A stretch of 64,000 nucleotides of DNA from Pedobacter indicus. GTDB lineage: Bacteria > Bacteroidota > Bacteroidia > Sphingobacteriales > Sphingobacteriaceae. The DNA lies in the NCBI RefSeq assembly GCF_003449035.1, contig NZ_QRGB01000001.1, forward strand, positions 806,001 through 870,000. Direction: 5' to 3'. The number at the start of each line of letters is the position of its first letter. The first letter of the stretch is position 1. Made by a program: the position numbers and the translations under genes. Positions 1 through 64,000 of the stretch are shown piece by piece. The notes beneath the pieces were generated by a model. It saw only the letters and a program-made list of their open reading frames with translations. It ran no database searches and had not been told where the DNA came from.

Positions 1-2
1 TG

Positions 3-101
3 CTGAAGAAAGCTCCTAAATGGAAGCCAGGTATTCAGAATGGCCGTCCGGTACGTGTACAGTTTACCTTGCCGATCCAGTTGAATTTGGCAGCACAATA
101 A
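3..101 (+). CDS. tonB: TonB C-terminal fragment (5' end outside window)
   Basis: The window opens inside a reading frame whose last 32 residues (...WKPGIQNGRPVRVQFTLPIQ...) match the end of the TonB C-terminal domain, the part that contacts the TonB box of outer-membrane receptors. The family couples the proton motive force of ExbB/ExbD to uptake through TonB-dependent receptors, one of which lies at 29116. The stop codon is followed directly by the ATG of the next gene, so the two are probably cotranscribed. Most of the gene, including the membrane anchor, is outside the window. The call rests on the short C-terminal pattern and on the typical Bacteroidota neighbours (PstS-like and TPR proteins). 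Confidence 0.8.
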   Translation: MKKAPKWKPGIQNGRPVRVQFTLPIQLNLAAQ

Positions 102-344
102 ATGTTGAATAGAAATAATATTCATAATGATAGAAGACAGAAATCGCCCGCAAAGCGATTTCTGTCACTTTTAGGGCTATTCATGTTCGCCCTGTACTTT
201 GTATTGGGTTTGATCATTATCTTCTGGTCCGACTTCCCAATCGAGATGGACAGCACCTACCGTATACTTTTTGGGGTAGTTTTAATTGTCTATTCCTTTC
301 TCCGCTTTGCCCGACTATGGAGCAATCGTGTTAATGAGCTATAA
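102..344 (+). CDS. Small two-TM membrane protein downstream of tonB
   Basis: An 80-residue protein with a basic N-terminus (about residues 1-20), a first hydrophobic segment (about 22-43), a short loop with SDFPIEMDST, and a second segment (about 52-68). The ATG directly follows the tonB stop codon, so translational coupling is likely. Small proteins of this kind occur between tonB and a PstS-like gene in related genomes, from memory, but I know no assigned function. Its position suggests a role with the Ton system or envelope; that is inference from context only. Confidence 0.75.
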   Translation: MLNRNNIHNDRRQKSPAKRFLSLLGLFMFALYFVLGLIIIFWSDFPIEMDSTYRILFGVVLIVYSFLRFARLWSNRVNEL

Positions 345-421
345 ATAATTAATTTTATGGATTTCGCAGTAAAGATGCATCTATGTTAAATAATGTTAAT
401 TAATCACTAAAATTTTAGCTT

Positions 422-1351
422 GTGTCCTTGAACTTCATAAAAAAAAATGCATATTTGTTAGTGGCGTTTGTCATTTGTTTGGCCATAGTTAGCTGTAGTC
501 AATCTCCACAAAAAGATAAAAAGGAGGTGCACACGATTCTAACGGGCAGGTTGACGATGGTGGTGGATGAAAGTCTTGAACCCATTGTCGAAGATCAGAT
601 GATTGTTTTCGAACACACATATGTTGATGCAGATATTACGTTGAAAAGTGAGCCCGAGAAGCGCGCTGTTAATTCGTTATTAAATGACTCGGTGAAAGTC
701 GCTGTTCTTGCGAGAAAGCTGACTGAAGACGAGCGGAAGTTCTTTGAAGCGAAAAAAATTATACCCCGGGAGGCGAGGTTTGCGACAGACGGTGTTGCCT
801 TGATTGCTAACAGAAGCAGTAATGATTCTACCGTTCATGTCGACGACATAATCAAGAAACTCCGCGGTGAAGACACTGATTTGAGTACTTTGGTGTTTGA
901 TAATCCAAATTCTAGTACTGTAAGGTACTTGCAGGAGTTAGCCGGTATTGATCAGCTACCGGAGGATGGGGTTTATGCGTTGAGTTCCAACGCTGATGTG
1001 ATTCGATATGTGTATGAAAATACACATGCGATCGGTGTAATTGGTATTAATTGGATTTTTCAACCAGATCCAGAGCTGAAAGATTTTGTTGAAGGGGTAA
1101 AGATATTAGGGGTTAAAAATCAGACAGGTAGTAAAGGCGACGATGATTTTTACAAACCTTCACAAACGAACCTGGCCCTTGGTACCTATCCTTTGGCTCG
1201 TGATTTGTATATTATCAACTGTCAGGGCATTAAAGGGCTGGGACTAGGTTTCTCGGCTTTTTTGACCGGGGAGAGAGGACAGAGAATTGTCCTGAAGTCG
1301 GGTTTAATGCCCGATAGTATCCCTCCTCGAGAGATTAACATTATAGAATAA
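422..1351 (+). CDS. PstS-like substrate-binding lipoprotein
   Basis: A 309-residue protein with a lipoprotein signal peptide: basic start, hydrophobic core and lipobox AIVSC with Cys at residue 25. The mature part looks like a type II periplasmic binding fold of the PstS-like class (RLTMVVDESLEPIVEDQM near the start, then LVFDNPNSSTVRYLQEL and a C-terminal YPLARDLYIINCQ...FLTGERGQRIVLKSGLMP, typical of phosphate-binding relatives). No pstCAB genes are nearby, so it may not serve phosphate import; in Bacteroidota such proteins often accompany exbB-exbD-tonB and a TPR gene. The start is a GTG at 422, needed to keep the signal peptide complete. Ligand unknown. Confidence 0.85.
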   Translation: MSLNFIKKNAYLLVAFVICLAIVSCSQSPQKDKKEVHTILTGRLTMVVDESLEPIVEDQMIVFEHTYVDADITLKSEPEKRAVNSLLNDSVKVAVLARKLTEDERKFFEAKKIIPREARFATDGVALIANRSSNDSTVHVDDIIKKLRGEDTDLSTLVFDNPNSSTVRYLQELAGIDQLPEDGVYALSSNADVIRYVYENTHAIGVIGINWIFQPDPELKDFVEGVKILGVKNQTGSKGDDDFYKPSQTNLALGTYPLARDLYIINCQGIKGLGLGFSAFLTGERGQRIVLKSGLMPDSIPPREINIIE

Positions 1352-1382
1352 ATAAATTTAAATTAATTGAATAAGAATTAGA

Positions 1383-3104
1383 ATGAAAATGAAGAAAGCA
1401 ATAAACATAGGTTTAGCTCTGTCTTTTGTAGCTTCGGGTGCCTTTGCTCAGAGCTTGGATGACGCGAAAACTGCTATTAAAGAAGAGCAGTACGCTGAAG
1501 CCAAAAGTATTTTAGAGAATTTGGTGCAGACGAAGAGCAAGGATGGGGATAATTATTACTATTTAGGAACAATTTATCTGACTTCTGGTTATTTGGATTC
1601 TGCGAAAACGGTATTTGACCAAGGGCTTGCTGCTGATTCGAAAAATGCCATTAACAACGTTGGTATCGGAGCCATTCAGTTCTTGAATGGGGATGCGACA
1701 GCGGCTGATGCTACTTTCAAAGATGTAGAGAGCAGTATTAAAAGAAGGGATTATGAAGAGTTACTTGAGATTGGAAAGGCTTATTTAAGAGGAGAGAAAC
1801 CTGATTACAATAAAGCGATTGAATATCTAAATAAAGCAAAAGAAAAAGAGGACGAAGACGCGGAAGTTTCGTTGCAGTTAGGGAATGCGTATTTTGGATT
1901 GGGGGATAATAGTAACGCGTTTGTTAACTATCGTGATGCCGTTGATTTGGATAATTCCCTTATTAACGCACAAGTACAGATGGCGGTGATCAGTAAAGAG
2001 GCATATGCTTTTCAAGAAGCATCTACAGCGTTGAAAGAAATTGCCGCACAACATCCTGAATTTGCACCGACTTATCGTGAGTTGGCGGAAACATACTACT
2101 TATGGTCAAGACGGTCAACAACCGTAGAGGATTACGATGCAAAACTGAAAGAGGCATTGGAGCACTATAAAAAGTATATGGACCTAACGGATTATTCGTT
2201 AGACTCACGTATGCGTTATGCTGACTTCTTGATTTTAGCGAAGGATTATGAGACCCTAGAGGTTCAGGCCAATGAAATGGCGAAAATTGATAAAATGAAC
2301 CCTCGTATCTTGCGTTATTTGGGTTACGCTGCTTATGAAAATGGCAATTATGCGGAGAGTAAACGCGGACTTGAAGAGTTCATGTCAAAAGTTGAACCGG
2401 AGCGTTTAATTGCGCGTGACTATATGTTCTTAGGTTTAGCAGATTTGCGTTTAGCAACTGATACGGTTTCCAAAACCATGGATGAAACTTTAGTTAATGA
2501 AGCGGTTCAGAATTTAGAAAAATCTGTGAAGTCTGATTCGTTAATCGCGGAAGACTTGAACGAGATCGGTATGGAGATATTCAAAGCTGGTCAATATGGA
2601 GCTGCAGCTAAAGTGTTCGAAGTAGCGACATTGAATCCAGAATCGAAGAACTATGTGGTGGATCTATTTTATTTAGGTTATGCAAATTATTTTGATTACG
2701 TTACTCGTATCAATGATGAGGTTAAACCTGAAAAGGAATTATTAGAGAAAGCTGACGCTGCCTTTGCGAAGGTAACAGAAGAAGTACCAACAACTGAAGC
2801 GGCTTATCTATACCGCGCCAAAGCAACACGTCTATTAGATGATGCAGAGTCTCCAGAAGGGTTATTTGTTCCGCATTATGAGAAATATATTGAGGTGGTA
2901 ACCGAAAAAGGTCAAGACGCTGTAAATCAAAATAAACAGGCAATGGTTGAAGCTTACAATGTAAATGGAGCATTCTATTCAATGAGCGGCGACTATGAGA
3001 AGGCTCGTGAAAACTTCAGAAGTACGTTGGAGCTAGACCCTGCAAATGAGTACGCTGCTCAAGCGTTGGAAAACTTGCAGCCGTCTCAGGCACCAGCACA
3101 ATAA
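1383..3104 (+). CDS. Periplasmic TPR-repeat protein
   Basis: A 573-residue protein with a Sec signal peptide (MKMKKAINIGLALSFVASGAFA, cleavage before QS) and tetratricopeptide-like helical repeats over nearly its whole length, for example DNYYYLGTIYLTSGYLDSAK, AEVSLQLGNAYFGLGDNSNA and a last repeat YSMSGDYEKARENFRSTLELDP. It ends in a short Pro/Gln-rich tail. TPR arrays are protein-protein interaction scaffolds; no enzymatic motif is visible. It follows the PstS-like gene by 31 bases and precedes a strong terminator, so it is probably the last gene of the ton-associated operon. Its partner is unknown. Confidence 0.88.
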   Translation: MKMKKAINIGLALSFVASGAFAQSLDDAKTAIKEEQYAEAKSILENLVQTKSKDGDNYYYLGTIYLTSGYLDSAKTVFDQGLAADSKNAINNVGIGAIQFLNGDATAADATFKDVESSIKRRDYEELLEIGKAYLRGEKPDYNKAIEYLNKAKEKEDEDAEVSLQLGNAYFGLGDNSNAFVNYRDAVDLDNSLINAQVQMAVISKEAYAFQEASTALKEIAAQHPEFAPTYRELAETYYLWSRRSTTVEDYDAKLKEALEHYKKYMDLTDYSLDSRMRYADFLILAKDYETLEVQANEMAKIDKMNPRILRYLGYAAYENGNYAESKRGLEEFMSKVEPERLIARDYMFLGLADLRLATDTVSKTMDETLVNEAVQNLEKSVKSDSLIAEDLNEIGMEIFKAGQYGAAAKVFEVATLNPESKNYVVDLFYLGYANYFDYVTRINDEVKPEKELLEKADAAFAKVTEEVPTTEAAYLYRAKATRLLDDAESPEGLFVPHYEKYIEVVTEKGQDAVNQNKQAMVEAYNVNGAFYSMSGDYEKARENFRSTLELDPANEYAAQALENLQPSQAPAQ

Positions 3105-3125
3105 GACAGAATTTTAGCTAATGAG

Positions 3126-3161
3126 AAAAGCGTCAGTAACTTAGGTTGTTGGCGCTTTTTT
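3126..3161 (+). terminator. Intrinsic terminator after the TPR gene
   Basis: A 15-bp stem (3126-3140 with 3145-3159), all positions paired with three G-U pairs, and a four-base TTAG loop. The 3' arm ends in a T-run (3156-3161). It lies 21 bases after the TPR stop codon and separates that operon from nuoA. Confidence 0.88.
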
Positions 3162-3173
3162 CATAAAAATATG

Positions 3174-3181
3174 TATATTTG
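3174..3181 (+). promoter_or_regulatory. -7 element (TATATTTG) of the nuo operon
   Basis: TATATTTG matches the Bacteroidota -7 consensus TAnnTTTG and lies 28 bases before the nuoA ATG, just after the upstream terminator. A TTG at 3149-3151 could be the -33 element, but the 22-base spacer is a little long. It is the only good promoter candidate before the 14 nuo genes. Confidence 0.65.
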
Positions 3182-3209
3182 ACCGTAACTATTTATCTGG
3201 GAAATTATT

Positions 3210-3590
3210 ATGGAAAATGAGGTTGTAAGTACGTCTGCGAATTACCTGCCGATTCTTTTTCAAATCATTGTCGCTGCCGGATTTGGTATCACAACCATCG
3301 TTGCTACGCATTTGATCGGGCCGAAGGTCCGTACAGAAAATAAGTTGTCAGCTTTTGAATCTGGCGTGGAAGTGATCGGTAACGCTCGGCAACCCTTTTC
3401 AATTAAATATTTCATGGTTGCGATCTTATTCGTGATCTTTGATATCGAGGTAATCTTTATGTACCCGTGGGCTGTTAATTTCAGAGAGTTTGGGATAAAC
3501 GGACTTATCGAGATGTTCGTTTTCATGGGGTTATTGTTACTTGGATTTATCTACGTAATTAAGAAGAAAGCGCTAAATTGGGATGAATAG
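3210..3590 (+). CDS. nuoA: NADH-quinone oxidoreductase subunit A
   Basis: A 126-residue membrane subunit of complex I with three hydrophobic segments (about 12-35, 66-86 and 97-117). The conserved ESGVE segment in the first loop and FLIFDIEVIFMYPW-like sequence (here ILFVIFDIEVIFMYPWA) at about residues 70-86 are hallmarks of NuoA/ND3. It sits at the junction between the peripheral arm and the membrane arm. First gene of the nuoA-N operon, directly after a terminator and a -7 element; length is normal for the family. Confidence 0.97.
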   Translation: MENEVVSTSANYLPILFQIIVAAGFGITTIVATHLIGPKVRTENKLSAFESGVEVIGNARQPFSIKYFMVAILFVIFDIEVIFMYPWAVNFREFGINGLIEMFVFMGLLLLGFIYVIKKKALNWDE

Positions 3591-3621
3591 CTTTGTGGCT
3601 TTTTAGAAGAAAGGAAACAGA

Positions 3622-4179
3622 ATGAGTGATATCAAGTTAGGATCGCCGCCACCAGGCGTAGAAGGGGCTGGTTTTTTTGCCACATCATTGGATAAAGTAA
3701 TCGGTCTGGCAAGAGCTAATTCCTTATGGCCTTTGCCTTTTGCCACGTCTTGTTGTGGTATTGAGTTTATGGCGACGATGGGGGCAGACTATGATCTGGC
3801 ACGTTTCGGAGCGGAAAGGCCGAGTTTCTCGCCCCGGCAGTCGGATATGCTTTTGGTTATGGGTACCATTGCAAAAAAGATGGCGCCGGTACTGAAGCAG
3901 GTGTATACGCAGATGGCCGAGCCTCGTTGGGTCATTGCGGTAGGGGCATGCGCTAGCAGTGGCGGTATTTTTGATACCTATTCTGTATTGCAGGGTATCG
4001 ATGAAATTATTCCTGTTGATGTATATGTGCCTGGGTGCCCACCAAGACCAGAGGCTATTTTGGACGGAATTATGCAGCTTCAGGAGATTGTGAAGAATGA
4101 ATCACTAAATAGAAGAAACTCGCCGGAATATAAAGCTCTTTTAGAGCGATATGGAATTCAAACTTTGATTGAGAAATGA
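3622..4179 (+). CDS. nuoB: NADH-quinone oxidoreductase subunit B (N2 cluster)
   Basis: A 185-residue peripheral subunit that holds the terminal 4Fe-4S cluster N2, which passes electrons to quinone. The four ligands are visible: tandem Cys44-Cys45 (SCCGIEF), Cys110 (VGACASSGG) and Cys139 ([10 protein letters not shown]). It overlaps the nuoC start by four bases (ATGA), consistent with coupled translation. A purine-rich stretch (GAAAGGAAA) precedes the ATG. The C-terminal tail ([13 protein letters not shown]) is a family feature in Bacteroidota. Confidence 0.98.
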
Positions 4180-4679
4180 GCAAACTAGATAACAAGGTAC
4201 TTTTTTCTCGGTTGCAGGAGAGGTTTGGGGATCTGATCAGTAATGAAACAGAACCGTACGGATTGTTAACTGTAGAAACTCAAAAGGCAAATATTATTGA
4301 AGTACTGGAATACTTGAAGAAAGACGAAGATCTCCAGTTTATTTATTTGACGGATATTACGGCCGTTCATTACCCCGAACAGGAATTATCTATTGCGGTG
4401 GTTTATCATCTTCATAGTTTTGTGCACAATGTACGGGTCAGGATCAAGGTTTATATTGACGGCCAAAACCCGATAATTCCGTCGGCAACACTTCTTTGGA
4501 AGGGAGCCGACTGGATGGAAAGAGAAACGTACGATTTCTTCGGTGTTCGTTTTCAAGGTCATCCAAACCTGCAGCGTATTCTTAATGTAGACGATATGGA
4601 TGTGTTTCCGATGAGAAAAGAATATCCTCTGGAAGATCCTAACCGCGTAGATAAGAAAGATTATTTCTTCGGACGTTAA
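4176..4679 (+). CDS. nuoC: NADH-quinone oxidoreductase subunit C
   Basis: A 167-residue 30-kDa subunit of complex I. The signature [20 protein letters not shown] followed by [11 protein letters not shown] near residues 133-155 is characteristic. It is separate from nuoD, unlike the fused NuoCD of enterobacteria. The ATG overlaps the nuoB stop codon. It has no cofactor and helps form the quinone module with NuoB and NuoD. Confidence 0.97.
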
Positions 4680-4690
4680 TTTTAGAATCT

Positions 4691-5926
4691 ATGGCCAACC
4701 CGATAACGAAAATTACATCTAATAAACCAGTTCTTACCGATAATGACCCACAAGAAGAACTGATAACCCTGAATTTGGGTCCCACACACCCTGCAACGCA
4801 TGGAGTGTTCCAGAATGTTCTTCAAATGGATGGCGAACGGATCGTTAGCGGCGTTTCGACGATTGGATACATTCATAGAGCTTTTGAAAAGATCGCTGAG
4901 CACCGACCTTTTTATCAAATTACGCCATTGACCGATAGGCTTAATTACTGTTCATCACCAATTAACAATATGGGGTGGCATATGACGGTGGAAAAACTGT
5001 TGGAAATTGAGATGCCGAAACGTGTTGATTATATGCGTGTAATCATCATGGAGCTTGCGCGCATCACCGATCATATTATATGCAACGGTATATTAGGTGT
5101 AGACACAGGTGCTTTTTCGGGCTTCTTATACGTTATGCATGAGCGTGAAAAAATCTATGAGATTTATGAAGAGATCTGTGGCTCGCGTTTGACAACCAAT
5201 ATTGGTAGAATCGGGGGTTTTGAACGTGATTTTAACGAATCTGTATTTGCTAAGATACGTGCTTTCTTGAAGCGCTTTCCGCCTGTACTTGACGAATTTA
5301 CTGAGTTGTTTGATCGTAATCGCATTTTTATAGAGAGAACTTCGGGTGTTGCGGCTGTTGATACAGCGACCGCATTGGATTATAGCTGGAGTGGGCCATT
5401 GTTACGAGCAACCGGATTGGATTATGATGTGAGGGTTATGGAACCTTATTCATCTTATGAGGAATTTGACTTTGAAATTCCGGTTGGCACCAATGGCGAC
5501 GTGTACGATCGCTATATGGTCCGTAACGAGGAAATGCGTCAAAGCATGCGGATTATAGAGCAAGCACTCGATAAGATAGAAAAGGAACCTGCTGGTATTT
5601 TCCATGCAGATGTACCGGAGTATTATTTGCCTCCGAAAGAGAAGGTCTATAATAATATGGAGGCGTTGATCTACCATTTTAAAATTGTTATGGGTGAAGT
5701 CGATACTCCGAAGTCGGAAGTCTATCATGCGGTTGAAGGAGCTAACGGGGAGTTGGGCTTTTACTTAATTAATGATGGCGGGAGATCTCCCTACCGGTTG
5801 CACTTCCGTAGACCGTCTTTTATTAATTATTCGATGTACGCACCGATGAGTAGGGGAATGCTACTTTCTGATGCGATTATAAATATGAGTAGTTTAAATG
5901 TAATAGCAGGAGAATTAGATGCTTAG
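4691..5926 (+). CDS. nuoD: NADH-quinone oxidoreductase subunit D
   Basis: A 411-residue 49-kDa subunit, related to the large subunit of NiFe hydrogenases, that forms much of the quinone-binding site. Recognisable motifs are LNLGPTHPATHGVFQNVLQMDGE with the conserved histidines near the start, HRAFEKIAEHRPFYQ, DRLNYCSSP and the C-terminal GELGFYLINDGGRSPYRLHFRRPSF. The last eight bases overlap nuoE, whose start lies within the 3' end here next to AGGAGAA. Confidence 0.98.
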   Translation: MANPITKITSNKPVLTDNDPQEELITLNLGPTHPATHGVFQNVLQMDGERIVSGVSTIGYIHRAFEKIAEHRPFYQITPLTDRLNYCSSPINNMGWHMTVEKLLEIEMPKRVDYMRVIIMELARITDHIICNGILGVDTGAFSGFLYVMHEREKIYEIYEEICGSRLTTNIGRIGGFERDFNESVFAKIRAFLKRFPPVLDEFTELFDRNRIFIERTSGVAAVDTATALDYSWSGPLLRATGLDYDVRVMEPYSSYEEFDFEIPVGTNGDVYDRYMVRNEEMRQSMRIIEQALDKIEKEPAGIFHADVPEYYLPPKEKVYNNMEALIYHFKIVMGEVDTPKSEVYHAVEGANGELGFYLINDGGRSPYRLHFRRPSFINYSMYAPMSRGMLLSDAIINMSSLNVIAGELDA

Positions 5927-6431
5927 CGTAAATAATACTGAAGAAATTGAATTCCCACATGAGCTACTGGCTCGGTTTGGTGAAATTGTTTCCCGATATC
6001 CTGAAGGGATGCAGAAATCTGCTCTGCTACCGATTTTACATGAGGTACAGGCTGTTTATAATTGGCTCAGTACGCCGATGATGGACAAGGTGGCTGATTA
6101 TTTGGGAATACAAGCGATAGAGGTGTATGAAGTAGCTACGTTCTATACAATGTTTTTGCTTAAACCCTCTGGTAGGTATGTGTTAGATGTGTGCCGGACA
6201 GGACCATGTTGTTTGGTGGGAGCAGAGAAAATTATGCAGCACATTGAGCAGCGTCTGGGTGTTAAAGAAGGTGAAGTGACCGAAGACGGTATGTTTAGCT
6301 GGAGGGGGGTCGAATGTTTAGCAGCGTGTGGTGGGGGACCAGTATTGCAGATAGGACCCGAGTATACTTATTATGAAAATTTAACAGAAGAAAGTGTTGA
6401 TCAGTTAATCGATGAGTTAAGAAATAAATAG
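5919..6431 (+). CDS. nuoE: NADH-quinone oxidoreductase subunit E (2Fe-2S)
   Basis: A 170-residue thioredoxin-like 2Fe-2S subunit of the NADH-oxidising module. The four ligands fit the C-x4-C...C-x3-C pattern: Cys92, Cys97, Cys133 and Cys137. The helical N-terminal segment with AVYNWLSTPMMDKVADYL and EVYEVATFYTMF is typical. It overlaps nuoD by eight bases and lies eight bases before nuoF; with nuoF and nuoG it shows that this complex I has the full NADH dehydrogenase module. Confidence 0.97.
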   Translation: MLSVNNTEEIEFPHELLARFGEIVSRYPEGMQKSALLPILHEVQAVYNWLSTPMMDKVADYLGIQAIEVYEVATFYTMFLLKPSGRYVLDVCRTGPCCLVGAEKIMQHIEQRLGVKEGEVTEDGMFSWRGVECLAACGGGPVLQIGPEYTYYENLTEESVDQLIDELRNK

Positions 6432-6439
6432 AGGGAAAG

Positions 6440-7792
6440 ATGGCACGTAAAATATTATTGGAAGATATTAATGAACCGGGAATAAACACCTTCGAGGTTT
6501 ATCGGAAGAAGGGAGGCTATCGTGCTGTTGAAAAGGCTTTGAAAACAATGAGCCCTGACCAGGTGGTGGAAGAAGTGAAAACATCGGGTTTGCGAGGTAG
6601 AGGTGGAGCAGGCTTTCCCACAGGGATGAAATGGAGCTTTTTGGCAAAGCCTGAAGGTGTGCCCAGGTATTTGGTCTGCAATGCCGATGAATCTGAGCCG
6701 GGAACCTTCAAAGATCGTTACCTGATGACTTACAAGCCTCACATTCTCATCGAGGGCATGATTATTTCCAGCTATGCATTGGGGGCAAATACATCTTATA
6801 TCTATGTGAGGGGTGAAATGATGCCACAGATTCGTATTCTGGAACATGCTATTGCTGAAGCGAAAGCAAACGGGTTTTTAGGGAAAGATATTTTAGGGTC
6901 TGGCTATGATCTTGAAATTTATGTGCACCCAGGTGGAGGTGCTTATATATGTGGGGAGGAAACAGCTCTATTAGAGTCATTGGAAGGGAAAAGAGGAAAC
7001 CCAAGGATCAAACCTCCGTTTCCTGCAGTTGCAGGTTTATATAACCGACCAACTGTTGTCAATAATGTCGAATCTATTGCTACGACTGTTCCTATCATTA
7101 ATGAGGGTGGAGCTGAATATGCGAAAATAGGTATTGGTCGGAGTACAGGAACAAAGTTAATTTCAGCAGGTGGCAATGTAGCTAAGCCGGGTGTATATGA
7201 GATAGAGCTTGGCTTGCCTGTTGAAGAATTTATTTATTCTGACGAATATTGTGGAGGGATAGCTAATGGGAAGCGCCTGAAAGCTGTGGTAGCGGGAGGT
7301 TCTTCTGTTCCGATCTTGCCTGCAAATCTTATCTTGAAAACAGCGGCTGGGGAGGCACGGTTAATGAGTTATGAATCTTTGGCCGATGGCGGTTTCGAAA
7401 GTGGAACCATGTTGGGGTCAGGCGGTTTTATTGCCTTTGATGAAGACCAGTGTATTGTGAGAAATACCTGGAACTTTACTCGTTTTTATCATCATGAGAG
7501 TTGCGGACAATGTTCGCCGTGCAGAGAAGGGACGGGGTGGATGGATAAAGTGTTATATAATATCGAGCATGGAAAGGGGAAATATAGTGATATCGACTTG
7601 TTGGTTAATGTCGCTAAGAACATAGAAGGAAATACCATTTGTCCATTAGGTGATGCAGCTGCTTGGCCAGTTGCCAGCGCGATCAGGCATTTTAGAGACG
7701 AATTTGAATGGCATGTTAGTAATCCGGATGAGTCGCAAACCCGTAATTTCGGTTTGGCACACTATGCAGATGAATTAAGTCCGGCCGAATAG
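6440..7792 (+). CDS. nuoF: NADH-quinone oxidoreductase subunit F (NADH/FMN)
   Basis: A 450-residue subunit that binds NADH and FMN and passes electrons to cluster N3. It shows the glycine-rich GLRGRGGAGFPTG nucleotide loop (residues 50-62), NADESEPGTFKDR (81-93), GGGAYICGEETALLESLEG (165-183) and the 4Fe-4S ligands Cys355, Cys358, Cys361 (ESCGQCSPCREG) and Cys401 (TICPLGDAAAWP). Length is normal. It is preceded by GAGGGAAAG, one of the few SD-like stretches in the operon. Confidence 0.98.
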   Translation: MARKILLEDINEPGINTFEVYRKKGGYRAVEKALKTMSPDQVVEEVKTSGLRGRGGAGFPTGMKWSFLAKPEGVPRYLVCNADESEPGTFKDRYLMTYKPHILIEGMIISSYALGANTSYIYVRGEMMPQIRILEHAIAEAKANGFLGKDILGSGYDLEIYVHPGGGAYICGEETALLESLEGKRGNPRIKPPFPAVAGLYNRPTVVNNVESIATTVPIINEGGAEYAKIGIGRSTGTKLISAGGNVAKPGVYEIELGLPVEEFIYSDEYCGGIANGKRLKAVVAGGSSVPILPANLILKTAAGEARLMSYESLADGGFESGTMLGSGGFIAFDEDQCIVRNTWNFTRFYHHESCGQCSPCREGTGWMDKVLYNIEHGKGKYSDIDLLVNVAKNIEGNTICPLGDAAAWPVASAIRHFRDEFEWHVSNPDESQTRNFGLAHYADELSPAE

Positions 7793-7827
7793 AAAGAATA
7801 AGAATTTAATAGCTAAATACATAGGCT

Positions 7828-8838
7828 ATGACGGAAGAAAAAATAAAAGTAACAATAGATGGGATCCTGGTTGAGGTGGCTCCGGGAACAACGATCATGA
7901 ATGCTGCACGTCAAATCGGAGGAGATATTGTTCCGCCGGCAATGTGCTATTATTCAACACTGGATGGTAGTGGAGGGAAGTGCAGAACCTGTTTGGTAAA
8001 AGTGAGTAAGGGTTCGGAGAAAGATCCGAGGCCGATGCCTAAATTGGTAGCATCTTGCAGAACGGGGGTGATGGATGGGATGGAAGTGCAAAATATTACC
8101 TCTCCGGAAGTAATTGAAGCTCGGAGAGGCGTGGTAGAGTTTCTTTTAATCAATCATCCATTGGATTGCCCTGTCTGTGATCAAGCGGGTGAATGTCATC
8201 TGCAAGATTTAAGTTATGAGCATGGACTAGAGAATACTCGCTATGATTTTGAACGACGGACTTTCGATAAGATCGATATTGGCGACAAAATAAAGTTGCA
8301 CATGACTCGCTGTATTTTGTGTTACCGTTGTGTGATGGTAGCTGATCAGATTACAGACAATCGTGTTCATGGTGTGTTGGGGAGAGGTGACGCTGCTGAA
8401 ATATCAACCTATATCAGCAAAGCGGTTGATAATGATTTTTCGGGGAATATGATTGATGTTTGTCCGGTAGGGGCTCTAACCGACCGAACATTCCGGTTTA
8501 AAAACCGTGTATGGTTCACGAAACCGGTAGAAGCTCACCGGGATTGTCCGACCTGTTCGGGTAAAGTAACTCTGTGGTATAAAGGTGAAGAGGTGCTACG
8601 TGTTACGGGTAGAAAAGATGAGTTTGGAGAAGTTAAAGATTTTATCTGCAATGAATGTAGATTCGACAAAAAGGAAACATCAGATTGGATAATCGAGGGG
8701 CCAAAAAAAGTAAAGAACACCTCAGTAATTTCTGCCAATCATTATGAACAACTTGTGCCGAAGCCTGTAATAAAGAAGAATCTGACTCTCCAAGAAGGAA
8801 ATATAAAACAATTACAACGTTCTGAGAAATTAAAATAG
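7828..8838 (+). CDS. nuoG: Short NADH-quinone oxidoreductase subunit G
   Basis: A 336-residue iron-sulfur subunit, far shorter than NuoG of Escherichia coli (about 900 residues). Visible cluster sites in order: 2Fe-2S ligands Cys40, Cys52, Cys55, Cys77; His110, Cys114, Cys117, Cys123; Cys162, Cys165, Cys168, Cys212; and a last pair of CxxC motifs, Cys240/243 and Cys274/277, at the place of the 4Fe-4S domain that begins molybdopterin oxidoreductases. The large molybdopterin-like C-terminal domain is absent. The frame is open and the stop is followed 18 bases later by nuoH, so this is not a visible frameshift; short NuoG proteins are, from memory, usual in this group. Confidence 0.94.
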   Translation: MTEEKIKVTIDGILVEVAPGTTIMNAARQIGGDIVPPAMCYYSTLDGSGGKCRTCLVKVSKGSEKDPRPMPKLVASCRTGVMDGMEVQNITSPEVIEARRGVVEFLLINHPLDCPVCDQAGECHLQDLSYEHGLENTRYDFERRTFDKIDIGDKIKLHMTRCILCYRCVMVADQITDNRVHGVLGRGDAAEISTYISKAVDNDFSGNMIDVCPVGALTDRTFRFKNRVWFTKPVEAHRDCPTCSGKVTLWYKGEEVLRVTGRKDEFGEVKDFICNECRFDKKETSDWIIEGPKKVKNTSVISANHYEQLVPKPVIKKNLTLQEGNIKQLQRSEKLK

Positions 8839-8856
8839 TTAAGCCACGAAGAAAAT

Positions 8857-9894
8857 ATGGAATTAGCTTTCGTCATAGAGAAATTTGTACTGATTGTGGT
8901 GGTATTCGTGATCACATTGGTCATTGCTATGTACTCTACCTTAGCTGAGCGAAAGGTAGCAGGTTTTATGCAAGATAGATTTGGTCCTGAAAGAGCGGGG
9001 CCTTTTGGTATTTTACAGCCTTTATGTGACGGCGGTAAATTCTTCTTTAAGGAAGAAATCATTCCGGCAGGTGCACATAAAACCCTTTTTGTTCTTGGCC
9101 CTACTTTAGCTATTATTACCGCTTGTATCGGTAGTGCGGTGATACCTTGGGGACAGAGCTTGACAATCGGTGACCGGGTTATCGAGCTGCAGGTTGCGGA
9201 TATTAATGTAGGTATCCTATATATCTTTGGTGTTGTAGCTCTGGGCGTATATGGCATTATGTTGGGTGGATGGGCTTCGAACAATAAGTTCTCTTTAATG
9301 GGGGCTATCCGTGCGGCATCGCAGAGTATTAGCTATGAGCTTAGCATGGGTTTGTCAATTATTGCTTTGTTAATGGTGACTCAGACCTTGTCTATCGGTG
9401 AGATCGTAGCACAGCAGAGTGGATTTGTAAATTGGAACATCTGGTCACAACCTTTTGGCTTTTTGATTTTCTTAGTCTGTGCATTTGCAGAATGTAACCG
9501 TGTTCCTTTTGACTTGCCGGAATGTGAAACAGAGCTTGTAGGGGGCTATCATACTGAATATTCGTCGATGAAATTGGGACTGTATATGTTCTCAGAATAT
9601 ATTAACATGTTTGTTTCGTCGGCTTTGATGGCTTCGCTCTATTTCGGTGGATATAATTTTCCATTTATGTATGATCTGGGGCTATCTCAGAACTGGATTA
9701 CGATCATTGGGGTCATCGTCTTTTTCATTAAGATCTTTGCATTTATCTTTTTCTTTATGTGGATTAGGTGGACATTGCCGAGGTTTCGCTATGATCAATT
9801 GATGAACTTGGGATGGAAGATACTCATTCCGTTGGCAATAGCTAATATAGTGTTAACGGGTGTATTTATTATTTTGAAGGATAAATTTTTCTAA
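8857..9894 (+). CDS. nuoH: NADH-quinone oxidoreductase subunit H
   Basis: A 345-residue membrane subunit (ND1 family) with about eight hydrophobic segments that forms the membrane side of the quinone chamber. Diagnostic stretches are AERKVAGFMQDRFGPERAGPFG (about 29-50), the loop LMGAIRAASQSISYELS and CNRVPFDLPECETELVGGY with several conserved acidic residues (about 213-231). It is followed by nuoI after 12 bases. Confidence 0.98.
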   Translation: MELAFVIEKFVLIVVVFVITLVIAMYSTLAERKVAGFMQDRFGPERAGPFGILQPLCDGGKFFFKEEIIPAGAHKTLFVLGPTLAIITACIGSAVIPWGQSLTIGDRVIELQVADINVGILYIFGVVALGVYGIMLGGWASNNKFSLMGAIRAASQSISYELSMGLSIIALLMVTQTLSIGEIVAQQSGFVNWNIWSQPFGFLIFLVCAFAECNRVPFDLPECETELVGGYHTEYSSMKLGLYMFSEYINMFVSSALMASLYFGGYNFPFMYDLGLSQNWITIIGVIVFFIKIFAFIFFFMWIRWTLPRFRYDQLMNLGWKILIPLAIANIVLTGVFIILKDKFF

Positions 9895-9906
9895 TTAACG
9901 ATCGCT

Positions 9907-10428
9907 ATGCAATCACTTAGTAATAGGAAAAAAGTTATAGAACAAAAGCCCATGAATTTTTGGGAGAGAATGTATCTTCCGGCAATTTTTAAGGGGCTTG
10001 GAATTACTTTGCGACACTTTTTTATGAAAAAAAATACCGTTCGGTATCCTGAAGAAAAAAGGGAATATGCAAAGAATTTCAGAGGCTTGCATTCTTTGAA
10101 GCGTGATGAGTTTGGGAGAGAGCGTTGTACAGCTTGCGGTTTATGTGCGCTTTCATGCCCGGCGGAAGCCATTACCATGATTTCTGCGGAACGCCAAAAA
10201 GGGGAAGAGCATCTGTATCGCGAGGAAAAATATGCAGCGGTATATGAAATTAACATGCTCCGTTGTATATTTTGTGGCCTCTGCGAAGAAGCGTGCCCAA
10301 AAGAAGCAATTTATCTGGACGGACCACATGTGCCTCCTGCAAGCTTGAGAAAGGATTTCATCTATGGCAAGGATAAACTAGTGGAACAGCCATTTATTAA
10401 TTTGGAGGAGCTTCCTGCTAATCGATAA
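9907..10428 (+). CDS. nuoI: NADH-quinone oxidoreductase subunit I (2x 4Fe-4S)
   Basis: A 173-residue ferredoxin-like subunit carrying clusters N6a and N6b. Two complete CxxCxxCxxxCP motifs are present: Cys74, 77, 80, 84 (CTACGLCALSCP) and Cys120, 123, 126, 130 (CIFCGLCEEACP). The basic amphipathic N-terminus (about 17-45) is the usual membrane contact. It passes electrons from NuoG to NuoB. nuoJ begins five bases after its stop. Confidence 0.97.
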   Translation: MQSLSNRKKVIEQKPMNFWERMYLPAIFKGLGITLRHFFMKKNTVRYPEEKREYAKNFRGLHSLKRDEFGRERCTACGLCALSCPAEAITMISAERQKGEEHLYREEKYAAVYEINMLRCIFCGLCEEACPKEAIYLDGPHVPPASLRKDFIYGKDKLVEQPFINLEELPANR

Positions 10429-10433
10429 TTTAT

Positions 10434-10931
10434 ATGACAATATTCTATTTTGTAGCCTTTCTTTCGCTGTTTTTTGCTGTGATGACGATCGTTAGTAAAA
10501 ACCCTGTGCACAGTGTCCTCTACCTCGTAATTACTTTCTTTACTTTTACCATTCATTATATCTTGCTGAACGCTCAATTTCTCGCCGTCGTTAACTTTAT
10601 TGTGTATATGGGGGCGATTATGGTGTTGTTCTTATTTGTGCTCATGTTATTGAATATGAATGAGGACAGTGAACCCATGAAGTCAGTTTTGCTGAAGCTA
10701 GTAGGAGTTATTGCGGGTATGTGCCTGGTTGTAACCTTAGCCGGATCTTATAAATTCTTGCAGACTTCAGCCCCGGTGGAAATCACACAACCGGAAATCG
10801 GTTTGGTAGGAAGCCTGGGGAAAGTGTTATTTAAAGAATTCTTGTTACCATTCGAGATTTCTTCTATTCTTTTGTTGACAGCAATGGTCGGCGCGGTATT
10901 ATTGGGTAAAAAAGACAAAAAAAACGTATAA
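10434..10931 (+). CDS. nuoJ: NADH-quinone oxidoreductase subunit J
   Basis: A 165-residue membrane subunit (ND6 family) with five hydrophobic segments. The family pattern SKNPVHSVLYLVITFF followed by LLNAQFLAVVNFIVYMGAIMVLFLFVLMLL (about residues 21-77) is clear; it contains the glycine of the conserved pi-bulge helix that couples quinone chemistry to proton channels. The ATG lies five bases after nuoI and the stop three bases before nuoK. Confidence 0.96.
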   Translation: MTIFYFVAFLSLFFAVMTIVSKNPVHSVLYLVITFFTFTIHYILLNAQFLAVVNFIVYMGAIMVLFLFVLMLLNMNEDSEPMKSVLLKLVGVIAGMCLVVTLAGSYKFLQTSAPVEITQPEIGLVGSLGKVLFKEFLLPFEISSILLLTAMVGAVLLGKKDKKNV

Positions 10932-10934
10932 ATT

Positions 10935-11255
10935 ATGTTTGAAGCAATACAAAGTGTTCCATTAAACCACTATATTCTTTTTTGTAGTTTAATTTTTGCG
11001 GTGGGTGTTATCGGTGTGTTAACACGTCGAAATGTGATTGTTATAATGATGTCTGTCGAGTTAATGCTGAACTCTGTGAATTTGCTGTTAGTAGCTTTCT
11101 CTGTTTTTCATGGCGACCCATCTGGTCAGGTATTCGTGTTCTTTATAATGGCGCTGGCTGCAGCAGAAGTAGCGGTTGGTCTGGCTATTATTATGATGGT
11201 ATATCGAAATACTCGTTCCATTGATATCAATATTTTAAATAGACTTAAGTGGTAA
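10935..11255 (+). CDS. nuoK: NADH-quinone oxidoreductase subunit K
   Basis: A 106-residue membrane subunit (ND4L family) with three hydrophobic segments. The two membrane-buried glutamates needed for proton translocation in the family are present, Glu42 (MMSVELMLNSVNL) and Glu78 (ALAAAEVAVGLAI). Normal length and position between nuoJ and nuoL. Confidence 0.97.
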   Translation: MFEAIQSVPLNHYILFCSLIFAVGVIGVLTRRNVIVIMMSVELMLNSVNLLLVAFSVFHGDPSGQVFVFFIMALAAAEVAVGLAIIMMVYRNTRSIDINILNRLKW

Positions 11256-11274
11256 TTAAAATTCAAAGCGCTTT

Positions 11275-13194
11275 ATGATAGATTTAATTTGGTTGGTTCC
11301 ACTTTTGCCCCTAGTTGGTTTTTTCGTTGTCGGCCTATTTCGTAATATATTGCCAAAGAGCGTTGCAGGATTGATTGCGTCGGCCGTCGTTTTACTCTCT
11401 TTTTTAATTAGTTGCTCCATATTTTACGATGTATATCAGGCACGTCAGGCAGGCGAAGATGCCTCTTTCGAGATAAAGATCTTTGACTGGATTCAAGTCG
11501 GCTCACTGGATATTACACTTTCTTTTTTAGTCGATACGCTGAGCTCGATTATGTTGTTGATTGTAACGGGAGTTGGTTTCCTGATTCACGTATATTCTAC
11601 CGGATACATGAAGCATGACGCGGGTTTCAATAAGTTTTTCTCTTATTTGAACCTGTTTATTTTCTTCATGCTTCTCTTGGTTTTAGGTTCGAATTACCTG
11701 GTTATGTTTATTGGTTGGGAAGGGGTTGGTCTTTGTTCCTATCTGTTGATTGGGTTTTGGTATAAAAATTCTTCTTTTGCAAGCGCAGGAAAGAAGGCTT
11801 TTGTTATGAACCGAATTGGGGATTTAAGTTTTTTAATAGCGGTGATTTTGATGTTTGTCACTTTCGGCAGCATTGAATTCAGCGGTGTGTTTGGAGAGGC
11901 GAAGAACTTGGTATCCGGAGATACAGCAGTGGTAATGATTACTCTGTTGCTGTTTATTGCGGCAACAGGTAAATCGGCACAAATTCCCTTATTTACCTGG
12001 TTGCCTGATGCGATGGCGGGTCCTACACCAGTTTCTGCGTTGATTCACGCAGCGACTATGGTTACTGCAGGCGTCTACATGATTATCAGGTCTAATATTC
12101 TCTTTGCATTATCACCGGTAGTCATGGATATTATTGCGATTGTGGGTCTGGCAACGGCGATCGTTGGGGCGGCTACTGCAATAACGCAGAATGACATTAA
12201 AAAAGTTTTAGCTTATTCGACGGTGTCTCAGCTAGGCTATATGTTTCTTGGCTTGGGGGTAGGTGCTTTTACGGGTGCACTTTTCCATGTTATTACGCAT
12301 GCGTTTTTTAAAGCGCTGTTGTTCTTGGGAGCTGGTTCAGTGATTCATGCGATGTCCGATGAACAGGATATGAGGCTTATGGGCGGTTTGAAGAGCAAGT
12401 TGCCCGTAACATTTTTTACCATGGCTATCGGAACAATAGCAATTGCTGGTATACCCCCTTTGTCGGGTTTTTTCTCGAAAGATGAAATCTTAGCACATGC
12501 ATTTGCGAGTAATCCTATACTGTGGGTGGGCGGGTTTATTGCTGCGCTTTTTACAGCTTTTTACATGTTCCGTTTGCTGTACCTTACATTTTATGGCAAA
12601 TTCAGAGGAACAAGTGAGCAGGAGCGGCATCTTCATGAATCGCCTACCTCAATGCGGATACCGTTGATTATTCTGGCTGTATTGTCGATTGTTGGCGGCT
12701 TGATCAATATTCCTGCTGCTTTAGGTGGCGGGGCTTCCTTAGCTTCTTTTTTAGAGCCGATTTTTGTGGACTCAGCGTTGATTATCGAACCATTCACTTT
12801 AGCACATAGGACGGAGTATATTCTTATGGGGGCATCTGGGATAGCTGCTATCGTTATGGCATTTTTAGCGTACAATCGTTACATTAAAAATCAGGCTCTG
12901 CCGAAGTCAGACAGTGAGTTACGAGGACTGTTAGAGCGCCTTTCTTATAACAAATTTTATGTAGATGAGATATATAATGGGCTCATTGTTGGTCCACTGA
13001 ACAAACTATCGATTTTCTTTTATAAGATCATCGACAAAGCCGGTATCGATGGATTTGTTAACGGTGTGGGCAGAGGTGTCGCGGAATCCGGAAAAGGTGT
13101 TAGGTTGCTGCAGTCTGGAAATGTGGGCTTTTACATATTTTTAATGGTATTAGGGGTTGTTGCTCTATTACTCTATGGTGTTTATACGATTTAA
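11275..13194 (+). CDS. nuoL: NADH-quinone oxidoreductase subunit L
   Basis: A 639-residue antiporter-like subunit at the far end of the membrane arm. It has about sixteen hydrophobic segments, the conserved GWEGVGLCSYLLIGFWY with Glu149, KSAQIPLFTWLPDAMAGPTPVSALIHAATMVTAGVYM (about 236-272), and a C-terminal region with RLSYNKFYVDEIYN leading into the lateral helix that spans the membrane arm. It is one of the proton-pumping modules of complex I. Length is normal for NuoL. Confidence 0.97.
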   Translation: MIDLIWLVPLLPLVGFFVVGLFRNILPKSVAGLIASAVVLLSFLISCSIFYDVYQARQAGEDASFEIKIFDWIQVGSLDITLSFLVDTLSSIMLLIVTGVGFLIHVYSTGYMKHDAGFNKFFSYLNLFIFFMLLLVLGSNYLVMFIGWEGVGLCSYLLIGFWYKNSSFASAGKKAFVMNRIGDLSFLIAVILMFVTFGSIEFSGVFGEAKNLVSGDTAVVMITLLLFIAATGKSAQIPLFTWLPDAMAGPTPVSALIHAATMVTAGVYMIIRSNILFALSPVVMDIIAIVGLATAIVGAATAITQNDIKKVLAYSTVSQLGYMFLGLGVGAFTGALFHVITHAFFKALLFLGAGSVIHAMSDEQDMRLMGGLKSKLPVTFFTMAIGTIAIAGIPPLSGFFSKDEILAHAFASNPILWVGGFIAALFTAFYMFRLLYLTFYGKFRGTSEQERHLHESPTSMRIPLIILAVLSIVGGLINIPAALGGGASLASFLEPIFVDSALIIEPFTLAHRTEYILMGASGIAAIVMAFLAYNRYIKNQALPKSDSELRGLLERLSYNKFYVDEIYNGLIVGPLNKLSIFFYKIIDKAGIDGFVNGVGRGVAESGKGVRLLQSGNVGFYIFLMVLGVVALLLYGVYTI

Positions 13195-13211
13195 AAGAAA
13201 TAACGAAGTAA

Positions 13212-14663
13212 ATGGACAATTTATACATTCTTTTATTATTGCCACTTATAGGTGCTGCGCTACTTGCATTTGTTAAGCAAACTAGACTAGCGAAGCTAAT
13301 AGCTTTGGTTATTTCGGTTTTGACATTGGTATTGACTTTACCTTTTATAGTGAACTTTGTACCTGATGCATCTATGCAATTTGTGAGTTCGGTGCCTTGG
13401 TTACCGAATTATGGTATAAACTTTCATATTGGAATTGATGGCATTAGCCTGCCCTTGGTAATCTTGACCAACCTATTAATTTTTTTGATCATCTTGTCAA
13501 GTTTTCGCTACGATTATAAAGGTGGGCTATATGCGCTTGTGTTTTTTATGCAAGCTGGCCTCTTATTGGTCTTTATGGCACTGGATGCTTTCGTGTTTTA
13601 TGTTGGATGGGAAGCTGCTTTAATTCCTATTTACTTTATCTGCGCGATTTGGGGTGGCGAAAATAAAATTAAAGTTAACCTCAAATTCTTTGCCTATACT
13701 TTCTTTGGAAGTCTATTGATGCTTATTGCGATTATATTTTTATACTTCCAAACACCGGGACGAGATTTTGAGTTGACGTCATTCTATCAACTAGCTCTTG
13801 ACGCCGAAAGTCAAGGCTGGGTATTCCTTGCCTTCTTTGTTGCTTTTGCGATTAAAATGCCAATTTTTCCGTTTCATACCTGGCAACCGGATACCTATAC
13901 AACAGCTCCGACAATAGGCACAATGCTCTTGTCCGGTATTATGCTGAAAATGGGTGTATACGGATTAATCCGTTGGTTGATTCCGATATCTCCATTAGGT
14001 TTTGAGAAATACGGTTTGATTTGTTTGGTACTGGGAATCATTGGAGTAGTGTATGCTTCAATAATTGCACTCATGCAGCAAGACATTAAAAGACTCATAG
14101 CTTACTCCTCTATCGCCCACGTGGGATTGATTGGGGCTGGGGTTTTTGCCTGGAATGTTCAGGGAGTACAAGGTGCGATGATTCAAATGTTCAACCATGG
14201 AGTCAACGTCGTCGGGCTCTTTTTTGTAGTCGATATCATCATTCAGCGGACGGGGCAGCAAAGACTTACGGAGCTGGGCGGACTAGCTACATCAATGCCT
14301 AAACTGGCTGTGTTTTTCTTAGTGCTTGTCATGGGAGCTATTGGTTTACCGATTACCAACGGTTTTGTTGGTGAATTCCTCTTGCTTGTCGGGGTGTATA
14401 ATGCGGGTATCTGGTATGCTGTTTTCGGCGGTTTGACATTGATATTGGGTGCTGCTTATATGTTGCGTTTGTACCAGAAGACCATGTTGGGTGAAAATAG
14501 CGCTGTTGCGAATATTCAGGTTCAGGACTTACGGGGTAGCGAAGTAGTTGTGTTCGTTGTATTGGTGATTTTTGTAATCGGTATCGGAGTCTATCCACAA
14601 CCTTTACTAAATGTTTCAGAAGCAGCTGTAACTGATTTGATTAATCAAATAACAATTAAATAA
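13212..14663 (+). CDS. nuoM: NADH-quinone oxidoreductase subunit M
   Basis: A 483-residue antiporter-like subunit with about fourteen hydrophobic segments. The essential glutamate is in FYVGWEAALIPIYF (Glu134), and KMPIFPFHTWQPDTYTTAPTIGTMLLSG is the conserved central region with the broken helix. It forms the second proton channel from the distal end of the membrane arm. Starts 17 bases after nuoL. Confidence 0.97.
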   Translation: MDNLYILLLLPLIGAALLAFVKQTRLAKLIALVISVLTLVLTLPFIVNFVPDASMQFVSSVPWLPNYGINFHIGIDGISLPLVILTNLLIFLIILSSFRYDYKGGLYALVFFMQAGLLLVFMALDAFVFYVGWEAALIPIYFICAIWGGENKIKVNLKFFAYTFFGSLLMLIAIIFLYFQTPGRDFELTSFYQLALDAESQGWVFLAFFVAFAIKMPIFPFHTWQPDTYTTAPTIGTMLLSGIMLKMGVYGLIRWLIPISPLGFEKYGLICLVLGIIGVVYASIIALMQQDIKRLIAYSSIAHVGLIGAGVFAWNVQGVQGAMIQMFNHGVNVVGLFFVVDIIIQRTGQQRLTELGGLATSMPKLAVFFLVLVMGAIGLPITNGFVGEFLLLVGVYNAGIWYAVFGGLTLILGAAYMLRLYQKTMLGENSAVANIQVQDLRGSEVVVFVVLVIFVIGIGVYPQPLLNVSEAAVTDLINQITIK

Positions 14664-14699
14664 AAATATTTCGGGGTTCTCGAATAAAAGATATCATAT

Positions 14700-16079
14700 A
14701 TGGGTGCAATTATAACGCTTTCTTTATTAGCTATTCTCGTATTATACTTGGGTGTCTTTAAGGTACCTAAGAGCATATTACCGATATCTGTGCTCGGATT
14801 ATTGGTCTCGGGTGGCTTTTGTGTCTATTTATGGTCGCAATCTGCAGAACCATTGTATAGTGGAATGGTTTTGTTTGACCATTTTTCTCTGGTTTTCTCA
14901 TTATTGATGATCGGATTAACGATCTTAATTTTTGTATTATCTAAAGACTATTTTGATTCTGTAGGCGAACATTTGGCTGAATATTATGCCTTAATGCTGT
15001 TTTCTTTAACAGGAGCTTTGATCGTTGTTTCTTTTTACAATCTTTCTATGCTTTTTATCGGAATCGAGATTATGTCAGTAGCACTATATATTCTGGCCGG
15101 GATAAGGAAAAGCGATTATGCCTCGAATGAAGCTTCTCTAAAATATTTTCTTATGGGAGCCTTCTCCACAGGGTTTTTATTGTTTGGCATAGCTCTTTTA
15201 TATGGGGCTTCCGGGTCATTTGGTTTAAGGGAGATTCAAGACTATGTGCTCAACAATCCTGATCAAATTTCCCCGATGTTCTATACAGGTATCATTTTAA
15301 TGATTGTTGGTTTAGGGTTTAAGGTTGGTGCGGCTCCTTTTCATTTTTGGGTGCCAGATGTATACGACGGGTCACCAATTCTTGTTACAACGTTTATGAG
15401 CACGGTTGTTAAAGTTGCAGCAATAGCTGCCTTCTTACGTTTATTTTGGTTCTGTTTCGAGCCCTTGCAAGAGTTTTGGACTCCGATATTAGTGGTCATG
15501 TCGGTCATCACACTCTTTATAGGAAATATTACAGCACTTATGCAGCAAAGCTTTAAGAGAATGCTCACATACTCTAGCGTATCCCATATAGGCTATATGC
15601 TGTTTGCTATCTTAAGTATGGGCGGTGGATCGGCTAATGCGATCTTTATTTATGTGGGAGCATACTCTCTAGCTACAATCATCGCGTTTGGCGGGCTCAT
15701 TCTGGTAAAGCGTGCACATGGAGGTGAATTATACGAAGCCTTTAATGGCTTAGCAAAGAAAAACCCATTTTTAGCATTTACGATTGCTATAGCTATGCTA
15801 TCACTAGCAGGCATTCCCCTTACAGCGGGTTTCGTGGGCAAATTTATGATGTTTACTGCGGCTTTGAGCGGTTATCATATTGTCCTTCTTGTGCTTGCTG
15901 TTATCAATGCTTGTATTGGTATTTTTTACTATTTCAGGGTTATCGTAGCGATGTATTTCCGCTCTTCAGAAAGAGAGGCAATCTCTCTAAATACAAACTA
16001 TAAATTCGTGTTTGCGATCGCGGTGATATTAACAATATTGGTCGGCTTGTATCCAGCAATTATTTCAGGGATAGTATAG
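14700..16079 (+). CDS. nuoN: NADH-quinone oxidoreductase subunit N
   Basis: A 459-residue antiporter-like subunit and last gene of the operon. It has about fourteen hydrophobic segments, Glu123 in LFIGIEIMSVALYIL and the conserved GAAPFHFWVPDVYDGSP region with the central broken helix. Length is normal. The next gene starts 104 bases on behind its own promoter candidate; I see no strong hairpin terminator in between, so some read-through is possible. Confidence 0.97.
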   Translation: MGAIITLSLLAILVLYLGVFKVPKSILPISVLGLLVSGGFCVYLWSQSAEPLYSGMVLFDHFSLVFSLLMIGLTILIFVLSKDYFDSVGEHLAEYYALMLFSLTGALIVVSFYNLSMLFIGIEIMSVALYILAGIRKSDYASNEASLKYFLMGAFSTGFLLFGIALLYGASGSFGLREIQDYVLNNPDQISPMFYTGIILMIVGLGFKVGAAPFHFWVPDVYDGSPILVTTFMSTVVKVAAIAAFLRLFWFCFEPLQEFWTPILVVMSVITLFIGNITALMQQSFKRMLTYSSVSHIGYMLFAILSMGGGSANAIFIYVGAYSLATIIAFGGLILVKRAHGGELYEAFNGLAKKNPFLAFTIAIAMLSLAGIPLTAGFVGKFMMFTAALSGYHIVLLVLAVINACIGIFYYFRVIVAMYFRSSEREAISLNTNYKFVFAIAVILTILVGLYPAIISGIV

Positions 16080-16159
16080 CGTCTACAACGATCTTGTTAT
16101 AAAGGACGTCTAGGGGTTCAGTATTTCAGATAATCATAAAATCTAGCTATTTATTTTTA

Positions 16160-16167
16160 TATATTCG
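16160..16167 (+). promoter_or_regulatory. -7-like element (TATATTCG) before the DedA gene
   Basis: TATATTCG differs at one position from TAnnTTTG and lies 16 bases before the ATG of the DedA gene. No convincing -33 element. Offered as a weak candidate that would separate this group from the nuo operon. Confidence 0.35.
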
Positions 16168-16183
16168 TAGCATAAGTATTTAT

Positions 16184-16822
16184 ATGCACGAATTTTGGTC
16201 ATCATTTCAACAATTGATGGATGCTGAAACACTGCTAAAGACTGGTGGTTTTTATCTTCTGTTGATTGTGGTCTTCGCTGAAACAGGTCTATTCTTTGGC
16301 TTTTTTCTTCCGGGAGACTATCTGTTGTTTCTAGCAGGCTTGTTCTGTGCTTCCGGATTGCTGGCGGTTGACATTTATACTCTATGTGGAGGATTATTAG
16401 GCGCAGCAATTTTGGGCAACTATACGGGTTATTATTTTGGCCGACGAACGGGGCCGATGCTCTTCAAAAAGAAAGATTCCTTATTATTTAAACGAAAATA
16501 TATTGTAACGGCCGAAGAGTTTTATCATAAATACGGTGCCCTTGCTTTAATATTAGGAAGATTTATGCCAATTATACGTACATTTGCTCCAATATTTGCG
16601 GGTGTTGTCCGGGTAGAATTTAAGAGGTTTACGATTCTGAATATTGGGGGAGCGATTCTCTGGGTATCGGTTCTGACGCTTTCGGGTTACTTCTTAGGAC
16701 AGCAGTTTCCTCAAATAGTAGATTATATTGAGTATATAATAATAGGCTTCATATCGATTACAACGGTACCTGTTATTATAGCCATTGTTCGAAAAAGTTT
16801 AAAAAAAGATAAAAATAAATAA
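16184..16822 (+). CDS. DedA-family membrane protein
   Basis: A 212-residue polytopic protein of the DedA/VTT family. Family marks are [22 protein letters not shown] (about 29-50, with the conserved acidic residues), [14 protein letters not shown] (about 79-92) and the basic motif [18 protein letters not shown] (about 125-142). Members act as lipid scramblases or flippases that recycle undecaprenyl phosphate or phospholipids and support envelope integrity; which lipid applies here cannot be read from sequence. It is followed by ppa after 11 bases, so they are likely cotranscribed. Confidence 0.92.
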
Positions 16823-16833
16823 TAGTAATAAAT

Positions 16834-17382
16834 ATGAGTTACAAGCATCCATGGCATGGGGTTTCTCCTGGAAACAACGTGCCTTCGTCGGTAAATGCAA
16901 TTATAGAAATCCCTAAAGGCTCGAAAGCAAAATACGAAATTGATAAAGAAAGTGGACTGATGAAATTAGATCGTGTCCTGTTTTCTTCAGTAATATATCC
17001 GGCGAATTATGGATTCATTCCACAAACTTATTGTGACGATAAAGATCCACTTGATATCTTAGTGTTGTGTTCGGTGGATGTGCACCCGATGACTTTGATT
17101 GAAGCGAATGTTATCGGTGTGATGCATATGATTGACAATGGTGAGCAGGATGATAAGATTATAGCGGTAGCGAAGAATGATATGTCTGTTAATTATATCA
17201 ATGACTTAAGTGAATTGCCACCACATACGATGAAGGAAATCGTACGTTTCTTCCAGGATTACAAAGCATTGGAGGGAAAAAATGTTACGGTGGAGCAGCT
17301 TCTTGATAGGTCTTACGGCTTAAAAGTAATTGAGGAGAGTTTAGAACTCTATCAAGAGCTATTTGTGAACCAAAAATCATAA
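16834..17382 (+). CDS. ppa: Family I inorganic pyrophosphatase
   Basis: A 182-residue soluble enzyme that hydrolyses pyrophosphate to two phosphates and so pulls biosynthetic reactions forward. The family I signature with three metal-binding aspartates is present as [11 protein letters not shown] (about 68-78), preceded by [15 protein letters not shown]. It starts 11 bases after the DedA gene and ends one base before the next start, so it lies in a tight operon. Confidence 0.96.
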
Positions 17383-17383
17383 C

Positions 17384-18697
17384 ATGGGTTTTCAAATTTT
17401 TGTTACTTTTTTCTTGGTTTTCCTGAATGGATTTTTTGTTGCTGCTGAGTTTGCAATTGTAAAAGTCAGAGCATCTCAAATTGAAGTCAGAGCAAGAGCT
17501 GGTAGTAATGTAGCAAATATCGCAAAACACATAACGAATCATTTGGACGGTTATTTAGCAGCGACGCAGCTTGGGATTACTCTTGCATCTTTAGGGCTTG
17601 GCTGGGTAGGTGAAGCTGTGATGACACAAATCGTTGCAAACTTTTTTGGTTTATTTAATATTGAGCTTTCAGGATCTTTACAGACAAATCTAGGTCATAT
17701 TTTAGCTTTTAGCATCATCACCATTTTACATATTGTATTTGGAGAATTGGCGCCGAAGTCGATCGCTATTCAGCGTCCTGTAGGCACCACCATGGCGTTG
17801 ACAGTTCCACTGAGATTTTTTTATATGCTGTTTAGGCCGGTTATTTGGGTGCTGAATGGTTTTGCTAATTTACTCTTGAAGGTTCTAGGATTTGGTCCAA
17901 CTAAGAATGAGGTTCATCATTCCTCGGAAGAGCTACAATACTTATTGGATCAAGGGAAAGAGTCTGGTGCCCTTAACTTGACCGAACATGAGCTTATTAA
18001 GAACGTGTTTGACTTTAATGAGCGTGTTGTGAAGAATGTGATGGTTCCTCGAACAAAAATTACAGCTGTTGATATCGACAGCCCGAAAGAGCTTCTGTTG
18101 AACACGATCATTAGCGAGGGGTATTCTCGGGTGCCTGTTTATGATGGATCGATAGATAAGGTCGTCGGCGTTGTTCATGCAAAAGATCTGTTGCCTCAGT
18201 TAGTGGATAAAGAGGAGATTGAACTAAAGAATATAATTAGAAAGCCTTATTTCATCCCAGAAACGAAGAAGATCAACGATTTGATGACGGAGTTTCAATT
18301 AAAGCGTATTCAGATAGCGATTGTGTTGGATGAGTTTGGTGGAACGTCGGGGATGGTTACTCTGGAGGATATCGTTGAAGAGTTGGTAGGGGAAATTCAG
18401 GATGAGTATGATGAGGAGCACCCAATTGTTGAACAGGTGTCGCAGACAGAATATATTGTTACAGCATCTGCAAGTATTCATGATGTGAACGAGTTTCTTC
18501 CGCATGAACTTCCTCCAAGTAATGATTATGACACGGTGTCTGGTTTGGTAAGCGAATTGTTTGATAAGATTCCTGACGTGGGTGAATGCAAACAATATCA
18601 CGGCTATGCTTTCACAATTTTGAAAAAAACAGAGCAAAATATTGAATCTGTCAAGATGGAGAGACTCGAAGTCACTGAGGATGATGGCGAGGAATAA
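17384..18697 (+). CDS. CNNM/CorC-like membrane protein with CBS domains
   Basis: A 437-residue protein with an N-terminal DUF21/CNNM transmembrane domain (about 1-190, with FFVAAEFAIVKVR, ATQLGITLASLGLGWVGE and HIVFGELAPKSIAIQ), a CBS pair (about 205-330: VMVPRTKITAVD, GYSRVPVYDGSIDKVVGVVHAKDLL, IQIAIVLDEFGGTSGMVTLEDIVEELVGEIQDE) and a C-terminal CorC/HlyC transporter-associated domain (about 345-425). Relatives transport or regulate Mg2+ or other cations; some are wrongly called hemolysins. It begins one base after the ppa stop; Mg2+ dependence of pyrophosphatase makes the pairing suggestive, but this is inference. Confidence 0.93.
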   Translation: MGFQIFVTFFLVFLNGFFVAAEFAIVKVRASQIEVRARAGSNVANIAKHITNHLDGYLAATQLGITLASLGLGWVGEAVMTQIVANFFGLFNIELSGSLQTNLGHILAFSIITILHIVFGELAPKSIAIQRPVGTTMALTVPLRFFYMLFRPVIWVLNGFANLLLKVLGFGPTKNEVHHSSEELQYLLDQGKESGALNLTEHELIKNVFDFNERVVKNVMVPRTKITAVDIDSPKELLLNTIISEGYSRVPVYDGSIDKVVGVVHAKDLLPQLVDKEEIELKNIIRKPYFIPETKKINDLMTEFQLKRIQIAIVLDEFGGTSGMVTLEDIVEELVGEIQDEYDEEHPIVEQVSQTEYIVTASASIHDVNEFLPHELPPSNDYDTVSGLVSELFDKIPDVGECKQYHGYAFTILKKTEQNIESVKMERLEVTEDDGEE

Positions 18698-18708
18698 CCA
18701 TAGGAAAA

Positions 18709-19416
18709 TTGCATATATTTTATACACCAGATATTGACCCTGAGGCCTCGGCATATACATTGTCCGAAGAAGAAAGTAAACATTGCATCCGTGTAATGCG
18801 CTTAAAGGTTGGGGACACCGTTGTTCTGGTCGATGGCAAAGGGGGCAGTTTTCGTGCGGAGATTATTGATGCACACCCCAAACGTACATCATTAAGCATT
18901 TGCTCTTTTAATGAACAACGACGCCGTAGTAGCTACAGAATTCATGTTGCTGTAGCACCAACAAAGAACATAGAACGTTATGAATGGTTTCTGGAGAAAG
19001 CAACCGAAATTGGCGTTGATGAGATTACTCCCATTATTTGTGAGCATTCGGAAAGAAAAGATGTAAAATCAGATCGCTTAGTTCGGGTTTTAATCGCGGC
19101 GATGAAGCAATCGAAGCAAAGTTTTCTTCCGAAACTAAATGATACTCGGAAAATAGGAGATTTTTTGAAAACTGAAACGGATGCGAAGTGCTTCATTGCT
19201 CACTGTGATGCCGGAGAAAAGGCTTATCTTAATGAACAGGTGAAACCTGGCGAGGATGTAACGATTCTAATTGGTCCAGAAGGGGATTTTAGCACTGAAG
19301 AGATCGGAATGGCGCTTAGTTTGGGTTGTCAGCCTATTAGTTTGGGAGTTACTCGTCTGCGGACGGAAACGGCGGGAGTTATAGCTTGTCTTGAGACTGC
19401 CATTATAAACCGATAA
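18709..19416 (+). CDS. rsmE: 16S rRNA m3U1498 methyltransferase
   Basis: A 235-residue SPOUT-class methyltransferase. The N-terminal PUA-like domain (HIFYTPDIDPEASAYTLSEEESKHCIRVMRLKVGD) is followed by the knotted catalytic domain with ILIGPEGDFSTEEI and LGVTRLRTETAGV, the S-adenosylmethionine-binding end typical of RsmE. The only suitable start is a TTG at 18709, 11 bases after the upstream stop; no ATG lies nearby in frame. It is probably the last gene of the DedA-ppa-CNNM group. Confidence 0.95.
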   Translation: MHIFYTPDIDPEASAYTLSEEESKHCIRVMRLKVGDTVVLVDGKGGSFRAEIIDAHPKRTSLSICSFNEQRRRSSYRIHVAVAPTKNIERYEWFLEKATEIGVDEITPIICEHSERKDVKSDRLVRVLIAAMKQSKQSFLPKLNDTRKIGDFLKTETDAKCFIAHCDAGEKAYLNEQVKPGEDVTILIGPEGDFSTEEIGMALSLGCQPISLGVTRLRTETAGVIACLETAIINR

Positions 19417-19436
19417 ATTTTTCCTATCTTGACGGG

Positions 19437-19444
19437 TAGATTTG
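19437..19444 (+). promoter_or_regulatory. -7 element (TAGATTTG) before the biotin carrier gene
   Basis: An exact TAnnTTTG match ending 21 bases before the ATG at 19466. It contains the TTG at 19442 that would otherwise give the longest reading frame, which argues for the ATG as start. The -33 element is not clear. Confidence 0.55.
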
Positions 19445-19465
19445 TTAATTAATCAGGGTTCATCA

Positions 19466-19966
19466 ATGAAAAAAGCACTTGTTAACGACTTGCTTTCTTT
19501 TGAATTAATTGCAGACGGAGATGCTACGTTGGTTAACGGTATTCGTCTAGAACCCGATTTGTATGAAATTTCAGCGAACTGCTATCATTTAATTTTAAAC
19601 CACCAAAGCTTTCAGATTGAGATCATGGAGAAAGATGAGCGAACGAAGACCGTCTTGATGTTGATTAATGGGAGTGAGTACCGTGTTAGTCTACAGGACG
19701 AGAAGGACCGTCTTTTAGAAAGGCTGGGGATAGAGGTGAACGATATAGCAGCGGTTAAAGACTTAAAAGCCCCCATGCCAGGGTTGGTCCTTGATATATT
19801 GGTCAACGCAGGTGATGAGGTTAAAAAGGGAGACCAATTACTGGTTCTTGAAGCGATGAAGATGGAGAACTTGATTAAGGCTCCGTCGGATCTAACTATA
19901 AAGTCTGTCGAAGTGAAAAAAGGCGATAAAATAGAGAAAGGCCAACCCCTTCTCTATTTTGAGTAA
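19466..19966 (+). CDS. Biotin carboxyl carrier protein of an acyl-CoA carboxylase
   Basis: A 166-residue protein whose C-terminal half (about 95-166) is a biotinyl/lipoyl domain with the biotinylation motif EAMKMEN, preceded by [22 protein letters not shown] and followed by [17 protein letters not shown]. The N-terminal half is the small beta-rich region seen in carrier subunits linked to propionyl- or acetyl-CoA carboxylases of Bacteroidota. No carboxylase or carboxyltransferase subunit gene is adjacent. The ATG at 19466 is preferred to a TTG at 19442 inside the promoter. Its 3' end encodes a terminator hairpin. Confidence 0.9.
19928..19960. terminator. Terminator hairpin inside the end of the biotin carrier gene
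   Basis: Perfect 11-bp arms (19928-19938 and 19950-19960), extended inward by two G-C pairs across a one-base bulge, leaving a CCAACC loop. The A-rich and T-rich outer ends make it usable in both directions. It lies in the last codons of the biotin carrier gene, and the convergent tyrA stop follows with no space, so it probably ends both transcripts. Confidence 0.65.
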
Positions 19967-20809
19967 CTATTTAATAATACGCTTGATTTTATTAGCCTGT
20001 TTAATGAGCTTATGCACTGCGGGGTAGTCTTCTTTTTCTAATAAATCGTGAAAATGCTGTAATTGTTTCAGTTGCTCTCTGAGTACTTCTAGAACATGTT
20101 CTCTGTTTTGTTCGAAAATAGGAACCCACATCTCAGGAGAACTTTTTGCTAACCGGACCGTTGATGCGAAACCACCACTTGCCAGTTCAAAAATTCTACC
20201 TTGTGATTTTTCTTTTTCCAATACAGTTAAGGCTAATCCGAATGAGGTTATATGCGAGATGTGAGAAACATATGCTGCGTGCAGGTCATGTTCTTTAGCA
20301 TGCATAAATATGGGTTTCATTTCAAGAGCCTCACATACATTCTCTGCCAGTTCAAAAGCATCTTCATCCGTTTTGGTGACATCACAAAACACCATATTTT
20401 TTCCGTCGTATAAATTTGGAATAGCTGCTTCTGGTCCTGAATATTCAGTTCCGGCCATAGGGTGGCAAGCGACAAGTCGCCCGCGTTTAGGATGCTGATC
20501 AACAGAAGCTAGAATCTCTTGTTTAGTTGACCCCATTTCCATTACTACCTGCTTGTCGGTAACCAGATCAAGTACACCGGGTAGTAATAGCTTGATTGCG
20601 TCAACGGGTATGGCTAACACGATGAGATTTGCATCTTTAATGCCTTTTTCCAGTTCAGCGATGGTGTCAACAATATTGAGCTTTAAAGCTTTTTCTTGAT
20701 TTGCTTTGCTTTTGTCGACTCCGGTTATTGTGGTTGCGAAGTTTGCCTCTTTCAGTTTAATTGCAATTGAGCCACCGATAAGTCCTAGTCCGATAATAGT
20801 TACTTTCAT
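19967..20809 (-). CDS. tyrA: Prephenate dehydrogenase
   Basis: A 280-residue NAD(P)-dependent enzyme converting prephenate to 4-hydroxyphenylpyruvate in tyrosine synthesis. The N-terminal Rossmann motif GLGLIGGSIA (about 7-16), the middle CHPMAGTEYSGPEAA (about 115-129) and HISHITSFGLAL (about 184-195, with conserved histidines) are typical of the TyrA family. No chorismate mutase or ACT domain is fused. It follows the aminotransferase by four bases, which fits successive steps of aromatic amino-acid synthesis. Its stop abuts that of the convergent biotin carrier gene. Confidence 0.94.
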   Translation of the reverse strand: MKVTIIGLGLIGGSIAIKLKEANFATTITGVDKSKANQEKALKLNIVDTIAELEKGIKDANLIVLAIPVDAIKLLLPGVLDLVTDKQVVMEMGSTKQEILASVDQHPKRGRLVACHPMAGTEYSGPEAAIPNLYDGKNMVFCDVTKTDEDAFELAENVCEALEMKPIFMHAKEHDLHAAYVSHISHITSFGLALTVLEKEKSQGRIFELASGGFASTVRLAKSSPEMWVPIFEQNREHVLEVLREQLKQLQHFHDLLEKEDYPAVHKLIKQANKIKRIIK

Positions 20810-20813
20810 CTGT

Positions 20814-21977
20814 TTACTTTCTACTTGAAATTATACGGTTAATGGCGTCTTCAAAGAAATCTTCGGTAGCACAAAGACTTATGCGAATATAGCGATTGCC
20901 TTGTGAACCGAATATCCCACCAGGAGTTATAAATACATGCGCCTGATCGAGAATTTCGTCTGCCAGTTCATAAGAGTCTTGCCATTTTTCAGGAATTTTA
21001 GCCCATACGAACATTCCTGCTTGATCTTCACTATACGAACAATTCAGGATATCGAGTAATTCATACACTTTTAGCCGACGACTTTTGTATACTGAATTGA
21101 TTTTTTGATACCAGTCTTTCTCTAACGACAGAGCTTTGCTTGCCGCAATTTGGAGCGGATAAAACATACCAGAATCCATGTTACTTTTAAAGCGTAAGAT
21201 TTCAGATATCCGCTCTTGGTTGCCTAAAAGCATCCCGATTCTCCATCCTGCCATATTGAATGTTTTACTGAAAGAATTCAATTCCAGCACACATTCCTTA
21301 GCACCGTCAATTGATAAAAGACTGATTTGTTCGTCGTTTAAAATAAAGCTATAAGGGTTGTCATGGCAGAGAAGAATGTTGTTTTCACTTGCAAACCTAA
21401 CAAGCTTCGCAAAGAAATCATGATTTGCTTTGGCGCCCGTAGGCATTTGAGGGTAATTGACCCACATGATCTTAACGCGACTTAAATCTAACTTTGCTAA
21501 TTTTTCCAAATCTGGCAGCCATTGGTCTTCTTCATTCAGTTCATAGAATCGCGGTGTGGCTCCACTCAAATTTACTGCTGAGGTGTAAGTGGGATATCCG
21601 GGATTTGGCACCAATGCTTCATCCCCTGCTTGAAGGTAAGTCATGCATATATGCATAATCCCTTCCTTGGACCCGATTAGAGGTAGAATCTCTTTTTCGG
21701 CGTCCAATGATACCCCATATTCTCGATCATACCATTGAGCGATTGCGTTCCTTAATTCGGGTGCTCCATTGTATCTTTGATATGCATGGTTATGTGGGTT
21801 TTGAGATTCTTGAATAAGAGTTTCAATAACAATTGGTGGGGGAGGGAGATCAGGGCTACCGATCCCCAAGTTTAACACGTTAGCACCATTTTTATTCATT
21901 TCCGCAATTTGACTCAACTTCTTCGAGAAATAGTATTCCGTTGTTTGTTGAAGTCTATCGGCAATCTTCACTTGCAT
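20814..21977 (-). CDS. Class I/II PLP-dependent aminotransferase
   Basis: A 387-residue fold-type I aminotransferase. It shows NLGIGSPDLPPPP near the start, YQRYNGAPELRNAIAQWY, the NPGYPTY region, and the PLP lysine in NSFSKTFNMAGWRIGMLLG (about 234-252). Its position directly before tyrA suggests an aromatic aminotransferase making tyrosine or phenylalanine from the keto acid; related enzymes act on diaminopimelate or other amino acids, so the substrate is inferred from context. No exact TAnnTTTG lies in the 179 bases upstream; TTCTATTTG on the minus strand near 22052-22060 is a weak candidate. Confidence 0.92.
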   Translation of the reverse strand: MQVKIADRLQQTTEYYFSKKLSQIAEMNKNGANVLNLGIGSPDLPPPPIVIETLIQESQNPHNHAYQRYNGAPELRNAIAQWYDREYGVSLDAEKEILPLIGSKEGIMHICMTYLQAGDEALVPNPGYPTYTSAVNLSGATPRFYELNEEDQWLPDLEKLAKLDLSRVKIMWVNYPQMPTGAKANHDFFAKLVRFASENNILLCHDNPYSFILNDEQISLLSIDGAKECVLELNSFSKTFNMAGWRIGMLLGNQERISEILRFKSNMDSGMFYPLQIAASKALSLEKDWYQKINSVYKSRRLKVYELLDILNCSYSEDQAGMFVWAKIPEKWQDSYELADEILDQAHVFITPGGIFGSQGNRYIRISLCATEDFFEDAINRIISSRK

Positions 21978-22020
21978 ATCGATTTTATTTTAAGCATGTA
22001 AACTTAATAATGATTTGCTA

Positions 22021-22046
22021 ATTATTAATGAGGTTTTATTAATAAT
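22021..22046. repeat. AT-only inverted repeat upstream of the aminotransferase
   Basis: Nine-base arms ATTATTAAT and ATTAATAAT (22021-22029 and 22038-22046) separated by GAGGTTTT, in the divergent gap between the aminotransferase and the ABC exporter. It could be an operator, but such patterns also arise by chance in AT-rich spacers. Confidence 0.35.
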
Positions 22047-22149
22047 CTGATGAATTTACAAATAGAACCGCTAACTGTTGATGTTTTTATCGCTAGAGAA
22101 CGTTTTTTCGATCAGCATCTTAATCTAATTTATTTACTTATGGTTTTAG

Positions 22150-22157
22150 TACCTTTG
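22150..22157 (+). promoter_or_regulatory. -7 element (TACCTTTG) of the ABC exporter
   Basis: An exact TAnnTTTG match ending 17 bases before the ATG at 22175. The in-frame GTG that would start the longest reading frame (22157) begins at its last base, so that GTG should not be in the transcript. -33 element weak. Confidence 0.6.
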
Positions 22158-22174
22158 TGAGATTTATATTATTT

Positions 22175-23992
22175 ATGAAAACATACTTTAGATTACTTTC
22201 CTTTGCAAAGCCGATCGAGAAATTTGCAATCCCTTATATACTTTGTGCGCTCCTTTCTGTTTTGTTTGGTACATTCAATCTGGTTTTAGTCGGTCCTTTG
22301 CTCAATACACTTTTCTCGGCGAATGAAGAGGTGGAACTGTTAAGCCGACCCGATGGATGGAATGCTATTGACTGGTTTAATTATTATGCACAACAAATGA
22401 GTATAAACTTCGGTCCCTATGAAGCATTGAAAATCGTTTGTGTCGTAATTGTCATTTCTGTTCTATTAAGTAACGCGTTCCGTTATTTGTCACAGCGTAT
22501 TATTGAAAATTTGCGTATTCATACTCTGCTGAATTTAAGAAAAACGGTTTTCGATAACGTAATGAATATGCATATCGGTTATTTCAATAACCAGCGGAAA
22601 GGTGATATTATTTCGAAAATATCATCAGATGTGCAGGTGGTACAATTCTCTGTGACAGGAACATTGCAAGTGGTGTTTAAAGAGCCTTTGCAACTCATAT
22701 TTTATATCGTTTGCTTGTTAATGATGTCATTGGAACTTACCTTGTTTGCTCTTTTGATCATTCCCGTGTCGGGTTTTTTTATTTCTTTGATAGTTAAGAG
22801 GCTGAAACAACAAGCAACCGAGGCTCAGACAGTATATGGCAGGATGATAAGTTATCTGGATGAGGCATTATCTGGTGTTAAAATTATTAAGGCGTTCAAT
22901 GCGACGAACTTTGTTAAGAAACGTTTCGACGACGAAAACGTATATTATTCAAAAATAGGTCGTAGGATGGTTCGTAGGCAACAATTAGCATCACCTGTTT
23001 CTGAGTTCCTGGGTGTACTGATGGTAGCCATTATTATGCTTTATGGAGGTAATTTAGTAATTAATAAGGATCCGAGTTTTACGGCCGGAACCTTCGTCGC
23101 CTATATCGCTTTGTTTTCGCAAGTGATGAGGCCAGCAAAAGCATTAACAAGTTCTTTTAGCAATATTCATTCGGGTATAGCTGCTGGAGAGCGAGTCCTT
23201 GAGCTGATTGATGAAAGGCCTCAAGTCGTAGATTCTGAGAACGCAGTAACGATTGACGATTTTCAGTCCGATATAAGACTAGATAATGTCAGTTTTAGCT
23301 ATGGCGATAGGACGATTTTATCAGATGTCGACCTTGTTATTCCCAAGGGGAAAACCATTGCGTTGGTCGGGCCGTCTGGTGGAGGGAAGTCTACTTTGAT
23401 GGATCTGATTCCTCGTTTTATGGATCCTGCGAGCGGCAGAATTTTATTGGATGGACATGATATAAAGGACGTCAAGGTTGATTCTCTTAGAAACTTAATG
23501 GGTATCGTTAATCAAGACCTGGTGCTATTTAACGATACAATAGCAAATAACATCGCCTTCGGATTGGAAAACGTTGCCGAAGAACGTATCATAGAAGCTG
23601 CGAAGATCGCAAATGCTCATGGATTTATCATGGATACAGAAGACGGATATCAGACGAACATTGGTGACCGGGGGATCAAACTCTCCGGCGGACAGAAGCA
23701 GCGTCTGTGTATTGCGCGCGCGGTATTAAAGAACCCTCCGATACTTTTGCTTGATGAAGCTACTTCGGCGTTAGACACAGAGTCTGAACAACTAGTTCAG
23801 GAAGCTTTGAACAAGTTAATGAAAAACCGAACGAGTTTGGTAATTGCCCACCGGTTGAGCACGATACAACAGGCTGATAAAATCTTCGTACTTGATGCGG
23901 GCCGGATTATAGAGCAAGGTACCCATAGCCAGCTGCTTGAGAAAAAAGGACTGTATTGCCGGCTGATCGAAATGCAGCAATTTTATAGTTAG
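22175..23992 (+). CDS. MsbA-like ABC exporter (TM domain fused to ATPase)
   Basis: A half-transporter of about 605 residues: six hydrophobic segments in the first 330 residues, then a nucleotide-binding domain with Walker A GPSGGGKST (near 398), the signature LSGGQKQRLCIARA (near 503), Walker B ILLLDEATSALD (near 522) and the H-loop VIAHRLSTI. It resembles the MsbA/lipid-A or multidrug exporter class and is likely a homodimer in the inner membrane; the substrate is not readable from sequence. I start it at ATG 22175 because an upstream in-frame GTG lies in the promoter. It has its own promoter and a bidirectional terminator behind it, so it is monocistronic. Confidence 0.93.
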   Translation: MKTYFRLLSFAKPIEKFAIPYILCALLSVLFGTFNLVLVGPLLNTLFSANEEVELLSRPDGWNAIDWFNYYAQQMSINFGPYEALKIVCVVIVISVLLSNAFRYLSQRIIENLRIHTLLNLRKTVFDNVMNMHIGYFNNQRKGDIISKISSDVQVVQFSVTGTLQVVFKEPLQLIFYIVCLLMMSLELTLFALLIIPVSGFFISLIVKRLKQQATEAQTVYGRMISYLDEALSGVKIIKAFNATNFVKKRFDDENVYYSKIGRRMVRRQQLASPVSEFLGVLMVAIIMLYGGNLVINKDPSFTAGTFVAYIALFSQVMRPAKALTSSFSNIHSGIAAGERVLELIDERPQVVDSENAVTIDDFQSDIRLDNVSFSYGDRTILSDVDLVIPKGKTIALVGPSGGGKSTLMDLIPRFMDPASGRILLDGHDIKDVKVDSLRNLMGIVNQDLVLFNDTIANNIAFGLENVAEERIIEAAKIANAHGFIMDTEDGYQTNIGDRGIKLSGGQKQRLCIARAVLKNPPILLLDEATSALDTESEQLVQEALNKLMKNRTSLVIAHRLSTIQQADKIFVLDAGRIIEQGTHSQLLEKKGLYCRLIEMQQFYS

Positions 23993-24008
23993 TTTATTAA
24001 AATTGACA

Positions 24009-24060
24009 ATAATAGAAAAAGCGCAAGGATGATAATGCATTCTTGCGCTTTTTCTATTAT
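24009..24060. terminator. Bidirectional terminator between ABC exporter and infB
   Basis: A 23-bp stem (24009-24031 with 24038-24060, one G-T pair) around a six-base loop. The core GCGCAAG/CTTGCGC is flanked by A5 and T5 runs, so it works as an intrinsic terminator on both strands, between two convergent genes. Confidence 0.92.
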
Positions 24061-24080
24061 AAATATGTGAGTTGATTACA

Positions 24081-27050
24081 TTACAACTTACGCTTCACTT
24101 CAACTTGTTCGTAGGCTTCTACAATATCTCCCACTTTAATATCATTAAACTTCTCGATATTCAAACCACATTCATATCCTGCTGATACTTCTTTCACATC
24201 ATCTTTAAAGCGTTTAAGTGACGCAAGTTTTCCAGTATAAACAACAACACCGTCACGGATAATGCGGATGTCATGGTTGCGGTTGATCTTACCATCTAAT
24301 ACCATACAACCCGCAATAGTTCCAACTTTAGAAATTTTGAAGGTTTCACGGATTTCAACATTGGCAACAATCTTCTCTTCAAACTTCGGTGCCAGCATTC
24401 CTTCCATAGCAGATTTTAATTCATCTATTGCATCATAAATAATAGAATAGAGTCGAATGTCAATCTGTTCTTGCTCTGCTAGTTTCCGTGCTCCGGTTGA
24501 TGGTCGAACTTGGAAACCGATGATGATAGCATCTGATGCAGAAGCTAATAAAACATCTGATTCTGAAATTTGACCCACCGATTTATGGATAACATTTACT
24601 TGGATTTCTTCGGTAGATAATTTAATCAGTGAATCGGAAAGTGCTTCGATTGAGCCATCCACGTCTCCTTTTACAATTACGTTCAACTCCTTAAAGTTAC
24701 CGATGGCGAGTCGACGGCCAATTTCATCTAGTGTAATATGTTTTTGCGTGCGTAAACCTTGCTCTCGTTGTAACTGTAGACGCTGATTGGCAATCCTTCG
24801 TGCTTCCGATTCGCTTTCTAAAACATAAAAAGCATCTCCTGCAGTCGGTGCCCCCGTCATACCTAGAATCTGTACTGGCGAGGATGGACCCACGGTCGTC
24901 ACTTTCTTGCCACGTTCATTGGTTAAAGCTTTAACTTTACCGCTATGGGATCCAGCTAAAATAGCATCACCAATGTGTAATGTTCCAGCCTCGATAAGAA
25001 CCGTTGTTACAATACCTCGGCCTTTATCCAATTCCGCTTCTACAACTGAGCCAACTGCCCGTTTACTTGGGTCAGCTTTTAACTCCAGTAAATCTGCCTC
25101 CAGAAGAACTTTCTCAAGCAATAGATTGATGTTCTCTCCTGTTTTAGAAGATATCTCCTGTGCTTGATATTTTCCACCCCATTCTTCGACCAGGATGTTC
25201 ATAGTAGACAGTTGCTCCCTTATCCGGTCTGTATTTGCACCCGGTTTATCAATCTTCGTAAATGCAAATACGATAGGAACATTTGCAGCCTGAGCATGGT
25301 TGATCGCTTCTTTCGTTTGCGGCATGACACTATCATCTGCTGCAATAACAATAATGGCAATATCCGTAACCTTAGCACCACGAGCACGCATCGCTGTAAA
25401 TGCTTCGTGGCCAGGTGTATCTAGGAAAGTTATTTTACGGCCATCCTCTAGTGTTACTTCGTAAGCTCCTATATGTTGAGTAATCCCCCCCGCTTCGCCC
25501 GTTGTTACATCAGATTTACGAACATAATCAAGGAGAGACGTCTTACCATGATCAACGTGTCCCATTACGGTCACGATAGGAGATCTAGGAACCAGATTAT
25601 CAGGATTATCCTCTTCTTCTAAGTCAAAAGTCTCTTCGTCTTCAGGTTTGATGAATTCAACCTCAAAGCCAAATTCTTCGGCAACGATACTTATTGTCTC
25701 GGCATCCAAGCGTTGGTTAATGGAGACGAACAAGCCAAGGCTCATACACGTAGAGATAATTTGTGTTACTTGTACATCTAATAGAGTAGCAAGCTCATTC
25801 GCTGTAACAAATTCTGTAACGCGTAAAACTTTCGATTGCAGTTCACGTTCCATTGCAGCTTCCTCAGCGGATAACGCTACATCGTCCCGTTTCTGTCTTC
25901 TTAGTTTTGCACGCTGTGCAAATTTTCCAGACTTTCCAGCACCGCTTAGGCGAGCAAGTGTCGCTTTAATTTGATCCTGAATCTCTTTTTCTGTAGGTTC
26001 TTCCTTCTTAACAGGAGGATGATTACGACCTTTTCCTTTATGGAAATCACTTTTTCCACGATTTTGTTGGCCACCTTTATTCGGACCACCGCTACGGTGA
26101 GCCGGATTTCCCGAGCCGGGCTGCTGGCCGCGGTTACTTACTTCTTTCCGTTTCCGTTTTCTTTTGTGATCTGTTCCCGCTCCGGTAGAAGAGGCAATTG
26201 GCTGGCTCTTCTTCCGCGTATTACTTGGGAGTTCAATTTTTCCAACTACATGAGGGCCGGCCAGACGAACTGTTTTAGTACGATATACGTTATCAGCCGC
26301 CGGAGTGATTGGCTTTTCGTCTGAAGAAACTTTATCATCTCGTTTCTCTTCTTTTTTTGGCGTTTCTTTATCGGCTAAAGGTGCATTCACCTCTTTCTCT
26401 TGTTTTTCTTCCTTTTCAGCAGGAATTTCTTCTTTTTGGGGTTGTGGAGCTGTTGTTTCCTTTTTTTCCTCTTTTGGTTCCTCTGTTTTGTCTACCTGTT
26501 CGTCGCGAACTGGTGTTTTAACAGGTTTAGGTTCATTCGGCGTGTCTGGTGTAGAAGTTACTGACTTTTCTTCTTCTTTTTTTGTGTCTTTACTAGTTTC
26601 TATTGTTTTTGGTTTTCCAGATTTTCCACGCTTTAAACTATCAAGATCTATTTTTCCAACAACCTTAACTCCTTTATGGGTTGAAGAAGAATCCTCTTCT
26701 TCTCCCGTTTTATGAGGCGCTTTGGTAGGCTCAACAGGAGGACTGAACGTACTGTTCTTAATAAGGATTTCTTCTGAGTCAGCACTTTTTTCGGGTTCAG
26801 AGGGGTTTGTATCGGCTGGTGCTTCATCCCGACGGATTTTGCCAATCACTATTTGATTTGCTTCTTCCTTTACAATTTTATCCCCCTGATACTCTTTCAG
26901 AAGAACATCGTACATCTCACTGTTCAATTTTGTGTTAGGTTTTGATTCAATATCGTAGCCTTTTTTATTTAAAAATTCAACAGCTGTAGCGATGCCAATG
27001 TTCAATTCTTTGGCTGCTTTCAGTAAGTTTATGCTTTTACCTTCTGTCAT
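24081..27050 (-). CDS. infB: Translation initiation factor IF-2
   Basis: A 989-residue translational GTPase that brings initiator tRNA to the 30S subunit. An N-terminal IF2 subdomain (about 1-55) is followed by a long Lys/Glu/Pro-rich disordered region (about 60-270) and a basic segment (about 280-385, [13 protein letters not shown]...). The G domain has G1 GHVDHGKT (near 496), DTPGHEAF (G3) and TKIDKPG (G4), then the later beta-barrel and C-terminal domains. It is the last gene of rimP-nusA-infB but also has its own -7 element in the 96-base gap before it. The charged N-terminal half produces long, meaningless open frames on the opposite strand. Confidence 0.98.
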
Positions 27051-27081
27051 TTATTATTATTACCTCTTTATTTAGTTGTTA

Positions 27082-27089
27082 CAAAAGTA
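27082..27089 (-). promoter_or_regulatory. Internal -7 element (TACTTTTG) before infB
   Basis: On the minus strand TACTTTTG matches TAnnTTTG and ends 31 bases before the infB ATG. A TTG lies about 22 bases further upstream. It would give infB a transcript independent of rimP-nusA. Confidence 0.55.
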
Positions 27090-27146
27090 TACTTTTTTAG
27101 TTGTTTATTACCAACGATTTACAGAAAACGTACTTTTTGTAAGTAT

Positions 27147-28382
27147 TTATTCGAATTCAGATTTAAATATCTGAATAACATCAATAATTGTCTGCTCTTC
27201 CAAGTCGGTTCGCCTCAATAACTCTTCAACGCTTAAAGCTAATACAGACCGGGCGGTGTCTAATCCCACACGCTTGAACTCGTCCAGAATCCAACTTTCG
27301 ATTTCATCCGAAAATTCTTCAATATCAACATCCTCTTCTGATTCATCTGCTTCGCGGTAAACATCAATTTCATAACCGGTTAATTTCCCGGCCAATTTTA
27401 TATTATGTCCACCTCGCCCGATTGCCAGAGAAACCTGATCAGATTGAAGGTACACCTCAGCTCTTTTCTCTTCATCATCGAGTTTGATAGATGAAATCTT
27501 AGCCGGACTTAACGCTCGGGTTATATACAGCGAAATGTTGTTGGTAAAATTGATCACGTCAATATTCTCATTTCTCAATTCTCTGACAATACCATGGATT
27601 CTAGAGCCTTTCATTCCGACACATGCACCCACTGGATCAATACGGTCGTCATAAGATTCAACAGCTACTTTGGCTCTTTCCCCCGGTTCGCGTACGATTT
27701 TCTTAATGGTAATTAATCCATCGAAAATTTCCGGTACTTCCAGTTCAAAGAGACGGTGTAGAAACTCCGGTGCTGTTCTTGATATAATAATTTTCGGGGA
27801 CGCATTTAGCATATCAACTTTATGCACCACCGCGCGAATATTATCACCCTTCTTAAAATAATCAGCTGGGATCTGTTCTGTTTTTGGAAGAATTAGCTCA
27901 TTTCCTTCATCATCTAATACCAGCGTTTCTTTCTTCCATATTTGATACACTTCTCCGGTAACCAACTCGCCAACACGATCTTTATATTTCTTAAATATTT
28001 CGTCTTTTTCAAGCTCTAACACTTTAGAAACTAGTGTCTGACGAGCGGCAAGAATTGCCCGACGACCGAAGCTTTCCAATGTTATTTCCTCAATATAGTC
28101 GTCTCCGATCTCTAAATCCGGATCTAATTTCTTAGCTTCTGCCAACTCTATTTCCAGTTCATCGTCTTCCGAGAATTCATCCTCAACTACAACACGGGTT
28201 CTCCATATCTCCAAATCTCCGTTATCGGGGTTTACGATTACGTCACAGTTCTCGTCGGTTCCAAAGCGTCTGCGGATCATGCTTCTGAAAACCTCTTCTA
28301 ATACACTGATTACCGTCGGGCGATCAATGTTTTTAAAGTCTTTAAACTCTTGAAATGAGTCTATTAAATTGATATTGCTCAT
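27147..28382 (-). CDS. nusA: Transcription termination/antitermination factor NusA
   Basis: A 411-residue RNA polymerase-binding factor. The N-terminal domain (about 1-135) holds the RNAP contact; an S1 domain follows (about 135-205, GELVTGEVYQIWKKETLVLD), then two KH domains (about 230-345, with VGACVGMKGSRIHGIVRELRNENIDVINF and VSLAIGRGGHNIKLAGKLTGYEIDV). A short acidic C-terminal part replaces the two acidic repeats of the Escherichia coli protein. It promotes pausing and intrinsic termination. It lies two bases after rimP and is therefore under the leader terminator described at 28864-28894. Confidence 0.97.
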   Translation of the reverse strand: MSNINLIDSFQEFKDFKNIDRPTVISVLEEVFRSMIRRRFGTDENCDVIVNPDNGDLEIWRTRVVVEDEFSEDDELEIELAEAKKLDPDLEIGDDYIEEITLESFGRRAILAARQTLVSKVLELEKDEIFKKYKDRVGELVTGEVYQIWKKETLVLDDEGNELILPKTEQIPADYFKKGDNIRAVVHKVDMLNASPKIIISRTAPEFLHRLFELEVPEIFDGLITIKKIVREPGERAKVAVESYDDRIDPVGACVGMKGSRIHGIVRELRNENIDVINFTNNISLYITRALSPAKISSIKLDDEEKRAEVYLQSDQVSLAIGRGGHNIKLAGKLTGYEIDVYREADESEEDVDIEEFSDEIESWILDEFKRVGLDTARSVLALSVEELLRRTDLEEQTIIDVIQIFKSEFE

Positions 28383-28384
28383 TT

Positions 28385-28849
28385 TTATTTAAATGAAATT
28401 AACACCTTTGTTTCAACTATATTATCGATATCAAAAAAGGATTCTTGTTCTTTTGTTTTTTTTCCTTTTTCTTTGATCAATTCTTTGATTACGATACCTT
28501 CCGACGTATAGCTAAGTAATTCTCCTTCATGCTTTTTACCTTCTTTCAGCTTAACATGGACACGCCTACCAATGTTTTTGATAAATTGACGCTCAAGTTC
28601 TAACGGGGTATCGACACCGGGCGACGATACTTCAATGTTGTATGCGGTTTTAATGATCTCATTCTCCTCTAAATGAAAACCCACATGGCGGCTGATCGCA
28701 GCACAATCTTGTATGCTAATGCCCTGATCTCCGTCAACCAAGATGGAAAGTTTCCCATTGGGAGTGAATCGCACACTTACCAGAAATAGATCCGGCCTAT
28801 CTGCTATTTTTTCCTCAACCAACCCCGTTACATACTTTTCGATATTCAT
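28385..28849 (-). CDS. rimP: Ribosome maturation factor RimP
   Basis: A protein of about 154 residues needed for late 30S maturation. It shows the RimP pattern LSILVDGDQGISIQDCAAISRHV and YNIEVSSPGVDTPLELERQFIKNIGRRVHVKL. The ATG at 28849 is chosen; an in-frame TTG two codons earlier is possible but less likely. First gene of the rimP-nusA-infB operon, the same order as in many bacteria, with a two-base gap to nusA. Confidence 0.95.
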   Translation of the reverse strand: MNIEKYVTGLVEEKIADRPDLFLVSVRFTPNGKLSILVDGDQGISIQDCAAISRHVGFHLEENEIIKTAYNIEVSSPGVDTPLELERQFIKNIGRRVHVKLKEGKKHEGELLSYTSEGIVIKELIKEKGKKTKEQESFFDIDNIVETKVLISFK

Positions 28850-28863
28850 CTTCAAAACTTACT

Positions 28864-28894
28864 TAAAAAAAAGAGGGAACAGTCTGTTCCCTCT
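28864..28894 (-). terminator. Leader terminator (attenuator candidate) before rimP
   Basis: On the minus strand an 11-bp perfect stem (AGAGGGAACAG / CTGTTCCCTCT, one base between arms, so in practice about 10 bp with a three-base loop) runs straight into eight T's (28872-28865). It lies only about 15 bases downstream of the -7 element and 15 bases before the rimP ATG. With this T-run it is a textbook intrinsic terminator inside the operon leader; the neighbour upstream is divergent, so it does not end another gene. Confidence 0.82.
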
Positions 28895-28908
28895 CAACTA
28901 AGATATCG

Positions 28909-28939
28909 CAAAGGTATGATAAATAAAATTAAATTCAAA
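28909..28939 (-). promoter_or_regulatory. Promoter of the rimP-nusA-infB operon
   Basis: On the minus strand TTTG (28936-28939), a 19-base spacer and TACCTTTG (28909-28916) make a near-ideal Bacteroidota promoter. Transcription should start near 28900-28905, just before the terminator hairpin. Confidence 0.82.
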
Positions 28940-29115
28940 ACAAACAAAATAAGACACTTATCATACAAAAATTATGCAGACATAGTAATTATTAATTTTT
29001 TTGTATTATTTTTATAATAAAGAACCAGTTATAGCAAGAACCCACAATTAACCACTAACTAAACTAATCAAACCTCACCTTGCGTCAGGATTTACAGAAC
29101 CTTTAATTCTATTAT

Positions 29116-32100
29116 ATGAAAATAGTTTACTTAAAAAGGATCTTATTACTATGGTTGGTAATTCAGATCATGTTTTCCTTTCAAGCATTAGCTCAAACTA
29201 CAATCACGGGCCGAATAGTTAACTCCGCAGGATCTGCTCCATTAGCAGGTATCAGCGTTCAAGTTGAAGGGAAAGTGATGGGAACCGCGACGAATCAGGA
29301 CGGGACCTTCTCGCTTTCCGTAAACTCTGCACCGCCTATTACGTTAATAATAAGTTCTGTAGGTTTTGAAACCAAAGAAATCGTAGTAACGCGTTCAGGT
29401 GAAGATTTGGCCATCTCTTTAGATGAAAAAGCGATTATGGGTGATGCCGTTGTTGTTTCCGCATCAAGAGTTCCGGAAAGTTTGTTAAAATCCCCTGTCA
29501 CAATCGAACGCTTAAGCACCAGAACCATTCAGACATCGCCACAAGTTTCATTCTACGATGCATTACAGAATATAAAGGGTGTGGAAATGAATACGCAATC
29601 ACTAACATTCCGTTCTGTGAGCACACGAGGGTTTGGAGCTAATGGCAACGTCCGTGTCGTTCAGTTAATGGATGGGATGGACAATCAAGCTCCAGGTCTC
29701 AATTTTGCAGTAGGAAATGTTGTTGGGATGTCTGAACTTGATGTAGAGACAGTTGAATTATTGCCTGGCGCGGCTTCGGCGCTCTATGGTCCCAATGCAA
29801 TCAATGGGATTCTATTAATGAACAGTAAATCGCCTTTCGAATATCAGGGGTTAAGCGCATATGTAAAGAGTGGTGTAATGAGTGCATCAAATAGAACGCA
29901 GACGAATACTGCATTTTATGATGTGGCTCTCCGCTTTGCGAAATCATTTGATAACCGCTTTGCTTTTAAAGCTAATATCGCTTACCTGTCAGCAGATGAT
30001 TGGCAGGCGACTGACTACCGTGATCAGAGCTTCAATGGCACGACACTCGAAAATAATATCGGTAACACACAAAATAATCCATATTACGACGGAATAAATT
30101 GGTACGGAGATGTAGGAACCAATGTATATGATATCCTTCGTGGGAATGGAATGCCGGGTGATGGGGCAAACGGAACATCCGCAACGCTTGGCGCAATCAT
30201 GACGACGCAGATTCCTCAGGCGGGAAATGCCACGTTGCCTCAATTATTGGCTGGAGCAGATCCTCAGGCCCAACTTGCTATGGCTAATAATATTTTCAAT
30301 GCGATGGTTCCACAATATTATTTTGCTGCTCCAGGTTATTCTGAACAGCAGTTAACTGATTATCCTGCAAAAAGTTTAAAGCTGAATGCTTCTCTACACT
30401 ACCGTGTTACGGATGATATGGAAGCGATCATTCAACTGAACTGGGGTAAAGGTTCATCGGTTTATACCGCAGCTGATCGTTATAATATCCAAAATTTCAC
30501 GATGGGACAATACAAAGCGGAACTACGGGGAGATAATTTTTTTGTACGTGGATATACGACTCGGGAAAATTCGGGAGATGCACATGCGTTGGGTGTATTG
30601 GGTAGCCTCATGAGTAAAGAATGGTTAGAAACAGCTATTGGCACTGGAGCGCCGGGCTTCGTCCAAAGCTCTTTTACACAATATGCAGGGGCTTTATTAC
30701 AAACCTATCAGACCAATTTGATGGGCGGAATGAATCAACAGCAGGCCATGGCAGCAGCTTATCAAACTGCAAATGAGTTTGCCGAGGCAAACAGGAATGA
30801 ATGGATGAGTAGTGCCTTACTTCCGGGAATAGAAACCGCAAATGGTCTTTATAGTGTTGAAGGAACCGAATTTGGAAGTGCAATGGCTGATATTAAATCA
30901 ATACCCATCCCTGGCGGAGCGCAATTTTTAGATCGTACAAATCTTTACCATGCTGAGGCGATGTATGATTTCAAAAGACTTATTGACCCAGCGACCGTGG
31001 AGTTATTGGTCGGGGCTAACTATCGGGTGTATGATCTTAATTCCGAAGGAACGTTATTTGCAACAAAAGACGGGACACCGCAGGGTGAGGAGTTCAATAT
31101 CAGGGAATATGGAGCCTATATACAAGGCGCTAAGACTTTTGCCGATGTTTTTAAACTTACAGCTTCCATTCGCTATGATAAAAATGAAAACTTTGCAGGG
31201 CAGTTTAGTCCAAGAATCTCTGGAGTCTACACGCTCGCACCGAACCAGAATATCAGAGCGTCTTTTCAGCAAGGATTTAGAATACCAACAACTCAAAATC
31301 AATATATTGACCTGTTAACTCCTCAAGCTCGATTAATTGGCGGTTTGCCATTATTTAAGGAGCGCTATAATATGGTTGAAAATCCTGTTTATCGATTAGC
31401 AAGTGTCCAAGAGGGCGTAATCGAACCTTTTGAATTTAAAGAATGGGAACCTGAACGTGTGGAAACTTATGAAATTGGTTATAAAGGCTTAATAGATGAA
31501 AAGTTGTTTGTTGACCTATTCTATTATTATAATCGCTTCCTTACTTTTGAGGGTAGCACCGTTCTGATACAGAAAAAGGATCCAAACGGACCGATGACTG
31601 ATTTGGCGGATCCTACAAAACGGAATGTTTATAGTATGCCCATGAATGCCGAACAAACCGTTAAAAATTCAGGTTGGGGTGTCGGACTCGATTATTCGCT
31701 CGGAAAGGGTTTTGTCGCGACCGGCAACATCACGCAAAACGTCCTTTTGAATAAAGACGAATTAAAGAAAAATGATCCAACCTTTGTGACCGCATTCAAC
31801 AGCCCTGAATTCAGATACAATCTCGGAATTACAAATCATAATATCAATAACACAGGATGGGGAGCCGGTGTGACTTACCGCCATCAAACAGAAATGATTT
31901 GGAACGCGGCTCTAGCCAATACCTTTGCTAACATAAACGGTTATACAGTCATTCCTGCGTATTCAACGATTGATGCGCAAGTCAGCAAAAGACTACCCGC
32001 TTACAAGTCAATCATCAAGTTGGGGGCGACGAATATCGGCAATAAACTTTATACAACAGGCTGGGGTAACCCTTCGGTCGGCGGAATGTACTATGTATCG

Positions 32101-32127
32101 ATTACATTTGATGAGTTGTTGAATTGA
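29116..32127 (+). CDS. TonB-dependent outer-membrane receptor
   Basis: A 1003-residue protein with a signal peptide (cleavage near ALAQ/TTIT), an N-terminal carboxypeptidase-regulatory-like beta domain (about 28-110: TTITGRIVNSAGSAPLAGISVQVEG...IISSVGFETKEIVV), a plug domain (about 120-240: SVSTRGFGANGNVRVVQLMDGMDNQAPG...VETVELLPGAASALYGPNAINGILLM) and a large beta-barrel ending in the aromatic YYVSITFDELLN. It takes up a ligand through the outer membrane with energy from TonB. There is no SusD partner, so it is not a classical SusCD pair; the following GH43 gene hints at a glycan ligand, but that is inference. The 260-base upstream gap is AT-rich with no clear promoter on this strand. Confidence 0.95.
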   Translation: MKIVYLKRILLLWLVIQIMFSFQALAQTTITGRIVNSAGSAPLAGISVQVEGKVMGTATNQDGTFSLSVNSAPPITLIISSVGFETKEIVVTRSGEDLAISLDEKAIMGDAVVVSASRVPESLLKSPVTIERLSTRTIQTSPQVSFYDALQNIKGVEMNTQSLTFRSVSTRGFGANGNVRVVQLMDGMDNQAPGLNFAVGNVVGMSELDVETVELLPGAASALYGPNAINGILLMNSKSPFEYQGLSAYVKSGVMSASNRTQTNTAFYDVALRFAKSFDNRFAFKANIAYLSADDWQATDYRDQSFNGTTLENNIGNTQNNPYYDGINWYGDVGTNVYDILRGNGMPGDGANGTSATLGAIMTTQIPQAGNATLPQLLAGADPQAQLAMANNIFNAMVPQYYFAAPGYSEQQLTDYPAKSLKLNASLHYRVTDDMEAIIQLNWGKGSSVYTAADRYNIQNFTMGQYKAELRGDNFFVRGYTTRENSGDAHALGVLGSLMSKEWLETAIGTGAPGFVQSSFTQYAGALLQTYQTNLMGGMNQQQAMAAAYQTANEFAEANRNEWMSSALLPGIETANGLYSVEGTEFGSAMADIKSIPIPGGAQFLDRTNLYHAEAMYDFKRLIDPATVELLVGANYRVYDLNSEGTLFATKDGTPQGEEFNIREYGAYIQGAKTFADVFKLTASIRYDKNENFAGQFSPRISGVYTLAPNQNIRASFQQGFRIPTTQNQYIDLLTPQARLIGGLPLFKERYNMVENPVYRLASVQEGVIEPFEFKEWEPERVETYEIGYKGLIDEKLFVDLFYYYNRFLTFEGSTVLIQKKDPNGPMTDLADPTKRNVYSMPMNAEQTVKNSGWGVGLDYSLGKGFVATGNITQNVLLNKDELKKNDPTFVTAFNSPEFRYNLGITNHNINNTGWGAGVTYRHQTEMIWNAALANTFANINGYTVIPAYSTIDAQVSKRLPAYKSIIKLGATNIGNKLYTTGWGNPSVGGMYYVSITFDELLN

Positions 32128-32137
32128 TTTTTTTTAA

Positions 32138-32145
32138 TACATTCG
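32138..32145 (+). promoter_or_regulatory. -7-like element (TACATTCG) before the GH43 gene
   Basis: One mismatch to TAnnTTTG, 19 bases before the ATG at 32165. It would give the GH43 gene a transcript separate from the receptor. Weak evidence. Confidence 0.3.
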
Positions 32146-32164
32146 TTTCCATAAATGACTTTTT

Positions 32165-33217
32165 ATGAGAACGAATGTATTACTAGTTGCCTTGTTTAGC
32201 ATATTTTTTGGAGTGTCTAATTCATACGCTCAATCTGAGAAAGTCGGGAATCCGGTTTTTCCAGGCTGGTATGCGGATCCCGAGATTGCTATTTTCAATG
32301 ATACTTATTGGATATTCCCAACTTTTTCGGAGGAATATGGGGAACCTGATCCTTCGACGGAATTTACTGAGCAGCAGCTGGAATTGCAGAAAAATACAAT
32401 CAACCCTCAATATTTGCGGCAGACTTTTCTAGATGCTTTTTCATCCAAGGATTTAACCAATTGGGAAAAACATCGTCATGTTCTTGATATAAAAGATGTC
32501 GAATGGGCGGCATATTCAATATGGGCACCTTCTATTACTGAGAAAGAAGGTAAATATTATCTCTTCTTTGGAGCAAATGATATCCAAAATGATGATCAGC
32601 TAGGGGGTATTGGTGTTGCGGTCGCTGATCGACCAGAAGGTCCTTATGTTGATCATATTGGCAAGCCGTTGATTGATAAATTTCATCATGGCGCACAACC
32701 CATTGATCAATACGTTTTTCGTGACGTCGACGGTCAGTACTATCTTATCTATGGCGGATGGAGAAATTGTAATATTGGAAAACTAAATGATGATTTTACG
32801 GGTTTTATTCCCTTTGAAGATGGAAGTTTGTTCAAGTCGATCACCCCGGAAAATTACGTTGAGGGACCGTTTATGTTTGTTAAGAAGGGAAAATACTATT
32901 TGATGTGGTCTGAAGGAGGATGGATGGGGCCTGATTACTCGGTTGCTTATGCTATTGGAGATTCTCCATTAGGTCCCTTTAAGCGTATCGGAAAAATTTT
33001 AGAGCAGGATCCGAAGATTGCCAAAGGAGCAGGTCATCATTCCGTTTTTAATTATCCTGGTAGTGACGACTGGTATATCGTCTATCATCGACGTCCACTG
33101 ACCACCGACGTGGGTTATCATCGAGAGGTTAGTATCGATCGGATGTATTTTGACGACGAAGGTTATATTCTGCCAGTGAAAATTACGAATGAAGGTGTAG
33201 AGAGGCGACCATTATAA
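32165..33217 (+). CDS. Glycoside hydrolase family 43 protein
   Basis: A 350-residue secreted enzyme (signal peptide ending VSNSYA/QS) with the five-bladed propeller pattern of GH43. The probable catalytic residues are visible: base Asp38 (GWYADPE), pKa-setting Asp181 (GAQPIDQYVF) and acid Glu233 (YVEGPFMF), together with SIWAPSI (118-124) and GAGHHSVF (288-295). Family members cleave arabinan, arabinoxylan or xylan side chains; the exact substrate cannot be told. It lies 37 bases after the TonB receptor, suggesting joint use of a plant-type glycan. Its 3' end overlaps the convergent bshA by six bases. Confidence 0.92.
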   Translation: MRTNVLLVALFSIFFGVSNSYAQSEKVGNPVFPGWYADPEIAIFNDTYWIFPTFSEEYGEPDPSTEFTEQQLELQKNTINPQYLRQTFLDAFSSKDLTNWEKHRHVLDIKDVEWAAYSIWAPSITEKEGKYYLFFGANDIQNDDQLGGIGVAVADRPEGPYVDHIGKPLIDKFHHGAQPIDQYVFRDVDGQYYLIYGGWRNCNIGKLNDDFTGFIPFEDGSLFKSITPENYVEGPFMFVKKGKYYLMWSEGGWMGPDYSVAYAIGDSPLGPFKRIGKILEQDPKIAKGAGHHSVFNYPGSDDWYIVYHRRPLTTDVGYHREVSIDRMYFDDEGYILPVKITNEGVERRPL

Positions 33218-34360
33218 TTTCAAGGGGGCGGCTTTTGTTAATTCCACCACTTCTTGATAATAATTTTCGTAGATCGGTAGGATTAAGCTAAGCTCAAATT
33301 CCTCCGCTCGTTTACGTGCATTCTCTTTGAAAGTATCGAGTCGTTCACTATCTTCCAGTATATACATCGCGTTTTTCGCCATATCATCGATATCGCCTAA
33401 ATCTGACATAAAGCCGCTTTCGCCGTGGGTAACGAGCTCAGGTAATCCCCCAACGTTTGTTGCAATGACAGGGACTTTACAGGCCATTGCCTCTAAAGCT
33501 GCAAGACCGAAGCTTTCAGACTCAGAAGGCATTAGAAATAAATCAGAAACCGAAAGAATTTCCTCGATAGCGTCTTGTTTTCCCAGAAACCGAACATCTT
33601 GGCAAATATCCAGCTCACGGCAGATCTTTTCATTGTTTGCCCTCTCTGGCCCATCTCCAACCATAAGAAGCTTTGAAGGGATCTTATCGTTTATTTTTTT
33701 GAAGATTCGAATCACATCGGCTGTCCTTTTTACTTTTCTAAAGTTGGATGTATGGATAATAATACGCTCTTCGTCTGGTGCAATAGCCTTTTTAAAGTGA
33801 TCGCGAGGCTTAAGACTGAATCGTGCAAGATCAATAAAGTTTGGAATAACCTTGATATCTTTCGTTATATTGAAATGTGCTAAGGTGTCTGTTTTTAGGT
33901 TCTCCGATACAGCCGTTACCCCGTCAGACTGATTGATTGAAAACGTGACCACAGGATTATAACTAGGATCTTTGCCCACCAACGTAATATCGGTGCCATG
34001 CAGGGTTGTTATTACAGGGATATTGATCCCATAAGTTTTTAGAATCTGTTTTGCCATAAAGGCTGCAGATGCATGAGGAATCGCATAATGGACATGCAAT
34101 AGATCAAGCTTCTCAAATCGAACTACATCAACTAATTTACTGGAAAGCGCCAGCTCATAAGGGGGGAAGTCAAATAGCGGATATTTCGAAATGCTAACCT
34201 CGTGGTAAAATAGGTTTGCTGAAAAGAAATCTAGCCGCGCTGGTTGGTTATAAGTGATAAAATGCACCTCGTGTCCATGTGCAGCCAATGCTTTCCCAAG
34301 TTCTGTAGCGATAACACCACTTCCTCCAAAAGTAGGATAACAAACAATACCTATTTTCAT
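33212..34360 (-). CDS. bshA: N-acetyl-alpha-D-glucosaminyl L-malate synthase BshA
   Basis: A 382-residue GT4-type glycosyltransferase for the first step of bacillithiol synthesis: UDP-GlcNAc plus L-malate. The start MKIGIVCYPTFGGSGVIATELGKALAAHGHEVHFITY and the block FSANLFYHEVSISKYPLFDFPPYELALSSKLVDV are characteristic of BshA, as is HVHYAIPHASAAFMA. The C-terminal nucleotide-sugar site has MPSESESFGLAALEAMACKVPVIATNVGGLPE. No bshB or bshC is in the window. It implies that bacillithiol is the low-molecular-weight thiol. No clear promoter upstream. Confidence 0.94.
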   Translation of the reverse strand: MKIGIVCYPTFGGSGVIATELGKALAAHGHEVHFITYNQPARLDFFSANLFYHEVSISKYPLFDFPPYELALSSKLVDVVRFEKLDLLHVHYAIPHASAAFMAKQILKTYGINIPVITTLHGTDITLVGKDPSYNPVVTFSINQSDGVTAVSENLKTDTLAHFNITKDIKVIPNFIDLARFSLKPRDHFKKAIAPDEERIIIHTSNFRKVKRTADVIRIFKKINDKIPSKLLMVGDGPERANNEKICRELDICQDVRFLGKQDAIEEILSVSDLFLMPSESESFGLAALEAMACKVPVIATNVGGLPELVTHGESGFMSDLGDIDDMAKNAMYILEDSERLDTFKENARKRAEEFELSLILPIYENYYQEVVELTKAAPLKL

Positions 34361-34414
34361 TTTCCTATATTATAAACTGTTCCTTGCTATATTTAAATAT
34401 GAAGCAAAGTTCCA

Positions 34415-36163
34415 CTATTTTTTTGAAATTGCCTTGTAAATCGCATCCTGAATTCTGGAACGAATGTCTAATTTTCCTAAATAAGGACTGACTGTTGGCT
34501 GAACTCTATTAGAAAGAAAGATATAAACAAGCTGATTATCAGGGTCAATCCAAATGCACGTTCCCGTATATCCAGTATGCCCAAAGGTAGATGGAGAAGC
34601 GAATTTTGAAGGATACTCGCTATCGGGCTCAGGGCTCCAGCGGTCGAAACCAAGACCTCTCCGGCTATTATCAGAGAACTGAACCGTGTATTTCTCAATT
34701 GTTGCAGGTTTTATATAGTTTTCACCACCATAAGTGCCTTTATTCAATAACAATTGCCCATAAATAGCCAGATCGTTTGCCGTTGCAAACAAGCCTGCAT
34801 GACCTGCGACACCTCCTGCCATAGCAGCACCTTGGTCATGCACGTAACCAATCAACTGCGATTTTCTGAATGTTTTATCTAACTCAGTAGGTACAATCCG
34901 CGTTTGCGGAAAACGCTGCCAAGGATTGAAGCCGGTTGAATACATGCCGAGCTTGTCGTAAAAGTTTTCTTTTACATAAACCTCTTCGGGCATCCCCGTT
35001 TGTTTTTCAATTACATGTTGCATTACGTACATGCTGATGTCACTGTATACATATTCGCCAGGAGCCTTAACTTTTGAGCTAAGCATCGTCGGCCACATAA
35101 CTTCTTCATAGTAGTTTTTCCGCAAATAGTAGTTTTCGCCTACTTTCGTAGGGAAGGCGGCCGATGAGTCGGTACGATAATCAGCTTCCGTCAGTTCTCT
35201 ATAGAAAGGGATATACGGGATAAAGCCCCCTTGATGCAACATTACATCTTGCAATTTCACATCTTTTTTATTTGATTGGGCAGCATCCTCTAGATAATAT
35301 CCCATCGTCTTCGTTAAATCGATTTTATTTTCATCTTCCAGCTTCATAACAGCTAGGGTGGTCGCTGCTATTTTGGTGACAGATGCGAGATCAAAAATAT
35401 CGTGAGTGCTCATTGGCTCATTTTTGTCGTAATAATGATTACCATAAGCCTTTTCGAAAATGACATGGCCATCTTTAACGGCCATTACGACAGCGCCGGG
35501 AGCTGCTTTCCCGTCAATCATTTCTTTTGCGATCGCGTCAATTTCTTTTGTCAGCTGCCCACCATTAATACCCAAATTATCAGGATCGGTATACCCCAAT
35601 CTTATCTTCTCAGTTTTGTTTCCGTCTCCTTTTTTAAAATTAGCTGATACATTCATCGGTAGCACGCCATTTACAGCAATACCTCCAAAAACAACTTGAG
35701 CATTGATTGCCGAAGCATTCTTACTGGTATCGGTGGTCCAGATAATCGGCGTTTCTATGTCATTCAGTTTTGCGAGGCTAGTATAGGGTCCTTTCCCGAC
35801 AAGGATGAGATCTTCTGTTTTATTATATTCCTTCAGTGATTGCATAAAAGGCTCGTCGGCCAGAAGCTTGTCGTTAATTTCTACGATTAAGGTATTGTAC
35901 TCATTCACATCGTCACCCGGAAGGATTGGTGTGATGTCGGCATAATAATTCAGTAGGCTATCAAAGGTCACGTCAGTATTCATACTGGCAATTTTTCGCT
36001 CATCAAGCTGTTTTAAAGGTACTTTGTTGTTCAGGTTATTTAACAGGACAACGGTCGATGATGTTCCAGACTCAGTGGGGTGGTTCCCCGTTTGGTTCTT
36101 CTGAGCACAAGCATAGTAAGAAATGCAGGTAAGCAGACTGATGGCAAGAATAAGATTTCGCAT
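34415..36163 (-). CDS. Beta-lactamase-family serine hydrolase with a GH3 C-terminal remnant
   Basis: A 582-residue exported protein (signal peptide to about residue 20, possibly a lipoprotein at YYAC). Residues about 200-575 form a class C beta-lactamase/esterase domain with Ser261-x-x-Lys264 (SVTK), Tyr373-Ser-Asp375 and His529-Thr-Gly531. Residues about 35-175 look like part of a GH3 C-terminal domain (SSTVVLLNNLNNKVPLKQL at the front and NAQVVFGGIAVNGVLPMNVS at the end). Related Bacteroidota proteins of about 1000 residues carry a GH3 catalytic barrel first; it is absent here. Likely acts on peptidoglycan fragments or small esters in the periplasm; substrate unknown. Confidence 0.87.
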   Translation of the reverse strand: MRNLILAISLLTCISYYACAQKNQTGNHPTESGTSSTVVLLNNLNNKVPLKQLDERKIASMNTDVTFDSLLNYYADITPILPGDDVNEYNTLIVEINDKLLADEPFMQSLKEYNKTEDLILVGKGPYTSLAKLNDIETPIIWTTDTSKNASAINAQVVFGGIAVNGVLPMNVSANFKKGDGNKTEKIRLGYTDPDNLGINGGQLTKEIDAIAKEMIDGKAAPGAVVMAVKDGHVIFEKAYGNHYYDKNEPMSTHDIFDLASVTKIAATTLAVMKLEDENKIDLTKTMGYYLEDAAQSNKKDVKLQDVMLHQGGFIPYIPFYRELTEADYRTDSSAAFPTKVGENYYLRKNYYEEVMWPTMLSSKVKAPGEYVYSDISMYVMQHVIEKQTGMPEEVYVKENFYDKLGMYSTGFNPWQRFPQTRIVPTELDKTFRKSQLIGYVHDQGAAMAGGVAGHAGLFATANDLAIYGQLLLNKGTYGGENYIKPATIEKYTVQFSDNSRRGLGFDRWSPEPDSEYPSKFASPSTFGHTGYTGTCIWIDPDNQLVYIFLSNRVQPTVSPYLGKLDIRSRIQDAIYKAISKK

Positions 36164-36240
36164 AGGGTTTTTATTTCAGAATCTAAGTTATACAAATTTT
36201 TAAATAAGTCAGAAAGAAGGGTGCATCGCGACCTAATAGA

Positions 36241-36248
36241 TATATTTG
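36241..36248 (+). promoter_or_regulatory. -7 element (TATATTTG) abutting the start of the GNAT-like gene
   Basis: An exact TAnnTTTG match with only four bases between its last G and the ATG at 36253, which would give an almost leaderless transcript. -33 element unclear. Confidence 0.55.
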
Positions 36249-36252
36249 CAGA

Positions 36253-37038
36253 ATGGATATCGCTTTCAACGATTTGGTTCGACGCATAGAAAAGCGGGTT
36301 TCTGAACCTGTTAATGTGATGGAAATCGGTCCGCTTACCTACGCGGTAGACTTATCTGCTTATAACTTAATTGTTTATTATTACTTGCCCGGTTCTGTCC
36401 GTTTCCATTCAGCAGACATCAGTGTCAAAAAATATATCCACCTCGATGAAGATATATGGTTAAATAAGAGCGATCTCGTTTTAAACAGAATACTTAATAA
36501 AATTGGTCAGGCTCGTCGAGTTGCTGCCCGGTCTGGTGTCGTTGCCCGAGTTGATAAAAAAACGACAATCGCCTTTTTGGAAGAGCATCATTTGCATTCA
36601 CCTATTCCAGGTAAATACCGTTACGGATTGTTCGTTGATGGTGAACTTATGAGTATCGCTGTTTTCAGTGGTGGGCGCCTTATGCGACATACTGATGCGT
36701 ATCGTTCGTTCGAATGCATCCGCTTTTGTACGAAGCAGGGTTATGTGGTCGTTGGCGGATTAAGTAAACTGCTGAAGGCTTTCTCGAGAGACTTTCAGCC
36801 GAGCGATGTGATGACATATGTTGATCTCGACTGGTCGGACGGCAGGTTATATGAGAAATTAGGTTTTGAAAATGCAGGATTAACAGAGCCGCAACATTAT
36901 TTGGTGGATCGGGAAAACCATCAGAGAATAATATATAAAGCGGGTGTTACTAGTTCCTCAGTTCTGGAAAAGAACCAAAATTGCTATGTAGTTGCGAATT
37001 CCGGAAGCCTAAAAATGATCAAACGCTATTTTGTTTAA
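36253..37038 (+). CDS. GNAT-like protein resembling a phage-associated domain
   Basis: A 261-residue protein without signal peptide. I do not recognise a named family with certainty. The centre (about 110-225) reads ATIAFLEEHHLHSP-like, then GLFVDGELMSIAVFSGGRLMR, ECIRFCTKQGYVVVGGLSKLLKAF and MTYVDLDWSDGRLYEKLGFENAG. This series resembles, from memory, a domain at the C-terminus of phage homing-endonuclease-type proteins, and its order of strands and the LYEKLGFE end recall the GNAT acetyltransferase fold. The N-terminal 100 residues and the last 35 match nothing I know. It has its own promoter and is flanked downstream by an unusual palindrome and repeats. An acyltransferase or nucleic-acid-modifying role is only a guess. 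Confidence 0.75.
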   Translation: MDIAFNDLVRRIEKRVSEPVNVMEIGPLTYAVDLSAYNLIVYYYLPGSVRFHSADISVKKYIHLDEDIWLNKSDLVLNRILNKIGQARRVAARSGVVARVDKKTTIAFLEEHHLHSPIPGKYRYGLFVDGELMSIAVFSGGRLMRHTDAYRSFECIRFCTKQGYVVVGGLSKLLKAFSRDFQPSDVMTYVDLDWSDGRLYEKLGFENAGLTEPQHYLVDRENHQRIIYKAGVTSSSVLEKNQNCYVVANSGSLKMIKRYFV

Positions 37039-37086
37039 TACATGTTTTACTATAACGCATTTTGATCACGTTATTATATGGTAGTG

Positions 37087-37116
37087 AACCCGTACAAATG
37101 GCCATTTGTACGGGTT
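37087..37116. repeat. 30-bp perfect palindrome
   Basis: Arms AACCCGTACAAATGG and CCATTTGTACGGGTT meet with no spacer. It lies 49 bases after the GNAT-like gene and overlaps the first of four phased ACGGG repeats. There is no T-run, so it is a poor intrinsic terminator; a protein-binding site or a transposon-type repeat is possible. Confidence 0.85.
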
Positions 37117-37153
37117 GGCAACGGGAGCACTACGGGTTCAGAACGGGAACAGG
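37110..37153. repeat. Four ACGGG repeats with an exact 11-bp period
   Basis: ACGGG occurs at 37110, 37121, 37132 and 37143, each starting an 11-base unit (ACGGGTTGGCA, ACGGGAGCACT, ACGGGTTCAGA, ACGGGAACAGG). A fifth ACGGG is at 37210. The spacing is one helical turn, as expected for a protein binding along one face of the DNA. Found between the GNAT-like gene and the oxidoreductase gene. Confidence 0.8.
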
Positions 37154-37275
37154 TAGTACAAGTTCTTATCCGGTTAACAATCAAAAATTACCATTATTTA
37201 AAATGTGAAACGGGTTAATTGAATAAGATTGTATATATTTAGCTGAATAAAATTCAAAGAATAAAAAGGATAATA

Positions 37276-38445
37276 ATGAAGAGAAAATTAAGAATGGGTA
37301 TGGTTGGTGGAGGAAAAGATGCCTTCATCGGTTCTGTACACCGCATAGCTGCCTACATGGATGGCTTGGTTGAACTTGTTTGCGGATCGTTTAGTATTGA
37401 CTCTCAGATTAGTAAGGAATCTGGAGAGGCTCTTTTCGTGGCGCCCGATCGCGTTTACAAAGACTATAAGGAAATGATTGAGAAAGAAAGCCAGCTGCCT
37501 GAAGATGTACGGATGGATTTTCTAACCATTGTCACGCCAAACTTTATTCACTTTGCTCCGGCTAAGATGGCTCTGGAGCATGGCTTCAATGTTGTTATAG
37601 AAAAACCCATGACTTTTTCTACCGAAGAAGCTCTTGAGTTGCAGGAGATCGTAAAACGGACCGGTTTGACCCTTGCATTAACGCATACCTACAGCGGTTA
37701 TCCTATGGTTAAGCAGGCAAAAGCCATGGTTGCTAACGGAGAATTAGGGAAAGTAAGAAAAATTATCGTTGAATACCCACAGGGTTGGTTGAGCCGGTTA
37801 TCAGAACGTGAAGGGAATGCAGGTGCTGCCTGGAGAACCGATCCGAAAAAATCAGGTAAAAGCGGCGCGATGGGAGATATCGGTACGCACGCGGCACATC
37901 TTGCGGAATATGTATCCGGATTAAAAATCAGCGAGCTTTGCGCCGATCTTTCGGTTGTTGTAGAAGGTAGACACTTAGATGATGATGGGAATGTACTTTT
38001 GCGCTTTAATAACGGGGCGAATGGTGTCCTTATTGCCTCACAAATTGCCGCCGGTGAGGAGAACGCGCTAACGCTACGTGTTTACGGTGAAAAAGGTGGG
38101 ATCGAGTGGAAGCAACATGATCCTAACAACTTGTACGTTAAACTACTTGACCGTCCTTTACAGGTATACCGCACAGGGAATGCCTATGAAGCGCCGTATA
38201 CGCTAAGTAGTTTTGCAACACACAATAGCCGTATTCCTGCTGGGCACCCAGAAGGTCTCTTAGAGGCTTTTGGTAATATTTACCGTAACTTCGCGCTGAC
38301 GGTTTCTGCTAAAATGAATGGTGAAAACCCAACACCAGAGATGTTAGATTTTCCGCAAGTAGCCGAAGGTGTGCGAGGAATGCAATTTGTAGATCGTGTG
38401 GTTGAAAGTAACGCAAGCTCTGACAAGTGGATTAAAGTAGATTAA
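37276..38445 (+). CDS. Gfo/Idh/MocA-family oxidoreductase
   Basis: A 389-residue NAD(P)-dependent oxidoreductase. The N-terminal Rossmann domain begins GMVGGGKDAFIGSVHRIAA; EKPMTFSTEEALEL (about 112-125) carries the conserved Glu-Lys-Pro, and the C-terminal domain contains the likely catalytic histidine region GDIGTHAAHLAEYVSG (about 200-215). Members oxidise or reduce sugars and cyclitols; the substrate here is unknown. A -7-like TATATTTA lies about 40 bases before the ATG, and the phased ACGGG repeats lie 120-165 bases upstream, so they could regulate it. Confidence 0.92.
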   Translation: MKRKLRMGMVGGGKDAFIGSVHRIAAYMDGLVELVCGSFSIDSQISKESGEALFVAPDRVYKDYKEMIEKESQLPEDVRMDFLTIVTPNFIHFAPAKMALEHGFNVVIEKPMTFSTEEALELQEIVKRTGLTLALTHTYSGYPMVKQAKAMVANGELGKVRKIIVEYPQGWLSRLSEREGNAGAAWRTDPKKSGKSGAMGDIGTHAAHLAEYVSGLKISELCADLSVVVEGRHLDDDGNVLLRFNNGANGVLIASQIAAGEENALTLRVYGEKGGIEWKQHDPNNLYVKLLDRPLQVYRTGNAYEAPYTLSSFATHNSRIPAGHPEGLLEAFGNIYRNFALTVSAKMNGENPTPEMLDFPQVAEGVRGMQFVDRVVESNASSDKWIKVD

Positions 38446-38467
38446 ACATGATAATTTAGATGTAGGT

Positions 38468-39391
38468 TTGGTCTATAAAGATTTCGAACTTATTACAATT
38501 CTTGGCCCGACAGCTTCAGGGAAAACTTCCCTGGCTGTCGCTTTGGCAAAAGAAATCGATGGTGAAATTATCAGTGCCGATTCCAGACAGATTTATCGAG
38601 GAATGGATATTGGTACCGGGAAGGATCTGAGCGAATATGGTGATATCTCTTATCACCTCATTGATATTCTGAATGCCGGTGAAATCTATGGCGTTGGTCA
38701 GTTTCAAAAAGACTTCAATCGTGCCTTCGAGGATATAAAATCCCGCGAAAAAATCCCCATTCTGTGTGGAGGAACCGGTCTCTACATACAATCTGTTTTA
38801 CAAAATTTCGAATTCACGAGTGTGCCCCGTAACCCTGAATTACGAGAAGCGATTGAAGGGAAGACGATTGATGAACTTAGGAAAGATTTTAGAAACATGC
38901 CACTGCATGATTCCTTTGACGCAGATACCAGTACACATAAGCGTCTAGTACGGGCAATTGAAATTGCCAAGTGGCTGGAGAGTAATAGGCTGGAAAAAAA
39001 TGTCGCGAAACCACCAAAGTCACTGACATTCGGCATTCAGCCCGCTCTTGATGTCCGGAGAGCCAATATATCGGCCAGATTAAAATCCCGTTTCGATGGA
39101 GGGTTGATCGACGAGGTAGAGCAATTGATGAAAAAAGGTGTTTCCGAGGAAATGCTGATTTTTTACGGACTTGAATACAAATTTATCACTCAATATCTAC
39201 AGGGCATGTTTGACTATGAAACCTGTTTTCAGCGCCTGGAGATTGCGATCCATCAATTTGCTAAAAGGCAAATGACCTATTTTAGGAAAATGGAGAAAGA
39301 TGGACTAGCAATTCATTGGCTTACTGAAGACGGTCTTGAAGAACGATTGGCATATATCAAAGCATTTTTTCCTGCCAAATTCGTACCTTAG
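38468..39391 (+). CDS. miaA: tRNA dimethylallyltransferase MiaA
   Basis: A 307-residue enzyme that adds a dimethylallyl group to A37 of tRNAs reading UNN codons. It has the P-loop GPTASGKT (about 13-20), ADSRQIYRGMDIGTGK (about 38-53), ILCGGTGLYIQSVL and the C-terminal FAKRQMTYFRK. The only workable start is TTG at 38468, since no ATG precedes the P-loop in frame. TAGGTTTG, an exact -7 match, overlaps this TTG, which is discussed as a finding. It is seven bases from mutL, a common pairing. Confidence 0.94.
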   Translation: MVYKDFELITILGPTASGKTSLAVALAKEIDGEIISADSRQIYRGMDIGTGKDLSEYGDISYHLIDILNAGEIYGVGQFQKDFNRAFEDIKSREKIPILCGGTGLYIQSVLQNFEFTSVPRNPELREAIEGKTIDELRKDFRNMPLHDSFDADTSTHKRLVRAIEIAKWLESNRLEKNVAKPPKSLTFGIQPALDVRRANISARLKSRFDGGLIDEVEQLMKKGVSEEMLIFYGLEYKFITQYLQGMFDYETCFQRLEIAIHQFAKRQMTYFRKMEKDGLAIHWLTEDGLEERLAYIKAFFPAKFVP

Positions 39392-39397
39392 CAGCGT

Positions 39398-41263
39398 ATG
39401 TCTGATATAATAAATCTGCTACCAGATTCGGTAGCAAACCAGATAGCAGCAGGAGAAGTTGTCCAAAGGCCAGCTTCAGCAGTAAAGGAGCTATTAGAAA
39501 ATTCGATCGACGCGGGAGCAGACAAAATTCAACTCATCGTAAAAGATGCTGGAAAGTCATTAATACAAGTTATTGACAACGGGTGCGGAATGAGTATTAC
39601 CGATGCCAGATTGTGTTTTGAGCGTCATGCCACGTCAAAGATCAGGCAAGCAGAAGATTTATTTTCAATTCGTACCATGGGCTTTCGAGGGGAGGCAATG
39701 GCCTCGATCGCAGCGATATCACAGATTGAATTGAAAACCCGAAGACACGAAGATGATTTGGGGACTTGCCTCGAAATTGAAGGCTCCAACGTCGTAAATC
39801 AAGAGCCTGTAGCTACTCCCGCCGGCACGTCCATCAGTGTTAAAAATCTATTCTATAATATTCCGGCGCGAAGAAACTTTTTAAAGAGTAACCCAGTTGA
39901 GCTAAAGCATATAATCGAAGAGTTTCAACGCTTGGCTTTGGCACATTCCAAGATATTTTTCAGTTTACATCATGACGGTAACGAACTGTTTCACCTTCCG
40001 GCATCCGGACTTAAGCAGCGTCTGGTGCATCTTTTCGGAAACTCGTATAACCAGCGTCTGGTTCCGGTAGAAGAAGAAACAACCATTATTCGTATACAGG
40101 GTTTTGTCGGTAAACCTGAATTTGCCAAAAAAACACGTGGTGAACAGTATTTTTTTGTGAATAAGCGGTTCATTAAAGACCCCTATTTAAATCATGCAGT
40201 GATAGGGGCTTATGAAGGCTTGCTTTCATCGGAAACCTTTCCGCTCTATGTGTTATTTATCGAAATTGATCCTGCGAAGATTGATATCAACGTTCATCCG
40301 ACAAAAACAGAGATCAAGTATCAGGATGATCGATCAATTTATGCTATTGTTCGTTCGGCAATCAAACGTTCCTTAGGTCAGTATAACATTACACCTTCAT
40401 TAGATTTTAATCAGGAAACAGCTTTTAGTCAGATGATTACTCAAAAGCCGATCGATGAGATCGTGGAGCCATCTATCAATTTTAATCCTTCCTTTAACCC
40501 CTTTGATACAGAGGACACTAAAGAAAGAAAGGACAAAGCTGATGGCGGGGGACAGAGGGCGGCTAATCACGGTTCCTATAAGGCAGCTATACCTCAAAAC
40601 TGGGAATCGCTTTATGAAGTGACCGAAAAGGTAAAAGTGAATCAATTGAATCTTCATGACGATTCAGAAATGCAAACCGAGAAGCAGGCAACTAAGCAGA
40701 TTTTTCAGATCCATAACCGGTTTATTATTTCACAAATAAAATCGGGTTTTATTGTTATAGAGCAGCAGGCAGCTCACGAGCGTGTCTTATTTGAACGTTT
40801 TATGCGTCAACTTGAGGATCGGCAAGGAGCAAGTCAGCAAAGTCTGTTTCCGCAAACAGTGACACTCAATCAAGCTGATTTCGAGCTGGCTCAGGAACTC
40901 CTACCGCATATCGAAGCCTTAGGGTTTCAAATCAGACCATTTGGAAAGACCGCGTTTGTAGTTGAAGGGATACCAGCAGATATTGGTCCCAGTCTTCAAG
41001 AAACGCAGGTTATCGAACAGTTATTGGAAACATATAAGAATTATCAAGCGGTTGACCGGATCACGAAGCGAGAAAGTGTAGCTCGTAGTTTAGCCAGAAA
41101 TGCGGCAATTAAAAGTGGAACGCGACTGGATCAAGAAGCAATGACTGATCTTATTGATCAGCTTTTTGCATGTGAGAGCCCCAACGTATCATTGAGCAAT
41201 AAGCCTATAATTATTACTTTTACTATCGGAGAACTTTTAACGAAGTTTGGAAAATTAAGTTAA
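39398..41263 (+). CDS. mutL: DNA mismatch repair protein MutL
   Basis: A 621-residue protein. The N-terminal GHKL ATPase has IAAGEVVQRPASAVKELLENSIDAGA (16-41), DNGCGM (60-65) and TMGFRGEAMASIAAI (93-107). The C-terminal dimerisation/endonuclease domain has EQQAAHERVLFER (455-467), a variant of the metal-binding DQHAxxERxxxE motif with Glu and Gln replacing Asp and His. The linker (about 335-430) is low complexity. It overlaps no neighbour and precedes the first rhomboid gene by five bases. Confidence 0.96.
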   Translation: MSDIINLLPDSVANQIAAGEVVQRPASAVKELLENSIDAGADKIQLIVKDAGKSLIQVIDNGCGMSITDARLCFERHATSKIRQAEDLFSIRTMGFRGEAMASIAAISQIELKTRRHEDDLGTCLEIEGSNVVNQEPVATPAGTSISVKNLFYNIPARRNFLKSNPVELKHIIEEFQRLALAHSKIFFSLHHDGNELFHLPASGLKQRLVHLFGNSYNQRLVPVEEETTIIRIQGFVGKPEFAKKTRGEQYFFVNKRFIKDPYLNHAVIGAYEGLLSSETFPLYVLFIEIDPAKIDINVHPTKTEIKYQDDRSIYAIVRSAIKRSLGQYNITPSLDFNQETAFSQMITQKPIDEIVEPSINFNPSFNPFDTEDTKERKDKADGGGQRAANHGSYKAAIPQNWESLYEVTEKVKVNQLNLHDDSEMQTEKQATKQIFQIHNRFIISQIKSGFIVIEQQAAHERVLFERFMRQLEDRQGASQQSLFPQTVTLNQADFELAQELLPHIEALGFQIRPFGKTAFVVEGIPADIGPSLQETQVIEQLLETYKNYQAVDRITKRESVARSLARNAAIKSGTRLDQEAMTDLIDQLFACESPNVSLSNKPIIITFTIGELLTKFGKLS

Positions 41264-41268
41264 AACGC

Positions 41269-42003
41269 ATGTTTACAAATTCAACCTCGCCTTTTGGCGC
41301 TATATCTCCAGTTGTTAAAAACCTGTTGGTTTTTAATTTAATCGGTTTTGTTGGCTCAATGATTTTTGACCAGGCAAATCGGCTTTTCGGAGTTTACTAC
41401 CCCGACTCATCGATGTTCCACTGGTGGCAAATTATTACCTATATGTTTATGCATGGCGGTTTTGCGCACCTCTTTTTCAATATGTTCGCGCTCTTTATGT
41501 TTGGTCCCATTATCGAGCAGATCCTCGGAGCTAAGCGATTTATCAATTTTTATCTAATTACCGGGTTGGGCGCATTGGCGTTACAATTTTTTGTACAAGG
41601 AATAGAAGTGTATCAAATTGTCGGTACCCCCTTTGCTGAAGGTTATTTTAATTATGACCCAGTTTCGGGTATGATCTCCAGCAACTACCCGGGTATGACG
41701 AGTGAAGAACTGCAAACTGTGGCAGGCATATATCATATACCGATGGTTGGAGCTTCCGGTGCTATTTTTGGTCTTTTGGTGGCGTTTGGGTATCTTTTTC
41801 CAAACACTTCGCTCTATTTGATGTTTATTCCTGTACCCGTTAAGGCGAAGTATTTTATTCCCATTTATATTTTAATAGAACTTTTCCTTGGGGTATCACG
41901 GTTTGCCGGTGACTCTGTTGCTCACTTTGCTCATCTAGGCGGAGCCTTATTCGGCTTTATTCTTTTAAAGGCGTGGGGCATCGGTAAAACCCAACTGTGG
42001 TAG
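41269..42003 (+). CDS. Rhomboid-family intramembrane serine protease
   Basis: A 244-residue polytopic protein with about six hydrophobic segments. The catalytic serine is in GASGAIFG (Ser163), the histidine in AHFAHLGGALFGF (His222), and the supporting HGGFAHLFFNMFALFMFG (62-79) carries the conserved HxxxN. Rhomboids cleave membrane proteins within the bilayer. It follows mutL by five bases and is followed by a second, more divergent rhomboid, an arrangement I recall as common in Bacteroidota. Substrate unknown. Confidence 0.93.
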   Translation: MFTNSTSPFGAISPVVKNLLVFNLIGFVGSMIFDQANRLFGVYYPDSSMFHWWQIITYMFMHGGFAHLFFNMFALFMFGPIIEQILGAKRFINFYLITGLGALALQFFVQGIEVYQIVGTPFAEGYFNYDPVSGMISSNYPGMTSEELQTVAGIYHIPMVGASGAIFGLLVAFGYLFPNTSLYLMFIPVPVKAKYFIPIYILIELFLGVSRFAGDSVAHFAHLGGALFGFILLKAWGIGKTQLW

Positions 42004-42083
42004 AGAAGATTTAATTTGTTTATTGGATAAACGATTTGTAAATTCAACATGCAGAATTTTAATTGATTATTTGGTCAATATCG

Positions 42084-42962
42084 ATGAGAAACTCAATTTT
42101 AAGCGATCTTAAGTATAAGGTTTTTAAATCCGGAAACCCGTTATATCTGTTTATTGCTATCAATGTCGGGGTTTTCTTATTCCTTAATTTTTTATTGCTG
42201 TTTGAATTTCTTTTTTCCTATCAGGGAGTCGTTAGCGGACCCGTTCGGGAGCAGATAATCATGCCTGCCGATCCGATATTATTTATTTTAAAACCCTGGA
42301 CTCTTTTTACGTATATGTTCACACAGCAGGAATTTTTTCACCTGTTGTTCAATATGCTATGGTTATTCTGGCTTGGGCAGATTTTTCTCGATTTTCTTAA
42401 CAGCAGGCAATTTATATTCACCTATATCTGTGGCGGCTTGGCTGGAGGGCTGATTTTTCTTTTATTGTATAATTTCATACCCGTGTTTAGCAACGAAGCA
42501 CAGTTCTCCTTTTTGTTGGGGGCTTCAGCATCGGTGAGTGCTATCGTTGTGGGTACCGCCACTTTACTACCTGACTATACGATCCGAATGTTATTCTTCG
42601 GTAATGTTAAACTGAAGTATCTTGCATTAGTGTTTATAGTGCTAGACCTTATTGGTATTGCCGGTGCAAATCCAGGCGGAAGTCTTTCTCACTTAGGAGG
42701 CGCTTTGTTTGGTTTCTTATATGTTCGAGGCTTGCAAAGGGGGAGTGATTGGAGCAGGGCATTTGCAAAGAAAAGAAGAAAAAAACCGATTATGCGCGTT
42801 GTGCCTAAAGAAGAGACACCTCCTAACAAGCCGGCGCACCGCGTTCCGGATCAAGAATACATTGATACAATCCTTGATAAAATCTCTCAATACGGTTACG
42901 ATAAGCTAACAAAAGAGGAAAAAGAAGCACTTTTTAAAGCCAGTAAGCAGGATCAAAATTAG
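42084..42962 (+). CDS. Second rhomboid-family protein, divergent active site
   Basis: About 292 residues, with six hydrophobic segments and a soluble basic C-terminal tail (about 225-292). QQEFFHLLFNMLWLFWLGQIF matches the HxxxN region; the serine motif reads LLGASASVSAIVVG, with Ala where the usual GxSG has its second Gly; SHLGGALFGFL keeps the histidine. So the dyad seems present. I prefer ATG 42084 to a TTG seven codons earlier. It may be active or a pseudoprotease. The next gene starts five bases after its stop. Confidence 0.88.
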   Translation: MRNSILSDLKYKVFKSGNPLYLFIAINVGVFLFLNFLLLFEFLFSYQGVVSGPVREQIIMPADPILFILKPWTLFTYMFTQQEFFHLLFNMLWLFWLGQIFLDFLNSRQFIFTYICGGLAGGLIFLLLYNFIPVFSNEAQFSFLLGASASVSAIVVGTATLLPDYTIRMLFFGNVKLKYLALVFIVLDLIGIAGANPGGSLSHLGGALFGFLYVRGLQRGSDWSRAFAKKRRKKPIMRVVPKEETPPNKPAHRVPDQEYIDTILDKISQYGYDKLTKEEKEALFKASKQDQN

Positions 42963-42966
42963 CAAA

Positions 42967-44076
42967 ATGCGTTCTAGAAAGAAATCGTTAGGCTTTTTAA
43001 GCACTGTTATCCTCCTTTTCAATATCTTGGCAGTTGTTGCGCTCTTATTGAGCTACTTGGCGCCGATTGTTAAACCACAGACATTCTGGCCGATTGCTTT
43101 TTTGGGGATAGCCTACCCTGTGATTCTTGGTCTGAATCTCTTATTTGTCTTTTTCTGGCTGCTGAAAAAGCCCAAGATTGCACTATTATCAGTTTTCGCC
43201 ATCGGAATTGGATGGGGTGCGCTTAGCAAGAATATTGGGATAGGGCGGGCAGCTAAACATGAAGGTGAGATGGATACTTCTGCAATTCGTATTATGAGCT
43301 ATAATGTACAGATGTTTCAAGGTTTAAAAGAAGATGCAGCCAAAAGTCGGAAAGAAACAGTGAATATGATTGACAGTATCGCTCCGGATGTTTTGTGCGT
43401 GCAGGAATTCTATACTAGAGCGAAGGGGCCTAGCGATATGAAACAGCTTTTTGATGATAAGCTAAATTTTCAATATTCATATTTCATCCCTGCCGCAGAG
43501 AACGACTATGATGCATATGGAATTGCCATCTTTTCAAAATATCCTATCGTTAACTCGGGAAGCCTGAATGTGAATCAGCACGAGCGGATAGTAAACCGTA
43601 TCGTATATGCGGATATTAATAAATCCGGCAAAAATTTTCGTATCTACAATGTACACCTACAATCGATCGGATTTGACCAGCAGGATTATGACTATATCAA
43701 ACAAGGCCCTGGGGCCAGTCAGGACGATGTAGAGTCTACCAAGCGGATAGGCCGGCGATTGAAACATGCATACCTTAAGCGTAACGAACAGGTGGATATA
43801 CTTTATTCCCACATGAAAACAGCATCAATACCTTATGTTGTGGCTGGAGACTTTAACGATACACCCTTATCTTATTCGGTCAACAAGCTTGCTTCAGATA
43901 TGAGCAACGCGTTTGTCGAGAAAGGCAGGGGCTTAGGCGTCACTTATAATGGTGCTTTCCCGAATTTTCAGATAGATTACATTATGGCCAGCCAAGAATT
44001 CCAGGTTCAAAACTTTCATATTGTAGCCAAAAAGCTATCTGATCATTATCCTATCTGGAGCGATCTCCGGTTATAA
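42967..44076 (+). CDS. Endonuclease/exonuclease/phosphatase-family membrane protein
   Basis: A 369-residue protein with three hydrophobic segments near the N-terminus (about 10-90) and a DNase I-like domain: IRIMSYNVQMFQG (about 107-119), VLCVQEF, VAGDFNDTPLSY (metal/catalytic Asp-Asn) and SDHYPIWSDL at the end. The family includes nucleases, sphingomyelinases and inositol phosphatases; membrane anchorage points to a periplasmic phosphodiesterase or phosphatase. It probably belongs to the same transcript as the rhomboid genes. Confidence 0.9.
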   Translation: MRSRKKSLGFLSTVILLFNILAVVALLLSYLAPIVKPQTFWPIAFLGIAYPVILGLNLLFVFFWLLKKPKIALLSVFAIGIGWGALSKNIGIGRAAKHEGEMDTSAIRIMSYNVQMFQGLKEDAAKSRKETVNMIDSIAPDVLCVQEFYTRAKGPSDMKQLFDDKLNFQYSYFIPAAENDYDAYGIAIFSKYPIVNSGSLNVNQHERIVNRIVYADINKSGKNFRIYNVHLQSIGFDQQDYDYIKQGPGASQDDVESTKRIGRRLKHAYLKRNEQVDILYSHMKTASIPYVVAGDFNDTPLSYSVNKLASDMSNAFVEKGRGLGVTYNGAFPNFQIDYIMASQEFQVQNFHIVAKKLSDHYPIWSDLRL

Positions 44077-44130
44077 TCTTGTCGATCAAGCCGATTGTAT
44101 AAGCAAACTAATAAATTCAATTCTCTTTAG

Positions 44131-44138
44131 TAAATTCG
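44131..44138 (+). promoter_or_regulatory. -7-like element (TAAATTCG) abutting cysS
   Basis: One mismatch to TAnnTTTG, with four bases before the cysS ATG at 44143. The spacing equals that of the exact elements at several other start codons in this window. Confidence 0.4.
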
Positions 44139-44142
44139 CAAG

Positions 44143-45609
44143 ATGAAAGATGCACTTATCATTTACAATACGATTAGTCGAAAAAAGGAAAAGTTTGAAC
44201 CTTTGAACGCTCCATTTGTGGGTATGTATGTATGCGGTCCTACTGTTTACAGCGATGTGCATTTAGGGAATTGCCGAACTTTTGTTTCTTTCGATTTAAT
44301 CTATCGTTATTTATTGCATTTAGGGTACAAGGTGCGGTACGTAAGGAACATTACCGACGCCGGACATTTGGAAGGAGACCGTGACGAGGGAGATGATAAA
44401 TTCTCAAAAAAAGCAAGGTTGGAACAATTGGAACCCATGGAAATTGTACAACGCTATACGGTTGGTTTCCACGAGGTGCTAAATTTGTTCAATACGTTGC
44501 CACCCTCCATTGAGCCGACCGCAACAGGGCACATTATCGAACAGATTGAGATGATCAAGGAGATTATTGATAATGGTTACGCTTATGAAGTGGATGGTAC
44601 AGTATACTTTGATGTTGAAAAATATAGTAAAGAAAATAATTATACCATCCTGACAAACCGTAACCTGGAAGAGATGTTGAACAATACACGCGAGTTAGGC
44701 GGCCAGGATGAAAAAAAAGGCCGACTAGACTTTGCGTTGTGGATTAAAGCGAAACCCGAACATATCATGCGCTGGCCGTCGCCCTGGAGCATAGGTTTCC
44801 CCGGATGGCACATCGAGTGCTCGGCAATGAGTAGTAAATACCTTGGTGCACAATTCGATATTCATGGTGGCGGAATGGATCTGGCGGCTACACATCACAC
44901 AAATGAGATTGCGCAATCGCAAGCATGTAACCATACTAATCCAGCAAAATACTGGATGCATACCAATATGCTGACGGTCAACGGAGCGCGAATGTCCAAA
45001 TCAGCTGGCAATGGCTTCCTCCCACACGAATTGTTTACGGGAAACCATCCATTACTAGACAGGGGGTATTCTCCTATGGCGGTTCGTTTCTTTATGCTTC
45101 AGGCGCACTACCGCAGCACCTTAGATTTCTCGAATGAAGCGCTTGATGCGGCTGAAAAAGGATACAAGCGCCTCATGAACGCCATGATGCTCTTGGCGGA
45201 TCTACAAAGCAGTGATCAGCCCAATGGCGTTGATATCAAAAAGTTAAAACAACGTTGCTATGCCGCAATGAATGATGACTTCAACAGCCCGGTGCTTATC
45301 GCAGAGCTGTTCGAAGGAGTAAGGATCATCAATAGTGTTTTTGATGGCAAGGCATTTTTAAACGGCACACAAATTGAAGAGTTAAGGAATTTAATGAATG
45401 AATTTGTTTACAATGTCTTGGGACTAACGGATGATACAATAGATGCAAAAGAAGATCTTAAGCAGATAATGGAGGTCATCATCGAGTTAAGAAATGAAGC
45501 AAAGGCAAATAAGGACTATCTTAGCTCAGATCGTATACGGGACGGCTTGCAAAAAATAGGGATCCAACTGAAAGACAATAAAACAAAAACCCATTGGGTG
45601 AAAGCTTAA
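44143..45609 (+). CDS. cysS: Cysteinyl-tRNA synthetase
   Basis: A 488-residue class I aminoacyl-tRNA synthetase. It shows MYVCGPTVYSDVHLGNCRTF with zinc ligand Cys31 and the HIGH-type HLGN, RYVRNITDAGHLEGD, the second zinc region PGWHIECSAMSSKYLG with DIHGGGMDLAATHHTNEIAQSQA, and the KMSKS-type RMSKSAGN. The C-terminal helical anticodon-binding part is complete. It attaches cysteine to tRNA-Cys. No start ambiguity. Confidence 0.98.
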   Translation: MKDALIIYNTISRKKEKFEPLNAPFVGMYVCGPTVYSDVHLGNCRTFVSFDLIYRYLLHLGYKVRYVRNITDAGHLEGDRDEGDDKFSKKARLEQLEPMEIVQRYTVGFHEVLNLFNTLPPSIEPTATGHIIEQIEMIKEIIDNGYAYEVDGTVYFDVEKYSKENNYTILTNRNLEEMLNNTRELGGQDEKKGRLDFALWIKAKPEHIMRWPSPWSIGFPGWHIECSAMSSKYLGAQFDIHGGGMDLAATHHTNEIAQSQACNHTNPAKYWMHTNMLTVNGARMSKSAGNGFLPHELFTGNHPLLDRGYSPMAVRFFMLQAHYRSTLDFSNEALDAAEKGYKRLMNAMMLLADLQSSDQPNGVDIKKLKQRCYAAMNDDFNSPVLIAELFEGVRIINSVFDGKAFLNGTQIEELRNLMNEFVYNVLGLTDDTIDAKEDLKQIMEVIIELRNEAKANKDYLSSDRIRDGLQKIGIQLKDNKTKTHWVKA

Positions 45610-45630
45610 CATTTATCTAAATAAACAAAT

Positions 45631-46497
45631 ATGTCTCATCCTCTTTTCAGAGTATACAAGGTTTTTTTTCTCTTTTTTTTCCCTTTTGCTGTTTTCGCAC
45701 AGACAGATAACCTGGTTGGGCAAATTGTCGCGGCAGATATCTATGATTCTGAATTGAGCCTAAATAAAGGACCATTAGAGGGACTAACGAATTCAATAGA
45801 TAAGAATACTATATACTTTAAACCATCACCGGAACCTGCATCTGAATATTTTGAAACCCGCCCCAATATCCCTGATGTGGTCAGCTGGAGGCCTGTATAT
45901 GCTAAAATTGCGAAAAGTAATGAGTGGGGTTTTACAACCGGGCCGGTTAGCTGGCAGAACAGCGGTTTCGCAAAAAAACACGGAGAATATCTGAATATTT
46001 GGAAACGTGATCGGAAAGGACGATGGAAAATAGCATTGCGTGCAGAGATAGAGCATACTGATGCTTCTCGTGAGAAAACGTTTAAGTTTGTGAATCCGGA
46101 AGATACCAAGTATTTTAAACAGAGGTCGGATAGCAGACTCAAACAACGTGCAGAAATTGTAACCAGTACTGATCGGCTGATGGGGACTGTCCTTCGCGCT
46201 GATAACGCGGTCGCATACAAAGAGTTTTTAGCTGACAATGCCCGTTTATTGTTTTCAGGCTTTTCCCCTCAAATTGGTAAAGAAAATATCATCAACTTCC
46301 TGAAAGAGAATAAAATCGATATCAAAACCGAAAATGTAGCCGTAGATCGTTCTTATAGCGGTGAGCTTGCTTATTCCTATGGCGATGCAAAAGTAATTAA
46401 AGACGATCGGGTACAGAACTTCTATTATATCCGAGTATGGGAAGTGAATGATGAGTTTAAATGGAACGTCTTGGTCGAAATGTTATTTGAGAAATAA
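45631..46497 (+). CDS. Secreted protein with NTF2-like (DUF4440-type) domain
   Basis: A 288-residue protein with a signal peptide (cleavage near AVFAQ/TD). The first part (about 25-160) and the second (about 175-288) each look like an NTF2/SnoaL-type alpha-beta barrel: LNIWKRDRKGRWKIALRAEIEH ends the first, and RVWEVNDEFKWNVLVEMLFEK ends the second, with YSYGDAKVI before it. Such domains often bind small ligands or act as scaffolds; no catalytic residues stand out. It follows cysS by 21 bases, and its stop lies within the terminator palindrome. Confidence 0.82.
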   Translation: MSHPLFRVYKVFFLFFFPFAVFAQTDNLVGQIVAADIYDSELSLNKGPLEGLTNSIDKNTIYFKPSPEPASEYFETRPNIPDVVSWRPVYAKIAKSNEWGFTTGPVSWQNSGFAKKHGEYLNIWKRDRKGRWKIALRAEIEHTDASREKTFKFVNPEDTKYFKQRSDSRLKQRAEIVTSTDRLMGTVLRADNAVAYKEFLADNARLLFSGFSPQIGKENIINFLKENKIDIKTENVAVDRSYSGELAYSYGDAKVIKDDRVQNFYYIRVWEVNDEFKWNVLVEMLFEK

Positions 46498-46523
46498 CCA
46501 ACCGGTTGGTTATTTCTCAAATA
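46484..46523. terminator. 40-bp perfect palindrome, likely bidirectional terminator
   Basis: Two 20-base arms (46484-46503 and 46504-46523) are exact reverse complements with no spacer; the centre is CCAACCGGTTGG and the outer parts are A/T-rich. It contains the stop codon of the NTF2-like gene and ends five bases before the stop of the convergent surA-like gene. Position and structure fit a shared terminator. Confidence 0.75.
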
Positions 46524-46528
46524 TAGAA

Positions 46529-47869
46529 CTACTTCCAGACATCTAGCACATCACAGGTTCCGTAATCTTCGTCTATACGGATATAAGAAGTCCTTCGTCT
46601 TTTCTCAAACCAGTCTGCCACTATTTTATTCATTTTTTCATCAAGTGCAGCTTCTTTGATTTTTGCATAATCCTGTTGCAGGTTTGCTTGGTGCGGTGCG
46701 GTTCTTGACTTTAAATAAACCAGGCGGTATGCATCTTTTCCGTCGGCACCGGTGAACTTGCTGGCCCGTGAAAACTGACCTGGTTCTAAGGTGTCGATTG
46801 CAGTAAAGATTCCTGCATCGAGTTGCTCAACAGGAATGTATGTGGTCCTGGTTTGCGTATTCTCTGCATTCAGGATCATTCCACCGTTATATTTTGTTTC
46901 CTTATTATCTGAGTAAATGGCCGCTGCATTATAAAAATCAAGTTTGCCAGTTGTGATTTCCTTGTATACGCTATCCGCCAATTTCTGCGCACGCTCCAAA
47001 CTCGCAGCGGTAGGAACGATGGATATCAAGATATGGCGAACTTTAACCTGTTCACCGCGGCGTTCTAACACTTGTAGGATATGGTAACCAAATTCTGTTT
47101 CGAATACTTTGGAAACTTCTCCCGCTTTCAGCCGGAAAGCTACCGCTGAAAATTCTTTTACGAAAGTGCTACGATCAGCAAAAGGCATTTCTCCTCCTTC
47201 AGAAGCTGATCCAGGGTCCTGTGAATATATTCTGGCCAAGGTTCCGAAATCTTTCCCACCAAGAATTTCCTGCCGGATAGATTCTGCACGGTCATAAAAG
47301 GGTTTCTTTTCCTCATCAGTAAGCTTCGGCTGGAAAACAATTTCTCCAACTTCCACTTCAGTACCGAAGTTGGGGAGACTATCGGTTGGAATGTCATTAA
47401 AGTACTTCTCGACTTCGGCAGGAGTCACATCAATCCCCTCGGTTATCTTTTGTTGCATTTTGTTGGCAACGATCATTTCACGAATTGTTGGACGCATCTC
47501 CTCTTTGTATTGAAGCAAGGAGCGGTTTAAGAATTGCTCAAGTCTTTCTTGGCCGCCGGCTTGATTAGACATATAGCGCAATCTTCTGTTGATATTATCA
47601 TCAACCTCATCTTCCGTCACTTCTATTGAATCAATGGCTGCTTGCTGTGCAAGTAATTTCTGCGTAAGTAATTGATGTAAAAAAATGCATTTTACAGAAT
47701 TATCTGCCGCCTCTCCTTGCGCTAAGTATTGAGCATATTGATTTTCGACTTCAGACTTTAATATAATATTTTTACCTACCACTGCTACAACTTTATCAAC
47801 TTCTTGCGCTTTCGCTGAGTAACCGAAGGCAAGAAAGATGAATACCAGTACGCTTAGAGACTTCTTCAT
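46529..47869 (-). CDS. SurA-like periplasmic peptidyl-prolyl isomerase
   Basis: A 446-residue secreted protein (signal peptide ending SAKA/QE). The SurA N-terminal chaperone domain (about 22-165, VDKVVAVVGKNIILKSEVENQYAQYL...LLTQKLLAQQAAID) is followed by two parvulin domains: about 172-270 (EVGEIVF...FGTLARIYSQDPGSASEGGEMPFADR...FGYHILQVLER) and about 273-390 (VKVRHILISIVP...YNGGMIL). It helps outer-membrane proteins fold. Its ATG overlaps the stop of the next upstream gene by four bases, so the two are coupled. Confidence 0.93.
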   Translation of the reverse strand: MKKSLSVLVFIFLAFGYSAKAQEVDKVVAVVGKNIILKSEVENQYAQYLAQGEAADNSVKCIFLHQLLTQKLLAQQAAIDSIEVTEDEVDDNINRRLRYMSNQAGGQERLEQFLNRSLLQYKEEMRPTIREMIVANKMQQKITEGIDVTPAEVEKYFNDIPTDSLPNFGTEVEVGEIVFQPKLTDEEKKPFYDRAESIRQEILGGKDFGTLARIYSQDPGSASEGGEMPFADRSTFVKEFSAVAFRLKAGEVSKVFETEFGYHILQVLERRGEQVKVRHILISIVPTAASLERAQKLADSVYKEITTGKLDFYNAAAIYSDNKETKYNGGMILNAENTQTRTTYIPVEQLDAGIFTAIDTLEPGQFSRASKFTGADGKDAYRLVYLKSRTAPHQANLQQDYAKIKEAALDEKMNKIVADWFEKRRRTSYIRIDEDYGTCDVLDVWK

Positions 47870-48732
47870 TGGTTATATATTTCTATTTTTTTATTATTTC
47901 TAGCATTTTCTAAAATTTCCTTTTCCTCACGGTTAATCAGATCGATCTTTCTCCGGTTCAGAATCAGGTTTCGAATATTATTGCGTTCAATATCCAGAGG
48001 AGATCTGCTGTCCTTGAATTTTGAATCATGCAAAATTATCAGATATATTTTATTGTTCTCATTTATTTGAAAGATATGTTCATAATTTCGGTAATTATTC
48101 TCATCAATCTGTTTAATAGGAGTCTTTTTGGCTATCTCCTCGAGATAGTACCAAGACGTATCGCTCAATGAATAGTTTGTCGAATAGCTTTTGCAATACT
48201 GTAACAGTAGGTTTCTGGATTCAAGCTCGTCCGACGCAAACCATTTCTTCACCCGGTCCAACTCAGGAGCATCAGCATTAAGCTCAATAAATGAAACTTT
48301 GAAAATCGGACGTCGCAAGACAAACGTGTCTTCGTGCTCGATATAATAGTTGCTAATTTCCTCTTCTGTAACCAGTGTGTCTAACTGATCTTTAATCAAA
48401 GCTTGTTCAAGCTCATAAATAATCAATGAGTTTCGATATTCCTCAATTTGCTTTTCAATTTGTTTGACATCGATTTTTACATTTGTCTGCGCATGATGCA
48501 CCAAGGCTTTCTGCCGCTGCCATTGTTCGATATAAGCATTGATCAGGTTAGCGCTGTCCGTTTCTGAAATATCCGGATTAATAATGCCATTCAGGTCAGC
48601 CTGATACAAATAGGAATCGTAAGCACGAGCAACTGGCTCTGAATCGCCCTTCTGTTTGCATGCGCTGAATGACAATACGGTGATAACGATACCGCTGTAA
48701 ATTCCGATAATGAAATTCTGATGATGTCTCAA
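47866..48732 (-). CDS. SurA-N-like lipoprotein without parvulin domain
   Basis: A 288-residue lipoprotein (LSFSAC, Cys at about 25). The helical part (about 50-130: NLINAYIEQWQRQKALVHHAQTNV...IEEYRNSLIIYELEQALIKDQLDTLVTEEEISNYYIEH) resembles the N-terminal domain of SurA/PpiC chaperones, and the end (about 250-285) is a basic helix. I see no parvulin signature, so isomerase activity is unlikely. It overlaps the surA-like gene by four bases, suggesting a joint role in outer-membrane protein or lipoprotein biogenesis. Confidence 0.85.
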   Translation of the reverse strand: MRHHQNFIIGIYSGIVITVLSFSACKQKGDSEPVARAYDSYLYQADLNGIINPDISETDSANLINAYIEQWQRQKALVHHAQTNVKIDVKQIEKQIEEYRNSLIIYELEQALIKDQLDTLVTEEEISNYYIEHEDTFVLRRPIFKVSFIELNADAPELDRVKKWFASDELESRNLLLQYCKSYSTNYSLSDTSWYYLEEIAKKTPIKQIDENNYRNYEHIFQINENNKIYLIILHDSKFKDSRSPLDIERNNIRNLILNRRKIDLINREEKEILENARNNKKIEIYNQ

Positions 48733-48859
48733 ACTACTCTCTTATTCTTCCTTTTTTTATTCAAAAAAGTAGAACCGCTAAGTTAATTATTTCTAGTATA
48801 ATAGGTCTTATTTTAACGATTTTTAACAAACAACCTCTCTGCGTTCAATTTGGATTAGC

Positions 48860-48867
48860 TAACTTTG
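48860..48867 (+). promoter_or_regulatory. -7 element (TAACTTTG) abutting the 186-residue gene
   Basis: An exact TAnnTTTG match with five bases before the ATG at 48873. -33 element unclear. Confidence 0.55.
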
Positions 48868-48872
48868 ATGCT

Positions 48873-49433
48873 ATGAGCGCCCTCAATACAAAAAACTCGC
48901 ATGCCCTTCGATCCTTTATGACGGAAACCGTGTTTGATATTGATTTTACGCTTCCGAGTGATATCGGCGCGGATAACATAAAAGCTGCTTCGGTTGAGGA
49001 AAATCATGTTGCAGAACCTGTTAATCCGGAGTCCAAGCCAAAGCAGGTGCTACAGGTTTACGGCAGCAATCGCAAGAATATCCTTTTTATTGTAGACAAT
49101 GCGGATGTTAGTTTTTTCTCGCGAGAAGCTGAGTTGGCTTTTTTAAAGACTCTCGATGCCATGAAGCTAAATTTGTCCGATGTAGCAGTCATCAACAGGG
49201 CTTCTCTGGATCCGGATCTAAGTTTCGATACCCTTAAGAAAGAATTGTCGCCTGTCTATAGTGTTTTTTTGGGGTCCAACCCTTCCGATCTGCATATTGG
49301 AGAATACGTTGAAAATATCTGGAATCAACATGATGGTGTGCATCTCATCAAAACACATAGCTTTGATGAGATGTTGACCGATGTCGACAAGAAGCGAGCC
49401 TTTTGGAATGCAGTAAAACTGATAAACAAATGA
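48873..49433 (+). CDS. Conserved protein of unknown function
   Basis: A 186-residue cytoplasmic protein with no signal peptide. The first 70 residues are acidic and probably flexible; the rest alternates strands and helices ([41 protein letters not shown]...[14 protein letters not shown]...[28 protein letters not shown]), like a small Rossmann-type domain. I do not recognise the family, though similar proteins seem to occur in this position next to an ITPase gene in relatives. It is four bases from rdgB and probably cotranscribed. Confidence 0.8.
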
Positions 49434-49437
49434 TGGT

Positions 49438-50013
49438 ATGAAAGAAATCGTATTTGCAACTAATAATATGCACAAACTGCAAGAAGTCAGGTCGATACTA
49501 GGGGATAGGGTCACTCTGCTTAGTTTGCAGGATATCGGATGCGATGTAGATATTCCAGAAACGGGACGTACTTTACAGGAAAACGCGGGAATCAAGAGCA
49601 AATATGTATTTGAACGTTACCGGATGAATTGTTTTGCAGATGATTCCGGTTTGGAAGTGGAAGCGCTTGGCGGAGAGCCTGGTGTGTATTCCGCCCGGTA
49701 TTCCGGATCGCGGGATATGGCGAAGAACATTCAACACCTGCTGGAAAAACTAGATGGTCAAACCAACCGAATGGCCTGCTTTAAAACGGTTATTTCCCTT
49801 ATTCTTGATGGCAGGGAATACCTCTTTGAGGGTAAAATAGAAGGGCGTATTATTCATGAAAAGATCGGGGACAAGGGTTTTGGCTATGATCCCATCTTTG
49901 TGCCAGATGGATACTCTAAAACTTTTGCAGAGATGGATCCGGAAGAAAAGAATGCCATTAGTCATCGTGCCATTGCTGTGGCAAATCTCACAGACTTTTT
50001 GTTTACCCTGTGA
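49438..50013 (+). CDS. rdgB: Non-canonical purine NTP pyrophosphatase (RdgB/HAM1)
   Basis: A 191-residue enzyme that hydrolyses ITP, dITP and XTP and so keeps deaminated purines out of nucleic acids. Family motifs are [16 protein letters not shown] (4-19), [25 protein letters not shown] (about 62-86) and [19 protein letters not shown] (about 144-162), with [10 protein letters not shown] at the end. Length is normal. It ends 190 bases before the convergent LptA-like gene. Confidence 0.96.
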
Positions 50014-50096
50014 ACAAAAACACCGATCGGAGAATAAACAAACTCGTCTAAACTCGAAAATACCTTGTTTTACTCCATTGGTGAATGACGGTATAA

Positions 50097-50104
50097 TATT
50101 TTTG
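50097..50104 (+). promoter_or_regulatory. Possible stray -7 element (TATTTTTG) in the rdgB-lptA-like gap
   Basis: An exact TAnnTTTG with a TTG 16 bases upstream, but it points toward the 3' end of a convergent gene, with only a 12-codon ATG frame behind it (50107-50145). It could drive a short or antisense RNA, or be chance. The rest of the 50014-50204 gap shows nothing else I can name. Confidence 0.25.
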
Positions 50105-50204
50105 TAATGACTTCCTATTTTCGACGAAATATTCGAATGCAATAGGGATTCAGTTGGGAATTAATAGGCAAATATACTATACATGGTCGTTACCATATTT
50201 TTCC

Positions 50205-52787
50205 CTAATTATTCTGGTTTTCGCTTTGTGTGTTGCTGTTCTCCGGTTCGGCAGGTTTTTCTCCCTCTTCGGTTTTTAGGGGTTCAGAGCCTGTTTGTTC
50301 TTCGCCCTCCAGTAAAATCTCCATCTGCTCGTCGGCTTCCTCCATTTTTCTCTCCGTGTCGGGAGTCATCATCGGGTTTTCGCCTTCATCATCGTCCGTT
50401 GTCGGTGTAGCCTCCTTGTTCAGGTTTTCTGTTGGGATGATCTCTTCCTTTGACTTAGGTCGCAGTTCTGGTTTCCAGATAAAGCCTTCCAGTATCTCCA
50501 GATCACGTGGAATCATGCCTATTGGGTAGTAAACATTTTCCACTTTGCGGATAGAGGTAACAGTCGACATCTGTTGGTTCTCGAAGTTGACCTTTATACG
50601 GCTACTTAAGCTACGGAGCATGCCCGTTCGTATGCTGTCTTCAACTGTATAATAAATACTTTCGGCATTTCCGTCTACATAGATACGGTCTAATTCGCCA
50701 TTTTCGAAATAGCCTGTAATCTTTCGGCCTTTGATTTGATTAAATTTGGTTGAATCGAGCTCTGTGTTTACAATAAAGGCATTCCGGTCAAAGAGTACAT
50801 TTTCCATACGCTGATCCTTCAGCAGCATATAAACGCTGTCCGCTGTTAATTGTGACCCTTGTGACCAGATCAGTGGATCTCCGTAACATCGGATGATCGA
50901 GTCAGCATAGCTATAGTATGCTGAATCGGCGATAGCCTGAAGGTCTGATTTGAAGATCTTGACGTTGTGGAAAGCGAGAACGACCCTAGTTTCCGCCGTA
51001 TCCGTCTGAAGGGAGTCCGTGCGACCGCTGAGTGCGCGTTCAGTGGCATCGTTCAGGATGCTGTCGGCCGTGGATAACGCAGGTGCATTCAGGCTACTAT
51101 CTAGCGCGACCAGCGAATCGATGGTCATCGCGGTGCTGTCGGCTAGTCCAAGGCTGTCTGTTGGTTGAAGATCAGTGATTTGAGCCTTGATACTGTCAAT
51201 GGTGGAGCTTTTTTCCTGGTTTTTTTCAGCCTGTTTGATGCTATCGGCAGCAGCTTTTTTCAAACGTTTAGCTTCCTTTTCTTTCTGCCTTTCCAACTTG
51301 CGAATTGCTCTTCTCTCGCTTCTACTCAAGTCTTTCTTGCCGAGGGTGGAGTCTACAGCAGCGGAGTCGGTATTGAGTCCCTTCTCTAAAGAATCGATGC
51401 GAAGACTGTCACTCGCTGCTACTGGAGCTGCAAGCTGTTTTTTAACTGAATCAACCTGCGTGGTATCTCCTACGAGTGAATCCGTGGATAAGATTGTTTT
51501 GGAGCTATCCCGACCGATGATGGATCTTGTGGAATCAGCCTCATCTTCTACAAAATCTAAGGAATCGGCATCGTCGGGCTGTCGACTGATAATCGAATTT
51601 CCTTCGCCGTAATCCATCTGTTCATATTCTTCTACTTCTTCTTCGAGCGTATCGTCCTCTTTACCCAGTTTTAAGTTGAGCGGAATAAAATCTTTTAGAG
51701 GAATCACCCGCGAGATGAGCGTATCGGCCGTCATGTAGGTAGAATCTTTTTTATTGCTTTCAGGAAGATCGATGCTGCCGTTTGTAGCACTTTGTGAAGT
51801 ATCTGAGGGGTTTTGGCCGACATCGGTCTCTAGGAGGCTATTCTCCTCTTGCGACATTGTGACTGTATCTACGGCAAGATTCAGGGTATCACTATTATTG
51901 CTAGTCGAGTCGTTGTTGGTTGAATCATCCGTTGCCAGAACAATATACGCGTTTTGGGTCATCAAGGTCGTTTGCGTAGCTTTGTCATAGGTTCCGAGCT
52001 GACTATACATTACGGTTTGTTGTGCTGTATCAACGAAAACTACATTTTTGACTGCACGACCATTCCCTGTGAGCCCGTCGTAGTACAAGCTGTCGCCCCT
52101 AAAAAATTTACTTCCTTCTGTATACAGATTGTTTTTTCCAAAGCGAGCCTGTTCTGATTCAGTATTATAATCCCCGTTTTCTGTATACAGATTCCCGTTA
52201 TCGCTCTTGATGTTGGTTGGTCCGTAAAAGTAGGTCATCTTAGACGCTGTATTATAGCGCATGCTGTCCGTTAAGATTAGGGCTCCTTTCGATTGGACAA
52301 TTACATCCTCCCGAAAATAGGCATCCTGGCTATTCTCGAAATAGAATCCTTTATCGCTTGTCAATGTATCCGTACCATTGATGATGGTCCCTCCTCCATA
52401 ATAAGAGCCCACTTTGGTTCGTAGATTGTATGTGAGGTAATCGGTTGTTAAAGTAGCTTGTTGGTCTACCATCCTCACGTTACCCGTCAGTAGGGCCTGC
52501 TGGTTGCTTTCTGTGTAATGAAGCTTATCAGCATAAACGACCGTCCCATTCGGTTGTGTGATCACGACATGACCATAAGCATCGAAATAATTGTCCCCTT
52601 CGTTAAAATCGGAGCTATCTGCTGCCAGGGTACTCCCTTCATGTGCAAAAACGGGTCGGTACCAACGGAAGGAGCCGCGGTTCTGATCATAGGTCACCTT
52701 GATATTAGAGACCACGGTAATGGTCTTTTGCGCCCACAGCAAGGAGGGGAAGGTGATAATCAACAGAAATAACGCGATTTTTTTCAC
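50205..52787 (-). CDS. Large LptA/OstA-like periplasmic protein
   Basis: An 860-residue secreted protein (signal peptide ending LLWA/QK). The N-terminal part (about 20-290) is an OstA/LptA-type beta-jellyroll with repeating strands such as ADSSDFNEGDNYFDAYGHVVITQPNGTVVYADKLHY and LLTGNVRMVD, as in lipopolysaccharide transport proteins. A long Ser/Asp/Thr-rich, low-complexity insertion (about 290-590) contains many DS-repeats and a Lys-rich helix (about 475-520). A second OstA-like stretch follows (about 600-770), and the tail is Glu/Pro-rich. Start GTG 52787, five bases after a -7 element. Likely in LPS export or outer-membrane assembly. Confidence 0.87.
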   Translation of the reverse strand: MKKIALFLLIITFPSLLWAQKTITVVSNIKVTYDQNRGSFRWYRPVFAHEGSTLAADSSDFNEGDNYFDAYGHVVITQPNGTVVYADKLHYTESNQQALLTGNVRMVDQQATLTTDYLTYNLRTKVGSYYGGGTIINGTDTLTSDKGFYFENSQDAYFREDVIVQSKGALILTDSMRYNTASKMTYFYGPTNIKSDNGNLYTENGDYNTESEQARFGKNNLYTEGSKFFRGDSLYYDGLTGNGRAVKNVVFVDTAQQTVMYSQLGTYDKATQTTLMTQNAYIVLATDDSTNNDSTSNNSDTLNLAVDTVTMSQEENSLLETDVGQNPSDTSQSATNGSIDLPESNKKDSTYMTADTLISRVIPLKDFIPLNLKLGKEDDTLEEEVEEYEQMDYGEGNSIISRQPDDADSLDFVEDEADSTRSIIGRDSSKTILSTDSLVGDTTQVDSVKKQLAAPVAASDSLRIDSLEKGLNTDSAAVDSTLGKKDLSRSERRAIRKLERQKEKEAKRLKKAAADSIKQAEKNQEKSSTIDSIKAQITDLQPTDSLGLADSTAMTIDSLVALDSSLNAPALSTADSILNDATERALSGRTDSLQTDTAETRVVLAFHNVKIFKSDLQAIADSAYYSYADSIIRCYGDPLIWSQGSQLTADSVYMLLKDQRMENVLFDRNAFIVNTELDSTKFNQIKGRKITGYFENGELDRIYVDGNAESIYYTVEDSIRTGMLRSLSSRIKVNFENQQMSTVTSIRKVENVYYPIGMIPRDLEILEGFIWKPELRPKSKEEIIPTENLNKEATPTTDDDEGENPMMTPDTERKMEEADEQMEILLEGEEQTGSEPLKTEEGEKPAEPENSNTQSENQNN

Positions 52788-52792
52788 AGCTT

Positions 52793-52800
52793 CAAAAATA
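52793..52800 (-). promoter_or_regulatory. -7 element (TATTTTTG) abutting the LptA-like gene
   Basis: On the minus strand an exact TAnnTTTG match with five bases before the GTG at 52787. It is divergent from the tilS promoter 84 bases away. Confidence 0.55.
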
Positions 52801-52883
52801 CGGTTTTGCCCGATATCATTTAGATTATCTGATAAATAAATGAATTAGGGAAGTGCAAATGTTCTGCCAAAGATAAATTTCTA

Positions 52884-52891
52884 TAACTTTG
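52884..52891 (+). promoter_or_regulatory. -7 element (TAACTTTG) abutting tilS
   Basis: An exact TAnnTTTG match with three bases before the ATG at 52895. A TTG codon at 52889 that would lengthen the frame lies inside the element. Confidence 0.55.
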
Positions 52892-52894
52892 ACT

Positions 52895-54232
52895 ATGCGC
52901 TTTGTAGACAGGTTTTTGGCTTTTATTAACGAAAATCAGCTGTTTAAAGTGGAGCAATCCATTTTATTGGCTGTGAGCGGTGGCAAAGATTCGGTCTTGA
53001 TGACCGATCTTTTTGCGGAGGCTCAGCTGACTTTTGCCATTGCGCATTGCAATTTTCAACTCCGGGGGGGTGATTCAGATAAGGACGAGGCTTTTGTCAA
53101 ACAATTAGCGGAAAAACTAAGCGTCCCCTTTTATTCGGTTCGGTTTAATACAGAAGAGTATGCCGCTGCTGAGCAAGTTTCGATTCAGATGGCGGCTCGC
53201 GATCTTCGCTACCAGTGGCTAGAATCGATCCGTCATCGAGAAGATCATGATTACATTGCTGTTGCTCATCATCAAACGGATTCCGTGGAGACGGTATTGT
53301 TGAATATGTTGCGTGGTACCGGAGTGGCCGGTTTGGTTGGTATTTTGCCAAAACGCGGTGTTGTTGTCAGGCCATTGTTAGCTTACAGTGCTCAGGAGGT
53401 TAGGGATGAGGTGGCTCGGAGACAATTAATCTTTTGTGAAGATATAAGCAATAGCAGTACAAAGTACAAACGGAATAAAATCCGGTTGGATGTCCTGCCC
53501 CATTTACGAGAGCTTAATGAAGATCTAGAAACTACGTTTGCACAAAATAGCAGACGCCTTCAACTGGTCAACCAGCTAATAAGCAACCTGGTTAGCGAGT
53601 TCCGTGATACCTATTTTAAAAAACAAGGCGACGGAAGATTCAGAATTGACTTAAAAGCGGTGAAAGCACTGGATCCGCTGGATCTGTGGATGCATGAACT
53701 GTTTCATCCATACGGCTTTAGTGAATCGGTGCTTGGAGATCTGGTTTCTTCCTGGGACGATGGAACAGGTAAGCATTTCCTATCGCCGTTATATGAGATT
53801 TTGGTGGATCGTGATCATTTGATTCTAGGGCCTATTGGAGAAAAACAACAACAAGAAATTGATGTTGGTTCTTTTCCTTGCCAATTCTGGTGGTATAACG
53901 AACGTTATGCAATCAGGGTGGCCGAGAAAACGGATGTTGAAGTGGGGCAGTTTTGCGTGATGGTTGATTTCGACCAGGTAGAAATGCCTTTAACAGTTAG
54001 GTCCTGGCATGAAGGGGATCGGTTCCAGCCGTTGGGTATGCGGGGTAAAAAGAAGATAAGCGATTTGCTGATCGAACAAAAAGTGCCCCGGATCAAAAAG
54101 TTGGAGATCCCAATACTGGTTGATGCGAGGGGACTAGTTGTGGCCGTTTGGCCATGGCGCATTGGCGATGATTTTAAGATAACGACAAAAACTAAAAAAG
54201 TTATTATCTTCGAAAAAATAAAGCATGGATAA
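52895..54232 (+). CDS. tilS: tRNA(Ile)-lysidine synthase TilS
   Basis: A 445-residue enzyme that converts C34 of the CAU-anticodon tRNA-Ile to lysidine so that it reads AUA. The PP-loop motif SGGKDS is at about residues 28-33 (LLAVSGGKDSVLM), with HCNFQLRGGDSDKDEAFV and VAHHQTDSVETVLLNMLRGTGVAGLVGI following, and a C-terminal TilS domain with RSWHEGDRFQPLGMRGKKKISDLL. ATG 52895 is chosen because the upstream TTG is in the promoter. It overlaps the next gene by eight bases. Confidence 0.95.
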   Translation: MRFVDRFLAFINENQLFKVEQSILLAVSGGKDSVLMTDLFAEAQLTFAIAHCNFQLRGGDSDKDEAFVKQLAEKLSVPFYSVRFNTEEYAAAEQVSIQMAARDLRYQWLESIRHREDHDYIAVAHHQTDSVETVLLNMLRGTGVAGLVGILPKRGVVVRPLLAYSAQEVRDEVARRQLIFCEDISNSSTKYKRNKIRLDVLPHLRELNEDLETTFAQNSRRLQLVNQLISNLVSEFRDTYFKKQGDGRFRIDLKAVKALDPLDLWMHELFHPYGFSESVLGDLVSSWDDGTGKHFLSPLYEILVDRDHLILGPIGEKQQQEIDVGSFPCQFWWYNERYAIRVAEKTDVEVGQFCVMVDFDQVEMPLTVRSWHEGDRFQPLGMRGKKKISDLLIEQKVPRIKKLEIPILVDARGLVVAVWPWRIGDDFKITTKTKKVIIFEKIKHG

Positions 54233-54719
54233 GCCACTGTATATAGAAAAGCAATATCTCGGCCGTGATCGCGGTTGGCTGAGTGTACGCTTGCTGTTAG
54301 CGCTTTTCTGTTTTGCCGCTTACTACCTGAACATTGAGCGGGAGGAAAGCAGCCGTTTATTCCTTGTCGCGGGAGCTATTATTGTTTTTGTATCTATTGT
54401 CATGATGTATATGCTTCATTACCAGATTGTAGTTTTGAATCATAGCATCAGGCTAAGTGGCTTGTGGACAACCAGGTTGGTTAAGATAGACCTTCATAGC
54501 GTTATCCGAGTAGAGCGGAAACCCTACAGTACTTTCCTGATTAATAACCCCGTCTACAATCTACATCAAAAAGGGAAGATTCGTTTTTATGCGGGAGGGA
54601 AGGATGCAGTATGGCTGACAGACCGTGATGGTTTGGTGTATATAATTGGTAGTCAGCGATCTAATGAGCTTGTGGCAGTCGTGGAAAAAGTTCTGAAAAA
54701 TAATAAACCTATAGAGTGA
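54225..54719 (+). CDS. Membrane protein with PH-like soluble domain
   Basis: A 164-residue protein with two hydrophobic segments (about 20-38 and 43-63) and a C-terminal region of strands (IVVLNHSIRLSGLWTTRLVKIDLHSVIRVERKPY...GKIRFYAGGKDAVWLTDRDGLVYIIGSQRSNELVAVVEKVLK) that looks like a bacterial PH domain. Its ATG overlaps the end of tilS, so the two are coupled. Function unknown; I recognise no named family with certainty. Confidence 0.8.
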   Translation: MDKPLYIEKQYLGRDRGWLSVRLLLALFCFAAYYLNIEREESSRLFLVAGAIIVFVSIVMMYMLHYQIVVLNHSIRLSGLWTTRLVKIDLHSVIRVERKPYSTFLINNPVYNLHQKGKIRFYAGGKDAVWLTDRDGLVYIIGSQRSNELVAVVEKVLKNNKPIE

Positions 54720-54763
54720 CATATTTTTGACTTAGATGGTAATCTGGTTAAACTCTTTTTTAG

Positions 54764-54771
54764 TAAATTTG
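54764..54771 (+). promoter_or_regulatory. -7 element (TAAATTTG) before the DUF4834-type gene
   Basis: An exact TAnnTTTG match, 33 bases before the ATG at 54805. -33 element weak. Confidence 0.5.
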
Positions 54772-54804
54772 TTATCTATCAGTAAGTAAGAAGATTTTTT
54801 ATAT

Positions 54805-55089
54805 ATGGGATTTTTAAAATTTTTGTTCATTGCAATCCTAGTTCTTTGGGTTGTCCGATTGGTAGCGGCGAGACTGTTGCCGTGGCTGTTGAGGCGTTTT
54901 GCCACGAAGATGCAAGAGCAGGCATACCGCGAGTTTCAGTCCCAGCATCAGCGTCAGGCTGGTAATCCTCGTGAACATCAGCGCAAGACAGAAGGTAAAA
55001 TTAATATTGAGTATATACCTCCACAACCTACGAATCAACGCGGATCAAGACAGGCGGGCGAATTTGTAGACTTTGAGGAAATGAAATAG
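54805..55089 (+). CDS. Small DUF4834-type protein
   Basis: A 94-residue protein with one N-terminal hydrophobic helix (about 2-22), a basic linker (RLLPWLLRRFATKMQEQAYREFQSQHQRQ) and a hydrophilic tail ending ISF-like IEYIPPQPT...AGEFVDFEEMK. The ending pattern, with a short acidic VDFEE motif, fits the small DUF4834 proteins of Bacteroidota, as far as I recall. Function unknown. It has its own promoter and precedes the YfhO gene. Confidence 0.78.
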   Translation: MGFLKFLFIAILVLWVVRLVAARLLPWLLRRFATKMQEQAYREFQSQHQRQAGNPREHQRKTEGKINIEYIPPQPTNQRGSRQAGEFVDFEEMK

Positions 55090-55140
55090 ACCTTTCTTTA
55101 TAAAATCGTATTCTCTTCATAAAAAGTGAATTCTATTCTA

Positions 55141-55148
55141 TATTTTTG
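55141..55148 (+). promoter_or_regulatory. -7 element (TATTTTTG) before the YfhO gene
   Basis: An exact TAnnTTTG match, 26 bases before the ATG at 55175. No clear -33 element. Confidence 0.4.
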
Positions 55149-55174
55149 AGCTTTTAGAAATTAGGATTCACAGG

Positions 55175-57628
55175 ATGAAACATTGGTTTACAAGAAACTC
55201 CATACACTTTGGGATTGTTGCGGTTTTTATAGTCATTTGCTTTATTTACTTTGCTCCGGCCTGGCAGGGTAAAACCCTGGTTCAACAGGATGTTATCCAG
55301 GCGCAGGCAATGGCGCGTGAAATTATAGACTTTAAAGAAAAGGATGGTACAGGACCGTTATGGACAAACTCGATGTTCAGCGGCATGCCGTCTTATCAAA
55401 TATGGGTTTCCTATCCGAAAAATATCGTTACGCACATTACTGGTTTCTTTAAAAACGTATTTCCGAACCCGATCGATACCATCCTGTTTTATCTGTTAGG
55501 GTCTTACCTATTGTTTAGCGTTCTTCGTGTGAAACCGTGGATCGCTGCGCTGGGTGCCATAGCGTTTACTTTCTCATCCTATAATTTTATCTACATTGAG
55601 GCAGGACATGCCAGTAAGGCCTATGCAATTGCCTTTTTTGCACCTGTCGTGGCAGGAGTTCTGTTAACCTTGCGAGGCAAATATTTGTGGGGAGGGGCAC
55701 TAACAGCCCTGTTCTTAGCACTGGAAATGAGAGTTAATCATATCCAGATGACCTATTACCTCTTTATTGCTATGTTGATTTTGGTTGGGATAGAAATCTA
55801 CCATGCTTATAAAGACAAGCGGTTAGCTCAGTTAGGCAAATCGCTCGGAGCGATAGCCATTGCATGTGTAATCGCCTTAGCCGTAAATGCCGGTCTCTTA
55901 TGGACGACCTACGAATACAGCCAGGAATCGATCCGTGGTAAATCAAACTTATCAACCGAGGCAAAAGCCGCTGATGTTCAGGGTGTCGATCGGGAATATG
56001 CATACCAGTGGAGTCAAGGGGTCATGGAAAATATTACATTTCTGATTCCTGATGCTTATGGTGGGGGTTCGGGGCCGAAACTTGATGGGGATTCTGAAGT
56101 GACGAAAGTGCTGACCCGGCAGGGCGTACCACAAGATCAGGCAGCTGCTTTTGCACGTCAGCTACCCACTTATTGGGGTGACAAACCATTTACATCCGGT
56201 CCTTGGTACTTCGGCGCAATCGTCATGTTCCTTTTTGTTTTGGGCTTGTTTATTGTTAAAGGTCGTTTGAAATGGTGGCTGTTGAGTGCAACATTATTAA
56301 GTATTTTCCTTGCTTTTGGAAGGCATCTTCCGTTTATTTCCGATCTTTTCTTTAATTATTTTCCGCTGTACAATAAGTTCCGTGCGGTTGAATCTACGTT
56401 GGTATTAGCTTCCCTATTTATCCCGACAATTGCGGTATTGGCCTTAAATGAGATTGTCAATAAGCACAATGACATACCGAAGCTTGATAAAAAGGTGTTA
56501 TATAGCCTCTATATTGTTGGAGGTATCAGTTTGCTGGTCGCTCTATTGCCCAGCCTATTCCTGAATTTCCGCACTGGGAATCATCAGGCCCTTACGCAAC
56601 AGATGGGACAGCAGCTGGGTGGTGACCAAGCCTTCGCGCAATCCATTATGAATGCATTGGTGGATGATCGGACCAGTATAGCCAGGGCCGATGCGTTTCG
56701 TTCTTTAATCTTCGTATTAATCGGTGGAGGCTTGGTTTGGTTATGGGTTAAAAATAAAATCAAAGCTGATGTAGCCATTATTCTTTTAGGGGTAGCCGTG
56801 TTGGTGGATATGTGGGGGGTGAACCGTCGTTACCTGAATAAAGATAATTTCGTTGAAGAGCGATTGATTAAACAGCAATTCCAGGAACGGGAGGTTGACA
56901 AGCTAATTGCCCGTGACACATCGAACTACCGGGTCTTGGATTTGACAATCCCAACGTTTAGCAGCGCGAGTACTTCTTATTACCATAACACCATCGGGGG
57001 TTACCATGCGGCGAAGTTAATGCGTTATCAGGAATTGATCGAGCGCCAGTTTAACGGTGCGATTAATCAGGATGTACTGGATATGCTGAATACGAAATAC
57101 CTGATCGGAGGTGATGGTGAAGGGTCGCTTCGTATACAAAATAGGAGATCAGCGGCAGGGAATGTCTGGATTGTAAATCGCGTTAATTTTGTTGAAAGTG
57201 CTGAAGACGAGATGAGGGCACTGGACGCATTTAACCCGAAGGACGTGGCCATTGTACATAATGAATTCCAGACCCTTATTGACTCAACAAAGATAAGCAC
57301 CTCTGCGAACAGTGAGATTAAATTAGTAAACTATCGTCCAGATCACCTTGTTTACGAATATTCTGCTCCGCAATCCGTTATAGCAGTGTTTTCTGAGATT
57401 TATTATGACAAAGGCTGGAAGGCCTTTGTAGATGGAGAGGAAATTCCTCATTTCCGTGCAAATTATGTATTGCGAGCAGCCCAACTCCCCGGAGGAAATC
57501 ATCGGGTCGAGTTTAAATTTGAGCCGCGTTCGTATTATGTCGGAGAAAACATTTCATTAGCTGCGTCGATTGTTCTGGTTCTTGTCTTCGGGTTGGCCGT
57601 GTGGCGGGAAAGAAAAGGAAAGAATTAA
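55175..57628 (+). CDS. YfhO-family polytopic membrane protein
   Basis: An 817-residue protein with about twelve hydrophobic segments. The N-terminal region (about 40-80: QQDVIQAQAMAREIIDFKEKDGTGPLWTNSMFSGMPSYQ) is the extracytoplasmic loop conserved in YfhO-type GT-C glycosyltransferases, and the C-terminal part (about 590-790) is a soluble domain ending FSEIYYDKGWKAFVDGEEIPHFRANYVLRAAQLPGGNHRVEFKFEP, then a last helix. In Bacillus YfhO glycosylates lipoteichoic acid; in Bacteroidota the acceptor is unknown, so I infer a sugar transfer outside the membrane. It stands next to other polysaccharide genes and overlaps the convergent glycosyltransferase by four bases. Confidence 0.9.
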   Translation: MKHWFTRNSIHFGIVAVFIVICFIYFAPAWQGKTLVQQDVIQAQAMAREIIDFKEKDGTGPLWTNSMFSGMPSYQIWVSYPKNIVTHITGFFKNVFPNPIDTILFYLLGSYLLFSVLRVKPWIAALGAIAFTFSSYNFIYIEAGHASKAYAIAFFAPVVAGVLLTLRGKYLWGGALTALFLALEMRVNHIQMTYYLFIAMLILVGIEIYHAYKDKRLAQLGKSLGAIAIACVIALAVNAGLLWTTYEYSQESIRGKSNLSTEAKAADVQGVDREYAYQWSQGVMENITFLIPDAYGGGSGPKLDGDSEVTKVLTRQGVPQDQAAAFARQLPTYWGDKPFTSGPWYFGAIVMFLFVLGLFIVKGRLKWWLLSATLLSIFLAFGRHLPFISDLFFNYFPLYNKFRAVESTLVLASLFIPTIAVLALNEIVNKHNDIPKLDKKVLYSLYIVGGISLLVALLPSLFLNFRTGNHQALTQQMGQQLGGDQAFAQSIMNALVDDRTSIARADAFRSLIFVLIGGGLVWLWVKNKIKADVAIILLGVAVLVDMWGVNRRYLNKDNFVEERLIKQQFQEREVDKLIARDTSNYRVLDLTIPTFSSASTSYYHNTIGGYHAAKLMRYQELIERQFNGAINQDVLDMLNTKYLIGGDGEGSLRIQNRRSAAGNVWIVNRVNFVESAEDEMRALDAFNPKDVAIVHNEFQTLIDSTKISTSANSEIKLVNYRPDHLVYEYSAPQSVIAVFSEIYYDKGWKAFVDGEEIPHFRANYVLRAAQLPGGNHRVEFKFEPRSYYVGENISLAASIVLVLVFGLAVWRERKGKN

Positions 57629-58389
57629 TCGTTCGTTCTTCTGTTTTTCAGGTAATACCACGCTAGTTTGGCGCCGATAGCGACGTGGTGAAACAAATTG
57701 GGCACAAAGCCATAGTACTCAGTAAAAATCTCGAAGCGTTCCATCAGACTTTGGCGATGACGTTTCTTTGACATACCTCCAACAAGGTATTTAGCTACGT
57801 ATTGATGGGTGTTAACGATCTTTTTTGCTTTTTGCGCCGCTTTTAAGATCCAGTCGATGTCTGCACTAAGTTTGTAATATTCATCGTAGGGCTCAGTTAT
57901 TGATCTTCGGATGTAGATAGCCTGATGGCTGATACTCATGCCATACTTAAAGCTTTGCCAGGTAAATTGCTTAGGGGCTTTGTGGCGACGCGGACCTAAG
58001 CTTTTCCATGCCGAGTCGAACATCTCTGTTTCTCCATAATAGATATCCGCATCGGGTGAGCTGGCAAAAACCTTTTTGACAGTTGTTGAATCATAGATCT
58101 CGTCGCCTGAGTTCATAAATAGAACGTATTCGCCACTTGCCATTGCTAAACCTTTGTTCATAGCATTGTAGATACCTTTATCAGGTTCGCTAATCCACTT
58201 ACTTATATACTGTTCGTGTTTTTTGATGATATCTACCGTTCCGTCGTCTGATCCACCGTCTACAATAATGTATTCGATATTCCGATAATCTTGGTTTGCC
58301 ACCGAAAGAATGGTTCGTTCAATATCTTTTACGTTGTTGTAAACGACTGTTATGACGGTGAGGCGCGGATGAAAATCTTGCTTAGACAT
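57625..58389 (-). CDS. Family 2 glycosyltransferase
   Basis: A protein of about 254 residues with a GT2 GT-A fold: LTVITVVYNNVKDIERTILSVANQDYRNIEYIIVDGGSDDGTVDIIKKH at the start, DKGIYNAMNKGLAMASGEYVLFMNSGDEIYD (with the metal-binding region) and ISHQAIYIRRS, plus a short hydrophobic helix near the end. I start it at ATG 58389, because the longer frame to 58470 would overlap the DUF5672-type gene by 56 bases. It probably adds a sugar to a surface polysaccharide. Its stop overlaps that of the convergent YfhO gene. Confidence 0.92.
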   Translation of the reverse strand: MSKQDFHPRLTVITVVYNNVKDIERTILSVANQDYRNIEYIIVDGGSDDGTVDIIKKHEQYISKWISEPDKGIYNAMNKGLAMASGEYVLFMNSGDEIYDSTTVKKVFASSPDADIYYGETEMFDSAWKSLGPRRHKAPKQFTWQSFKYGMSISHQAIYIRRSITEPYDEYYKLSADIDWILKAAQKAKKIVNTHQYVAKYLVGGMSKKRHRQSLMERFEIFTEYYGFVPNLFHHVAIGAKLAWYYLKNRRTND

Positions 58390-58414
58390 ATCGAAAACGG
58401 TTTGAGGTGCTAAA

Positions 58415-59119
58415 TTACTGGCTTCGAATGAAACTTTGCCAGAAAAGAGGGTCATATTTTTCCCAGGCATGGCAGGTGAACGGCAAGGTTTTACCCGTTA
58501 TTTGGTACGATTTCCGAGGTTCCAGTTCGAATGCAAAGTGTAATGCCTCCACTGTTCCCGGCTTTTTAAATGGAACAAAAAGAGACCATATCATATCTTC
58601 ATTTTTTGGAAAGAGTTTAAAAATAAAACTGACCCACCACGCCCAGCGGAGATGAGTGCGTACCTTTCGCAGGGATACCCCTCCGTTGCCAACTTTGTTT
58701 TTCAGCAGATGACCTAGGTTGATAAGTGCTTTTCTTTTTTTGACCGGTGGCGCATCTAACCAAGGAGCGCCAATATAGTCGAAGTCTCGTTTACACCACT
58801 TGAGAAGCTCATCCCGAAATACCCATGCGTCCAGTTGGTAAATGAGAATGTAATCATAAGCAATAAATTGGGTATAGAAGCTACGGTGAAGCAGTAATTC
58901 TGAATAACCTTTGACAGATTTGAAGAAACGCTCCTTAAAGGTGACAGTGTTGAGCTCTTTACCCGCATGTTTATGATAGGCCGACAGATCTAGATTTGCC
59001 GGTGCAACTAAGATGAGTGGGTGGTTTCCTAAAATGTGCAGACACCGTTTGAACGACGCAATCTCAGAAGCGGAAAGGTCCCGTTTATAAACAGGAATGG
59101 CAACGGCTGCTTTAATCAT
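58415..59119 (-). CDS. DUF5672-type protein, putative glycosyltransferase-associated
   Basis: A 234-residue protein. The order AAVAIPVYKRDLSASEIASFKRCLHILGNHPLILVAP..., YSELLLHRSFYTQFIAYDYILIYQLDAWVFRDELLKWCKRDFDYIGAPWLDA and NGGVSLRKV looks like the DUF5672 family, which resembles a GT-A transferase with DAWVF in place of a DxD motif. It lies between two glycosyltransferase genes, overlapping the upstream one by eight bases, so it belongs to the same polysaccharide operon. Activity unproven. Confidence 0.85.
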   Translation of the reverse strand: MIKAAVAIPVYKRDLSASEIASFKRCLHILGNHPLILVAPANLDLSAYHKHAGKELNTVTFKERFFKSVKGYSELLLHRSFYTQFIAYDYILIYQLDAWVFRDELLKWCKRDFDYIGAPWLDAPPVKKRKALINLGHLLKNKVGNGGVSLRKVRTHLRWAWWVSFIFKLFPKNEDMIWSLFVPFKKPGTVEALHFAFELEPRKSYQITGKTLPFTCHAWEKYDPLFWQSFIRSQ

Positions 59120-60035
59120 GTTGAGCGAAATATTGATACCACTTATTCACGACGAATTTCTTTGTGCGTTTCCAAAGATTACCTTTACGGTGTTTGAAGA
59201 AATGTTTGATCGCATTTAGTGCCTCTGGGTTCTCTTCAATTGTATCCGGGAAATCTTGAATGATTTTTTTCGATATACTTACCTGATAAGTATCCTCGAT
59301 AATGGAATGGACACCAGTCCCGTCGTGCCCGATATTCTCGACCAAAGACTCGTGCGGGTGCAGGACTAATCCATTGTTCAGAAATAAGGATGCGTACCAA
59401 CGGATCGACCAGGAATCGTTTTTCCCATTCCGGTAGTCCATAAATTGTTTCCAGTAATTCATGGTGCCATCAATTGTGAAAGAATTGATCTTTTTTTTAT
59501 CGAACTGCCGGTAGAGTACTTCGATATCGGGTTCAAAGTGATTCCATGCCCGTTCCCATGTTGCCCAGCCCCAGCTAGTTGTCGCCCGGAAAAAAAAAGT
59601 CTCTGGTAGTGCTTTGGGCTGTTTTAAGGGGAACATGTATCCGCCGATTTGCATTACGCGTTCTTCATCCTGATATTTTCGGAGCGCTCTGTTAAAATAT
59701 TTCAATGTGTTTGGTGAGGTTAATAAGTCATCTTCAAGGACGATGACCTTTCCATAAGACTTGACAAGCTCACTTACCCCATCAATAATGTTAGCCGCCA
59801 AACCTAGGTTAACTTTGCGTTCTGTTATTCTGATGGACTTGAAACCATCTAAATTCTGGATAAGCTCGCGTGTTTCGTTGACGTTGTCTTCATCCTTTTC
59901 ATTTGCCGCGGCATCGGAGAAAATAAATAATCTAGATTCGTCAGCAAGGAGGTTCTTTTTAAGAAAAGCCAGTGTTCTCCGTGTATGTTGGGGCCGATTG
60001 TATACGAATAAAGCAATGGGAGCTAAGTGATTCAT
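59112..60035 (-). CDS. Glycosyltransferase (GT2-like)
   Basis: A 307-residue protein starting APIALFVYNRPQHTRRTLAFLKKN, with RIFIFSDAAANEKDEDNV-like residues, KVIVLEDDLLTSPNTLKYFNRALRKYQ (LEDDL carries the likely metal-binding Asp pair) and TTSWGWATWERAW. These are features of sugar transferases that act on surface polysaccharides. It overlaps the DUF5672-type gene. A -7-like TAAATTCG on the minus strand (60073-60080) lies 37 bases before the ATG. Donor and acceptor unknown. Confidence 0.9.
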   Translation of the reverse strand: MNHLAPIALFVYNRPQHTRRTLAFLKKNLLADESRLFIFSDAAANEKDEDNVNETRELIQNLDGFKSIRITERKVNLGLAANIIDGVSELVKSYGKVIVLEDDLLTSPNTLKYFNRALRKYQDEERVMQIGGYMFPLKQPKALPETFFFRATTSWGWATWERAWNHFEPDIEVLYRQFDKKKINSFTIDGTMNYWKQFMDYRNGKNDSWSIRWYASLFLNNGLVLHPHESLVENIGHDGTGVHSIIEDTYQVSISKKIIQDFPDTIEENPEALNAIKHFFKHRKGNLWKRTKKFVVNKWYQYFAQHD

Positions 60036-60130
60036 TGATATTTGTATTTGATTTTCTCTATCTATGGATATGCGAATTTAATAGATATAAGTCAGTATTT
60101 TATTTTTTTACGGGATTAGCTTATTTTTTC

Positions 60131-60138
60131 TACATTTG
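60131..60138 (+). promoter_or_regulatory. -7 element (TACATTTG) before the methyltransferase genes
   Basis: An exact TAnnTTTG match, 33 bases before the ATG at 60172. It contains the TTG at 60136 that starts the longest frame, so the ATG is the better start. Confidence 0.55.
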
Positions 60139-60171
60139 ATTTTACATATTCTTTGTAAACAAGATACACCT

Positions 60172-60801
60172 ATGAAATCTTTGCGGAAGGCGATTCGTTC
60201 GATTGTGATGATCCCGGTAAACATTATTCAATTTTTACGTTTAAAGTCGCAGATAGCGAAGAATGATGGCACACTACAGATCATTATTGGCTCCGCAAAG
60301 ACAAAGTATGAAAACTGGTTAGCTACTAATATTGAAAGTCTCGATATATTAAAAGTAAGTTCATTTGAAAGCTTATTAGGAGAAAAGCGTGTAGACCGCT
60401 TTTTGGCAGAGCATGTTTTTGAACATATTCATTATGATGATGCGATTGTGGGACTTAAGAACTGTAACCGCTTTATGAAGCCTGGGGGGGCAATCCGGAT
60501 TGCAGTACCCGATGGCTTTCATCCCAACCCAGACTATATTAATATGGTAAAGCCCGGTGGTTATGGCTGGGGGTCTGACGATCATAAATTGCTTTATACC
60601 TATGAAAGTCTGAGCCGTGTGTTGGAAGAAGCTGGTTTTACGGTGCGTTTATTAGAATATTATGATGAGGCAGGCGAATTCCATTACAACGATTGGAAGA
60701 GCGAAGACGGGCATGTAATGAGGTCGATGCGCTATGATAAGCGCTTTCATGAGCCTTTGGGGTATTCTTCATTGATTGTTGACGGTATAAAAAGCGAATA
60801 A
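60172..60801 (+). CDS. SAM-dependent methyltransferase-like protein
   Basis: A protein of about 209 residues. The first helix (about 1-25) is basic and hydrophobic; LQIIIGSAKTKYENW is an unusual first strand and loop, VDRFLAEHVFEHIHYDDAIVGLKNCNRFMKPGGAIRIAVPDG matches the methyltransferase type 11 / predicted SAM-binding pattern with EHVFEH, and the end contains FHYNDWKSEDGHVMRSMRYDKRF. It resembles small methyltransferases found in polysaccharide clusters. The usual GxGxG loop is replaced, so SAM binding is not certain. Adjacent to the next gene by two bases. Confidence 0.82.
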   Translation: MKSLRKAIRSIVMIPVNIIQFLRLKSQIAKNDGTLQIIIGSAKTKYENWLATNIESLDILKVSSFESLLGEKRVDRFLAEHVFEHIHYDDAIVGLKNCNRFMKPGGAIRIAVPDGFHPNPDYINMVKPGGYGWGSDDHKLLYTYESLSRVLEEAGFTVRLLEYYDEAGEFHYNDWKSEDGHVMRSMRYDKRFHEPLGYSSLIVDGIKSE

Positions 60802-60803
60802 AC

Positions 60804-61448
60804 TTGGAAAATAAACTTTCACCTTTTAGCTTATTGAACCCTGGGAAACTGAAAGTACTCCTATCACTCGGCGTGAAAGGCTATTTAGCAGATCGGGGTT
60901 GGTTCGATGCTTATCGGACGAAATCGGCGATCGATGAAAATGGGAAAGCAATTCCGTGGGTGACTTATTCGTTTATCGATTTTATTGGTGAGCGTATTAG
61001 CAAGGAGCACAATGTATTCGAGTTTGGTTCGGGTAACTCAACTCGTTTTTACGCGGAACGGGCTCAAACAGTGGTTTCGGTAGAGCATGATCGGGATTGG
61101 TTTGAAAAGAGCTCAAAACTAAACTTGCCGAATGTGGATATGATTCAATGTGATTTGCAGCCGGGCGGAGATTACAGTCATTCTGCTACCCGGACGGGCA
61201 AACGCTTTCATATTATTATCGTTGACGGACGTGACCGGGTGAATTGCTGTAAACACGCACTTGATGCATTGACAGAGGACGGGGTCATTGTGCTGGACGA
61301 TTCGGAAAGAGCAAAATACGAACAGGCCTTTTACTTCTTTGAGCGTCATGGTTTTAAACACTTGCCTTTTACGGGAATGGCTCCGGGGGCTATTATTTCC
61401 AAATGCACGAGTGTTTTTTATAGATCATCTAACTGTTTGGATATCTGA
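60804..61448 (+). CDS. Class I SAM-binding methyltransferase-like protein
   Basis: A 214-residue protein with a Rossmann start HNVFEFGSGNSTRFYAERAQTVVSVEHDRDW (about 69-100), then FHIIIVDGRDRVNCCKHALDALTEDGVIVLDDSERAKY. These are motifs of class I methyltransferases; the conserved VDGRDR and DDSER ends are clear. Its start is a TTG at 60804, two bases after the preceding stop, which keeps the operon tight. The substrate is unknown; it probably modifies a glycan made by the neighbouring transferases. Confidence 0.82.
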   Translation: MENKLSPFSLLNPGKLKVLLSLGVKGYLADRGWFDAYRTKSAIDENGKAIPWVTYSFIDFIGERISKEHNVFEFGSGNSTRFYAERAQTVVSVEHDRDWFEKSSKLNLPNVDMIQCDLQPGGDYSHSATRTGKRFHIIIVDGRDRVNCCKHALDALTEDGVIVLDDSERAKYEQAFYFFERHGFKHLPFTGMAPGAIISKCTSVFYRSSNCLDI

Positions 61449-61476
61449 TTCCAGTTTCCGCTTTCTTGCCGTATTT

Positions 61477-62814
61477 TTAGCTGAATATTTTTTTGAAAAA
61501 CGAAATTTGAAAGATTGACTTAATCATCATAAGACCTTGTTGCCGAGTTTTTGGGATTAAGATAATATAGAATGTGGAAATGCCATAGGCGATTAATGAT
61601 GCCCAGGCGGCTCCCTTGATACCGTAAAGAGGAATCCACCAAATATTAAGGATAACATTGACAAAGGCTCCTGCGGCGGTCCGGCTTAGTGATAGTTTGG
61701 TGTAGCCTTCAGCTATTAGATATTGCCCGCTGGCACTACCCAAGAATACGAAAACACCCGCCCAGATGTGGATTGCAAGAACTTCAGCGCCACCTCCCTG
61801 AACATACTCTGCACTGTAGAGCAATTGATAAATCCACGGCGCTGCGAATGTTACGACTATCGCGATACCTATACTGATCAAAGACATGAGATCGTATAGA
61901 TTTTGTAAACGAAGCATATACCGTTTGGGGTCGTTTTTTCTAGCGTTCATGATCGCCGGAAAGAGGGCACTTACGGCAGCTACAGGGATAAAATACCAGC
62001 TTTCACTCAGGCTAACGACGGTCGAATAAATACCTAAAGCATCATTCCCTAGATAGCTGCTGATCATTACTTGGTCGATTTTCATATAAAGGGACACCAA
62101 GATTGCTGAGAAAGCTAAGGGCCATGCTTTTTTGAATAGATCGACCGCAATAACGCGGTTGAACTTCCATCGGAAAATAGATTCAGAGCTTCTTGAATAC
62201 ATAAGAATGTAGCCGGCGGCCAGAAATGCCGCATCAGCCAGAAGTGCACATACGAAGTAGATTAAGGGTGCCTGTTTGATGATTAATCCAATCTTCAATA
62301 GAGCTGATATTAGATTTCCGGCAATCTGCACGATCATGATCTTTTTCCCCTGCACTTGCGATTGGAAGTAACTGTCGATAATGTTAATGGACTGGATGAC
62401 GCAAACGAAAGAAACGATGAGGATGAACTCAAAAGGGATTCCGAGGTTGGGGCTTGAAAAATTAACTACGAGAAAATAGGAGAGATAGATTAGAGGCAAC
62501 ATCAGGAGCCCGGCCAGCAGGCGCATGCCGAATGCTGTTCCTAACAACGTGTTTTTTGCCTGCGGCCGGTGTAATAACTCGCGTGTCACGTAACTATCTA
62601 AACCGAGTGCGGAAGCTGCCATAAAGAAGGTAATGATAGCCATGGGGAAATTCAACATACCATTTTGCTCGCTCCCCAGATAGTTGGCTACCGCTATGCC
62701 CGTAAACATTTTAATGAGTAAGCTACCGATACGGGCTAACATTAACCAGCTTGTGTTTTTAAAATATTTCTCAAAAGCCTGAGGGTCAAAGCCTGGTAGC
62801 GTGGGTAGCTTCAT
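61477..62814 (-). CDS. Wzx-like polysaccharide flippase (MVF/oligosaccharide flippase)
   Basis: A 445-residue polytopic protein with about fourteen hydrophobic segments. The start FEKYFKNTSWLMLARIGSLLIKMFTGIAVANYLGSEQNGMLNFPMAI and the middle KMDQVMISSYLG-like segment (here KIDQVMISSYLGNDALGIYSTVVSLSESWYFIPVAA) match the oligosaccharide flippase (PST) family, which flips lipid-linked glycans across the inner membrane. It is convergent with the methyltransferase genes and has its own -7 element directly before the start codon. Confidence 0.92.
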   Translation of the reverse strand: MKLPTLPGFDPQAFEKYFKNTSWLMLARIGSLLIKMFTGIAVANYLGSEQNGMLNFPMAIITFFMAASALGLDSYVTRELLHRPQAKNTLLGTAFGMRLLAGLLMLPLIYLSYFLVVNFSSPNLGIPFEFILIVSFVCVIQSINIIDSYFQSQVQGKKIMIVQIAGNLISALLKIGLIIKQAPLIYFVCALLADAAFLAAGYILMYSRSSESIFRWKFNRVIAVDLFKKAWPLAFSAILVSLYMKIDQVMISSYLGNDALGIYSTVVSLSESWYFIPVAAVSALFPAIMNARKNDPKRYMLRLQNLYDLMSLISIGIAIVVTFAAPWIYQLLYSAEYVQGGGAEVLAIHIWAGVFVFLGSASGQYLIAEGYTKLSLSRTAAGAFVNVILNIWWIPLYGIKGAAWASLIAYGISTFYIILIPKTRQQGLMMIKSIFQISFFKKIFS

Positions 62815-62818
62815 GAAA

Positions 62819-62826
62819 CAAACCTA
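62819..62826 (-). promoter_or_regulatory. -7 element (TAGGTTTG) abutting the flippase gene
   Basis: On the minus strand an exact TAnnTTTG match with four bases before the ATG at 62814. -33 element unclear. Confidence 0.55.
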
Positions 62827-62870
62827 ATAAAAAATAGTAAATGTATTCGTAAAATATATTTTAAAGTGTT

Positions 62871-62900
62871 TTTGGTTTACGAAAGTATTCGCTACCTTTG
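62871..62900 (+). promoter_or_regulatory. Promoter of rplM-rpsI-rpsB
   Basis: TTTG (62871-62874), an 18-base spacer and TACCTTTG (62893-62900) form a near-ideal Bacteroidota promoter. It is one of the two best in the window, as expected for ribosomal protein genes. Confidence 0.85.
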
Positions 62901-62903
62901 CAG

Positions 62904-62919
62904 TCCTTAATTTTAAGGA
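62904..62919 (+). promoter_or_regulatory. Small hairpin in the rplM leader
   Basis: TCCTTAA and TTAAGGA pair around a two-base centre (in practice six pairs with a four-base loop), at or just after the expected transcription start. The 3' arm runs into AAGGAG (62915-62920), which is about 35 bases before the GTG start and too far to serve it. It may be part of a ribosomal-protein leader; evidence is limited to this hairpin and the long leader. Confidence 0.35.
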
Positions 62920-62954
62920 GCATTATATATTATTCATATTTAAAAGAAAAGTAA

Positions 62955-63398
62955 GTGAATACGTTAAGTTACAAAACTGTCTCAGCCAACAAGCAGACCA
63001 TTAACAAAGAATGGATTGTCGTTGATGCCGAAGGTGAGATTTTGGGGCGCTTGTCTTCTGAAATTGCAAAGATTATCAGAGGAAAACACAAGCCGACGTT
63101 CACCCCAAACGTAGACTGCGGAGATAACGTGATTGTTATTAATGCAGACAAAGTTAAATTGACCGGTGATAAACTGGAGGACAAAGTTTATACGTCTTAT
63201 ACTGGATATCCAGGTGGTCAGCGTTTTATTTCTCCTAAGGAATTGTTGGCGAAACACCCGACACGCGTTGTAGAAAAAGCAATTCGTGGGATGTTGCCTA
63301 AAAACAGATTAGGTCGCGCTTTATTTAAGAACCTTTATGTGTATGCTGGTAATGAGCATCCGCATGCGGCTCAAAATCCTAAAACAGTTAAATTCTAA
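62955..63398 (+). CDS. rplM: 50S ribosomal protein L13 (uL13)
   Basis: A 147-residue ribosomal protein with the L13 signature: [69 protein letters not shown], and [34 protein letters not shown]. Start GTG at 62955, about 50 bases after the expected transcription start and without a Shine-Dalgarno sequence. Its stop codon overlaps the Shine-Dalgarno sequence of rpsI. Confidence 0.97.
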
Positions 63399-63403
63399 GG
63401 AGG
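63397..63403 (+). promoter_or_regulatory. Perfect Shine-Dalgarno sequence of rpsI
   Basis: AAGGAGG overlaps the rplM stop codon and lies six bases before the rpsI ATG. Unusual because nearly all other genes in the window lack one. Confidence 0.85.
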
Positions 63404-63409
63404 AAAGAA

Positions 63410-63796
63410 ATGTCAGTTACAAACACTTCAGGAAGAAGAAAAACAGCTGTAGCGCGTATCTATTTGAGCGCGGGCAGCGGAACAATTACCGTGAACGGTA
63501 AAGATTATAAAGAGTATTTTCCAACATTGCCATTGCAGTACATCGTAACTCAGAGTATTGAAGTTGCTGGTGTAGCTGGGAATCATGATGTTAAAGTTAA
63601 CGTTGCAGGTGGTGGAATTAAAGGTCAGGCGGAAGCAGTTCGATTAGCGATTGCGAAAGCATTGATCGAATTAGACCCAGAAATTAAAGCATCTTTACGT
63701 GCGAAAGGCTTGGTGACCCGTGACGACCGTATGGTTGAGCGCAAGAAACCAGGACGTGCAAAAGCTCGTAAGAAATTTCAATTTAGTAAACGTTAA
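63410..63796 (+). CDS. rpsI: 30S ribosomal protein S9 (uS9)
   Basis: A 128-residue ribosomal protein: SGRRKTAVARIYLSAGSGTITVNGKDYKEYF at the start, VNVAGGGIKGQAEAVRLAIAKALIELDPEIK in the middle and the basic C-terminal tail GRAKARKKFQFSKR, which reaches toward the P site. It follows rplM by 11 bases in the conserved L13-S9 pair. Confidence 0.98.
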   Translation: MSVTNTSGRRKTAVARIYLSAGSGTITVNGKDYKEYFPTLPLQYIVTQSIEVAGVAGNHDVKVNVAGGGIKGQAEAVRLAIAKALIELDPEIKASLRAKGLVTRDDRMVERKKPGRAKARKKFQFSKR

Positions 63797-63799
63797 TTT

Positions 63800-63806
63800 A
63801 AGGAGG
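63800..63806 (+). promoter_or_regulatory. Perfect Shine-Dalgarno sequence of rpsB
   Basis: AAGGAGG lies eight bases before the rpsB ATG at 63815 and just after the rpsI stop. Confidence 0.85.
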
Positions 63807-63814
63807 ACCAAACA

Positions 63815-64000
63815 ATGGCAAGAACAACATATCAGGAATTACTGGATGCAGGTGTACATTTTGGACACCTTACCCGTAAATGGGATCCGAAAATGGCTAA
63901 GTACATTTTCATGGAGCGTAACGGCATCCACATCATCGATTTAAATAAAACTTTAGTAAAACTAGAAGAAGCTGCTTCTGCTATTAAGCAGATCGTAAAA
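63815..64000 (+). CDS. rpsB: 30S ribosomal protein S2 (uS2), N-terminal part
   Basis: The first 62 residues are in the window ([50 protein letters not shown]...) and match S2. The gene runs off the right edge. In Bacteroidota the order rplM-rpsI-rpsB-tsf is usual, so elongation factor Ts probably follows. Confidence 0.97.

Follow-up and report, generated by a model that had tools for sequence, protein, structure and literature searches.

Several systems in which nusA or its operon is preceded by a leader terminator have been described. The closest is the 'rimP-leader' of Naville & Gautheret 2010 (PMC2965389), the most ubiquitous attenuator predicted in that study: a short terminator hairpin located 4–130 nt before rimP in rimP-nusA-infB operons, with no antiterminator and with NusA as the proposed effector. 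Bacteroidota go unmentioned in the main text of that report. B. subtilis NusA is reported to control its own synthesis by stimulating termination in the nusA leader (Mondal et al. 2016, cited through PMC12288461). In S. agalactiae, transcripts of gbs0413–gbs0418 (rimP-nusA-infB) end at an intrinsic terminator 31 nt downstream of the start site (PMC4448216). A structured 5′ element was also reported before rimP of Flavobacterium psychrophilum; it is conserved in other Flavobacteriaceae genera and has no Rfam match (PMC9723704).

The element analyzed here, in a 64-kb stretch of the Pedobacter indicus genome (the window), fits the published rimP-leader, as an intrinsic-terminator hairpin and a T-stretch lie in the 5′ UTR of rimP-nusA-infB; its kind is not unprecedented. 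Both combine a G-rich 5′ arm, a C-rich 3′ arm and a T-stretch with an unusually conserved stem, yet the published signature GGGc(..)gCCC differs from the GAGGGGAC..GTCCCCTC of Bacteroidia, the GAGAGGGAACA found here, and other clade-specific stems, and the strict GGGC..GCCC does not occur in the rimP leader of this genome. Further differences are the length of the leader, ~40 nt here, and the presence of the element before nusA also where rimP is not found. The gammaproteobacterial rimP leader of Rfam (RF01770) shares the operon position, with a terminator before rimP, but spans ~100 nt and has two tandem hairpins. Its model (gathering threshold 47 bits) gave no match in the window or in six other Bacteroidota rimP loci, while scoring 102 bits on the E. 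coli leader that served as control. Like the B. subtilis nusA leader, the present element places an intrinsic terminator in the leader of a nusA-encoding operon; however, the effect of NusA is experimental there and presumed here, and the leader measures ~180 nt in B. subtilis (PMC2965389) as opposed to ~40 nt. The S. agalactiae leader (PMC4448216) has a nearly identical anatomy, though in another phylum, and its short RNA has been seen, whereas the element described here is known from sequence. The F. psychrophilum element belongs to the same phylum and the same gene; the main text of PMC9723704 does not call it a terminator, tie it to the rimP-leader or to NusA, or trace it beyond the family.

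Anatomy of the rimP leader in the window

The rimP promoter consists of a –33 element, TTTG (28936..28939, minus strand), and a –7 element, TACCTTTG (28909..28916, minus strand; a TAnnTTTG match), which are separated by 19 bases. Promoters of the TTTG / TAnnTTTG type are those of Bacteroidota. Judging from the –7 element and promoter spacing, transcription probably starts at 28902..28906 on the minus strand. Thirteen bases separate the TACCTTTG motif from a terminator hairpin of 11 pairs with a 3-nt loop (28871..28895, minus strand), identified by folding and by covariation in relatives, whose sequence is GAGAGGGAACA-GAC-TGTTCCCTCTT (28895–28871). It runs into a U-tract of eight T's (28865..28872, minus strand), the first bases of which still take part in pairing at the stem base, and the T-run is conserved in the alignment of relatives. 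Another 15 bases lead to the ATG (28849–28847) of rimP (28385..28849, minus strand), which encodes the ribosome maturation factor (Pfam RimP_N and RimP C-terminal domains). On the same strand follow nusA (27147..28382; Pfam NusA_N, S1 and KH domains), the proposed regulator and, at the same time, proposed target, and infB, encoding IF-2 (24081..27050; Pfam). The upstream neighbor, a TonB-dependent-receptor-like ORF, occupies 29116–32127 on the plus strand and is hence divergent. An earlier note, made from the letters of this DNA, had described the promoter, the hairpin with its eight T's, the nearby start codon and the divergent neighbor; its coordinates and distances proved exact to the base, and the orientation of the upstream gene is as it had said. 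With its start placed by the promoter motif alone, the leader RNA would be ~40 nt long. Such a length leaves no room for a riboswitch or a leader peptide, as the note had also argued, and both were discarded as candidates.

The 11 kb that we scanned for terminator-like sites contained ten of them where 8.7 are expected by chance—a total near expectation—and the rimP leader hairpin was the best of the ten. Folding of the leader RNA yielded –18.4 kcal/mol (z –3.67), a value equaled by 0 of 200 shuffles. The 64-kb window harbors 79 TAnnTTTG motifs, four of which have, within 75 nt on their 3′ side, a terminator scoring –8 kcal/mol or better; the one in the rimP leader is the strongest by far (–16.2 kcal/mol vs –11.3 for the next), and none of the other three has a real T-run. 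An Rfam scan of the window, at gathering and at relaxed thresholds, returned no meaningful match. When the genome was searched with a covariance model of the leaders (R1), rimP came out on top with 36.7 bits, in a model whose training included the rimP leader itself, and the nine next-best matches (28.4 bits or less) resembled ordinary 3′-end terminators on inspection.

Conservation across the Bacteroidota and covariation in Bacteroidia

The leader terminator is not a product of chance. Using a RimP query, we gathered 195 leaders from GTDB genomes (46 of them in the same family, 98 elsewhere in the class, and 51 elsewhere in the phylum) and scored a terminator as present if it reached –8 kcal/mol or better within 160 nt 5′ of rimP. 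This was the case for 192 of the 195 (46/46, 95/98, and 51/51, respectively), compared to 6.5%, 8.9%, and 16.3% of dinucleotide shuffles in the same three groups and 40 of 564 control stretches (7%) taken from the same loci. Inspection brought the count to 191 of 195, with the 51 detector matches outside the class all taken at face value as the same element. In three leaders (L049, L117, L119) the detector had scored stronger terminators farther upstream, with the real leader hairpin also there; two of its matches were spurious (L108, L140), and it had missed the hairpin of L114 on account of a longer leader. G234, a genome outside the 195, has the leader hairpin as well. The comparison of rimP upstream regions that the earlier note had proposed turned out in its favor: a terminator stands before rimP in every one of the family genomes, and in the aligned Bacteroidia leaders the T-run is conserved and the stem covaries.

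By inspection, the leader hairpin is absent in two lineages of family rank, f51 (L108, L122) and f43 (L140, L142), both of which retain rimP-nusA, and the 0.5-Mb genome G225 has no hairpin before nusA; the hairpin is therefore dispensable. At the four f51 and f43 loci, rimP starts very near the promoter motif.

Upstream of the hairpin, at a distance of at most 45 nt, 46/46 family leaders and 89/90 other Bacteroidia leaders carry a TAnnTTTG motif (1.4 and 2.9 expected), and 135 of these 136 have it 6–30 nt before the hairpin, typically at 12 or 23 nt. In the rest of the phylum the motif is seen less often (15/51), with hairpin and T-run persisting. Promoter, hairpin, and T-run are all that is visibly conserved in the leaders, with no larger element or antiterminator, and the distance from hairpin to start codon spans 1 to more than 60 nt. 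Three leaders from another class of the phylum (L163, L164, L169) carry two successive hairpin-T-run units 5′ of rimP, pairs that recall the tandem terminators of the gammaproteobacterial leader.

In an alignment of 104 Bacteroidia leaders, standard pairs occupy 93.7% of the stem cells, and nine of the ten stem pairs show changes on both sides. Double-change cells numbered 59, as against 12.6 ± 2.9 with shuffled partners and 6–26 when partners were slid by one to three columns. We consider this covariation strong but attach no formal probability to it, since kinship alone can beat shuffles without any structure. In relatives, G-U frequently takes the place of the A-U pair that lies second from the loop, a change that retains the RNA hairpin of the minus strand and breaks the DNA palindrome, arguing for RNA rather than a DNA operator as the functional form. 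The operator was accordingly rejected as a candidate, even though the site is nearly palindromic in the window.

The stem itself is mostly GAGGGGAC..GTCCCCTC across the Bacteroidia alignment, a degree of conservation beyond what pairing requires. Its arms are G-rich and C-rich, reading GGGAACA..TGTTCCC in this genome and GGGGAC..GTCCCC in relatives; because its own stem is GAGAGGGAACA, this genome has no match to the exact class-wide motif. That motif, followed by a T-run, occurs in 35 of 99 class genomes, in 28 of them at rimP as judged by coordinates, and the remaining seven sites resemble 3′-end terminators. Within the family, the GGGGAC form is found solely at rimP, and seven other sites, of the GGGGGC form, lie mostly just past a gene end. 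The only 5′ leader in which the exact motif turned up is that of rimP; apart from a few exact copies elsewhere in some genomes, mostly at gene 3′ ends, this pattern agrees broadly with the rimP-leader study (PMC2965389), where the signature was reported absent from other terminators. Unrelated complementary sequences have replaced the stem in L022 (GAGCCCCGA..) and in L085/L087 (GAGGCACGC..), and the rest of the phylum (L149–L195) carries group-specific stems, such as AGTGGGG..CCCCACT or GTGAGCG..CACTCGC, that recur within their group. Given that some lineages swapped the sequence and kept the pairing, the stem sequence appears to be favored, not essential.

Linkage to nusA and a probable infB promoter

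In all of the 95 long loci, nusA lies directly 3′ of rimP, so these loci cannot separate RimP from NusA. The RimP query found no match in six Bacteroidia genomes belonging to three families (G215, G258, G294; G224; G244, G282; loci L252, L255, L256, L257, L258, L259), where a diverged rimP elsewhere is possible and the three families are perhaps not independent cases. In each of the six, nusA is the first gene, and the TAnnTTTG-hairpin-T-run arrangement stands directly before it, with no space for rimP in between; the T-run is weaker in G244 and G282 (TTTGTTGTTT). A further genome, G393, has a short version of the hairpin before nusA that falls below detector scoring. That the hairpin stays with nusA where rimP is undetected speaks against RimP acting as the only effector, and in favor of a NusA feedback.

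A second TAnnTTTG match, TACTTTTG (27082..27089, minus strand), falls in the short gap between nusA and infB and, being conserved in the family, is probably an internal infB promoter motif. The gap contains TAnnTTTG in 46/46 family genomes (1.9 expected; L001–L045, L073 and window gaps) but in only 5/45 genomes elsewhere in the class (1.7 expected), and the internal promoter is thus probably family-specific. The E. coli operon has several promoters, one of them inside rimP. Given the motif in all 46 gaps, IF-2 probably does not need read-through of the leader terminator in Sphingobacteriaceae. The earlier note had claimed that transcripts must read through the hairpin to make RimP, NusA, and IF-2; in the case of IF-2, the infB motif makes this claim doubtful here.

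Proposed attenuation by NusA and competing explanations

In our view, the element probably attenuates transcription of the rimP-nusA unit, with feedback by NusA. RNA polymerase would start at the TAnnTTTG promoter and, after ~40 nt and ahead of any gene, reach the intrinsic terminator. Some polymerases would halt at this point, releasing a short RNA, and the others would continue into rimP-nusA; abundant NusA—a stimulator of intrinsic termination—would raise the stopped fraction and thereby limit its own synthesis; partial termination and NusA as the factor that sets it are the two steps that we infer. infB would probably escape this brake via its own promoter in Sphingobacteriaceae. The earlier note had proposed such a loop: its regulated promoter-proximal terminator finds good support in conservation, covariation, and co-segregation with nusA, with NusA as the presumed effector.

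Some doubt attaches to the identity of the effector. The fact that the stem sequence is kept across the Bacteroidia well past pairing needs, and that the exact motif is nearly confined to the rimP leader while its other copies are mostly 3′-end terminators, would fit a regulated attenuator in which termination is helped or blocked not by NusA in its general role but by a protein reading the GGGGAC/GUCCCC stem (RimP, IF-2, NusG, or an unknown one). We hold this to be unlikely: several lineages carry unrelated complementary stems (L022, L085/L087, and those outside the class), and for RimP in particular, hairpins are retained before nusA where rimP is undetectable. Likewise unlikely, but of interest, is that the GGGGAC/GUCCCC stem of Bacteroidia might be a recognition signal that NusA or a partner reads on the nascent hairpin. 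The feedback terminator would then be sequence-specific and would evolve together with nusA phylum-wide, and in Sphingobacteriaceae infB would have gained independence from it later, through a promoter of its own.

Regulation may also be dispensed with altogether. A constitutive leaky terminator that sets a low expression level would account for the lack of an alternative antiterminator structure and for a leader too short to hold a sensor; still, so deep a conservation would be surprising for such a device, and feedback is on record for B. subtilis and has been suggested for S. agalactiae and E. coli, which makes this explanation rather improbable. Far more improbable is that the hairpin ends transcripts of the upstream gene or insulates rimP from read-through. 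The nearest upstream ORF does point in the same direction in 57/94 loci, but it points in the opposite one in the other 37, the window included, and nearly all class-level leaders have the rimP promoter motif directly before the hairpin; for the window, the divergent neighbor and the intervening promoter motif contradict this reading. Least credible of all is a non-terminating hairpin that would act in mRNA protection or on translation. Its location near the start codon and the mRNA 5′ end would fit such a role, but conservation extends from the stem to the T-run that immediately follows it, and the distance to the start codon is as variable as described above.

Compared with the published leaders, what is new is the near-universal presence of the element in the sampled Bacteroidota, its covariation support, and its position before nusA where rimP is undetectable, as well as, probably, the infB bypass in the family of the window. 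The leader terminator also constitutes a ready family for RNA databases, as the current model misses the Bacteroidota leaders tested. NusA is a central transcription factor, and little is known about the control of its amount outside B. subtilis and E. coli; with the ~40-nt leader, the stimulation of termination by NusA could be tested in a phylum whose promoter system is unusual. The near-universal retention of one short leader terminator across Bacteroidota, and its staying with nusA where rimP is undetected, suggest a feedback of long standing that is linked to nusA itself.
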